Virus record (IMG/VR): IMGVR_UViG_3300034111_000639
Span: 1-37,312 of that record
DNA length: 37,312 nt
Reading direction: 5' to 3' (one strand)
Source: a virus
The position numbers and the translations under genes are program-made. A model generated the notes under the pieces. The model was not told the DNA's origin and made no database searches. It saw nothing but the letters and a program-made list of their open reading frames with translations. Each line of letters begins with the position of its first letter. Within the stretch, counting starts at the first letter, position 1. Positions 1 through 37,312 of the stretch are shown here, in pieces.

Positions 1-127
1 TCACGTACGTCAAAGCAGCCTGGAAACCAGCAGCGGATGCGACCGAATGGCCGCGCGCCCGCTTGTGGCGCGGGCTCGCTTGTGAGAACATAACGCAAGC
101 GATCGCCAACGATCTGCTACGGCATGC
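1..127. repeat. Terminal direct repeat (left copy), contig overlap
   Basis: Bases 1-127 are identical to 37186-37312. A 127-base exact overlap equals a k-mer size often used by assemblers, so this is most likely the mark of a circular (or circularly permuted) assembly and not a true phage terminal repeat. Joining the copies gives a 37,185-base circle and restores the polymerase reading frame. Confidence 0.95.
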
Positions 128-299
128 TTTACGCCAGCTTTCTGACGTAGTGCTGCACGTACATGACGAGATCGTTCTGGAGACCGCCGACCCTGATGCA
201 CCCAATACCCTGCAACGAGTGATGTGTACCCCGCCCGATTGGGCGGCTGGGCTGCCTTTGTCTGCAGAAGTAGAAACAATGAGCCGTTACGGCAAATAA
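1..299 (+). CDS. polA: DNA polymerase I (family A), C-terminal part
   Basis: This is the 3' end of the polymerase gene that begins at 35541; the codon phase (first full codon at position 3) matches across the terminal repeat. It holds the end of the fingers/palm region and motif C, where the residues HDE are encoded at 162-170 (VLHVHDEIVLE). The Asp of this motif is one of the two catalytic metal-binding aspartates of family A polymerases. The C terminus (PPDWAAGLPL, then a short basic end) is of the usual phage type. The stop is TAA at 297-299, just before a hairpin. Motifs A and B and the exonuclease domain are described in the other part. Confidence 0.93.
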   Translation, partial: TYVKAAWKPAADATEWPRARLWRGLACENITQAIANDLLRHALRQLSDVVLHVHDEIVLETADPDAPNTLQRVMCTPPDWAAGLPLSAEVETMSRYGK

Positions 300-300
300 A

Positions 301-324
301 AAAGCCGCCTGGCAGGGCGGCTTT
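301..324. terminator. Perfect 9-bp hairpin after the polymerase gene
   Basis: AAAGCCGCC (301-309) pairs with GGCGGCTTT (316-324) around a 6-base loop. It lies between the polymerase stop and the primase start. The T-run on the + strand is only three bases, while the opposite strand would have six, so on the + strand it is at best a weak or partial terminator, or an mRNA end-protecting structure. Confidence 0.6.
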
Positions 325-343
325 GATACTACATAGGACAACG

Positions 344-2647
344 ATGGAATTCCTTGATTATATAGAAAATCTTGCGCCCGAGGGCGAAACCGCATTAATC
401 GTACGGCAAAAACCAATGCTTGATAATGGCCAGCTGCAGTTCCACGCAGACGGTGCCGTCAAGTGCACATGGCCAGCTTACTTACCCAAGCACAAACGTA
501 AGGCGACCGAGAGCTGGTACGGCAACACCGCATCATTCATCAAAGACCGATTTACTGATGGGCGCCCCAGCGCGTCAGCTGCGAATTGTGACTACGTTTT
601 GGTGATGATGTTGGACGACATCGGCACCAAGTCTAAGACACCGCCGTTAGCCCCCACATGGATCATGGAGACGTCGCCCGGCTCGTTTCAGTGGGGTTAC
701 GCGTTTTCCGAACAGCCCACCAAAGCCGACTTCGCTGCCGCTATCCGCGCGATCGCTGACGCAGGTTACACAGACCCTGGCGCCTGCAATCCTGTGCGCA
801 ACTTCCGGCTACCCGGCTCGATTAACTTAAAGCCTGGCCGCGATCAGTTCGCCTCCCGGCTAGTCGAGTTCCATCCAGAGCGCGAGTATTCGCTCGACGA
901 CATCTGTACAGCGCTTGATGTGACGCCAGTTGAGGGCGTAGGTCTTGGGCCCACACCGATCCGGCTGCAGGACAACGGCAATGATGACGTCATGCGCTGG
1001 CTCTCGGAGCAAGGATTATTTCTGCGCCATACGAACCCCGAAGGCTGGGCTGGCGTCATCTGCCCGAACCACGCTGAGCACACCGACGGCAACCCCGAAG
1101 GCCGCTACCATCCCGCGAACCGCGCTTACTGCTGCCTGCACTCGCACTGCATTGACTTCGACTCGCAGACGTTTCTTGATTGGGTAGCACAAGAGGGCGG
1201 CCCAAGACGCGCGCCTGGCCTGCGTGACGAGTTGCTCGCGCAAGTGATGACAACAGCGCTTGCCAAGCTGCCTGACGCTGGCATGTTCGAGGATAACGCT
1301 GCGCGTATGATTAAGGACGTCGAGATCAAGAACGAGCGCCGCGAATTAAATAAACTAGAAAAGGCCGATTGGTTCGAAAGGTTTGCATATGTACAAGAAG
1401 ATGAAAGCTTTTTTGATCTGGAAGATCGCCGGGAGATTTCTCGATCTACTTTTAACGCACTTTTCCGGCACATCCCATGCCGGTCCATACATAACGGCAG
1501 CAAAATTGAGGCGTCTACGTGCTTCGACGAGAACCGCACAGCGGAAGGCGCTCATGCGCTGGTCGGCATAACCTACGCAGCAGGCGAACCAAAGATCGTC
1601 GAGCGTGAGGGCTTCACCTACGGCAACCGCTGGCGCGACGCTCGGCCTGCAGGCATACCGGGCGATGTGACGCGATGGCTCGCGCATGTTACGCGCATGA
1701 TCCCGAACGACTTCGAGCGTGAGCACGTTTTGAACGCGCTGGCCTTCAAGGTCCAAAACCCGAACCACAAGATCAACCACGCCGTTTTGATCGGCGGGCA
1801 CCCAGGCTCGGGCAAGGACACCATGATGGCGCCATTCTTTTGGGCGATCGGCGGCAAGACTAAACAGAACTGCAGTCTGGTCAAGAACGAGGACCTGAAT
1901 TCGCAGTGGGGCTACGCGCTCGAATGCGAAGTGATGGAGATCGCGGAACTCCGTCAGTCTGAGGCGCGCGACCGCCGAGCGCTTGAGAACGCGCTAAAGC
2001 CCATCATTGCAGCGCCGCCAGAGCTGTTGCCGATCAACCGCAAGGGCCTGCACCCGTACATGGCTTTGAACCGCGTGTTCGTCGTCGCGTTTTCAAACGA
2101 GCGCGCCGCTATCTCGATCCCGTCAAACGATCGACGCTGGTTCTGCGTCTGGTCCGAGGCGGGCCTTCTGCCGGAAGCAGACGCGCTTGCACTCTGGCAG
2201 TGGTACCACTCGGGCGGCTTCGAGGCGATCGCATCCTACCTGCACACCCGCGACGTGTCGGCCTTTAACCCTTCAGCGGCTCCACCGATGACGGAAGCTA
2301 AAGCGATTATGATCGACCAGGGCCGCAGCTCGGGCGAGTCGTATCTGGTGGAGCTGATCGAGCGCCGCCTGTCTGAGTTTGCATCTGGCGTCGTCGCTGG
2401 TCCATTCCACGCATTGTGCGACCGGCTGCAGAACGGCGTCACAGGACCGCAGAAGATATACCAGGCTGCACTGCTACACGCGCTGCGCGAGGCCGGCTGG
2501 GTAGACATGGGCCGGCTCGCTTCGCGAGAGCACTCGACCAAGAAGCATATATTCTGCGCGCCAGAGCTTGCCGGCACCAATAAATCAGAACTTCGGCGCA
2601 TGGTGGAAGAAATGCCGGCACCCGCAGCAGTGCGATTGATGAAATAA
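344..2647 (+). CDS. AEP (RepB-like) primase fused to NrS-1/P4-type helicase
   Basis: A 767-residue replication protein. The N-terminal third looks like an archaeo-eukaryotic-type primase: the acidic metal site is DDIG near residues 91-94, and RNFRLPGSINLK near residue 155 matches the conserved basic motif of RepB-like primases. A Cys/His group follows (CPNH, then CCLHSHC, about residues 245-270) and may bind zinc. The C-terminal half resembles the DUF5906/NrS-1 polymerase-type helicase domain: Walker A HPGSGKD near residue 487 and FSNERAAISIPSNDRRWF near residue 585. The ATG at 344 is chosen because AGGA lies six bases upstream; longer in-frame starts run back into the polymerase gene. It would prime and unwind DNA for the family A polymerase encoded just upstream. 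Confidence 0.85.
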   Translation: MEFLDYIENLAPEGETALIVRQKPMLDNGQLQFHADGAVKCTWPAYLPKHKRKATESWYGNTASFIKDRFTDGRPSASAANCDYVLVMMLDDIGTKSKTPPLAPTWIMETSPGSFQWGYAFSEQPTKADFAAAIRAIADAGYTDPGACNPVRNFRLPGSINLKPGRDQFASRLVEFHPEREYSLDDICTALDVTPVEGVGLGPTPIRLQDNGNDDVMRWLSEQGLFLRHTNPEGWAGVICPNHAEHTDGNPEGRYHPANRAYCCLHSHCIDFDSQTFLDWVAQEGGPRRAPGLRDELLAQVMTTALAKLPDAGMFEDNAARMIKDVEIKNERRELNKLEKADWFERFAYVQEDESFFDLEDRREISRSTFNALFRHIPCRSIHNGSKIEASTCFDENRTAEGAHALVGITYAAGEPKIVEREGFTYGNRWRDARPAGIPGDVTRWLAHVTRMIPNDFEREHVLNALAFKVQNPNHKINHAVLIGGHPGSGKDTMMAPFFWAIGGKTKQNCSLVKNEDLNSQWGYALECEVMEIAELRQSEARDRRALENALKPIIAAPPELLPINRKGLHPYMALNRVFVVAFSNERAAISIPSNDRRWFCVWSEAGLLPEADALALWQWYHSGGFEAIASYLHTRDVSAFNPSAAPPMTEAKAIMIDQGRSSGESYLVELIERRLSEFASGVVAGPFHALCDRLQNGVTGPQKIYQAALLHALREAGWVDMGRLASREHSTKKHIFCAPELAGTNKSELRRMVEEMPAPAAVRLMK

Positions 2648-2700
2648 TGCCGTAATATCAATATGCCATTGTCGCGTATCCTTTTAATGGGGCCGCCGTT

Positions 2701-3660
2701 ATGCGCAAAGTATCCGATGAAGAGTTTTTAGCTGCTTGGAATCGGACACTGTCCGCTACTGAAACAGCAAAACTGTTAGGTCTTAACGTTCGGGCAGTCA
2801 ACAGCCGGCGCCGCAGTCTCGAAGGGCGATACGGCACGATTCTACCCAGTAACGATTCGCGCAGTTCTAGTTTCAACGTCACCATTCCAGAGAACGGCGT
2901 ACGCGTCAAGTTTGAACTTGATAGCGGCGTGATCTTGGTCGGCAGTGACTGCCATTACTGGCCGGGCATTGTATCCACCGCGCACCGCGCGTTCGTCATG
3001 TTCGCTAAAGAAATGAAACCCAAGGCGATCGTAATCAACGGCGACGCGTTCGACGGCGCGACGATCAGCCGACACCCGCCCGGCGGCACATGGGAAGCAC
3101 TACCTAGCGTCAAGCAGGAACTCGAGGCGTGTCAGGAGCGCCTGTCTGAGATCGAAGCAGCGTCACTAAACAGCAAACTTCATTGGACCTGGGGAAATCA
3201 CGACCTCCGTTTCAATATCAAATTGGCATCACAGGTAGGCGACGGCTTCAAGGGCATTGTCGGTATGAATCTAATCGACCATTTCCCACGCTGGCGCTTT
3301 TCAACGTCGATTATGGTCAACGGTAACTGCATGATCAAACACCGCTGGCACAACGGATTACACGCGGTTCATAACAATATTTTAAAGGCAGGGACTTCAG
3401 TCGTGACCGGCCACTTGCACAGCCTAAAGACGGTCCCCTGGACGAATTATCTAGGTACTTCGTACGGCGTCGATACCGGCTCACTAGCAGACGTGCATGG
3501 CCCTCAATTTAGTTATGCAGAAGACAACGCAAAGAACCATCGCAGCGGATTCGCGGTACTTACTTTCTATAAAGGCAAGCTTTTGCCGCCGGAATTATGT
3601 GAAGTGTTAGACGAAGACGCGGGCGAGATATATTTTCGCGGCTGCGTTTTTAAAGTGTAA
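2701..3660 (+). CDS. Calcineurin-like metallophosphoesterase with N-terminal HTH-like segment
   Basis: A 319-residue protein. Metallophosphoesterase motifs appear in order: SDCH (about 81), NGDAFD (about 113-118), GNHD (about 165) and GHLH (about 237), which supply the two-metal site. Residues 1-45 (ETAKLLGLNVRAVNSRRRSL) look like a small helix-turn-helix, so the enzyme may act at DNA. GGGG eight bases before the ATG serves as ribosome site. It follows the primase after a 53-base gap and precedes the acidic protein. Phage enzymes of this family can act on DNA or on nucleotides; the exact substrate cannot be read from the sequence. The Mre11-like fold is inferred from the motifs only. Confidence 0.85.
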   Translation: MRKVSDEEFLAAWNRTLSATETAKLLGLNVRAVNSRRRSLEGRYGTILPSNDSRSSSFNVTIPENGVRVKFELDSGVILVGSDCHYWPGIVSTAHRAFVMFAKEMKPKAIVINGDAFDGATISRHPPGGTWEALPSVKQELEACQERLSEIEAASLNSKLHWTWGNHDLRFNIKLASQVGDGFKGIVGMNLIDHFPRWRFSTSIMVNGNCMIKHRWHNGLHAVHNNILKAGTSVVTGHLHSLKTVPWTNYLGTSYGVDTGSLADVHGPQFSYAEDNAKNHRSGFAVLTFYKGKLLPPELCEVLDEDAGEIYFRGCVFKV

Positions 3661-3718
3661 TTTTTGAGCCTTAGAATAGATTTACGGCGCGTGCCGTGAC
3701 ACTTTCGGGAGTATCAAA

Positions 3719-3952
3719 ATGGCAATTACAATCTATACCACTGACGCAGTTGTCGTCATTGATAGCGACCTGTATGAGATCGAATTCGACGACGAAGTTG
3801 AGTGCGACGACGAAGACGGCGTCGAGTACGACGTTGACGGCGTGGCATGGTGGTACGACGAAGAAAATGACGTTGTGTATTTCTTCGACGACGAAGCAGA
3901 CGACTGGGTCGAGTACGAAGGCGAAGAAGACGAAGACGAAGGCGACGAGTAA
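3719..3952 (+). CDS. Extremely acidic small protein, possible DNA mimic
   Basis: A 77-residue protein in which 35 residues are Asp or Glu (about 45%) and there is no Lys, Arg or His. Aromatic residues (several Trp, Tyr and Phe) are spread between acidic runs, suggesting a folded protein and not only a disordered tail. GGGAG lies eight bases before the ATG. The gene has its own strong terminator 12 bases after the stop, which suggests a separate, abundant transcript; TAGAAT at 3672-3677 is a possible -10 but the -35 is poor. A short hairpin (ACGGC/GCCGT, 3684-3697) lies in the leader. Known phage proteins with this composition (T7 Ocr, for example) mimic DNA and block host enzymes. That role is an inference here; no family was recognised. 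Confidence 0.8.
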   Translation: MAITIYTTDAVVVIDSDLYEIEFDDEVECDDEDGVEYDVDGVAWWYDEENDVVYFFDDEADDWVEYEGEEDEDEGDE

Positions 3953-3963
3953 CAGCGCCACAG

Positions 3964-3994
3964 CCGCGCCAGGGTGACTTGGCGCGGTTTTTTT
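3964..3994 (+). terminator. Rho-independent terminator
   Basis: CCGCGCCA (3964-3971) pairs with TGGCGCGG (3980-3987), an 8-bp GC-rich stem with an 8-base loop, followed by seven T (3988-3994). It lies directly after the acidic protein gene. Confidence 0.9.
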
Positions 3995-4011
3995 ACACTG
4001 TGTAGGTACTT

Positions 4012-4215
4012 ATGAATAAATACATACAAAAGCAGATCGAAGCTTCAGAGCGCTTGTATACGATTATGCTCGCCGACCATAAAGAGCGGTTTGATAAAAT
4101 TGCAGAAATCTACTCGCTAAGCGAACATCTGCAGAAAAAATTAGACGAGCGCGACGCTGAGATCGCTGAGCTCCGCCTGCAGCTGCGCGCCTACGAGGTG
4201 ATGGAGCGCATGTAA
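4012..4215 (+). CDS. Small coiled-coil protein
   Basis: A 67-residue hypothetical protein. From about residue 35 onward the heptad-like pattern (LSEHLQKKLDERDAEIAELR) predicts a coiled coil; the first half is also helical and charged. A modest AGG lies six bases before the ATG at 4012. It is the last rightward gene of the replication arm: the next genes are on the other strand, and its stop codon overlaps the A-run that forms the T-run of the opposing terminator. No function can be assigned; it might be an oligomerising adaptor. Confidence 0.65.
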   Translation: MNKYIQKQIEASERLYTIMLADHKERFDKIAEIYSLSEHLQKKLDERDAEIAELRLQLRAYEVMERM

Positions 4216-4240
4216 AAAAAAGCCCAGCACTAGGCTGGGC
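4214..4240 (-). terminator. Rho-independent terminator of the leftward operon
   Basis: Read on the minus strand, GCCCAGC (4240-4234) pairs with GCTGGGC (4228-4222) around a 5-base loop and is followed by eight T (4221-4214). It ends the leftward transcript that begins near 6.42 kb and sits at the convergent junction with the rightward coiled-coil gene. Confidence 0.88.
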
Positions 4241-4288
4241 AAAGTCTGCAGGAGAGCAGATGACTCAATGCGCGACAGCAGGCGCGCG

Positions 4289-4348
4289 TCATAATCTTCG
4301 CACAAATACCCACAATCCGACAATCACTTTAAACAGTAGCACTAGCAT
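4289..4348 (-). CDS. 19-residue membrane microprotein
   Basis: Reads MLVLLFKVIVGLWVFVRRL: one short hydrophobic helix with a basic C-terminal end, which by the positive-inside rule favours a cytoplasmic C terminus. GGAGGG lies six bases before its ATG. The start overlaps the last codons of the upstream gene (stop at 4342-4344), so the two are probably translationally coupled. It is the last gene before the leftward terminator. It is too short for ordinary gene finders. It is supported by the ribosome site, the position and by two more microproteins in the same operon; no homologue is known to me. Confidence 0.55.
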   Translation of the reverse strand: MLVLLFKVIVGLWVFVRRL

Positions 4349-4599
4349 GTCGGACCCTCCAGCAGCGCTTCAGCAGCTTCGCGCTCGATATCCTTGATTA
4401 TATGGTCCTTCAGTAGATCAACCACGTCCACGCCGCCAGCGTACGCGTGAATGAGCCATGCGCCGCCATTCCAGCCTACAGACCGGTCCGCCGGCTCCCA
4501 ATCGACAAAGCAGAGCAATTCGGTGTCGCCGTGCGTGTACGTGTACGGCCACAGGTGCTGCGGCCACTGCGGGCCGCTGGTGTCAGTATGCGTTTTCAT
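4342..4599 (-). CDS. Hypothetical protein, 85 residues
   Basis: Not recognised. The start at 4599 (MKTHTDTSGPQ) is preferred to an upstream in-frame ATG because GGAGG lies nine bases before it. The protein is rich in Trp, Tyr and His in its first half (PQHLWPYTYTHGD, FVDWEPADRSVGWNGGAW) and ends in an acidic helix (LLKDHIIKDIEREAAEALL). It overlaps the end of the preceding gene by 17 bases and the start of the 19-residue microprotein. It is probably a small soluble accessory protein of the early leftward operon. Confidence 0.65.
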   Translation of the reverse strand: MKTHTDTSGPQWPQHLWPYTYTHGDTELLCFVDWEPADRSVGWNGGAWLIHAYAGGVDVVDLLKDHIIKDIEREAAEALLEGPTC

Positions 4600-4870
4600 T
4601 GGATAGATCCTCCAGTAACGGGATTGACGGGTCATATTGCGCAGTGCTTTCATTGTTTAATTCGGGCCAGTATTGGACCGGCACGCGAAAATTGAGCGCA
4701 TCATACTGTCGCACGTATTCAGCCGTGCTCAGGTCCGATCGGACCGGAAATTTCCGGATATCTTTTGGCTTTTTCGGTTTCCAGGCTTTGCGCGCCGCTT
4801 TGGCTAGTTCGACCGGATCCCGATCGAATTTCACTTTATAGGTGGTGCCGTCAATATTTATCGTCTGCAT
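4583..4870 (-). CDS. Hypothetical protein, 95 residues
   Basis: Not recognised. The ATG at 4870 is preceded by GGAGG with a spacing of about seven bases. The N terminus (MQTINIDGTTYKVKFDRDP) looks like a short beta-hairpin; a Lys/Pro/Arg-rich stretch (KAARKAWKPKKPKDIRK, about residues 24-40) follows and could contact nucleic acid. The C-terminal part is more acidic. Both ends overlap the neighbouring genes, so it is translated as part of the leftward operon. Confidence 0.7.
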   Translation of the reverse strand: MQTINIDGTTYKVKFDRDPVELAKAARKAWKPKKPKDIRKFPVRSDLSTAEYVRQYDALNFRVPVQYWPELNNESTAQYDPSIPLLEDLSNENAY

Positions 4871-5064
4871 AGTTCAACCTCCATTAAATAAGCGTTTATT
4901 AGTGTTAACGCGCGATCGGCATTCGTTAGACAATTCCAGGCATCGGTAGGCGCCAATATGGCAAGCGATAAGGCATCGCGTGCCTGCCAAAGTAGCAATT
5001 CATTTGCGCCGATAATATCGGCCGTTTCCTGCGCGCGCAGGATCGCGGTTTTGAGTTTTGCCAT
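4858..5064 (-). CDS. Hypothetical helical protein, 68 residues
   Basis: Not recognised. The start is placed at 5064 (MAKLKTAILRAQET), where GGAG lies about nine bases upstream, and not at 5115, which has no ribosome site. The whole sequence is predicted to be helical (AQETADIIGANELLLWQARD, then ALSLAILAP) with few charges in the middle and an end rich in Glu and Arg. It overlaps the next gene by 13 bases. Confidence 0.65.
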   Translation of the reverse strand: MAKLKTAILRAQETADIIGANELLLWQARDALSLAILAPTDAWNCLTNADRALTLINAYLMEVELCRR

Positions 5065-5080
5065 TGTTTTAGTCTCCAGG

Positions 5081-5308
5081 TTAAATAGTGCAACAGCCAC
5101 AGCACGGCGCATCAATGCACCGGCCGCGCGCGTTTTGGTAGTACGTTTGCGGGCCGCTCTCGCCGTAAAGCGTAATAGTGTCGACGGCCGTGCGGCGCCG
5201 CTCGAGTAGCACGGCGCGGCCCTTGGCCCATTGGATTAAATCGCCGGCCAATATGCGCGCGCCGGTAGCGGCGCACGTGCCGGTATATTTTGCGGTGATT
5301 GTTTTCAT
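5081..5308 (-). CDS. Small Cys-rich protein, 75 residues
   Basis: AGGGG lies five to six bases before the ATG at 5308. The N-terminal half (KYTGTCAATGARILAGDLIQW) has the shape of a short beta-domain found in many phage and bacterial small proteins, in which a Cys pair (here reduced to one Cys and Thr-Gly) is followed by a GD turn. The C terminus holds five Cys in a cluster (CIDAPCCGCC), which could bind a metal. I do not know a function. It lies between the 68-residue gene and the GP88-like gene in the leftward operon. Confidence 0.65.
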   Translation of the reverse strand: MKTITAKYTGTCAATGARILAGDLIQWAKGRAVLLERRRTAVDTITLYGESGPQTYYQNARGRCIDAPCCGCCTI

Positions 5309-5319
5309 ATTTTCCCCTA

Positions 5320-5964
5320 TTAAGCGGCCAATTTAATGCGGATTACTTTATTCATCTTGACGCCGTGCGCCGGATAGGCGATCACTTTCACTTTTTTATC
5401 GTAGCAGGCACGGCACGGGCCGCAGGCGCCGCCGTTATCGTAGGCGCCGCAGAGTGTCATGCCGCGTTTTGCATCGGCCGGCGTCGGCACAATCACGGAC
5501 CCGTGCAAACCGCGCGTATACTGGCCCGTGACGCTGTCGGATGAGAATCGCACCGATACATTTTTCAGCGCTTGCATTTCCGACAATACTTGACGAAACT
5601 TCGGAAACTTGTGCATGCGTGTCGGCAACCAGTGTTTCACCCATGGCGTGCGGCGCATAACTTCGAGAATCTTTTCAGCGAGCGCCAATGTGTACATATC
5701 GCCGCTGTCAAACCAGCGAAAATAGCGATCCTTGTCTAATTCGGCGACCATATCGTCGGACCATTCAATACGCTGCCAGTCTTCCTTATTGTGCCTGCGC
5801 GGCGCCTTGACATTCTCAAACCGGTAATTGCCGGCAGTGGCGTAACAGCCGGCGCATGCGTCGACTAGCTGGCCAGGCGCCGCTATTGATCCTGGGCACG
5901 TTTCGAGTGCCTGTAATGACCAGCTGCGCACGCCGTCAAGTTTTGATGTAACAGAGATTTTCAT
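5320..5964 (-). CDS. GP88-family-like protein with two Cys clusters
   Basis: A 214-residue protein that resembles the mycobacteriophage gene product 88 (GP88) family, judged by memory from the block DSGDMYTLALAEKILEVMRR. It has C23-x13-C37-x2-C40 followed by YA, and near the C terminus C172-x8-C181-x2-C184-x2-C187. This layout, one three-Cys site followed late by a four-Cys site, is like that of radical-SAM enzymes with an auxiliary cluster, but the spacing is not a classical CxxxCxxC. Iron-sulphur or zinc binding is an inference. The start at 5964 is preferred to the longer frame back to 6270 because AAGGA lies about ten bases upstream and the longer frame covers two microprotein genes. Confidence 0.7.
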   Translation of the reverse strand: MKISVTSKLDGVRSWSLQALETCPGSIAAPGQLVDACAGCYATAGNYRFENVKAPRRHNKEDWQRIEWSDDMVAELDKDRYFRWFDSGDMYTLALAEKILEVMRRTPWVKHWLPTRMHKFPKFRQVLSEMQALKNVSVRFSSDSVTGQYTRGLHGSVIVPTPADAKRGMTLCGAYDNGGACGPCRACYDKKVKVIAYPAHGVKMNKVIRIKLAA

Positions 5965-5987
5965 TTGGTCGGTTTCCTTGTGATTGA

Positions 5988-6074
5988 TTAATAAGCCAGG
6001 CACATAAAAACAAATAGCGCCAGCGCCGCAAATGCGCCAATGGCGCCGCATATCTCTGCAAGTGTAGGTTTCAT
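5988..6074 (-). CDS. 28-residue membrane microprotein
   Basis: Starts at 6074 with AGGGG six bases upstream. The peptide begins MKPTLAEICGAIG and continues with a hydrophobic helix (AFAALALFVFMCLAY) that runs to the C terminus: one transmembrane segment with a short polar N terminus. It lies between the 27-residue microprotein and the GP88-like gene, in the same direction. Possible roles (membrane anchor, lysis timing, superinfection exclusion) are guesses. Confidence 0.55.
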   Translation of the reverse strand: MKPTLAEICGAIGAFAALALFVFMCLAY

Positions 6075-6086
6075 ATCGTGCCCCTA

Positions 6087-6170
6087 TTAAATTGACATCA
6101 TTAGAATGGCCGTGAATAGCATGGCCGCGCAGTAGATCGCTGAGAGTATTTCGAATCCGTAGTTTTTCAT
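6087..6170 (-). CDS. 27-residue membrane microprotein
   Basis: Starts at 6170 with GGAGA about eight bases upstream. The peptide begins MKNYGFEILSAIY and ends with CAAMLFTAILMMSI: one hydrophobic helix after a short polar N terminus. It has the same plan as the 28-residue protein 13 bases downstream (MK start, one acidic residue about seven residues in, alanine-rich helix, no C-terminal tail), so the two could be old duplicates or partners. Support is the ribosome site and the tidy spacing; no homologue is known to me. Confidence 0.52.
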   Translation of the reverse strand: MKNYGFEILSAIYCAAMLFTAILMMSI

Positions 6171-6189
6171 TTTGATAATCTCCGGTAGT

Positions 6190-6207
6190 GGCCGGCTTTC
6201 GCCGGCC
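6190..6207 (-). other. Intercistronic GAAA-capped hairpin
   Basis: On the minus strand GGCCGGC-GAAA-GCCGGCC forms a 7-bp all-GC stem closed by a GNRA tetraloop. It lies between the 55-residue gene and the microproteins and has no T-run after it, so it is more likely an mRNA stability or processing element than a terminator. Confidence 0.55.
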
Positions 6208-6214
6208 GTTTAAT

Positions 6215-6382
6215 TTAGATGTAATTCCAGGCTTTGGCGCCAACAGACTGCGCGAACCGCTTTGCGTCACGTTTTTGCGCGAATGTCATTTCAGTGATGA
6301 TGTTTTCCAGTAGTGGCTTGACGCCGCGAACGATTGCGATTTTCCAGCCGTCACGGGTTTTTGTTAGATGCGCTGTTGTCAT
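6215..6382 (-). CDS. Hypothetical protein, 55 residues, first gene of leftward operon
   Basis: Not recognised. The start at 6382 (MTTAHLTKTRDGWKIAIV) is chosen because GGAGA lies nearby upstream, and because the longer frame to 6472 would begin upstream of the predicted transcription start. Net positive, with a beta-rich N terminus and a helical C-terminal half (FAQKRDAKRFAQSVG). As the promoter-proximal gene of the early leftward operon it could be a small regulator or host-takeover protein, but nothing in the sequence proves this. Confidence 0.65.
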   Translation of the reverse strand: MTTAHLTKTRDGWKIAIVRGVKPLLENIITEMTFAQKRDAKRFAQSVGAKAWNYI

Positions 6383-6429
6383 GATTTGCTCTCCGCTTGA
6401 GTGAATAAAATATTGTGTTGCTGAAATAC

Positions 6430-6458
6430 ATGTTAGTCCGTGTTTCGGTAAATGTAAA
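6430..6458 (-). promoter_or_regulatory. Sigma-70-like promoter of the leftward operon
   Basis: On the minus strand TTTACA (6458-6453) and TAACAT (6435-6430) are separated by 17 bases. They match the -35 and -10 consensus at 5/6 and 4/6. Transcription would start near 6423, about 40 bases before the 55-residue gene. The TGTAGGC repeat array begins about 45 bases upstream. Confidence 0.5.
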
Positions 6459-6598
6459 GCATTGTTTTGCATTTATTTGTGTTTTTTTGCTTTTGGCGTG
6501 TTTGTAGGCGATTTGTAGGCGCGTGTAGGCGATTTGTAGGCGATTTGTAGGCAATGCGCGCCGGTCTAAACGTGAGTGTACATGCGGGTTTTGGGATT

Positions 6599-6747
6599 TG
6601 TAGGCAATGTTGTCATTCATTTGTTAGAGTTAAGAAAAAAAATATAATATATGGCTGTTTCGCCGTTCGCGCCGGTGGGAAACGCAGAAACGCAAAAAAC
6701 GCGCGAGGGGTCGGAGCGATTTAAAACGCATGACAACATTGCCTACA
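6599..6747. repeat. 18-bp inverted repeat around the AT-rich tract
   Basis: Bases 6599-6616 are the exact reverse complement of 6730-6747. The arms contain the outer TGTAGGC copies plus AATGTTGTCAT, and are separated by 113 bases that include the rightward promoter. The match is longer than the repeat unit alone, so the two ends were probably duplicated or are bound together by looping. Confidence 0.75.
6621..6648 (+). promoter_or_regulatory. Sigma-70-like rightward promoter
   Basis: TTGTTA (6621-6626) and a perfect TATAAT (6643-6648) are separated by 16 bases, in an A-rich context. Transcription would start near 6655 and read into the 69-residue protein gene and probably the terminase. The promoter lies between the arms of the 18-bp inverted repeat, so a protein bound there could control it. 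Confidence 0.55.
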
Positions 6748-6793
6748 TTGCCTACAATTTCTGTCTTGATAACTATTTTTAGGGGTTTTGATT

Positions 6794-7003
6794 ATGCCCG
6801 CCGGTAGACCCGCGTCGATTCGAACACGCAATTTCCTGCGCCATTTAACCGATACTGAAGCGGCGATATTGGCTCACGCCGGTGACGGCGATATCAGCGC
6901 CGGCTTTAAGAATCTACTTGACTGGTATCAGCAAATGCATTGCCAGGCTGACAATGCTAACGATTTGGTTATATCTGATATTGAGCCAAAGGGTAATAGT
7001 TGA
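6794..7003 (+). CDS. Putative small DNA-binding (RHH-like) protein
   Basis: A 69-residue protein. The pattern MPAGRPASIRTRNFLRHLTD, then a helix and DGDISAGFKNLLDWYQ, resembles small ribbon-helix-helix-like phage proteins in which a basic strand is followed by a helix, a Gly turn, ISxG and a second helix. AGGGG lies eight bases before the ATG at 6794. It sits alone between the TGTAGGC array and the GATAG array, the two main repeat regions of the genome, which makes it a good candidate for binding one of them. The family call is by eye and tentative; the last 20 residues are polar and look disordered. Confidence 0.6.
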   Translation: MPAGRPASIRTRNFLRHLTDTEAAILAHAGDGDISAGFKNLLDWYQQMHCQADNANDLVISDIEPKGNS

Positions 7004-7056
7004 CGGCTGTCAGGTACCGGCAAAAAGGCCCCGCTTCCCCTCGCTCAATTCCATCA

Positions 7057-7261
7057 GCCGATAGCCCACCCCTATCAATTCCTGGATATCGATAGTCACC
7101 CCTCTCGCTCATAGCCGCCAGCTATCGGCATGCGATCGCCTGCAATATAACGTGCGTTATGTAAAACGCGGCCGATAGCCGGCTGCTATCATTGGCGGCC
7201 GTTTGCTGGCGATTCGTTGCCTTTTTGATAGGGGGGAGGGGGGTCTGGCTGGCTATCAAAA
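7057..7261. repeat. Alternating GATAG/CTATC dyad array upstream of the terminase
   Basis: Eight pentamers alternate strictly in orientation: GATAG 7060, CTATC 7072, GATAG 7091, CTATC 7122, GATAG 7174, CTATC 7186, GATAG 7227, CTATC 7253. Two pairs share the same geometry, GATAG-N7-CTATC (7060-7076 and 7174-7190). The last pair extends to a 9-bp inverted repeat, TTTTGATAG (7223-7231) and CTATCAAAA (7253-7261), enclosing a G-rich loop with two runs of six G. The longer form GCCGATAGC is seen at 7057 and 7171, and inverted at 7121. The 375-base gap from 7004 to 7378 holds no other gene that I can support. A packaging site, an operator or an origin are all possible. Confidence 0.7.
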
Positions 7262-7378
7262 TTTGCAGGAGCCACCAACCCTCTGAAAAAGGGAAAATGG
7301 ACTTTTGCCCCTAGTCAGTAGTCTTGTAGCAAAAAAAAGCATACAATCCACGCAGCTTCCCGCTACAGGAAAAAAGCC

Positions 7379-7690
7379 ATGCCAGCACCGATTAAAGATC
7401 CGCCGTACGTGCCGCCAGCGACGCTGCCAAAGACTGACAATCAGCGCATCAAAGAATTAAAGAAGATGCTGATTGAAGGCCAAGGCGAGCAAGTCGTCCA
7501 GAAGGTACTAGACATCGCGTTAGAAGATGGCCACCCAGGCCAGATGGCAGCGCTCAAGATGTGCATGGACCGCGCACTGCCTGCCAGTATGTTTGAGAAG
7601 ACCGCCGCCCAGCGCAGCGCGATCAACATCACCATCTCGGGGCTTGCCGGCCCACCCGACATAAAGGACATCATCGATGTCGGACCTTAA
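7379..7690 (+). CDS. terS: Terminase small subunit (putative)
   Basis: A 103-residue protein whose stop overlaps the start of the large terminase by 14 bases, the classic position of a small subunit. The N terminus is proline-rich; the middle is helical (RIKELKKMLIEGQGEQVVQK) and the segment GHPGQMAALKMCMDRALP is of a type seen in phage small terminases. It should recognise the packaging site and deliver DNA to the large subunit. AGGA lies eight bases before the ATG. A TACAAT at 7342-7347 could be a -10, but no good -35 is present. The GATAG array directly upstream is an obvious candidate binding site. Confidence 0.7.
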   Translation: MPAPIKDPPYVPPATLPKTDNQRIKELKKMLIEGQGEQVVQKVLDIALEDGHPGQMAALKMCMDRALPASMFEKTAAQRSAINITISGLAGPPDIKDIIDVGP

Positions 7691-8936
7691 CTTCCAGCTG
7701 CTCCCGTGGCAGCAAGAAGTCTTCAACGACAACACACGCTTCAAGGTGGTCGCAGCTGGCCGGCGTTGTGGCAAGTCGAGGTTAGCGGCCACTACGCTGT
7801 TAATCGAGGGACTGCGCTGCCCGCCCGGCTCAGCGGTCTTGTACGTGGCGCCCACCAACGGACAGGCGCGCCAGATTATCTGGAACGTGTTGCTGGATCT
7901 GGGTCGGGAAGTGATCGCTGGCAGTCATGTGAACAACCAGGACATCACGCTGATCAACGGCGCGGTGATCTACGTGCGAGGCGCGGATCGCCCAGACACG
8001 CTGCGAGGCGTCTCGCTGACCTACGCGGTGCTGGACGAGGTTGCCGACATTAAGCCAGAAGCGTGGGAGCAGGTCATCCGCGCGTCTCTGTCGGACAAGA
8101 AGGGACGAGGACTGTTTATCGGTACGCCCAAGGGCAGGAACTGGTTCAACGACCTGTACAAGTTGGGGCAGACGGGCGATGACGAGGACTGGAAGAGCTG
8201 GCACTTCACGACCAAAGACAACCCGCTGATCGACCCGAAGGAAATCGAGTCAGCAAAAAAGACGCTATCGACGTTTGCATTTAAGCAAGAGTACATGGCA
8301 AGCTTCGACAACGCCGGATCTGACATTTTCAAAGAGGAATGGATCAAGCACGGCGAAGAGCCGGAGTACGGCAGCTACTTCGTGGCCGTGGACTTGGCAG
8401 GATTTGAGGAAGTGGCCAAGCAGGCAGCGAACTCGAAGAAGCGGCTGGATGAGACGGCGATTGCGATCGTGAAAGTGACAGACGACGGCAAGTGGTTCGT
8501 CAAAGACATCCAGCATGGGCGTTGGGACATCCGTGAGACGGCGGCTAAGATTCTCATGGCCATGCGCGACTACCGGCCTTTGAGCGTCGGGATCGAGCGC
8601 GGCGCGTTAAAAAACGCGGTTTTGCCGTATTTGAGTGACTTAATGCGCAAGAATAATGTATATTCTCACATAGTTGATCTCACGCATGGTAACCGGAAAA
8701 AGGCTGACCGGATCATCTGGAGCCTCCAGGGTCGGTTCGAGCATGGCAGGATCGTGCTGAACCAAGAAGGTGATTTTGAGACCTTTCTTGACCAGCTGTT
8801 GATGTTTCCAGCGCAAGGCGTCCACGATGACCTACCCGACGCGCTCTCTTACATTGACCAGCTGGCGGTGACTTCCTACTTCGAAGGCGACGCCGACGAT
8901 GACTGGGAGCCGATAGACGTAATTTCTGGGGTGTAA
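7677..8936 (+). CDS. terL: Terminase large subunit (ATPase-nuclease)
   Basis: A 419-residue packaging motor. Walker A is AAGRRCGKS (about residues 25-33); Walker B is TYAVLDE (about 115-121), with the catalytic Glu last. The C-terminal RNase-H-like nuclease shows VAVDLAG (about 236) and the late acidic pair DDLPDALSY (about 384). The length is at the short end for the family but the full two-domain order is present. The protein docks on the portal, encoded two bases downstream. Confidence 0.93.
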   Translation: MSDLNFQLLPWQQEVFNDNTRFKVVAAGRRCGKSRLAATTLLIEGLRCPPGSAVLYVAPTNGQARQIIWNVLLDLGREVIAGSHVNNQDITLINGAVIYVRGADRPDTLRGVSLTYAVLDEVADIKPEAWEQVIRASLSDKKGRGLFIGTPKGRNWFNDLYKLGQTGDDEDWKSWHFTTKDNPLIDPKEIESAKKTLSTFAFKQEYMASFDNAGSDIFKEEWIKHGEEPEYGSYFVAVDLAGFEEVAKQAANSKKRLDETAIAIVKVTDDGKWFVKDIQHGRWDIRETAAKILMAMRDYRPLSVGIERGALKNAVLPYLSDLMRKNNVYSHIVDLTHGNRKKADRIIWSLQGRFEHGRIVLNQEGDFETFLDQLLMFPAQGVHDDLPDALSYIDQLAVTSYFEGDADDDWEPIDVISGV

Positions 8937-8937
8937 G

Positions 8938-10986
8938 ATGGATCGAAACGATTTTGACGAACCCACGGAAAACGATAAAGAGCTTATCGATTTCGTGGTT
9001 CAGCATTGCGACCGCTGGCGCGATTACCGTAATGTGAACTTCCTCCCGCAATGGGAAGAATATGAGCGCATCTTCCGTGGCGAGTGGGCCGTTGAAGACA
9101 AGACACGCGACTCTGAACGCTCCCGTATTGTGACTCCGATGACTCAACAAGCTGTTGAGACGCGCCATGCAGAGATCATGGAAGCGATCTTCGGCTCTGG
9201 GGAATACTTCGACATCAAGGACGACGTCAGAGACATCGACGGCAATCCGATGGATGTCGAGATGATCAAGCTCCAGATGATGGAGGATCTCAAAAAAGAC
9301 AAGTTTAGGAAGTACGTCGATCAGATTGAGTTGTTGGCTGCGATCTATGGCACGGGTATCGCCGAGATCACAACGACAATGGAAAAGGAGTACATCCCGG
9401 CGACCCAGCCGATCCCCGGCATGGCTGGCCAAGCGGCCATCGGCGTGCAAGAGGTGGAGCGCGTCTCGGTCAAACCCATACCGGTGAATCCGAAGAATTT
9501 CTTGTGGGATCCGAACGGCACGACGGTGGACGACTGTATGGGTGTGGCGATTGAGAAGTACGTGTCGATCCACAAGGTGGTGGCGAACATCGAGAAGGGC
9601 GTTTATCGTAAGGTCAACATCGTGCCGACCTACGACGACACCGACTTGGAGCCCACACAAGAGGTCAGTCAGTACCAGAACGAGAAGGTAAAGCTTCTGA
9701 CCTACTACGGCCTAGTGCCGAAAGAGTATCTGGCTAAGCTGGACAAAGAAGACGAGGAAATGGTCGATCTGTTCCCGGACGATTCAGTGGCCGAGGATTA
9801 CAGCGACTTGGTGGAAGCGATCGTTGTTATCGGTAACGACGGCATGCTGTTAAAAGCCGAAGAGAATCCGTACATGATGAAGGATCGTCCGGTATTGACG
9901 TATCAGGACGACACGGTGCCCAACCGCCTGCCTGGCCGTGGGACGGTGGAAAAAGCCTACAATATGCAAAAGGCGATCGATGCGCAGGTGAGAACGCATC
10001 TGGACTCGCTGGCGTTAACAGCAGTGCCGATGGTGGCGATGGACGCCACACGCCTGCCACGCGGTGCGAAGTTTGAAGTGCGTCCGGGCAAGGCGTTTAT
10101 GACCAACGGCAACCCAAGCGAGATTTTGTTCCCGTTCAAGTTTGGTCAAACCGATGGTAGCAACTTAACTACAGCGCAGGCGTTCGAGCGCATGCTGCTG
10201 CAAGCCACAGGCACACTGGACAGCCAAGGCATGGTCACGCAGGTGGCCAGAGACGGTGGCAACGCTGGCATGTCGATGGCAGTGGCAACGATCATTAAGA
10301 AGTACAAGCGCACACTGGTGAACTTCCAGGAAGACTTCCTGATTCCGTTCATCAAAAAAGCAGCATTTAGGTACATGCAGTTCGACCCCGAGCGTTATCC
10401 GTCGGTCGATCTGAACTTCATCCCGACAGCCACACTGGGCATCATCGCTCGCGAGTACGAGCAGGCGCAGTTTATTGCGCTCCTGCAGACGTTGGGTCCT
10501 GACACACCGGTGCTGCCACTGATTCTGAAAGGGATCGTGGCCAACAGCTCGCTGTCTAACCGCATGGAGCTGATGGAGTCCTTGACGCAGATGGCGCAGC
10601 CGAACCCTGAAGCGCAGGCAGCGCAGCAAATGCAGCAGCAGCTGGCCATGCAGGCGGCTCAGTCGCAGATCGCGGTCAACCAGACACAGGCTGAGCGCAA
10701 CCGGGCGGAAGCGATCAACACCACGATTGAAACGAAATTGAAGCCAATCGAGGTGCAGAGCAAGATTATGGCGGCCAATACGCAGAATTTGCCGAACGAT
10801 GCTGAGCTAGCGTCCAAAGAATTCGACAAACGGGTCAAGATTGCTGAGTTAATGTTGAAAGAAGCCGACATTAAGAACAAATCGAAGATCGTCGAGATGC
10901 AGATGGCGGAAAAGCAAAACAAGATCAGCGGCATGGAAGAGGATTTCTTGGAAGAATTAACCAAGGAGCTGTCTGGTGGACGTTGA
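8938..10986 (+). CDS. Portal protein
   Basis: A 682-residue protein immediately after the large terminase, the usual place for the portal (head-tail connector). The N-terminal part contains RYRNVNFLPQWEEYER-like helices and the segment VTPMTQQAVETRHAEIMEAI seen in podovirus portals. The C-terminal 120 residues are Gln- and Ala-rich (EAQAAQQMQQQLAMQAAQ) and form a long helix, like the barrel helix of large portals. GGGG lies just upstream of the ATG. The end overlaps the next gene by 11 bases. The length suits the long portals of podoviruses. Confidence 0.85.
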   Translation: MDRNDFDEPTENDKELIDFVVQHCDRWRDYRNVNFLPQWEEYERIFRGEWAVEDKTRDSERSRIVTPMTQQAVETRHAEIMEAIFGSGEYFDIKDDVRDIDGNPMDVEMIKLQMMEDLKKDKFRKYVDQIELLAAIYGTGIAEITTTMEKEYIPATQPIPGMAGQAAIGVQEVERVSVKPIPVNPKNFLWDPNGTTVDDCMGVAIEKYVSIHKVVANIEKGVYRKVNIVPTYDDTDLEPTQEVSQYQNEKVKLLTYYGLVPKEYLAKLDKEDEEMVDLFPDDSVAEDYSDLVEAIVVIGNDGMLLKAEENPYMMKDRPVLTYQDDTVPNRLPGRGTVEKAYNMQKAIDAQVRTHLDSLALTAVPMVAMDATRLPRGAKFEVRPGKAFMTNGNPSEILFPFKFGQTDGSNLTTAQAFERMLLQATGTLDSQGMVTQVARDGGNAGMSMAVATIIKKYKRTLVNFQEDFLIPFIKKAAFRYMQFDPERYPSVDLNFIPTATLGIIAREYEQAQFIALLQTLGPDTPVLPLILKGIVANSSLSNRMELMESLTQMAQPNPEAQAAQQMQQQLAMQAAQSQIAVNQTQAERNRAEAINTTIETKLKPIEVQSKIMAANTQNLPNDAELASKEFDKRVKIAELMLKEADIKNKSKIVEMQMAEKQNKISGMEEDFLEELTKELSGGR

Positions 10987-12787
10987 AAGCCTAGCTAAGC
11001 AGTTAATCCTGCAGAACATGACGCCAGAGCAGCAGACTGCTGTTCTGGAGTCGGTTCGTGCAACGCTCCAAGAGGCCAGAGGCAACCAGAAACGACGGGT
11101 GAGCGAGAACGTCGGGGTGGTGGTCGATGCGCTACGTAAAATTGAAGCCGACATTCGGGCGAAATACGACGATCTAGGCAACAAAATCACGGCTCGAGTC
11201 AACTCAATACGTGATGGACGTGACGGCACCAACGGATCGGACGGCCGAGATGGCTTAGATGGCCGTCCAGGCCGTGATGGCGCTCAAGGACCGGCTGGTC
11301 CGGCAGGTCGAGACGGTGTGAATGGCGTAGATGGCGTCGATGGGGTGTCTGTCACGGATGCCAAGATCGATTTCGACGGATCTTTGGTGATTTCGCTCTC
11401 AAACGGGCGTGAAATCAACGTCGGTGAGGTGGTTGCACCCGATGTAGCCGAGAAAATTCGTATTGTCGCCAATGGTGGTGGCACCTCGCAGACGGTCATT
11501 GATGCTTTGGCGTCATTACAGACACAAATCAACAACATTTACCCTAGCCAGACAGGCAATGCAGGTAAGTTTCTCACAACCAACGGAACGGCTGTTTCGT
11601 GGGCATCAGTAGCTGGCGGCCTGTCCTACCAAGGTACGTGGAATGCGTCTGCAAATACGCCAACTTTAGCTTCCGGTGTGGGGGTTAATGGGTATTACTA
11701 CATCGTAGCGACTGCTGGCTCAACGAATCTGGACGGCATTACTGACTGGCAGATTGGTGATTGGTTGATGTTCAATGGCACGGTCTGGCAGAAGATCGAC
11801 CAGTCGAACTTAGTCACTTCGGTCAACGGCCAAACGGGTGCGGTCAGTCTGACGACAACTAATATCAACGAAGGTACGAACCAATACTATTTGGATTCGC
11901 GCGCTAGGTCGGCTATCAGCGCAGGTACGGGCATTAGTTACAGTTCATCTACTGGCGTTGTCACAAACAGCGCTCCAGATCAAACCGTTGTCTTGACCGG
12001 CGGCACAGGCATTAACACCAGCGGCACATACCCTAGTTTTACGATTACTAATAGCGCCCCAGACCAGACGGTGGCTTTGACGGGCGCAGGCACCACCAAC
12101 ATCACAGGCACATACCCTAATTTCACCATCACGTCGAACGATCAGTTTGCCGGTACGGTAACCAGTGTTGGTGGCACTGGTACGGTCAACGGCATTAGCC
12201 TATCAGGCACGGTTACATCCAGCGGCAGCCTGACACTGGGCGGCACGTTGTCTGGTGTTAGCCTGTCAACGCAAGTTAGCGGCACGCTGCCGATCGCCAA
12301 TGGCGGTACTGGCCAGACAACGGCTGTTGCGGCCTTTGATGCACTGGCACCGACGACGACTAAGGGTGACTTGATTGTCAATGATGGAACTGACAATATT
12401 CGCTTGGGAGTTGGCACTAACAACTTTGTACTAACCGCAGACTCTGCACAGGCAACGGGTGTCAAGTGGGCGGCTGTGGCTGCAGGCACGACGGTGGCAG
12501 ACGACACCACCACAAACGCAAGCTATTACCCAACATTCTCAACAGCGACCAGCGGTACGTTCTCAACTGCTACGGTATCCAGCACTAAGCTAACCTACAA
12601 CCCGTCGTTGGGTGACTTGAGAGCGACACAATTAGCCGCTTCCAACGGCATCATGTTCACCAACCAGACGATCAATACGTCAGTGACGTTTCCCACTGGC
12701 TACGATGGCATCAGCGGTAAGAACTCAACGATTGCCTCTGGCATAACGGTGACGGTGCCAAGTGGTGCCACCTGGACGATTGTGTAA
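10976..12787 (+). CDS. Tail fibre-like protein with collagen-like repeat
   Basis: A 603-residue protein. The start is GTG at 10976, with AAGGAG seven bases upstream and inside the portal gene. Residues 1-78 are helical; about residues 80-122 are Gly-X-Y repeats (GRDGLDGRPGRDGAQGPAG) that should form a collagen-like triple helix and trimerise the fibre. The rest is rich in Thr, Ser, Gly and Asn with repeated beta modules: NSAPDQTV occurs twice with GTYPxFTIT. It ends with a hydrophobic SGATWTIV. This is the composition of a trimeric beta-structured fibre. The position directly after the portal is unusual for a fibre. The helical N terminus probably anchors it to the virion. Confidence 0.8.
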   Translation: MDVESLAKQLILQNMTPEQQTAVLESVRATLQEARGNQKRRVSENVGVVVDALRKIEADIRAKYDDLGNKITARVNSIRDGRDGTNGSDGRDGLDGRPGRDGAQGPAGPAGRDGVNGVDGVDGVSVTDAKIDFDGSLVISLSNGREINVGEVVAPDVAEKIRIVANGGGTSQTVIDALASLQTQINNIYPSQTGNAGKFLTTNGTAVSWASVAGGLSYQGTWNASANTPTLASGVGVNGYYYIVATAGSTNLDGITDWQIGDWLMFNGTVWQKIDQSNLVTSVNGQTGAVSLTTTNINEGTNQYYLDSRARSAISAGTGISYSSSTGVVTNSAPDQTVVLTGGTGINTSGTYPSFTITNSAPDQTVALTGAGTTNITGTYPNFTITSNDQFAGTVTSVGGTGTVNGISLSGTVTSSGSLTLGGTLSGVSLSTQVSGTLPIANGGTGQTTAVAAFDALAPTTTKGDLIVNDGTDNIRLGVGTNNFVLTADSAQATGVKWAAVAAGTTVADDTTTNASYYPTFSTATSGTFSTATVSSTKLTYNPSLGDLRATQLAASNGIMFTNQTINTSVTFPTGYDGISGKNSTIASGITVTVPSGATWTIV

Positions 12788-12796
12788 GGAACGATT

Positions 12797-13255
12797 ATGC
12801 CAATGACATTAAGCGGAGATGGGACGATTACAGGACTATCGGCAGGTGGTTTGCCAGACAGTTCTATTGTTACTGCTGACATTGCTGATGCTGCGATTAC
12901 GGCTGCTAAGATGAGTGGCGCTCAGAGTGGATCTGCTCCTATTTATGGCGCTAGAGCTTGGGTAAACTTTAATGGTACGGGTATGGTAGCTATCAGAGCG
13001 TCTGGAAATGTAACTAGCATTACGGACAATGGTACAGGGGATTACACGGTCAACTTTACGACTGCTATATCTGATGCGAATTATAGTGTTGCTACTTGTG
13101 CTAGACGAGATCCATCAATCGCAGACAACGGTAATGTAACTACGCAAATAGGTGGCGCAAACCCAAGTACAACTGCTGTAAGGGTGAAATGCAACAGGTC
13201 TGATTTTGCTGGTACTGAAGATCCTTCAATAGTTTGCGTAAATATTTTCCGTTAA
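12797..13255 (+). CDS. Fibre module paralogue 1
   Basis: A 152-residue protein with AAGGA upstream. The N terminus (MTLSGDGTITGLSAGGLPD) is of the type that begins many small phage fibre proteins and is followed by a short helix. The core begins ARAWVNFNGTG at about residue 51 and continues VAIRASGNVTSITDN and TGDYTVNFTTA. It is shared with the genes at 13309 and 14235; the last 45 residues differ and end in a hydrophobic VNIFR. It probably forms a trimeric beta fibre tip that touches the host surface. Confidence 0.75.
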   Translation: MPMTLSGDGTITGLSAGGLPDSSIVTADIADAAITAAKMSGAQSGSAPIYGARAWVNFNGTGMVAIRASGNVTSITDNGTGDYTVNFTTAISDANYSVATCARRDPSIADNGNVTTQIGGANPSTTAVRVKCNRSDFAGTEDPSIVCVNIFR

Positions 13256-13308
13256 AGAACAGCAATGAACAACAAAACTTTCCGTAATGCTTTGATGATT
13301 GGTTAACT

Positions 13309-13809
13309 ATGTCATTAAAACTAAATTCATCTGGTGGTGGTAGCGTACTGTTACAAGAGCCTAGTACGGCTTCTAACCGCACCTTAACGCTGCCGGATGC
13401 AACGACTACAGCAGTCGGAACTGACGCTACTCAAACGCTATCAAATAAGACGTTTTCAGGGGCGCAGACATTTGGTACAGCTTCGTTTGCAGAGCCTAGT
13501 GGATCAGCACCATTGTTTGCGGCTAGAGCGTGGGTCAACTTTAACGGCACAGGTACAGTAGCTATTCGTGCTAGTGGGAATGTGTCGAGTATTACGGATA
13601 ACAATACTGGTGACTATACGATTAATTTTACAACTGCAATGTCTGATACAAATTTTGCTGCCATTGGCTCTAATGGATCAGATGTCGCAAGCGGTATATT
13701 GGAAGTTAACGGCACTAAAACAGTTTCTAGTCAGCGGGTACTTTCAAAGAATGGCACAAACAATACAACCGCTGACCAGTCTCTTATTTCAGTCGCTATT
13801 TTCCGCTAA
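13309..13809 (+). CDS. Fibre module paralogue 2
   Basis: A 166-residue protein with the shared core (ARAWVNFNGTGTVAIRASG at about residue 71 onward). Its N terminus is different from that of paralogue 1: a beta-rich stretch with RTLTLPDATTTAVGTD and TLSNKTF, a motif common in phage fibre shafts. It ends in VAIFR. The ribosome site is poor (only TTGG nearby), so translation may depend on the end of the upstream reading. The codon use in the shared core differs from its neighbours at many third positions, so the copies are old or separately acquired. Confidence 0.75.
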   Translation: MSLKLNSSGGGSVLLQEPSTASNRTLTLPDATTTAVGTDATQTLSNKTFSGAQTFGTASFAEPSGSAPLFAARAWVNFNGTGTVAIRASGNVSSITDNNTGDYTINFTTAMSDTNFAAIGSNGSDVASGILEVNGTKTVSSQRVLSKNGTNNTTADQSLISVAIFR

Positions 13810-13821
13810 CAAGGAGTAACA

Positions 13822-14013
13822 ATGAACTCTCGCATAATTTACCCAACAGATGACGGCGGTGTCGCAGTCATTATTCCAGCCGCTGAATGTGGCTTAACCA
13901 TTGAAGAAATCGCTGCTAAGGACGTGCCAGCAGGTAAGCCTTACGAGATCGTAGACGTAGCGGATATTCCTTCAGATCGTACATTTCGTGGAGCATGGTC
14001 ATGGGCATCGTAA
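13822..14013 (+). CDS. Small fibre-locus protein, 63 residues
   Basis: AAGGAG lies about seven bases before the ATG. The protein (MNSRIIYPTDDGGVAVIIPA, then EEIAAKDVPAGKPYEIVD) is of a type often found beside tail fibre genes in phages of Proteobacteria; I do not know its function. A role as fibre chaperone or assembly factor is inferred from its place between fibre modules 2 and 3. Its end overlaps the next gene by 13 bases. Confidence 0.7.
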   Translation: MNSRIIYPTDDGGVAVIIPAAECGLTIEEIAAKDVPAGKPYEIVDVADIPSDRTFRGAWSWAS

Positions 14014-14234
14014 TTGACTTAACTAAAGCTAAGAACATTGGTCACGATATGCGTAGAGCTGCTAGGGCTGAAGAATTCAAGCCTTACGACGAAGCTATTG
14101 CCAAGCAGATACCGGGTGCAGCAGACGGTGCAGAAGCGGCTCGTCAGGCTATCCGTGACAAGTACGCAGCTATCCAGACAAGTATTAATGCAGCAACAAC
14201 ACCTGACGAGATCAAAGCAGCATTGGGGATTTAA
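14001..14234 (+). CDS. Putative tail fibre assembly protein
   Basis: A 77-residue helical protein beginning MGIVIDLTKAKNIGHDMRR. The ATG at 14001 is preferred to the one at 13995, since GGAG at 13990-13993 gives a seven-base spacing. The C-terminal half (AIRDKYAAIQTSINAATTPD, then EIKAALGI) has the form seen at the end of several tail fibre assembly proteins (DUF4376-type), by memory. It probably helps fold or attach the fibre modules encoded on both sides. Its stop is directly followed by the ATG of module 3. Confidence 0.6.
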   Translation: MGIVIDLTKAKNIGHDMRRAARAEEFKPYDEAIAKQIPGAADGAEAARQAIRDKYAAIQTSINAATTPDEIKAALGI

Positions 14235-14753
14235 ATGTCAACATTAAAGACGAACAATGTACAAGTTGGGCAGTCTGTAACGGCTACAAATAACTTTACT
14301 ATTTATCAGCCTTCTTCCCCTGACGGTACTGTTCGTATTGGTGTTGGCAATAGTGGCGCTACAACAGCAGATGTAGCATCTTTATCATCAAGCGGTAACT
14401 TTTCGTTTAACTCCGGTTATGGCTCTATAGCTACGGCTTATGCAGCTAGAGCTTGGGTTAATTTTAACGGCACTGGAACTGTTGCGATTAGAGCCAGTGG
14501 TAACGTATCGTCAATTACTGATAATGGTACGGGTGACTACACTGTCAATCTTACGACTGCTATGCCTGATGCAAACTATTCTCTAGTGAATCAATTTGAA
14601 TGGGGAAATACTGCGTTCGGTGCTTCTGGTAGAGTAAGCACTATTGTTACTTTAGCTACTAGTAGTTATCGTGTACGAACAGGATTTTTAAATTCAACTG
14701 CTGTATTTCAGGCAGAAGATGAGCCTACAGTTTGCGCTTCCGTCTTCCGCTAA
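14235..14753 (+). CDS. Fibre module paralogue 3
   Basis: A 172-residue protein. The N terminus (MSTLKTNNVQVGQSVTATNN) is typical of phage fibre proteins of this kind, and the core from about residue 71 (ARAWVNFNGTGTVAIRASG) matches paralogues 1 and 2. The C-terminal 45 residues are unique and end in CASVFR. GGGG lies six bases before the start. Since the core is constant and the ends vary, this looks like a set of exchangeable receptor-binding tips. Confidence 0.75.
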   Translation: MSTLKTNNVQVGQSVTATNNFTIYQPSSPDGTVRIGVGNSGATTADVASLSSSGNFSFNSGYGSIATAYAARAWVNFNGTGTVAIRASGNVSSITDNGTGDYTVNLTTAMPDANYSLVNQFEWGNTAFGASGRVSTIVTLATSSYRVRTGFLNSTAVFQAEDEPTVCASVFR

Positions 14754-14762
14754 AGGCTAACC

Positions 14763-15011
14763 ATGCAAAATATGCCGCCTGAACTGCAAAAGTATTACGA
14801 AGATCGGTTCGCCATGATGACCCACCAGGGGTGGCGCGATCTGCTGGAAGATATTGACTTAATGATAACGTCGTTGAATAATGTTGCTACAATTCAGGAC
14901 GAAAAAGATTTACAATTTAAAAAAGGTGAGTTATCTATTCTAAATTGGCTGAAAACCTTAAAACAGGTCAGCGAAGCGGCATACGAGGCATTGAATGAGA
15001 AAGATGTTTGA
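14763..15011 (+). CDS. Hypothetical protein, 82 residues
   Basis: Not recognised as a named family. It is helical and acidic (MPPELQKYYEDRFAMMTHQG, DLLEDIDLMITSLNNV, ILNWLKTLKQVSEAAYEAL). AAGG lies close upstream of the ATG. It lies between the fibre modules and the zinc-ribbon gene, in the stretch before the scaffold, and overlaps the next gene by 17 bases. It may be a minor virion or head-assembly factor. Confidence 0.65.
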   Translation: MQNMPPELQKYYEDRFAMMTHQGWRDLLEDIDLMITSLNNVATIQDEKDLQFKKGELSILNWLKTLKQVSEAAYEALNEKDV

Positions 15012-15222
15012 ATTTCTTTGCGAAAGCGGGGAACGCATCGAACGGTTTACCGAATATGAGGATAAACTCGTTAGTTGTAATTGCGGCAAGATGGCTAGCC
15101 GTACTATATCTGCACCAGCATTTAAGCTTGAAGGCTGGTCAGGCGCGTTCCCAACAGCTCACGCAAAGTTTGATAAAAAGCACCGAGACAAGCTAAAATC
15201 GGAGCAAAAGGCGAACAGATAA
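14995..15222 (+). CDS. FmdB-like zinc-ribbon protein
   Basis: A 75-residue protein. The plan (FLCESGERIERF, then SCNCGKMASRTISAPAFKLEG) matches the FmdB-type zinc ribbon found in many phages just before the scaffold or capsid genes. The first Cys pair is reduced to one Cys and the second is C-x-C, so metal binding may be altered. The ATG at 14995 has GAGG six bases upstream, inside the previous gene. The Lys-rich C terminus could bind nucleic acid. Function in phages is unknown. Confidence 0.65.
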   Translation: MRKMFEFLCESGERIERFTEYEDKLVSCNCGKMASRTISAPAFKLEGWSGAFPTAHAKFDKKHRDKLKSEQKANR

Positions 15223-15286
15223 GCAGAAATGCGCTGTTCATGTTTAATCCTGAGAACCAAAAGATGGCAGGAAAAGGAAATTTGAC

Positions 15287-16045
15287 ATGTTGATTGACAA
15301 TGAACCAGAGATGCCTAGTGAGTTAGAGGCAGAGGAAGCAAAACTACCTGAGTACGCAGCGCCCGAAATCCCAGAACTACCTGACCGCTATCGCGGCAAG
15401 TCGATCGAGGATGTCGTCAAGATGCACCAAGAGGCCGAAAAGGTCATTGGTCGCCAGGCGCAAGAAGTCGGGGAAGTGCGGAAACTAGCCGATGAGCTAA
15501 TCAAGCAAAATCTCTCGTCGAAATCTCAACCTGTTGAACAGGTAGAGCCTGAAGTAGACTTTTTTGAGAACCCTCAGAGGGCGATTCAAAAAACCGTTGA
15601 GACACATCCGGACGTTATCGCTGCCCGCCAAGCGGGGGTCGAGTTTAGACGGATGCAAACTCAGCAGCGCCTAGCGCAAGAGCACCCTGATTTCATGGAA
15701 ATCAGTGCCGACAAGGACTTTGAGACGTGGATTAAATCATCTCAGGTACGACTTGAGCTCTATACGCGGGCAGATGCGAAGTTTGACTTCGATGCGGCCA
15801 ATGAATTGCTAAGCACCTACAAGCAGCTGCGTGGCATTAAGCAAAAGCAGGTTGAGCAATCCGGTAAGGAAGCTCGCCAGCAGACGCTAAAAGCTGTGCA
15901 AGTGGATACAGGTGGCACCGGGGAGAGTTCGAAACGTGTCTATCGCAGGGCTGACCTTATTCGGCTGAAAATGACCGATCCAGCTCGCTACGATGCGCTG
16001 TCCGACGAAATTATGGCGGCGTACCAAGAGGGCCGGGTCAAATAA
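15287..16045 (+). CDS. Scaffolding protein (putative)
   Basis: A 252-residue, strongly acidic and helical protein directly upstream of the major capsid protein, the standard position of a scaffold. The N terminus is Glu/Pro-rich (MLIDNEPEMPSELEAEEAKL), followed by a short motif (PDRYRGKSIEDVVKMHQEAE) seen at the start of phage scaffolds, and then a coiled-coil stretch. The C terminus (SDEIMAAYQEGRVK) is short and helical and may contact the capsid protein. AAGGA lies eight bases before the ATG. It would direct head assembly and leave the procapsid before or during packaging. Confidence 0.8.
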   Translation: MLIDNEPEMPSELEAEEAKLPEYAAPEIPELPDRYRGKSIEDVVKMHQEAEKVIGRQAQEVGEVRKLADELIKQNLSSKSQPVEQVEPEVDFFENPQRAIQKTVETHPDVIAARQAGVEFRRMQTQQRLAQEHPDFMEISADKDFETWIKSSQVRLELYTRADAKFDFDAANELLSTYKQLRGIKQKQVEQSGKEARQQTLKAVQVDTGGTGESSKRVYRRADLIRLKMTDPARYDALSDEIMAAYQEGRVK

Positions 16046-16073
16046 ATTTACTTTTGACTTTTAGGAGCTAGAC

Positions 16074-17048
16074 ATGGCTAATACCGCATTTTCCCCCGCA
16101 AACAGTGTAACAGTAACAACTGCTGACAAATTCATTCCAGAAATTTGGTCAGATGAAATCGTTGCGGCCTACAAAAAGAACCTCGTTCTGGCCAACATCG
16201 TAATGAAGATGAACTTCAAGGGCAAGAAAGGTGACACCGTTCACGTTCCTGCACCAACCCGTGGCTCCGCATCGCGTAAAGTGGCTACTGATGCCGTCAC
16301 GCTGATCGCTGCAACTGAGTCTGAAGTTCAGGTGTTGATCAACCAGCACTACGAATACAGCCGTCTGATCGAAGACATCGTCGAAGCGCAGGCTCTGAAC
16401 TCGCTGCGTCAGTTCTACACCAGCGACGCTGGCTACGCTTTGGCTCGTCAGGTTGATACCGACCTCATCCGCCTTGGCCGTGCTTTCAACGGCGCAACCG
16501 TCGGCACTGACGACTACGCAACTGCTGCTGCTACCACCAAGGCTTTCATTGGTTCGGACGGCACGACTGCGTACAACAGCACCAGCTCCAACGCTGCTGC
16601 GCTGACTGACGTTGCTATCCGTCGTACCATCCAGCGTCTGGATGACAACGACACCCCAATGGACGGTCGTTTCTTCATCATCCCACCATCAAGCCGTAAC
16701 ACGCTGATGGGTCTGGCTCGTTACACCGAACAGGCATTTGTCGGCGACGGCAATGCTATCCGTAACGGCGAGATCGGCAACCTGTACGGTATCCCTGTGT
16801 TCGTGACTTCCAACGCTGACACTGGCGCTGGTAACTCGGCTACTGACCGTATCTGCTTGATGGGTCACAAAGAGTCGATGGTGTTGGTTGAGCAGATGGG
16901 CGTTCGTTCGCAAACTCAGTACAAGCAGGAATACCTGGGCACATTGTTCACCTCTGACATGCTCTACGGTGTCAAGGCGATGCGTGCTGCTGCTACTGTT
17001 GGTGCAGCGCTTTCTTCGTCGGCCTTTGCACTGGCTGTTCCAGCCTAA
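16074..17048 (+). CDS. Major capsid protein
   Basis: A 324-residue protein with an AGGAG ribosome site. The N-terminal segment FIPEIWSDEIVAAYKKNLVL, then GKKGDTVHVPAPTRG, is typical of HK97-fold capsid proteins of podoviruses. Later ARQVDTDLIRLGRAF and FIIPPSSRNTLMGLARY fit the same family. The gene is closed by a strong terminator at 17056-17079, which should let the capsid transcript be made in large amount. Codon use is visibly biased towards frequent codons, as expected for the most abundant virion protein. Confidence 0.9.
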   Translation: MANTAFSPANSVTVTTADKFIPEIWSDEIVAAYKKNLVLANIVMKMNFKGKKGDTVHVPAPTRGSASRKVATDAVTLIAATESEVQVLINQHYEYSRLIEDIVEAQALNSLRQFYTSDAGYALARQVDTDLIRLGRAFNGATVGTDDYATAAATTKAFIGSDGTTAYNSTSSNAAALTDVAIRRTIQRLDDNDTPMDGRFFIIPPSSRNTLMGLARYTEQAFVGDGNAIRNGEIGNLYGIPVFVTSNADTGAGNSATDRICLMGHKESMVLVEQMGVRSQTQYKQEYLGTLFTSDMLYGVKAMRAAATVGAALSSSAFALAVPA

Positions 17049-17055
17049 TTAAACT

Positions 17056-17079
17056 CCCCGGCCTAGCGCCGGGGGTTTT
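17056..17079 (+). terminator. Rho-independent terminator after the capsid gene
   Basis: CCCCGGC (17056-17062) pairs with GCCGGGG (17068-17074) around a 5-base loop; one more G and four T follow (to 17079). The short T-run suggests partial termination, giving more capsid mRNA than downstream mRNA. Confidence 0.8.
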
Positions 17080-17100
17080 CAACCTAATTAGGAGAACTTC

Positions 17101-17427
17101 ATGGCAAATGCAACTTCCGTTGTGGTTCGGGCTGGCAATGACCAGTTCCGTGGCCTCTACACTAATACTTTTCTGGTTCGCGCAACGCTAGACGCCGATA
17201 CTTTGGCTGATGGCGCAGGCGACACCGACACCGTAGCTGTCCCCGGCGTAGTCTTGGGCGATATGGTGCTGTCGGCTTCGTTGGCGGTTGATGTGGCGGG
17301 TCTGATTGTGACCGCCTACGTCAGCGCTGCTAACGTGGTTAGTATCCGTTTCCAAAACGAAACAGGCGCTGAAGTCAATTTGGCTTCCGCTACACTTCGT
17401 TTGGTCGTAGTACGTTCATTGGCGTAA
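17101..17427 (+). CDS. Putative head decoration or minor virion protein
   Basis: A 108-residue protein rich in Val, Ala and Thr with a beta-sheet pattern (SVVVRAGNDQFRGLYTNTF, VRATLDADTLADGAGDTD). There are almost no Lys or Cys residues. It comes right after the capsid protein, has AGGAG upstream and is closed by a perfect GAAA-capped hairpin, all in keeping with a highly expressed head protein. A cement or decoration role is inferred from position and composition. Confidence 0.65.
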   Translation: MANATSVVVRAGNDQFRGLYTNTFLVRATLDADTLADGAGDTDTVAVPGVVLGDMVLSASLAVDVAGLIVTAYVSAANVVSIRFQNETGAEVNLASATLRLVVVRSLA

Positions 17428-17453
17428 AAATTGGGGGCGAAAGCCCCCAATTT
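17428..17453. terminator. Perfect 11-bp GAAA-capped hairpin
   Basis: AAATTGGGGGC (17428-17438) pairs with GCCCCCAATTT (17443-17453) around the tetraloop GAAA. The + strand has only three T after the GC stem, so it may act as a terminator, a pause site or a 3'-end protector for the upstream mRNA. Confidence 0.7.
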
Positions 17454-17469
17454 GCCGTTCGGAGGTTTT

Positions 17470-17673
17470 GTGGCGACTTTCAAATGCTTGACCAGTGGCC
17501 AGACGGTCACGTTTATCTATCAGCACGACATCGACAGCATGAAAGGCCATCAAGGCTACGTGCGTATCGATGTGACAGAAGGCCAGCAGGAAGAAACGCC
17601 GGTGGTAATTAACCTAACACCCCCGACCAAACGGCAGGGACGGCCAAGGAAGCTAGAAAATGTCAGAAATTGA
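17470..17673 (+). CDS. Small hypothetical protein, 67 residues
   Basis: Start GTG at 17470 is chosen since GGAGG lies just before it (four-base gap); the longer frame begins inside the GAAA hairpin. The N-terminal half (ATFKCLTSGQTVTFIYQHD) is a small beta domain and the rest is polar, ending in a basic RQGRPRKLENVRN. Similar small proteins lie between capsid and tail genes in other phages; function is unknown. It overlaps the next gene by 14 bases. Confidence 0.65.
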   Translation: MATFKCLTSGQTVTFIYQHDIDSMKGHQGYVRIDVTEGQQEETPVVINLTPPTKRQGRPRKLENVRN

Positions 17674-17866
17674 CCCAAGAGAATTTGGCAAGCTAGAGGC
17701 ACAAGTTGAGGCGTTACAGACTGAGGTGCATGGTTTGCGCGAAGATGTTAAGTCGCTTTTGGCATTGGCCAACAAGTCTAAAGGTGGCTTTTGGGTAGGG
17801 ATGTCTATAGCCTCTGCTTGCGGTGGGGTGCTTACGTTTGTTGCGGACAGGGTGTTTTTTAAATGA
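17660..17866 (+). CDS. XhlA/holin-like protein with coiled coil and one TM helix
   Basis: A 68-residue protein. Residues 8-38 form a coiled coil (FGKLEAQVEALQTEVHGLRE) and residues about 43-66 a transmembrane helix (GFWVGMSIASACGGVLTFVA), ending in a short basic tail. This is the layout of XhlA-like haemolysin/holin-associated proteins. AGGAAG lies upstream. It is placed in the head-tail region, far from the lysis cassette, so it could be a virion-associated membrane protein and not a holin. Confidence 0.65.
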   Translation: MSEIDPREFGKLEAQVEALQTEVHGLREDVKSLLALANKSKGGFWVGMSIASACGGVLTFVADRVFFK

Positions 17867-17884
17867 AAACTGCAGAGGAATAAC

Positions 17885-18202
17885 ATGTCAACTTTTCAAC
17901 TTGATCCTAACAACGTTGCTTGGGGCGTTGCTTCAATAGGCACAACCCAAAATGCAACAGTAACGACCACCAGCGTTCAAATGACAGCTTTTGGGGCTAG
18001 CACAACAATGATCCGCATTGCCTGTTCGCAGGGGCATGCTCATTTTGCAATTGGCGCAAACCCTACCGCCTCTTTAACTACATCACCCATAATACCTAAT
18101 AATTGCGTGGAAATTATTAAGGTTACGCCAGGCCAAAAGATTGCGTTTATAAAAGACGCTGGCATTGCTACTTCTACTGTTTCTGTTACTGAACTCATAT
18201 AA
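17885..18202 (+). CDS. Putative structural protein, 105 residues
   Basis: A Thr-, Ser- and Ala-rich beta-type protein (MSTFQLDPNNVAWGVASIG, TTTSVQMTAFGASTTMIRIA). GAGG lies six bases before the ATG. It has no Trp-rich or catalytic motif; its composition is like that of small head or fibre decoration proteins. It is followed by the cassette of small basic proteins. Function unknown. Confidence 0.6.
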   Translation: MSTFQLDPNNVAWGVASIGTTQNATVTTTSVQMTAFGASTTMIRIACSQGHAHFAIGANPTASLTTSPIIPNNCVEIIKVTPGQKIAFIKDAGIATSTVSVTELI

Positions 18203-18213
18203 AGGATTTCACC

Positions 18214-18345
18214 ATGTACGGAAAAACACCCAAAGTAATGGCTAAGCAAACCAAAATGCCAGCTGCCAAGAAGACCACGATGCCTAAAATGCCCGTTCGC
18301 GGTCAGCGCACTATGACCAACAAGATGGCAAAAGCTAAAAAATGA
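18214..18345 (+). CDS. Small basic protein 1, 43 residues
   Basis: Thirteen of 43 residues are Lys or Arg and there is no Asp or Glu. Methionine and proline are frequent (KMPAAKKTTMPKMPVRGQR). AAAGGA lies eight bases before the ATG. The low-complexity, fully basic sequence suggests binding to DNA, possibly in the virion. The stop overlaps the next start as ATGA. It is below the usual size cut-off of gene finders. Confidence 0.65.
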   Translation: MYGKTPKVMAKQTKMPAAKKTTMPKMPVRGQRTMTNKMAKAKK

Positions 18346-18497
18346 AGAAAACCAAAGCCGAAAAGAAAATCAGCAAGGTCATGCGCGAATACAAGGCCGG
18401 CGAGCTTCATTCCGGCAAAGGTGGCCCGGTGGTCAAATCCCAGAAACAGGCAGTGGCTATCGCCCTGTCCCAAGCTGGAAAGGCGAAAAAGAAATGA
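18342..18497 (+). CDS. Small basic protein 2 (DUF6496-like), 51 residues
   Basis: The sequence VMREYKAGELHSGKGGPVVK, then SQKQAVAIALSQAGKAKKK, matches from memory the DUF6496 family of small bacterial and phage proteins. Fifteen basic and three acidic residues; the net charge is about +12. It starts in an ATGA overlap with basic protein 1 and ends in one with basic protein 3. The conserved middle (SQKQAVAIAL) is a short helix. Function is not known. Confidence 0.75.
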   Translation: MKKTKAEKKISKVMREYKAGELHSGKGGPVVKSQKQAVAIALSQAGKAKKK

Positions 18498-18646
18498 AAC
18501 AAGGTCTTTACGCAAACATCAACGCCAAACGTAAGCGCATTGAGGCTGGCTCTGGCGAGAAAATGAGAAAACCTGGCTCCAAAGGCGCGCCGACTGCCGC
18601 TGCGTTTAAGGAGTCTGCTAAAACAGCTAAACCGAGGAAAAAATGA
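18494..18646 (+). CDS. Small basic protein 3, 50 residues
   Basis: The sequence MKQGLYANINAKRKRIEAGS, then GEKMRKPGSKGAPTAAAFKE, is a widespread conserved small protein in phages and environmental bacteria, by memory; function unknown. Fifteen basic and three acidic residues. Both ends form ATGA overlaps, so it is made together with its neighbours. Confidence 0.72.
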   Translation: MKQGLYANINAKRKRIEAGSGEKMRKPGSKGAPTAAAFKESAKTAKPRKK

Positions 18647-18945
18647 AGACACCCGCTTGGCAAAGAAAAGCTGGCCAAAATGCAAAAGGCGGCTTGAATG
18701 CCAAGGGCCGAGAGTCTTATAATGCAACAACTGGGGGAAACCTCAAAGCGCCGGTGAAATCCGGCGATAATCCACGACGAGCTTCTTTTCTTGCTAGGAT
18801 GGGTAACATGCCCGGTCCCGAGCGCAAAGACGGCGAGCCTACTAGGCTTTCGTTATCTTTGAATGCTTGGGGCGCATCATCCAAGGCAGATGCAAAGGCA
18901 AAAGCTAAAGCTATATCCGCAAGGAATAAGGCGAAAAGCAAATGA
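18643..18945 (+). CDS. Basic protein 4 (DUF6321-like), 100 residues
   Basis: The segments WQRKAGQNAKGGLNAKGRES and KAPVKSGDNPRRASFLARMG, followed by NMPGPERKDGEPTRLSLSL, agree with the DUF6321 domain as I remember it. The C-terminal 20 residues alternate Lys and Ala (KADAKAKAKAISARNKAKSK) like a histone tail. It lies at the end of the small basic cassette and overlaps the tail tubular gene by ATGA. A nucleic-acid-binding role is plausible, but function is unknown. Confidence 0.75.
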   Translation: MKTPAWQRKAGQNAKGGLNAKGRESYNATTGGNLKAPVKSGDNPRRASFLARMGNMPGPERKDGEPTRLSLSLNAWGASSKADAKAKAKAISARNKAKSK

Positions 18946-19592
18946 CCTACCTAGAACTCGTCAACGATGTGTTAGCTCGCCTGCGGGAGACGCAGGTCAC
19001 GACCGTCAACTTGACTACCTATTCGTCCCTTGTGGGCAAATTTGTCAATGACGCCAAGCGCCAGATTGAGGACGCCTACGACTGGAACGCGCTGGGCCAA
19101 GAAATTACTTTCAACACATCCGGAAGCGTTTACGAGTATTCCTTGACGGGCGTTGGGCAGAAATTCCGTGTTACCAGCGATCCGCTCAATACCACCAGCA
19201 ATGTCGTCATGCAGGTTATTCCGGTGGGTGACATGCGCCGAAAGCAGAACCTGCAGCCTCTAGTGACCGCTGTACCTACCGAATACTGTTTTGAAGGTGT
19301 TGATAACAACGGCGACGCAAAAGTGCAGCTGTGGGGCCGTCCTGACGGCGTCTACACCATCAAGTTTTTCGTGTCCGTACCACAAGCCGTGTTGACTTCG
19401 GATTCAACGTCGGTGTTGGTTCCTGACGTGCTGGTAGCGCAAAACGCCTACGCCCGCGCCTTGGTTGAGCGCGGCGAAGATGGCGGCCTGAACTCGTCAG
19501 AAGCGTACGCGCTATATAAGTCAATGCTGTCTGACTACATTGCTTTGGAAGCCACACGGTTCCCAGAAATGCAGGAGTTCTACGCCTCATGA
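18942..19592 (+). CDS. Tail tubular protein A-like head-tail adaptor
   Basis: A 216-residue protein of the T7 gp11 / head-tail adaptor type. The N terminus (MTYLELVNDVLARLRETQVT) and the following helix (VGKFVNDAKRQIEDAYDWNA) are characteristic of this group; a beta domain follows and a helical C terminus closes it (YALYKSMLSDYIALEATRFP). It forms the ring between portal and tail nozzle. It overlaps its neighbours by ATGA at both ends. Confidence 0.8.
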   Translation: MTYLELVNDVLARLRETQVTTVNLTTYSSLVGKFVNDAKRQIEDAYDWNALGQEITFNTSGSVYEYSLTGVGQKFRVTSDPLNTTSNVVMQVIPVGDMRRKQNLQPLVTAVPTEYCFEGVDNNGDAKVQLWGRPDGVYTIKFFVSVPQAVLTSDSTSVLVPDVLVAQNAYARALVERGEDGGLNSSEAYALYKSMLSDYIALEATRFPEMQEFYAS

Positions 19593-21148
19593 GCCAGCCA
19601 CTGCGCATCGATACGATCTCGGCGCCAGGTTTTTACGGCCTGAACACCCAAGATTCGCCGCTTGATTTGAACGCTGGTTTTGCACTAGAGGCAACCAACT
19701 GCGTCATCGATCAGTACGGCCGTGTCGGCGCGCGTCAAGGTTGGTCAAGACTCAACAGCAGCTCTGGCAATCTGGGCGCGAACGACCCCGGTGTCATCCA
19801 TGAGCTGGTGGTCGCGGACGGTACGTACACCATACTGTTTGCCGGTAACAACAAGATTTTTAAACTTGATGGCAGCAATGCAGTTGTCGAGTTGACCTAC
19901 GGGGGAGGGGGTACCGCCCCAACGATTACGGCCAACAACTGGCAGTGCGCCTCGCTTAACAGTATCACGTATTTCTTCCAGACGGGGCATGACCCGTTGA
20001 TCTACGATCCAGCGGTTAGCACCACCACGTACCGCCGCGTCAGTGAGAAGACAGGATACGCAGGTACAGTGCCGTCAGGCAATATTGTCATTTCGGCCTA
20101 CGGTCGTCTGTGGATCGCTAATACTGCGGCTGACAAACAGACGTTGACGTTCTCTGATTTGCTGGCTGGCCACATTTACACGGGTGGCACATCCGGCACG
20201 TTGAACGTGAATAACGTATGGCCTGCGGGGCCAGACGAGATTGTCGGCTTGGCTGCGCATAACAATTTCTTGATCATTTTTGGTAAGCGCCAGATACTGG
20301 TTTATCAGGGTGCGACAGCACCGGCGACTATGTCGCTAAACGATACGGTGGTGGGTATTGGCTGCATTTCGCGCGACTCGGTCCAGCCTACTGCAACGGA
20401 CGTCTTCTTCTTGTCTAACAGCGGTGTGCGCTCATTGATGCGCACGATCCAAGAAAAGTCAGCGCCGTTCCGTGACATTAGTAAGAACGTGCGTAATGAC
20501 TTGATGGGGATTGTGGCCGGTGAGACGCAGGCCAACATTAAGGCAGTGTATTCGGAAGTCAACGCATTTTACCTGCTGACGTTGCCTAGCAACCAATCAG
20601 TCTATGTATTTGATACGCGCGGCTATCTTCCGGATGATTCTGCTAGAGTTACGCAATGGACGTCGATTACGCCGTCTGCATTGCTATCACGTCGTAATGG
20701 CGATTTGCTGTTAGGTCAGACTGGTTACATTGGGAAGTACGGCACGTATTTGGATGATGCCGCCGAGTACCGATTCCAGTACTACACCAATCACAGCGAC
20801 TTGGGTGACCAGAGCGTCACGTCCATATTGAAGCGCATCGGCGTTATTGTAATTGGTGGCACAAATCAGTTTTTGACAATCAAATGGGGCTTCGATTTTA
20901 ACGAGAACTATCTGTCGCAAAACACGCAGATCCCCACGCAGAGAGTGTCCGAATATGGGATAGCCGAATATGGCGCTAATGGAGTCCCAGTTGCGCAATA
21001 CTCTAACGGTATTGCATTACAAACGCTATACGCGCAAGGTACGGGTTCTGGCCGTATTGTTCAGACGGGCTACGAAGCTACTATTAACGCTTCGCCGCTG
21101 TCGATTCAAAAAATTGAAATTCTGTCGAAAAACGGAAGGGTGACATGA
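19589..21148 (+). CDS. Tail tubular protein B-like nozzle protein
   Basis: A 519-residue beta-rich protein. The start segment (NTQDSPLDLNAGFALEATNC, then VIDQYGRVGARQGWSRL) is a hallmark of phage tail nozzle or DNA-stabilisation proteins (T7 gp12 / P22 gp10 group). The following repeated blades (ELVVADGTYTILFAGNNKIF and others) look like a beta-propeller, as in known nozzles. It sits below the adaptor and above the fibre gene, in the expected order. Confidence 0.82.
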   Translation: MSQPLRIDTISAPGFYGLNTQDSPLDLNAGFALEATNCVIDQYGRVGARQGWSRLNSSSGNLGANDPGVIHELVVADGTYTILFAGNNKIFKLDGSNAVVELTYGGGGTAPTITANNWQCASLNSITYFFQTGHDPLIYDPAVSTTTYRRVSEKTGYAGTVPSGNIVISAYGRLWIANTAADKQTLTFSDLLAGHIYTGGTSGTLNVNNVWPAGPDEIVGLAAHNNFLIIFGKRQILVYQGATAPATMSLNDTVVGIGCISRDSVQPTATDVFFLSNSGVRSLMRTIQEKSAPFRDISKNVRNDLMGIVAGETQANIKAVYSEVNAFYLLTLPSNQSVYVFDTRGYLPDDSARVTQWTSITPSALLSRRNGDLLLGQTGYIGKYGTYLDDAAEYRFQYYTNHSDLGDQSVTSILKRIGVIVIGGTNQFLTIKWGFDFNENYLSQNTQIPTQRVSEYGIAEYGANGVPVAQYSNGIALQTLYAQGTGSGRIVQTGYEATINASPLSIQKIEILSKNGRVT

Positions 21149-21852
21149 GTAACTATACAAAATCTACGGACTTTGCAGCCAAAGATGCGCTGGCGTCTGG
21201 CAACGCCGGTAAGATCGTCAAAGGTACGGAGATCGATACTGAGTTTAATAATATTGCTATAGCCGTTGCGACTAAAGCTGACTCGGCAAGCCCTACGTTT
21301 ACAGGTACACCTGCGCTGCCAACAGGCACGACAGCGGTTACGCAAAGTTATGGTGATAGCAGTACAAAGTTAGCTACTACTGCATTTGTACAGGCCGCGC
21401 TGCAACTTCTATACCCAGTTGGCTCTATATATATTAACGCAACTAGCAGCACCAATCCTGGAACACTATTTGGGTTTGGTACGTGGACGGCATTTGGTGC
21501 TGGCCGAGTTATGGTTGGTTTGGACGCAGGCAACGCGTTGTTTGACACCGCCGAAGAAACGGGCGGTTCTGCTGATGCTATTGTTGTAAGCCATACGCAT
21601 ACTGCAACATCTACGGTAACTGACCCCGGCCACCAACACGATCTTAGTAACGGACAAGCATTATCTGAAGTCGGTGGTGGTAGAACGGCTCAATGCGCGA
21701 TTGGGCAGAACGGCAGAAATGGTTTTACTGTTGCTTCTACCACCACGACTGGCATTACGGTAGCCACGACGAACAGCACGACTGGTTCTTCAGGCACCAA
21801 CGCAAATTACCAGCCGTACATTACCGTTCGTATGTGGAAGCGCACAGCATGA
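21145..21852 (+). CDS. Tail fibre / collar-type protein
   Basis: A 235-residue protein. The N terminus (NYTKSTDFAAKDALASGNAG, then KIVKGTEIDTEFNNIA) is the common anchor of short tail fibres in environmental podoviruses. A shaft repeat (ADSASPTFTGTPALPTGTTA) leads to the C-terminal collar-like domain (YPVGSIYINATSSTNPGTLF, GFGTWTAFGAGRVMVGLD), with His-rich SHTHTATS and ending YITVRMWKRTA. This C-terminal domain is like gp10/gp12-type tips that trimerise around metal. It is the second fibre locus of the genome. Confidence 0.85.
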   Translation: MSNYTKSTDFAAKDALASGNAGKIVKGTEIDTEFNNIAIAVATKADSASPTFTGTPALPTGTTAVTQSYGDSSTKLATTAFVQAALQLLYPVGSIYINATSSTNPGTLFGFGTWTAFGAGRVMVGLDAGNALFDTAEETGGSADAIVVSHTHTATSTVTDPGHQHDLSNGQALSEVGGGRTAQCAIGQNGRNGFTVASTTTTGITVATTNSTTGSSGTNANYQPYITVRMWKRTA

Positions 21853-22172
21853 TTACCGACACGTTTCCAGAGCATCAAATCACGCATCATTTCTCTGATG
21901 GCATGTACGCCAAAGAGATGCGTGTAGAAGCAGGGCAGGCTATTCTGAAGCACACGCACGACTTTAGCCACTTGTCGATTCTGGCTAGAGGTCGTGTCGC
22001 AATATTGATCGGTGAAGAAATACAAGTTATTGAAGCGCCTGCTTGCATAGATGTCAAAGCAGGTTTGGTACATGGCGTAAAGGCCATTGAAGATTGTGTT
22101 TGGTATTGCATCCACGCCACTGACGAGAAAGATCCGGCGAAGGTGGATGAAGTCATCGTAAAGGGGTACTAA
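21849..22172 (+). CDS. Cupin-like protein
   Basis: A 107-residue single-domain cupin. The metal-site motif is HTHDFSH (residues 35-41) with a later Glu and His (about residue 75, LVHGVK), as in metal-binding cupins. The ATG at 21849 forms an ATGA overlap with the fibre gene, so a link to the fibre is probable. The role is not known; it could be a structural decoration or a sugar-binding or sugar-isomerising enzyme. An upstream extension in the same frame overlaps the fibre gene and has no ribosome site. Confidence 0.75.
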   Translation: MITDTFPEHQITHHFSDGMYAKEMRVEAGQAILKHTHDFSHLSILARGRVAILIGEEIQVIEAPACIDVKAGLVHGVKAIEDCVWYCIHATDEKDPAKVDEVIVKGY

Positions 22173-22173
22173 C

Positions 22174-23262
22174 ATGCCAGTAACGGCAGCACTTATCGGC
22201 GGCGGCGCCAGCCTTCTAGGCGGCATATTAGGCGGTAGTTCGCAAAAGAAAGCCGCACAAATTAGCGCAAACGCGCAACTAGAGGCTGCGCGCATCGCGG
22301 CGGATGCCGCTCGATTCCGCCCCGTTGGCGTAACTACCCGGTTTGGGCAGAGCCAATTTCAATTTGATCCCAGCGGTAATTTGACGGGTGCCGGGTATCA
22401 AATTGACCCGCGCCTAGCTGCCTATCAAGACCGCCTACAAGCGTTGTCCGAACAGCGATTGGGTGAAGCCGAAATGGCTGGCCAAGCCTACGCGCCGCTG
22501 CGTCAGGCTGGTCAGCAACTGTTTCAGCTGGGTGGCCAGTACATGGCAGAGACGCCAGAACAGGTCGCCGAGCGTTACATGGCGCGTCAGATGGATCTGT
22601 TGGCACCTAGCCGCGAACGGCAGTACGCGCAGTTGCAAAACCAGCTGTTCCAAACCGGCCGTGGTGGCTTAGCCGTTGGCGGCACCGGCATGCGACCAGG
22701 CGGTGGTGCTGGTCTAGGTGCGTCCAATCCGGAGCTGGAAGCGTACTACAACGCCTTGGCGCAGCAAGATGCGCAGCTGGCAGCCCAAGCGCAGCAGGAA
22801 GGCCAGCGTCAGTTGGCGTTTGGCACGGGTCTGTTTGGTCAAGGCGCAGGTTTGTTGGGCGGCTACGAGTCAGGTGTCACCGGCGCGCTAAATCCGTTCA
22901 CAACTACGCTAGGCGGCGTCTCGACGCTGGAGAGCCTGGGTATGCAGCCGCTGGATATTGGCGCTCAGCTGGGCGGCCGTGCAGCGCAGGCAGGTGGAAA
23001 CGTTGGTCAGTCACTGCTGCAGGGTGGATTAAGCGCGGCTAGAACAGTGCAAGCTGGGCAGTATGACCCAACGGCGATTGCATTGATGGGCTTGGGTAGC
23101 AATCCGGTATTTGGCCAAGCAGCTGCCGGTATGTTTAGCGGCACCGCTCCCAGCACAATGTCTACTACTGCCACCGCGCCAGCGGCATATTATTTACCTT
23201 CGTTTGGCCAAATTGCACCGCCGAGGGGTACGAGTGGATACCTTTACCAGCAGCCTCTTTAA
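22174..23262 (+). CDS. Internal virion / ejection protein 1
   Basis: A 362-residue protein. The N terminus is Gly/Ala-rich and hydrophobic (AALIGGGASLLGGILGG), the mark of phage ejection proteins that enter membranes. Then follow helical Gln-rich parts (YNALAQQDAQLAAQAQQEGQ) and a Gly-rich C-terminal half. AGGGG lies upstream. The order fibre, three internal proteins, lysis is typical of podoviruses; in P22 and T7 the analogous proteins leave the head with the DNA and form a channel through the envelope. Confidence 0.75.
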   Translation: MPVTAALIGGGASLLGGILGGSSQKKAAQISANAQLEAARIAADAARFRPVGVTTRFGQSQFQFDPSGNLTGAGYQIDPRLAAYQDRLQALSEQRLGEAEMAGQAYAPLRQAGQQLFQLGGQYMAETPEQVAERYMARQMDLLAPSRERQYAQLQNQLFQTGRGGLAVGGTGMRPGGGAGLGASNPELEAYYNALAQQDAQLAAQAQQEGQRQLAFGTGLFGQGAGLLGGYESGVTGALNPFTTTLGGVSTLESLGMQPLDIGAQLGGRAAQAGGNVGQSLLQGGLSAARTVQAGQYDPTAIALMGLGSNPVFGQAAAGMFSGTAPSTMSTTATAPAAYYLPSFGQIAPPRGTSGYLYQQPL

Positions 23263-23286
23263 GCTAAATAATGGTTAGGATAAGTT

Positions 23287-24756
23287 ATGGCAATCAGTAA
23301 TATCTTAGGTCTGTTTACGTCGCCTGAACAATATCAGGCGCAACAGTTAGCGCAGCAGCAGGCTAATGAACAGCAGCGCGCGATTAACTTTGCTGGGCTT
23401 GATCCTAGAGGACAAGCCGTCTACGGCACATTCTTGGGCGCCCAACAGTTAGGCCGTGGGTTTGCCGGTCTTCTGGGTGTGCAAGACCCACAGTTGCAAC
23501 GCATTCGTCAGCGCGATCAGCTCATGCAGTCGATTAATCCGGCAGACCCCGCGTCGCTGATGGCGGGCATTAAAGCCGCAACAAACGCTGGCGATCAAGA
23601 GCTGGCGCTGACGTTGACTGACTTCATGAATAAGCAGGGCAGCGAGATGGCGCTGGCTGCGCAACGAACAGCTCAAGCTAATCGTGAACGTACTCAGGCG
23701 CTGCCTGCAGGCATTCAAGAAGCTGCGCGTATTGCTGAGATAGAAAGAACCTTGGTTGGGCTGCCTAAAGAAAGCGCTGAATACATTGCGTTGACCGCTG
23801 AAAAAGGTAGGTTGCAGCGTTCAGCTCGAGCCGCAACAGCTACGCAAAGTGAGAGAGATGCAACGGCGTACGCAAATACGATAAGCGATGATCCTGAGTC
23901 GAAAGCATGGCAGACCGCATATAAAGAGCGGCTGGATAGATTGCAGTTGGGCGCTGAAGGCGCACCAAAAATTAGCTCTGAAGCACAAAAGTTAATTGAC
24001 GCCGGTTATATACCTGGGTCGCCATCGTTCGTAGATATGATGGATAAGATAATAGCGAAAGGTTTGGCTGAAAAAGAAGAGAAAGGCCCGGCGTTTGGCG
24101 CGGACAGAGAAGCTATTGCTGCTGAACTCTACGGGAAGCCATTTAAGGACTTAACTCAATCTGAAAAAGCAAAAGTTAATGCACGTAAAGAGGCCGAAGA
24201 TAATACGAGAGCGGAGCGAGGCGCGGCTAAACTTGTAATGCCTGGCCAAACTAAAGAAGGACTGAAAGGCGTATCTTCGTTCAGAAACGAAGTTATCCAA
24301 ACAATAAAGCCATTCCGCGATACGGTAACGGCAACTGATAACGCTATAGTCAACATAAATGACGCCATAAAAACTAACAACTTTGTGTCATTTAACGCTG
24401 CGCGCGTTCAGTTGGCTAGGGCTTTAGGTGATAGCACGTTAAGCCGTAAAGATATTGAGCAGGCTGGTGGCGATCCATCGCTTATCGGCGGATTTTTCGA
24501 CGCTACTTCCACCCTGTTTACTGGTACGCCCAGTGTGGATACCCAGAAAAAGATTCAGTCCACGCTCAAGGCTATCCGTAAAGTTGCGCGCGATAAGGCT
24601 ACTAACGAATTGGATCGCCAGCGTAAACTTGGTATACGCGCCGGCTATACAACTGAAGACGTCGATTTGGCGCTAGACTTCCCAGAATTTAAAGGTACTG
24701 GAGCTAAACCGGGCGGCGTTAACAAAGCGGTCGATTTTAATGCCTTACCAAAGTAA
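23287..24756 (+). CDS. Internal virion / ejection protein 2
   Basis: A 489-residue, mostly helical protein rich in Ala, Gln and Lys. Early segments AQQLAQQQANEQQRAINFAG and DPRGQAVYGTFLGAQQLGRG are typical of ejection proteins; the middle is charged and coiled-coil-like (AARIAEIERTLVGLPKESAE). The C-terminal part (VQLARALGDSTLSRKDIEQA, RKVARDKATNELDRQRKLGI) resembles internal proteins of other podoviruses. AGGATAAG precedes the ATG. Position and composition support the role; no enzyme motif is seen. Confidence 0.7.
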   Translation: MAISNILGLFTSPEQYQAQQLAQQQANEQQRAINFAGLDPRGQAVYGTFLGAQQLGRGFAGLLGVQDPQLQRIRQRDQLMQSINPADPASLMAGIKAATNAGDQELALTLTDFMNKQGSEMALAAQRTAQANRERTQALPAGIQEAARIAEIERTLVGLPKESAEYIALTAEKGRLQRSARAATATQSERDATAYANTISDDPESKAWQTAYKERLDRLQLGAEGAPKISSEAQKLIDAGYIPGSPSFVDMMDKIIAKGLAEKEEKGPAFGADREAIAAELYGKPFKDLTQSEKAKVNARKEAEDNTRAERGAAKLVMPGQTKEGLKGVSSFRNEVIQTIKPFRDTVTATDNAIVNINDAIKTNNFVSFNAARVQLARALGDSTLSRKDIEQAGGDPSLIGGFFDATSTLFTGTPSVDTQKKIQSTLKAIRKVARDKATNELDRQRKLGIRAGYTTEDVDLALDFPEFKGTGAKPGGVNKAVDFNALPK

Positions 24757-24768
24757 TAAGGATATGTA

Positions 24769-27492
24769 ATGGACGTTACGCTACCTAATGGTCAAGTCAT
24801 AAAGAACGTGCCGGATGGCACCACGCAGACCGAAGTCATGCGTCGTGCAGTTGCGGGCGGCCTAATTACGCAGGAAGAGGCGCAGCAAGCGTTAGCTGGC
24901 CCACGTCGTCAACCTTTTGCGCCTACGCTAACCGACTTAACGGCCGAGTCTGCGCGTCTTGGCTTAACTAATACGCCCTCGTTCCTGTCTGGCCTTGGAA
25001 ATATTTTAGCTAATTACGGCATTAATCCAATCAGCCCTAGCGGGTATGTCAACCAGAGACAACCAAGATTCGCTACTGCGGGTGAAGCATTTGCGCAAGG
25101 TGAAAAGACCGTTCGCGAACCTTTAATGAATATGCTAGGTAGCACAGGTGTGCGGCCATCAACTACCGGCGAAGCTATTTATAGTGGTGGTGTTCAGGCC
25201 GTAACCGATCCGTTTAGCTATTTGTTTGGCGGCACAGGTTTGTTTCGTGGCCCAGTAGCGCGCGTTGTAGGCGCGCCAGTCGAACAATTTGGTATCGGCG
25301 TGGGTGCGCAGGCTGGTGTTGAGACAGGCCGTGCAACTGGCCTTCCTGGTGCTGAATTTGTGGGTGGGCTGCTGGGCGGTGGCCTTACTGCTTACGGTAT
25401 GGGCCAAAGCCGCCGCTTAACCGACTTAACCGGTAAAGGGCTGTCTTTAGCCAACAAAAAAGTTAAGGATCTGACTGGCACGGTGCCGCAAGACGAGATG
25501 ATGCGCGACGTCAATACGCGTATCAACAACATCTTTGCCGCTGCAGCCGCTGCCGATCCTAACTTTATGACTGTGCTGGAAAAAGCGTCTAAGGCGCAGC
25601 AGAGCGTGTCGCTTAAAGCACCAGGCGCGCCGGCCGTGCAGCTGCCATTGAACGCGCTGTTGATGGACAACCCCGTCATCAACAGCTTTATCCAGAACTT
25701 ATCCTCTCGCGATCCTAAATTTCAAGCGTTGTATGGCTCGCAGTTTGAAGCCGCCAAAAACGCTTTGCGCCAAAATCAACTCCGTTTGTTCGGTGATCCT
25801 AGCCAAGTTAATTTAACTGGCATAAGCCGTGCTGACGCTGCTGCACAAGCAAGAGCCACTGAAAAATCGGTGGCGCGACAAGTTCGCAGCTTGGATCAGC
25901 AAATTGCGGATGCTTACTCTGGTCAATCTATCGATCCTACGGCGTTTGGAACCCGCGTTGAAACTTTGCTAGAAACTAAAGCCAAAGCAGCGCGCGACTC
26001 TACTGCGCCGCTGTACAAAGAAGCGTTCGATCTGGCTGCCAAGAATAATGTCGTATTGCCTGCGGCAGCGGTGGATGACGTCTATTCGTTTGTCACCAGC
26101 GAAACTAACCGCGACATATTCAACAAGTTTCCTACACTGTACGGTTTGGTCGAGAGACGATTCCGTCCAAAAGCTACGGAGCCAAGCCCTATTCTGACAG
26201 CCGAAGGCCAGCCCGCCACGCCTGGCGGCGTAAAGTTCTCAGACGTCAGCCCCGAGGCGTTGGATTCATTGAAGCGTCGCATCAATAAGGATTTGCGTAC
26301 GACAAACAATACGGATCAGATTCGATTCCTGACCCTGCTCAAAGAAAAGGTGTCGGGCCATATCGACAATCTCAACCCCGAGTTTGTCAACGCCTACCGC
26401 AACGCGGATAACGCCTATCTGCAGCGAGTTGGCCTGCCGTACAACAGTGAAACGATCAAGAATATCGATCGTAAAAAGTTTGTCGAGACGGTCGCGCCTG
26501 CCATTATCGGCAACCGCACTAATGTGGACGACTTGATCCGCGCAACGGGTGCTGACGGCGAGCGTCTGGCGCGCGATGCGTTCTACGACAGCTTTACTAC
26601 GGCAGCGTTGAAGGACGGCGTTCTCGACCCGAAAGCGGCCAATAAGTGGCTGTCTAAAAACGCAACCAAGATGACGTCGATCCCAGGCTTAGAAACTGAG
26701 ATGCGCGGCACGATAAATAACGTGCAGGACTTGGTCAACCGTCGCACGGCCTTGGAAGCTAATTTCCGTCGTGTGACCGGCGACCAAGTCGTTCGCGAAG
26801 GTGGATTCGCCAACGCTAACGATTTGGTGTCTAAACTGTACGGCGATATTAGCTACACAAACAAGTTCATGTCGCAGTACGGTGCCAATAAAGACGCCGT
26901 CAATGCCGTTCGGTCGTTCATGCTGGACGATTTGCTTAACGCCAGCGATCCAAAAGCTATGTTGACTGACCGGACAAGAGCTGCTGTGTTTAACCGCGTC
27001 TTCGGCCCAACCTATGCGCAGAAAGTTGGCGATTTTGTAGAGGTATCCCAGCGCTTGAGCCGGGACCCATCTAACGTGTCGTTCCGTGGGGAGACGATAC
27101 CCAAGACGCCGATCGAAGAAATGACGGGTATTCCGCCTGAGATGATTCTCTCGCGTATTAACAACCCCGTATCTGGAAAACTGTACGCCATAACGTCGCT
27201 CTTTAGTAAGTGGTGGGCTGGCAGCGTGGCTAGGTCTACGGAAGAAAAGCTTAAAGCTATCCTGCTAAACCCCGTTGACGCGCAAAGAATTTTTGCGTCG
27301 ATACCCAATAAAGAAGGCGCGTTCGACCCTAAAAAGCTCAACGCGGCGGTTGATATCGGTAAGAAATACGGTTTGGATTGGATTGCAGAAGCAACGGCTA
27401 ACGTTGCGTCGGGCGCGGCCAGAGGCGTCTATCGCGCTGGCGTGTCAGAAGCGCCAATTCCTGTAGCCGAGCCTGTCGATATGGAGGAGTAA
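24769..27492 (+). CDS. Internal virion / ejection protein 3 (largest)
   Basis: A 907-residue protein. The N terminus (MDVTLPNGQVIKNVPDGTTQ, then TEVMRRAVAGGLITQEEAQ) is a short domain found at the start of several large phage internal proteins. A Gly-rich hydrophobic segment follows (EFVGGLLGGGLTAYGMGQ, about residues 192-209), then long helices (QIADAYSGQSIDPTAFGTRV and many others). No lytic transglycosylase motif was found, unlike in some podoviruses. AAGGATATGTA precedes the ATG. It is the third member of the ejection set and the longest gene of the genome. Confidence 0.75.
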   Translation: MDVTLPNGQVIKNVPDGTTQTEVMRRAVAGGLITQEEAQQALAGPRRQPFAPTLTDLTAESARLGLTNTPSFLSGLGNILANYGINPISPSGYVNQRQPRFATAGEAFAQGEKTVREPLMNMLGSTGVRPSTTGEAIYSGGVQAVTDPFSYLFGGTGLFRGPVARVVGAPVEQFGIGVGAQAGVETGRATGLPGAEFVGGLLGGGLTAYGMGQSRRLTDLTGKGLSLANKKVKDLTGTVPQDEMMRDVNTRINNIFAAAAAADPNFMTVLEKASKAQQSVSLKAPGAPAVQLPLNALLMDNPVINSFIQNLSSRDPKFQALYGSQFEAAKNALRQNQLRLFGDPSQVNLTGISRADAAAQARATEKSVARQVRSLDQQIADAYSGQSIDPTAFGTRVETLLETKAKAARDSTAPLYKEAFDLAAKNNVVLPAAAVDDVYSFVTSETNRDIFNKFPTLYGLVERRFRPKATEPSPILTAEGQPATPGGVKFSDVSPEALDSLKRRINKDLRTTNNTDQIRFLTLLKEKVSGHIDNLNPEFVNAYRNADNAYLQRVGLPYNSETIKNIDRKKFVETVAPAIIGNRTNVDDLIRATGADGERLARDAFYDSFTTAALKDGVLDPKAANKWLSKNATKMTSIPGLETEMRGTINNVQDLVNRRTALEANFRRVTGDQVVREGGFANANDLVSKLYGDISYTNKFMSQYGANKDAVNAVRSFMLDDLLNASDPKAMLTDRTRAAVFNRVFGPTYAQKVGDFVEVSQRLSRDPSNVSFRGETIPKTPIEEMTGIPPEMILSRINNPVSGKLYAITSLFSKWWAGSVARSTEEKLKAILLNPVDAQRIFASIPNKEGAFDPKKLNAAVDIGKKYGLDWIAEATANVASGAARGVYRAGVSEAPIPVAEPVDMEE

Positions 27493-27493
27493 G

Positions 27494-28204
27494 ATTGACC
27501 CGCTCACCCTTCTGGCCGCAGCCAACGCGGCAGTGGCTGCAGTCAAGAAAGGATGCCAGCTTTACAAAGACATTAAAGGCGCGGCAGGCGAGGTTAAGGA
27601 TGTACTGGATGATCTAAAGACGCAGTTTGGGAAGATACAAAACCCAACGAACGCGCAGAAAGTCCAATACAACGAAGAAGTAGTGCGGGTGCAGGAGATT
27701 GCCAAGGCCGACCCAAACGATGTGTTTATTCAGATCGGCAACGATCTGGGCGCCTTAATGGATGCGTATGACGACATTGGCAAGGCATTCTTGGCGCAAG
27801 AGGCGGAAGCTGCAAATGTGTACACAGGCAAGGATTCGATCGGCAAGCGCGCGCTGAACCGCGTCATCATCAGAGCCAGGCTTGACGCGATGCTGGTTGA
27901 ATTGCGCGAGACAATGGTTTACAGAGCCCCGCCTGAACTGGGTGACTTGTGGGGCAAGTACGAGAAGATGTGGAAGCAGATCGTCATTGAGCAGGACGAA
28001 GCGCACAAGCGTGAGACTGCAAAGATTCAGATTGAGGCGGCAAAAAACCGCAGGCTTGTAAGGAAAAGGAAGGAAAACGCGGTATGGGTTGGGGTAATCC
28101 TTTTGCTCGTAGGGTGGTACGTAGGGATCCTACTCCTGCTTCGGGCGAGTCAGACGTACCGTGGAGCCTTCTCATCGCCGTGGTGGTCTTGTGTTTTGTG
28201 CTAG
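27494..28204 (+). CDS. Membrane-anchored protein with probable AUU start
   Basis: The reading frame begins two bases after the previous stop with ATT GAC CCG; GGAGG (27483-27487) lies exactly six bases before this ATT. No ATG or TTG in frame fits, and the only other candidate, GTG at 27533, has no ribosome site and would cut off the conserved-looking N terminus DPLTLLAAANAAVAAVKKGC. With ATT as start the protein has 236 residues: a hydrophobic N terminus, a helical body, a basic stretch (KNRRLVRKRKENA) and one TM helix (VWVGVILLLVGWYVGILLLL). It precedes the lysis genes and overlaps the next one by 121 bases in another frame. Function unknown. Confidence 0.7.
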   Translation: MDPLTLLAAANAAVAAVKKGCQLYKDIKGAAGEVKDVLDDLKTQFGKIQNPTNAQKVQYNEEVVRVQEIAKADPNDVFIQIGNDLGALMDAYDDIGKAFLAQEAEAANVYTGKDSIGKRALNRVIIRARLDAMLVELRETMVYRAPPELGDLWGKYEKMWKQIVIEQDEAHKRETAKIQIEAAKNRRLVRKRKENAVWVGVILLLVGWYVGILLLLRASQTYRGAFSSPWWSCVLC

Positions 28205-28335
28205 TGATCGCGCTGCCGGTAATGGGTGTGATGTACATGGACATGAACAATGCGCTGTATCGGGCTGCGGAAGAAACCCGCAAGATGAAAGAGCTGCGGA
28301 TAAAAGTTTTACGAGAAATGAGGGGTGACGAATGA
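28084..28335 (+). CDS. Small membrane protein, 83 residues
   Basis: One strong TM helix (WSLLIAVVVLCFVLVIALPV) near the middle and a charged helical C terminus (YRAAEETRKMKELRIKVLRE). AGGAAA lies about nine bases before the ATG. The first 121 bases overlap the 3' end of the previous gene, which also codes for a TM helix there. The stop overlaps the holin start by ATGA. It probably belongs to the lysis cassette, perhaps as a holin regulator. Confidence 0.65.
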   Translation: MGWGNPFARRVVRRDPTPASGESDVPWSLLIAVVVLCFVLVIALPVMGVMYMDMNNALYRAAEETRKMKELRIKVLREMRGDE

Positions 28336-28619
28336 ACGAGACAACTGACTGGATGACGACGAAGTGGCGTCCGATGATGGCGATTACTTACATGATTATT
28401 TGCCTGTGCGACTTTGTTCTGTTTCCTATCTTGTGGACGATTGTGCAGTTCTGGGAAACGCAAGCGGCTAATGACGCCTTCCGTGAGTGGACTTCTTTGA
28501 CGCTGCAATCTGGCGGTTTCATCCACATCACCTTTATGGCAATCCTTGGAATCTCTGCTTGGACGCGTGGCCAAGAAAAAATCGAAGCCATTAAATCTGG
28601 AAAGACTGAAGATGCCTAA
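28332..28619 (+). CDS. Holin (3-TM family, putative)
   Basis: A 95-residue membrane protein. Hydrophobic helices are RPMMAITYMIICLCDFVLFP, a neighbouring ILWTIVQFW, and GGFIHITFMAILGISAW; the N terminus WRPMMA and the charged C terminus (GQEKIEAIKSGKTEDA) match the three-TM holin family of phages and gene transfer agents. AGGGG is the ribosome site. It is followed at once by Rz/Rz1 and endolysin, so its job is to permeabilise the inner membrane at the time of lysis. Confidence 0.8.
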   Translation: MNETTDWMTTKWRPMMAITYMIICLCDFVLFPILWTIVQFWETQAANDAFREWTSLTLQSGGFIHITFMAILGISAWTRGQEKIEAIKSGKTEDA

Positions 28620-29112
28620 CCCATACGTTATCGTCGGTGCGCTTGTTTTTGCTATCTGCTCATATTTCTACGGGCACCATACAGGTGTGCAGGTAACCAA
28701 GGCGGAGTGGGAAGCGGAGAAAGCCACAGCGGCGATTGAAGCGGGCAAAGCGCTGGACAAAGCCAACAAAGAAGTCCGTGAGCTAGAACACTTATTGGCG
28801 AACACACAAAACAAAGTGGAGAAGGTCTATGTTGACAAAGTTAGAACAGTGGAAGTGGAGCGCAAGCAGCTTGTTGATGTTGCTCGTACTGACGGGTTGT
28901 TCATCGACGCCGCGTGTCCAGACAATAGTAACCCCGTGCCCAACGCTGCCCCCAGTACCAGCAGCGATCATGGAGGAAAGAAAGCCCGACTTTCAGGAGA
29001 GGCTGCGGAAGCTCTTATCGCCATCGCAGCAGACGCCGACGAAATCACCCACCAACTAACTGCCTGTCAGGAGATACTGAGAAATGAAAGAGAACTTCGA
29101 CGAAGCCCTTAA
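28612..29112 (+). CDS. Rz: Rz-like inner-membrane spanin
   Basis: A 166-residue protein with an N-terminal TM helix (YVIVGALVFAICSYFYG) followed by a long coiled coil (WEAEKATAAIEAGKALDKAN, KEVRELEHLLANTQNKVEKV), the plan of Rz i-spanins. The start at 28612 has GGAAAG upstream and overlaps the holin end. The Rz1 lipoprotein gene lies wholly inside it in another frame. Together they would bridge the periplasm and fuse inner and outer membrane in the last step of lysis. The end overlaps the endolysin by 29 bases. Confidence 0.82.
   Translation: MPNPYVIVGALVFAICSYFYGHHTGVQVTKAEWEAEKATAAIEAGKALDKANKEVRELEHLLANTQNKVEKVYVDKVRTVEVERKQLVDVARTDGLFIDAACPDNSNPVPNAAPSTSSDHGGKKARLSGEAAEALIAIAADADEITHQLTACQEILRNERELRRSP
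28829..29059 (+). CDS. Rz1: Rz1-like outer-membrane lipoprotein spanin (nested)
   Basis: A 76-residue protein read from another frame inside Rz. It has a lipoprotein signal (SASSLLMLLVLTGC) with lipobox LTGC, Cys24 being the lipidated residue; the mature part is rich in Pro and Thr (TPRVQTIVTPCPTLPPVPAA), as in Rz1. GGAG lies seven bases before the ATG. The full nesting inside Rz is a known architecture. It proves a two-membrane (Gram-negative) host. Confidence 0.85.
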   Translation: MLTKLEQWKWSASSLLMLLVLTGCSSTPRVQTIVTPCPTLPPVPAAIMEERKPDFQERLRKLLSPSQQTPTKSPTN

Positions 29113-29596
29113 AGCTATCCTAAAACACGAAGGCGGGTTTGTTAATCATCCTAAAGACCCAGGCGGCATGACGAACTTGGGCGTCACCAAGAAAGTGTGG
29201 GAAGAATGGGTCGGCAAAGCTGTTGGCGAAAAAGAGATGCGCGCGTTGACCCCGGCTACAGTAGGACCGATGTACCGCAAGAAATACTGGGATGCGGTCA
29301 AGGCCGACGAGCTGCCAACGGGCCTAGACTATCTGATGTTCGACTTTGCGATCAATGCGGGCCCAGGCAGAGCGATCAAGACAATGCAGAAAGCGATCGG
29401 GACAAACCCTGATGGCGCCATCGGCCCCAAAACCATGCAAGCGTTGAAAGACGCTGACCAGAAAGATCTGGTCGCCAAATTTAGCATGGAAAAGGAGCTG
29501 TTCTACAAGTCGCTCCCGACGTTCGCAACCTTTGGTAAAGGCTGGATGCGTCGGGTAGCAGAGGCGCAATCACATGCGGTGACGATGCTGGCGTAA
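29084..29596 (+). CDS. Endolysin, GH108-type muramidase
   Basis: A 170-residue protein. The N-terminal motif LKHEGGFVNHPKDPGGMTNL (about residues 13-32) is the signature of glycoside hydrolase family 108, with catalytic Glu16. The second half (AIGTNPDGAIGPKTMQALKD) is the associated peptidoglycan-binding domain. No signal peptide is seen, so release depends on the holin. It is the last rightward late gene; its end overlaps by 27 bases the convergent leftward membrane protein gene. Confidence 0.9.
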   Translation: MKENFDEALKAILKHEGGFVNHPKDPGGMTNLGVTKKVWEEWVGKAVGEKEMRALTPATVGPMYRKKYWDAVKADELPTGLDYLMFDFAINAGPGRAIKTMQKAIGTNPDGAIGPKTMQALKDADQKDLVAKFSMEKELFYKSLPTFATFGKGWMRRVAEAQSHAVTMLA

Positions 29597-29758
29597 CTGC
29601 CGGCAGATCTCACGGTCGCGCGCTGACATGTCAGGCGCGATCTCCGCCACACCGCACTCAGCAGGCGTAGGCCGCCGGGGCTCTGGTACGAAGAACGCCA
29701 GAAAGCCCACGGTGGCTACTACAATCGCCGCGTAATAGACGAGAACAAGTTCTTTCAT
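29570..29758 (-). CDS. Small membrane protein, 62 residues
   Basis: One N-terminal TM helix (MKELVLVYYAAIVVATVGFL, then AFFVP) and a polar tail (EPRRPTPAECGVAEIAPDMS, then ARDREICRQLRQ) with two Cys. Proteins of this form are common in environmental phages, by memory; function unknown. Its ATG overlaps the stop of the previous leftward gene as ATGA, so it lacks a clear ribosome site of its own. It is the last gene of the leftward helicase-nuclease operon. Confidence 0.7.
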   Translation of the reverse strand: MKELVLVYYAAIVVATVGFLAFFVPEPRRPTPAECGVAEIAPDMSARDREICRQLRQHRHRM

Positions 29759-29937
29759 ACGCTGAGCAGCCGGCCAAACAACTTCACCACAGACGACTCC
29801 TGCTGTGGCTTAGACCCCAGCATGATGTCCTGCACGAATCGCTCTTCTGGCGTTGATGGCCGCGAATAGAACTGCGGGATGTAATGCGCGCCGATCTTGG
29901 GTGGTTCTTCTCTAATAAAGTATCCATCACGTAGCAT
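29755..29937 (-). CDS. Hypothetical protein, 60 residues
   Basis: Not recognised. The ATG at 29937 is preferred, since AGGAGG lies exactly seven bases upstream; ATGs at 29943 and further upstream are too close or too far. The sequence begins MLRDGYFIREEPPKIGAHYI and has a helical end (SSVVKLFGRLLSV). It overlaps the preceding zinc-ribbon gene by 11 bases and the following one by four. Confidence 0.65.
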   Translation of the reverse strand: MLRDGYFIREEPPKIGAHYIPQFYSRPSTPEERFVQDIMLGSKPQQESSVVKLFGRLLSV

Positions 29938-30172
29938 TGTCATTCCTCCTATCTTCGTTTGCGCGGCGAACGTCAACAACTTTCTTTTTTATCAACGCCG
30001 CCTCGTCATTAGTATAGATCGATTTCCCCACCATTACGTTGCCTGCTATCCACACCTCTGCTGAGTAGGCATTGTTCTTGCATACTGAACACTTGCGCTG
30101 CCGCCGGACGCCGCCTGGCTGCTGGATGGTATTCACAACAACAGTTTTACCGCCACACTGCATGCATTTCAT
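29927..30172 (-). CDS. NrdR-like zinc-ribbon protein
   Basis: An 81-residue protein. Residues 1-31 (MKCMQCGGKTVVVNT, then RRQRKCSVC) form a CxxC...CxxC zinc ribbon like the N-terminal finger of NrdR, but there is no ATP-cone domain, so it is only a finger-type protein. The rest is polar and basic (ALIKKKVVDVRRANEDRRN). GGAGG lies about ten bases upstream, and the ATG overlaps the previous stop. It may be a regulator or part of a nucleic-acid complex together with the helicase. Confidence 0.7.
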   Translation of the reverse strand: MKCMQCGGKTVVVNTIQQPGGVRRQRKCSVCKNNAYSAEVWIAGNVMVGKSIYTNDEAALIKKKVVDVRRANEDRRNDNAT

Positions 30173-30363
30173 GGACGCACTGCCTCCGCAAGTATCTCGA
30201 GCCGTTCACGCGAATCGCGCAAGGCGCAGTAGCGCTGATGTAGGCGTTGTAAATGCGAGACACGCCGCTCGTTTATACGTTCGCTGTTAAGCATTGCAAG
30301 CACTTCGTCTTCTGAAAGCGCTGCTAGGACGTCATTTAGTTTTCGCCAACTTAATTTTTTCAT
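30169..30363 (-). CDS. Hypothetical helical protein, 64 residues
   Basis: Not recognised. GAGG lies about eight bases before the ATG at 30363. The sequence is helical and charged (KLNDVLAALSEDEVLAMLNS, then RVSHLQRLHQRYCALRDSRE). It overlaps the 57-residue gene by 32 bases and the zinc-ribbon gene by four. Its tight packing suggests co-translation with them. Confidence 0.65.
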   Translation of the reverse strand: MKKLSWRKLNDVLAALSEDEVLAMLNSERINERRVSHLQRLHQRYCALRDSRERLEILAEAVRP

Positions 30364-30505
30364 CTTCTATCCTCTTTTGTATGTGTGCTACTTCTTCTAA
30401 CGCGCGCACAAACGTGCGGTGCGCTTGCGTTGATTCTTTTTCCCGTTGCTTGGTAGACAGTAAAGCTACCTTCAACTTGGCTTTCCAATAATCCAAACCG
30501 CTCAT
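30332..30505 (-). CDS. Small coiled-coil protein, 57 residues
   Basis: The sequence starts MSGLDYWKAKLKVALLSTKQ and continues as a charged helix (FVRALEEVAHIQKRIEDEKI). GGAGG lies seven bases before the ATG at 30505, inside the helicase gene, and the start overlaps the helicase stop as ATGA. It is a good gene by its ribosome site and junctions but too short for many gene finders. Function is unknown; a helicase partner is possible. Confidence 0.65.
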   Translation of the reverse strand: MSGLDYWKAKLKVALLSTKQREKESTQAHRTFVRALEEVAHIQKRIEDEKIKLAKTK

Positions 30506-31848
30506 TTCAGTGCCTCCATTGCTATGTCGGAAATTGCTCGTTTGTCGTGCAGGGCTGCCCAGATCTTTTCGTCAACTGTCTTGTCGGCCATAAGGATATA
30601 CACCCATACGTCGCGCAGCTGACCGGAACGATGCAGGCGTCCGACGGTTTGCTCAAACAATTCAAGCGACCAGGGCAGTGAGAGGAAGACCATGTGACAT
30701 CCTCCGTGTTGAAGGTTAAGGCCGTGTCCGGCGGATTTTGGATGTACAGCAAGGAGCTGGACTTCGCCGGCGTTCCATCGCTCAATAGCGCGGTCATCAT
30801 CGAGCGTAACCAGTTTCGGATAGCGGCGACGCAATTTCGCCACTTCCTCTTGGAACTGATAAACAATAAGCGTGTTCGCATGCTGGTTTTCCTCCAGTAG
30901 TTCATCCAATCGATCAAACTTGTGGTTGCTAAACCACACCGCCGTCTTGCTGGACGTGAACTGACCCGGTACGTCGCTTGCCACGCGGGTGCTGTCATAA
31001 ACAAAGCCGGACGCCATCTGTTGCAACTTTGATGTAACAGCCGCTGCATTAGCCGCCAGTATTTCAGACGACGGGAACTGCACCACGAAGTCTTTCTTCA
31101 TCTTCTCGTAAGGCTTGCGGTCATCTAGTTGGCAACGCAGCTCGATCATATGGCAGGGCGGCAGCTTGTCCCTGTACTCGCCAGGCTCCAAGACGAACGT
31201 CGCTGGCTTGATGCGCTCCATGACCAGCGGCAAGGCGCCTGGGCGCGGCGCCCACTCGCCGAAGTCGCGGTTCATGCAAACAAAGTACTGCTGCAAGAAC
31301 GCGCCCTTGGCACGGCCTAGCAGTTTCTCATCCACAATCTTGCACTGACCGAAGACGTCCTCGAGCCCATTGCTGGTGAACGACCCGGTCAGACCCCAGC
31401 GGATCTTAAACTGACCAATGATCTTGAGTAGTGCTTTAAAACGTGTGCCTGATGGGTTCTTCAACTTCGTCAGCTCGTCGAACACAATCGCGTCAAACGA
31501 CGACAGATCCTGCTCAGCTAACCAGCCGATGTTGTCGTAATTGGTGGCTACTATCTGCACGAACGAATGGAGCGCTGCGGCTCGTTCTTTGGGCGTACCA
31601 ACAGCGACGCGGTGGTCCAGCTCTGGCGCCCACTTCATAACTTCGATCGGCCACACGTCAGTACAGACACGCTTTGGCGCCAAGACAAGGAAGCGTGACG
31701 CGTAGCCGTCTTGCACCATCGCCTGCATGGCGGTCAATGTGATCGCCGTCTTGCCTGCGCCCACGGGCGCCAAGATCATCGCTCGATCGCGCTCGTACAG
31801 GAAATCAGCGGCTTCGTCTTGGTACGGCCTGAGTGTTAATCCACTCAT
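30502..31848 (-). CDS. SNF2-type DEAD/DEAH helicase
   Basis: A 448-residue two-domain helicase. Motif I is LAPVGAGKTAIT (about residues 30-41); motif II is the variant FDELTKLKNPSG (about 128); motif III SFTSN-like (LTGSF); motif VI QTVGRLHRSGQ (about 412), typical of the SNF2 group. The start at 31848 has AAGGAG seven bases upstream; the TTG at 31851 listed by simple scans is not needed. It begins inside the VRR-NUC gene (44-base overlap), and VRR-NUC and SNF2 helicase pairs are a known phage combination. It probably acts as a DNA translocase in replication, recombination or repair. Confidence 0.88.
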   Translation of the reverse strand: MSGLTLRPYQDEAADFLYERDRAMILAPVGAGKTAITLTAMQAMVQDGYASRFLVLAPKRVCTDVWPIEVMKWAPELDHRVAVGTPKERAAALHSFVQIVATNYDNIGWLAEQDLSSFDAIVFDELTKLKNPSGTRFKALLKIIGQFKIRWGLTGSFTSNGLEDVFGQCKIVDEKLLGRAKGAFLQQYFVCMNRDFGEWAPRPGALPLVMERIKPATFVLEPGEYRDKLPPCHMIELRCQLDDRKPYEKMKKDFVVQFPSSEILAANAAAVTSKLQQMASGFVYDSTRVASDVPGQFTSSKTAVWFSNHKFDRLDELLEENQHANTLIVYQFQEEVAKLRRRYPKLVTLDDDRAIERWNAGEVQLLAVHPKSAGHGLNLQHGGCHMVFLSLPWSLELFEQTVGRLHRSGQLRDVWVYILMADKTVDEKIWAALHDKRAISDIAMEALK

Positions 31849-32098
31849 CAATCATCTCCTTCGACCATAAACAGGCGTAATTTTGTTTTAAGCGCAGCAC
31901 GTCGTTGCGGAATATCTTTTGCAGTTCAGACAACCGACCACCTTTGGTTTTCAATTCGACAAACCACGTTGACCCATCAGGCATACAAGCGATGCGGTCA
32001 CTCACTCCACGTTGCGTTGGCGATCTGAACTTGTAGGCTATGCCGCCGGCACGCTCGACTGTCCAAACAAAGTACTTCTCAATTTCTTTTTCTAACAT
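31805..32098 (-). CDS. VRR-NUC domain nuclease
   Basis: A 97-residue protein that is almost only the VRR-NUC domain. Active-site residues of the PD-(D/E)XK fold are visible: GVSDRI (Asp, about residue 34) and FVELKTKGG (Glu-x-Lys, about residues 47-49). Such small phage nucleases cut branched DNA. No ribosome site lies before the ATG at 32098, and the predicted start of transcription falls right at this ATG, so the mRNA may be leaderless. It overlaps the helicase gene. Confidence 0.88.
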   Translation of the reverse strand: MLEKEIEKYFVWTVERAGGIAYKFRSPTQRGVSDRIACMPDGSTWFVELKTKGGRLSELQKIFRNDVLRLKQNYACLWSKEMIDEWINTQAVPRRSR

Positions 32099-32105
32099 GT
32101 TGCGA

Positions 32106-32134
32106 AATATAAAGCATCAAAAAGTATTTGACAA
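32106..32134 (-). promoter_or_regulatory. Leftward sigma-70-like promoter sharing its -35
   Basis: On the minus strand TTGTCA (32134-32129) and TATATT (32111-32106), both 5/6 matches, are 17 bases apart. Transcription is predicted near 32099, at the ATG of the VRR-NUC gene. The -35 overlaps, on the other strand, the -35 of the rightward promoter. Confidence 0.65.
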
Positions 32135-32156
32135 GGATTATTTTAGGGACTACAGT
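32128..32156 (+). promoter_or_regulatory. Rightward sigma-70-like promoter of the replication arm
   Basis: A perfect TTGACA (32128-32133) and TACAGT (32151-32156, 4/6) are separated by 17 bases. Transcription would begin near 32163 and give a short leader carrying GGAGG before the GTG start at 32185. A TTG inside the -35 at 32128 opens the longest in-frame reading but cannot be the true start. Confidence 0.65.
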
Positions 32157-32184
32157 CGAGGCTCAAACAGTAAACGGAGGTAAA

Positions 32185-33306
32185 GTGAATCACTCTAATA
32201 TCGTCGGCGGCTCTACTGCCAAGCGCGTCATCAACTGTCCAGCGTCAGTCAAGCTGGTGCAACAGATGCCGCCCAAGCCATCAAGCGAACACGCAGATCG
32301 TGGCACGCTGTTGCATAACGTTATTGCTGAACTCTTAGAGTTTGACAAGAAGCCAGAGCAGTGCATTGGCGCGCAATACAAGACACAAATACTTACGCAG
32401 GAGCTAATTGATGAGAAGATTATTCCCGCTTTGGAAGCACTCAATGAAATCGACCCCGACAAGACAATGGAGTACATGGTTGAAACCCGAGTTGGGTTTG
32501 GCGATTATTTACCTAATGTATTTGGCAGCACTGATCTACTTGGGCGTAGAGGGAGACGTGCGATCGTTCTTGATTGGAAATTTGGCGATGGCGTGCTTGT
32601 GGATGTTGAAGACAATGCTCAGCTCTTATTTTACGCGGCTGCGGCAATGAGAACACCGGCATGTCAGTGGGTGTTCGAGGGTGTTGAAGAAATCGAATGC
32701 GTCATTGTGCAGCCGCCTGCAATCCGTCGTTGGGTCACCACACCTGAACGCGTCAAGCAGTTTGAAGTTGAGTTAGCTAAAGCCGTGCGTGAGTCGTCAT
32801 CGCCAGAGGCGTCCATGCAAACAGGCGACCACTGCCGTTGGTGCGCAGCCAAGCCGATCTGCCCGCAAATGAATGGTGAAGTAGACCGCGCGTTAAAGAT
32901 GCAGCTTGCGAATTTGCCCGCCGAACAGATTGCAATGCAGCTGCAACAGGCAGACATGCTTGAGGATTACATCAAAGACCTGCGCGCGCTTGCGTTCCAG
33001 ATGCTTGAGAATAATCGCGGTGTGCCAGGCTACAAGTTGGTCGCCAAGCGTGGCACACGTCAGTGGGTCAATGAAACCACGGCAAAAGATTTTCTGTTAA
33101 AGTCGCTTGTCGAGCCGTACAAAGAACTTGAAGTTATATCTCCTGCGCAGGCAGAGAAGTTACTAAAAAAGATTAAAGTCGAATTACCGCCGGAGCTAGT
33201 TGTATCGGTTTCGTCGGGTAGTACGCTGGCGCCGGAGTCAGATCCGAGGCCAGCGGTGTTGCAACTCGGTCGTCAAATGATGGCCGCTCTCTCTAAACTT
33301 CAATAA
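32185..33306 (+). CDS. DUF2800-like PD-(D/E)XK exonuclease
   Basis: A 373-residue protein, first of the rightward replication arm. The start is GTG 32185 with GGAGG four bases upstream. It shows RGTLLHNVIAEL (His near residue 41), FGSTDLL, VLDWKFGDG (Asp-x-Lys near residue 130) and a Cys set CRWCAAKPIC (about 220), together with a tyrosine-type helix (NAQLLFYAAAA), the order of RecB/Cas4-like phage nucleases (DUF2800). It probably degrades or resects DNA in recombination-linked replication. It works beside the single-strand-binding protein encoded 11 bases downstream. Confidence 0.82.
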   Translation: MNHSNIVGGSTAKRVINCPASVKLVQQMPPKPSSEHADRGTLLHNVIAELLEFDKKPEQCIGAQYKTQILTQELIDEKIIPALEALNEIDPDKTMEYMVETRVGFGDYLPNVFGSTDLLGRRGRRAIVLDWKFGDGVLVDVEDNAQLLFYAAAAMRTPACQWVFEGVEEIECVIVQPPAIRRWVTTPERVKQFEVELAKAVRESSSPEASMQTGDHCRWCAAKPICPQMNGEVDRALKMQLANLPAEQIAMQLQQADMLEDYIKDLRALAFQMLENNRGVPGYKLVAKRGTRQWVNETTAKDFLLKSLVEPYKELEVISPAQAEKLLKKIKVELPPELVVSVSSGSTLAPESDPRPAVLQLGRQMMAALSKLQ

Positions 33307-33317
33307 AGGAAACTATT

Positions 33318-33947
33318 ATGTCATTTGCTCTCGCGAATCTTCCGAACGTATCAGCTCTCTCTACCGCACTGCGTACACTTGAGAAAGATGTTGGCCCAGT
33401 TGGCTTCGTCATTCTGAAAATGGACAAGCGTGGCGATTGGGTTTATGGCGCAAATCAAACTGAAGTCGAAGCCGAGACGCTGTGGGCAGTCAACCCCGCG
33501 TCGTTTGTCCACGGCTACATTGCTTGGGGCGACGCTGTCGTTCTGGGCGAGGTGATGGTGCCGTTAACCGAACCGCTGCCACCAGTATTTGAGGCTCCTG
33601 CAGGCGCCGAGAAGGGCTGGCAGATTCAAATCGGCATGGGTTTGAAGTGCATCTGTGGTCCTGATAAAGACATGGAAGTGCGTTTCACTGTCACGTCAGT
33701 CGGCGGCAAGAAGGCTGTGCAGCAGCTGGGTGTTGCGATTGCGCAGCAGATCGAAACAGACCAGACCAAGCCAGTGCCTGTCGTTAAATTGAAAACAGAC
33801 TCGTACAAGCACAAAATGTACGGTAAGATTTTCACGCCGGTGTTTGATATCGTTGAGTGGGTAGGCATGGACGGCAAGTCCACAGAACCCGCTGACGAAG
33901 TAGCCAGCGAAGAAGCATTGCCAGCACGTCGTCGTCGTTCGGCGTAA
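33318..33947 (+). CDS. Putative single-stranded DNA-binding protein
   Basis: A 209-residue beta-rich protein between the nuclease and the methyltransferase/polymerase genes, a usual place for a phage SSB. It has no recognised catalytic motif. Basic and aromatic residues alternate (KMDKRGDWVYGANQTEVEAE, then KLKTDSYKHKMYGKIF). The C terminus has an acidic stretch (EPADEVASEEALPA) followed by RRRR, and not the purely acidic tail of classical SSBs. AAGGA precedes the ATG. The function is inferred from position and general form. Confidence 0.6.
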   Translation: MSFALANLPNVSALSTALRTLEKDVGPVGFVILKMDKRGDWVYGANQTEVEAETLWAVNPASFVHGYIAWGDAVVLGEVMVPLTEPLPPVFEAPAGAEKGWQIQIGMGLKCICGPDKDMEVRFTVTSVGGKKAVQQLGVAIAQQIETDQTKPVPVVKLKTDSYKHKMYGKIFTPVFDIVEWVGMDGKSTEPADEVASEEALPARRRRSA

Positions 33948-34009
33948 GTAACACGGAGGAAAGCGGATGCCGGGCGGGTGACGGACGCAGCGAGTACTCC
34001 ACCTTTTAA

Positions 34010-34081
34010 TGGCCCTAGCTATCTAATCATCAGGTTTTCCTTGGTCGGTTCGGCCTGATGCTGGCAAGATAGTTGGGGCCA
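34010..34081 (+). promoter_or_regulatory. Structured mRNA leader before the methyltransferase
   Basis: Bases 34010-34024 pair with 34067-34081 in a 15-bp stem with only two G-U pairs. Inside, CATCAGG (34028-34034) pairs with CCTGATG (34054-34060). The outer right arm contains GGGG, the only ribosome-site-like sequence before the ATG at 34091, so the folded form should hide it. GGGG could also pair with CCCC at 34082-34085. The arms carry CTATC (34019-34023) and GATAG (34068-34072), the same pentamers as the array upstream of the terminase. No terminator T-run follows. The leader from 33948 to 34090 holds no gene I can support. Confidence 0.6.
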
Positions 34082-34090
34082 CCCCTACCT

Positions 34091-35560
34091 ATGAAAACTA
34101 TGAAATTCCTTTCTGTTTGTAGCGGCATAGAAGCCGCCTCCGTTGCGTGGGAGCCGTTGGGTTGGAAAGCGTCTGGCTTTGCTGAGATCGAGCCGTTCCC
34201 TTGCGCTGTGTTGGCGCACCACTATCCTGACGTACCTAATCACGGCGATATGTCGCTGCTGCCCGGCAAGATCCGTAACGGCGAAGTCGAAGCGCCTGAT
34301 CTGCTGTGCGGTGGTACACCCTGCCAAGCCTTTTCTGTTGCCGGCCTGCGCCAATCATTGGATGACGCGCGCGGTAACCTGACACTTACCTTTTGCGAGA
34401 TTGCCGATGCCATCGATTCAAAACGAGAACAACCCTGTATCGTCTTCTGGGAAAACGTCCCCGGCGTCCTTAACACCAAAGATAATGCCTTCGGGTGCTT
34501 TTTGGGAGCACTTGCCGGCGAAGATGACGCACTCATCGCACCAGGGGGCAGATGGGCTAACGCTGGTTTTATCGATGGCCCCCAAAGAGCAGTCGCGTGG
34601 CGAGTCCTCGACGCCCAATATTTCGGAGTGGCCCAACGACGCCGCCGTGTGTTCGTTATCGCAAGTGCTAGAGCAGACTTTGATCCCGCAGCGGTTCTTT
34701 TTGAGTTCGAAGGCGTGCGCCGGGATACTGCGCCGAGCAGAAAAACGCGGGAAGGAATTGCCGGGGGCGTTGAAATCGGCCCTTCAGGCGGTCGCTTCAC
34801 CGATTTAAACCCCACCTTAGATGCGAGGGCAAAAGATGGCCCGATCAGGAATCAGCTTGCTGGTGCAGTCATAACAATGAGCTCTGGTCAAGCCGGTGCT
34901 GAGATCCGAACCGATGGGGGCGCACCAACGCTGACTTGTTTACATGAAGCGCCGATTGCCGCTTATGCGTTACAAGGCGCGGGACACACATCTCAGAACT
35001 TACAAGGCTCTGGCTGGAATGAAGAAGTCAGTTTTACTTTGAACTGCATGGATGTGCATGGTGTGGCGCAGCCGATACCGTTCGGCGTGGCAGAGCAGTC
35101 AGATGTTGGGCATTGCCTGCGCTCTGGCGCCAGCAAAGCAGACAAGCATGAATCAACGACCTATGTGGCGCAGCCAGTTGCTGCTTTCAAGTACACGATG
35201 GGAGCAAAGGCGCACGGCATTGGTTATGCTGAGGAGCAGTCACCGACCTTTGACACAAAGCCGGACTCCATCGCAGTTATGGCACCAACTTTAACTGCAA
35301 CCAACGATCCGAGTCGTAGCCCGCAATCAACCGAAGTCACCAACCAAGTCGCTGCTGTACACGCTGTCAGCATGGCTGTGCGCCGCCTGACGCCGGTCGA
35401 ATGTGAGCGCCTGCAGGGCTTTCCCGACAATTACACCAACATACCGTGGCGCAAAGCAGCTGAGTCACCTGACGGCCCACGCTACAAGGCGTTAGGTAAC
35501 TCATGGGCTGTGCCCGTAGTTCGATGGATTGGAGAGCGAATTGAGCGTTCTCTGGCTTGA
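34091..35560 (+). CDS. DNA (cytosine-5) methyltransferase
   Basis: A 489-residue enzyme. Motifs in order: I, LSVCSGIEAASVAW with the SAM-binding acidic residues in FAEIEPF; IV, GGTPCQAFS with catalytic Cys near residue 78; VI, WENVPG (about 121); VIII, QRRRRVF (about 182); IX, RRLTPVECERLQGFP (about 431); X, KALGNSWAVPVV (about 466). Between VIII and IX lies a long insertion of about 220 residues that should contain the target-recognition domain. The start is probably 34091 (or 34100), after the structured leader. It may protect phage DNA from host restriction. It overlaps the polymerase start by 20 bases and contains a second open frame at 34575-34808. Confidence 0.93.
   Translation: MKTMKFLSVCSGIEAASVAWEPLGWKASGFAEIEPFPCAVLAHHYPDVPNHGDMSLLPGKIRNGEVEAPDLLCGGTPCQAFSVAGLRQSLDDARGNLTLTFCEIADAIDSKREQPCIVFWENVPGVLNTKDNAFGCFLGALAGEDDALIAPGGRWANAGFIDGPQRAVAWRVLDAQYFGVAQRRRRVFVIASARADFDPAAVLFEFEGVRRDTAPSRKTREGIAGGVEIGPSGGRFTDLNPTLDARAKDGPIRNQLAGAVITMSSGQAGAEIRTDGGAPTLTCLHEAPIAAYALQGAGHTSQNLQGSGWNEEVSFTLNCMDVHGVAQPIPFGVAEQSDVGHCLRSGASKADKHESTTYVAQPVAAFKYTMGAKAHGIGYAEEQSPTFDTKPDSIAVMAPTLTATNDPSRSPQSTEVTNQVAAVHAVSMAVRRLTPVECERLQGFPDNYTNIPWRKAAESPDGPRYKALGNSWAVPVVRWIGERIERSLA
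34575..34808 (+). CDS. Nested overlapping reading frame in the methyltransferase gene
   Basis: A 77-codon reading in the +1 frame relative to the methyltransferase, open back to about 34401. The peptide (CSLSQVLEQTLIPQRFFLSS, then KACAGILRRAEKRGKELPGA) is basic and helical, and from memory it resembles short phage proteins of the form FLSPKACAGILRRAEKRGK that are annotated as hypothetical beside cytosine methyltransferases. The same bases encode motif VIII (QRRRRVF) of the enzyme, so both frames may be under selection. No ribosome site precedes the ATG at 34575. It could be a separate protein, a frameshift product or a chance frame. Confidence 0.4.
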   Translation: MAPKEQSRGESSTPNISEWPNDAAVCSLSQVLEQTLIPQRFFLSSKACAGILRRAEKRGKELPGALKSALQAVASPI

Positions 35561-37312
35561 CTTTGAAACCCGGTCGAAGTGCGACCTATCCTCACGGGGA
35601 GTTTATAACTATGCTCAAGACGGTACCACCGATGTACTTTGTATGTCCTACGCGTTTGACGACGATGAGGTTGTCACCTGGACTCCCGATCAACCGTTCC
35701 CTGACGCTGTACGCCAGCACACCGGGCAGATATACGCGCACAATGCTGCCTTTGAGCGCCTCATCTTCTGGTACGTCTTACAGTGTAACTTTCAACTCGA
35801 GCAGTTCTACTGCACCGCTACGCAAGCGCGTGCTAACTGCTTACCTGGCAGCCTTGAAGACGTCGGTCGCGCCATCTCCAGCGTCATGCGCAAAGACCAC
35901 CGAGGAAATCAACTTATTCGATTGCTTTCCATCCCACGTAGCGATGGAACTTTTAGCACTGACCCGGCCTTGATGGCCGAGATGGTCCAGTATTGCGAGC
36001 AGGACGTACGTGCCATGCGCGCAGTGTCCAAGGCCATGCGTCCACTGTCCGAGCAGGAGCTGGCCGACTACCACGTCAACGAGCGCATCAACGACCGTGG
36101 CGTGCTGCTTGACTTGCCACTGGCGCAGGCGGCCATGCGGTACGCGTCCGTCGAGCTGGAAGAGATCGAGACGCTGGTCGCCGATGTGACCGAGGGCGAG
36201 ATCAAGTCGGTGCGCAGCCCCAAGATGAAGCAGTGGGTAATCGACCGTGTCGGCCCGCAGGCGTTAAAGATGATGGAGACCTACAAGGACGGCGACTTAA
36301 AGTATTCTATCGACAAGTCAGTACGCGCTAATTTACTTATATTTGCAGAGGAAAACCCCGATGAGATTCCGGCCCATGTTGCGGACGTCATTCAATGCGC
36401 AGATGATCTCTGGGCGTCGTCGGTTGCGAAGTTCAGCCGCCTTGCGAGTCTGGCAGACGAAGACGATCACCGAGTACGAGGTGCTTTTGTCTTCGCTGGA
36501 GGCTCTGCCACTGGACGAGCTTCGTCGTACGGCGCGCAGGTCCATAACTTCACACGCAAGTGCGCCGACGAGCCAGACGACGTTAGGCACGCTATGGTTA
36601 GAGGGCACAGCATCACGCCGCGATTTGGAAAACGCGTTACAGATGTTCTCAAGGGAATGCTCCGGCCCGCACTGATACCGGCACCCGGCAAGCAGTTCGT
36701 TGCAGCTGACTGGTCAGCAGTCGAAGCCCGCGTGACAGCCTGGGCATCAGCCGACCCGCAGGCCGAGGACGTGCTGCAAGTCTTTCGCGATGGTCGCGAC
36801 ATCTACAAGCGTGAAGCCGCCGGTATCTACCGCGTGGCCGAGGACGCAGTCGATAAAGAGCAGCGCCAGATTGGTAAGGTTGCCATTCTGTCACTTGGCT
36901 TTGGCGGTGCTGTTGGCGCCTTCAGCGCAATGGGGCGTGCATACGGTGTGTATATGGCAGAGTCGGATTCGCGTCGGATTGTAGACGCATGGCGCCGCGC
37001 TAATGCGTGGGCAGTGCGTTACTGGGACAAGCTCGAGAGCGCCTACACGCGGGCGCTACGCAACCCGAACCGGGAGTTCTCAGCCGGGCGCGTTACCTAT
37101 ATGTACGACGGGCGGCATCTCTGGTACGCGCTGCCGTCGGGGCGTGTGCTGTGTTACCCGTTTGCTAAGTTTGACGGCGACGAGATCACGTACGTCAAAG
37201 CAGCCTGGAAACCAGCAGCGGATGCGACCGAATGGCCGCGCGCCCGCTTGTGGCGCGGGCTCGCTTGTGAGAACATAACGCAAGCGATCGCCAACGATCT
37301 GCTACGGCATGC
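35541..37312 (+). CDS. polA: DNA polymerase I (family A) with 3'-5' exonuclease, N-terminal part
   Basis: Start TTG 35541, with GGAG five to ten bases upstream inside the methyltransferase gene. The frame runs off the contig end and continues at position 3 of the window, giving 647 residues. Exonuclease motifs: WLDFET (Exo I, about residue 5), YAHNAAFERL (Exo II, about 67), YCEQDVRA (Exo III, about 155). Polymerase motif A is AADWSAVEAR, with catalytic Asp390. Motif B is RQIGKVAILSLGFGG (residues 442-456). By alignment to E. coli Pol I, Arg442 and Lys446 match R754 and K758, Leu450 takes the place of Phe762, and Phe454 that of Tyr766. The Leu variant is known from environmental phages. It is the replicative polymerase of this phage. 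Confidence 0.93.
   Translation, partial: MSVLWLDFETRSKCDLSSRGVYNYAQDGTTDVLCMSYAFDDDEVVTWTPDQPFPDAVRQHTGQIYAHNAAFERLIFWYVLQCNFQLEQFYCTATQARANCLPGSLEDVGRAISSVMRKDHRGNQLIRLLSIPRSDGTFSTDPALMAEMVQYCEQDVRAMRAVSKAMRPLSEQELADYHVNERINDRGVLLDLPLAQAAMRYASVELEEIETLVADVTEGEIKSVRSPKMKQWVIDRVGPQALKMMETYKDGDLKYSIDKSVRANLLIFAEENPDEIPAHVADVIQCADDLWASSVAKFSRLASLADEDDHRVRGAFVFAGGSATGRASSYGAQVHNFTRKCADEPDDVRHAMVRGHSITPRFGKRVTDVLKGMLRPALIPAPGKQFVAADWSAVEARVTAWASADPQAEDVLQVFRDGRDIYKREAAGIYRVAEDAVDKEQRQIGKVAILSLGFGGAVGAFSAMGRAYGVYMAESDSRRIVDAWRRANAWAVRYWDKLESAYTRALRNPNREFSAGRVTYMYDGRHLWYALPSGRVLCYPFAKFDGDEITYVKAAWKPAADATEWPRARLWRGLACENITQAIANDLLRH
37186..37312. repeat. Terminal direct repeat (right copy)
   Basis: Exact copy of bases 1-127, lying inside the polymerase gene. 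See the left copy for interpretation. Confidence 0.95.

Follow-up and report, generated by a model that had tools for sequence, protein, structure and literature searches.

The intergenic region directly upstream of the terminase genes in the viral contig IMGVR_UViG_3300034111_000639 is crowded with GATAG and CTATC pentamers, which raises the question of whether these sequences serve DNA packaging, transcription or replication. The window, meaning the whole stretch of DNA that was analysed, comprises positions 1-37,312 of that record on one strand. Its ends (1-127 and 37186-37312) are identical and form a repeat of 127 bp, and the junction is spanned by a frame that Pfam recognises as DNA polymerase A, thus the window is a circularly closed phage genome and not a fragment. 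The genes are ordered as primase, metallophosphoesterase, a gp88-like gene on the minus strand, a 69-aa protein, terS, terL and an SU10/P22-like portal, followed by tail fibres, capsid, lysis genes, helicase, exonuclease, methyltransferase and polymerase. No cultured relative was found at the DNA level beyond a weak match in a neighbouring gene, and TerS and the 69-aa protein had no match among 50,697 phage records. Hundreds of relatives exist among the collected viral contigs, and comparison with these forms the basis of what follows. In another part of the window (about 3740-3950), the pentamer GACGA occurs 12 times in about 205 bp of a coding stretch rich in Asp and Glu. The coordinates of the features are collected in Table 1.

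Table 1. Features of the terminase locus and associated genes, with positions in the window.
Feature	Position	Strand	Remarks
95-aa ORF	4583..4870	-	no family; its presence mostly goes with that of the dyads; possible phage-encoded partner, as a weak candidate
69-aa protein	6794..7003	+	family not described before; two helices predicted; precedes terS in most relatives; 72 distinct sequences
Conserved block CAGGTACCGGCAAAAAGGCCCC	7011..7032		left edge of the region, from the alignment
Dyad 1, ATAGCCCACCCCTAT (ATAG-N7-CTAT)	7061..7075		right arm 1.0 (invariant), left arm 0.86, spacer 0.60 in 18 close relatives
Isolated GATAG half-site	7091..7095		98% conserved in close relatives
Dyad 2, ATAGCCGCCAGCTAT	7111..7125		arms 0.99 and 1.0, spacer 0.74 in 18 close relatives
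Central palindromic element ATAACGTGCGTTATGTAAAA	7147..7166		0.96 conserved in 18 close relatives
Dyad 3, ATAGCCGGCTGCTAT	7175..7189		both arms 1.0, spacer 0.78 in 18 close relatives
Fourth inverted repeat (TTTTGATAG ... CTATCAAAA)	7223..7261		present in the sequence; right arm not conserved
G-core, candidate packaging-start element	about 7226..7301	+	GATA-GGGGGGAGGGGGG, then a block from AAAATTTGCAGGAGCCACCAACCC to an A-rich end; 111 distinct sequences aligned
terS candidate, 103 aa	7379..7690	+	assigned by position; no family match
terL, large terminase subunit	7677..8936	+	phrog_2 (E 1e-46), Terminase_6N

The initial annotation described eight pentamers forming four dyads, a number beyond chance. 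Their positions (7060, 7072, 7091, 7122, 7174, 7186, 7227 and 7253) and strict alternation are real, but the conserved unit is a single dyad, ATAG-N7-CTAT, present three times. The excess is confirmed locally, with a mean of 0.65 and a maximum of 5 pentamers in dinucleotide shuffles of 7004-7378 and none of 5000 shuffles reaching eight, but when the whole window is shuffled, chance alone brings some pentamer to 6-9 copies per 205 bp. The pentamer count alone is weak evidence because the test is post hoc and any pentamer may reach such numbers. The 15-bp dyad is more specific: it occurs three times in the region and nowhere else in 37,312 bp.

The four proposed dyads differ in how they fare. 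The second had been paired as GATAG at 7091 with CTATC at 7122, whereas the correct pair is ATAG at 7111 with CTAT at 7122, where the left flank is C. This leaves GATAG at 7091 as an isolated half-site, with 31 bp, or 3 helical turns, between its ATAG and that of dyad 1. The fourth is a true inverted repeat with 9-bp arms (7223-7231 and 7253-7261), but its right arm has a mean conservation of 0.53 in 18 close relatives compared with 1.0 for the arms of dyad 3, and its G-rich loop is part of a separate, nearly universal element, the G-core. The right-hand CTATC of this repeat is common only to L015, L019, L020 and L023, and the stretch 7192-7222, between dyad 3 and the fourth repeat, has a conservation of 0.65 in the 18 close relatives.

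The array was looked for upstream of terS in the relatives, as had been proposed, and at least two copies of ATAG-N7-CTAT were found in 35 distinct regions, some of them devoid of GATAG. In an unbiased scan of the regions upstream of terS with all 4-mers at spacings of 0-13, ATAG-N7-CTAT ranks first with those 35 regions with at least two copies, and the runner-up has 12. Nearly all ATAG-N7-CTAT sites in ten near-complete genomes are found at the locus upstream of terS, and the central palindrome is present in all regions having at least two dyads. The geometry noted earlier, GATAG-N7-CTATC, is strong except for its outer bases, since in L028-L034 three ATAG-N7-CTAT dyads are retained although GATAG is scarce, which means that the outer G and C are not essential. 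The spacer varies widely among 94 distinct dyad instances, and left-arm substitutions appear without compensation on the right, as in GTAG...CTAT in L094-L096. Uncompensated arm changes and drifting spacers fit protein-DNA recognition and do not fit RNA structure. Searches with Rfam and for tRNA gave no hits. The array is real and looks functional.

Two further repeats were seen in these regions. A second dyad type around AGTnAGTGCTTACTAAC occurs just upstream of the G-core in L004, L030-L032, L087-L093 and L158-L183, either between dyad 3 and the G-core or in place of dyad 3, and beside the G-core in distant relatives. A block, GGGTCTGACCCTAATTAA, is repeated on either strand in the intergenic regions upstream of terS in L002, L005, L010, L014 and L030-L034, at times in place of the left arm of dyad 1.

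The dyads are arranged with a phase of about 10.4-10.5 bp around the conserved palindrome. Measured from its central TTATGT anchor, exact dyads lie at about -96, -65, -55, -45, +18 and +29; one group has additional dyads between -159 and -211. The Rayleigh R is 0.97 for these six main positions (a value reached by none of 5000 random sets) and the best period within 6-25 bp for twelve position clusters is 10.4 bp (P = 0.002); these P values are optimistic because the six positions were picked after inspection, kin sequences share positions with few independent indel events behind the test, and two dyads, dyad 1 of L019 and the far-left dyad of L034, are out of phase. The distance from dyad 2 to dyad 3 is 63-64 bp in one clade, 73-74 bp in two others and 94 bp in L087 and L088, corresponding to approximately six, seven and nine helical turns.

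A 15-bp inverted repeat of the form ATAG-N7-CTAT is the definition of an OxyR operator (PMC5002191), and the dyads, which have the geometry of LysR-type sites, are identical to the OxyR box in arms and spacing. In E. coli, the oxyR-oxyS control region contains this 15-bp repeat three times, with 22 and 31 bp between centres and contacts on one DNA face (PMC5002191). The window also has three repeats in one region, but its strong dyads have starts separated by 50 and 64 bp, and no enrichment of the inner T and A is seen. OxyR-type sites are known from other phages. Host OxyR binds the site ATAGTCTTGCTCTAT in the xisF4 promoter of Pf4, and mutation of the site abolishes binding in EMSA (PMC12395586). 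The Pf4 site is likewise an ATAG-N7-CTAT dyad on phage DNA lacking the inner T and A; Pf4, however, is a filamentous phage with a single site in a lysogeny switch, whereas here several phased sites precede the terminase genes of a tailed phage. Among tailed phages, the gtr operator of P22 contains three putative OxyR half-sites (PMC2909390) and the mom promoter of phage Mu has an OxyR site according to Hattman and Sun 1997, as cited in PMC2909390. These sites also lie in control regions, but they are coupled to Dam methylation of GATC sites and control genes other than the terminase operon.

The favoured reading, ranked above a packaging-protein array, a phage-encoded regulator and a replication origin, is that the dyads are a phased operator array for LysR-type dimers, most likely the host OxyR or a close paralogue, controlling late genes. 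It is put forward tentatively, from sequence comparison. Each of the two or three 15-bp sites would bind one dimer, the bound dimers would form a single nucleoprotein complex, and this complex would set how the rightward terminase operon (terS, terL and portal) is transcribed, so that the late phase would be tied to the peroxide or redox state of the host. The neighbouring G-core would act separately, more likely as a packaging start.

Several observations weaken the OxyR reading. The inner bases of the OxyR site, ATAGnTnnnAnCTAT, are not enriched, with T at position 6 in 26 and A at position 10 in 17 of the 94 distinct dyads. The 22-bp tandem spacing of the oxidised OxyR tetramer is absent from the window; a 31-bp distance between dyad and half-site and pairs at 19-20 bp do occur, and the dyads are in helical phase. 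No sigma-70-like promoter was found in 7004-7378 and no LysR-type gene was seen in the phage. In addition, L047-L059 lack dyads despite having the same upstream gene and the central palindrome, and the two dyads mentioned above are out of phase. The dyads would thus work like an OxyR-type array, yet they are not classed as one.

A possible link to a host is suggested by the sister-phage contig L270, which lies in the betaproteobacterial MAG G023, a link that consists of this one 4.7-kb contig. In genomes related to G023, rubrerythrin, a gene identified by its sequence and related to peroxide, is preceded by a tandem box resembling that of OxyR, with the sequence ATTGTATTTATCAAT-N7-ATAGSTTTTTGCTAT or one close to it. 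The dyad in L270, ATAGGTTTTCGCTAT, is one spacer base off one of these boxes.

The position directly upstream of terS had led to the suggestion of a packaging (pac/cos-like) site. Packaging regions such as cosB of lambda (R sites and IHF) and those of the pac phages SPP1, P22 and P1 have repeats read by the cognate small terminase. The present locus resembles these in having repeated putative protein-binding sites beside the small-terminase gene, phased around a central site, but it differs in that the dyads are lost and gained regardless of TerS and that no fixed DNA end is seen. Dyads are missing in L047-L059, where TerS is 75-82% identical, and present in L087-L102, where it is 65-67% identical. 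Tracking of the dyads with TerS, TerL or the 69-aa protein was considered and rejected, as presence and absence across the relatives follow none of them. The operator explanation, which had been the alternative from the start, is favoured for the dyads because they are independent of the terminase.

The whole region may instead be a single pac site, in which the dyads bind TerS, alone or with the 69-aa protein, and the G-core takes the first headful cut. This is unlikely, although it has several points in its favour besides the position of the array: the G-core is found in all readable relatives even when 1.5-1.7 kb away from terS, the circularly closed and permuted maps suit headful packaging, and TerS of this clade is without an evident DNA-binding domain, to which can be added a clade-confounded contrast between TerS proteins with an AT-hook and the presence of the 69-aa gene. 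Apart from the TerS identities given above, it is contradicted by L054, where the 69-aa protein is 76% identical over the matched stretch and there are no dyads, and by the lack of dyads in most relatives that have the G-core but no central palindrome.

A regulator encoded by the phage itself, dimeric and not a LysR-type protein of the host, could also use the dyads as an operator, and is a rather improbable candidate. One possibility is the 69-aa protein, which is of small size, contains two helices and adjoins the array. The 95-aa product is the other possibility; its ORF is found in nearly all regions with at least two dyads that are readable that far and is absent in L050, L052, L054 and the outer groups lacking dyads. 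On the other hand, L058 and L212 have the ORF without dyads, L116 has a dyad without the ORF, and the co-occurrence may reflect shared ancestry. For neither protein could a DNA-binding family or fold be recognised.

In contrast to the dyads, the G-core always accompanies the terminase. It consists of the G-run and a right-hand block downstream of dyad 3, is overlapped by the fourth inverted repeat, and has the consensus ttgataGGGGGGGagGGGgt...AAaAtTTgcgGgtgCCtCc.aCCCaCa.aAAAAgg.AAA among 111 distinct sequences. All relatives that are readable there have it upstream of terS, even those without dyads, central element or 69-aa gene, and it reaches phages with TerL that is 62-74% identical; in L106 and L145 it lies 1.5-1.7 kb upstream of terS. 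No counterpart was found among the families and papers examined. Phage SSU5, which gave the best partial match to TerL, was set aside as a relative, since the 840 bp examined from the start of its record contain no G-run. A role as an RNA hairpin was also rejected, as there are only four almost invariant pairs and the covariation is unconvincing.

The packaging suggestion therefore fits the G-core rather than the dyads, which do not follow TerS as a pac site follows its cognate small terminase, even though the region lies next to terS as such a site does. The G-core is probably the better candidate for a packaging start, judging from its conservation with the terminase genes. A cos-like fixed end is disfavoured: the window is a circle with a 127-bp repeat, and five of the nine near-complete relatives have their closure elsewhere on the map. 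Closed contigs at different positions make one fixed cos end unlikely and fit headful packaging, but cellular DNA, which may be the source, also gives closed contigs. The contig ends of the relatives form no pile-up at a single base. They are diffusely enriched within the array, 80-190 bp before the G-core, which may reflect either assembly breakage or real DNA ends.

The same sequence features could be read as part of a replication origin, with iterons, a palindrome and a G-run forming an R-loop. The iteron-like repeats, the palindrome and a G-run on the non-template strand beside an A/T patch and an A-run agree with this, but the primase gene is 5 kb off (224-2647), there is no clear switch in GC skew at 7.0-7.4 kb and the association of the region is with terS, making an origin very improbable.

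The 69-aa protein had been suspected as a binding partner of the array. It is a member of a genuine family that is conserved next to terS, but the dyads do not track with it. No relative was found in Pfam, PHROGs or PDB and no fold match was obtained with a model of pLDDT 78.7; an identity as a ribbon-helix-helix protein, suggested by the sequence, is not claimed, as there was no match in family, sequence or fold. The 103-aa TerS has no separate or recognised DNA-binding domain, and its structure model was unusable (pLDDT 55). In most relatives that lack the 69-aa gene, an AT-hook is fused to the N-terminus of TerS (L113, L115, L118, L131, L106 and others), and in L106 an HTH-like stretch together with an AT-hook is fused to this end. 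An AT-hook (GRPKG or similar) was found in TerS in 2 of 69 distinct cases with the 69-aa gene and in 10 of 14 scored as being without it (Fisher 2e-9, with L212 and L217 left out as apparent misses of the search pattern), a contrast confounded by clade in that one clade dominates and there are few independent events. This distribution suggests that the 69-aa protein may be a detached DNA-recognition part of TerS.

The observations can be combined in a joint model in which packaging starts at the G-core in a large group of uncultured phages, their small terminase is split into the 103-aa protein and a 69-aa DNA-recognition subunit replacing the HTH-like or AT-hook N-terminus that relatives have fused to TerS, and, in the present clade, host OxyR-type dimers on the dyads flanking the start couple peroxide stress to packaging or late expression. 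As a whole this combination is doubtful, with little likelihood that all its parts hold together.

The G-core is a compact and searchable element. If it is the packaging start, it would offer a sequence-based approach to packaging in phages that lack cultured relatives, and the 69-aa protein would become a testable candidate for one component of a split small terminase. Binding of the dyads by OxyR or a paralogue would mean that an abundant group of uncultured phages senses the peroxide state of the host at the entry to the late genes. This would be a use in the lytic phase of a regulator that so far has been tied mainly to phase variation and prophage switches.
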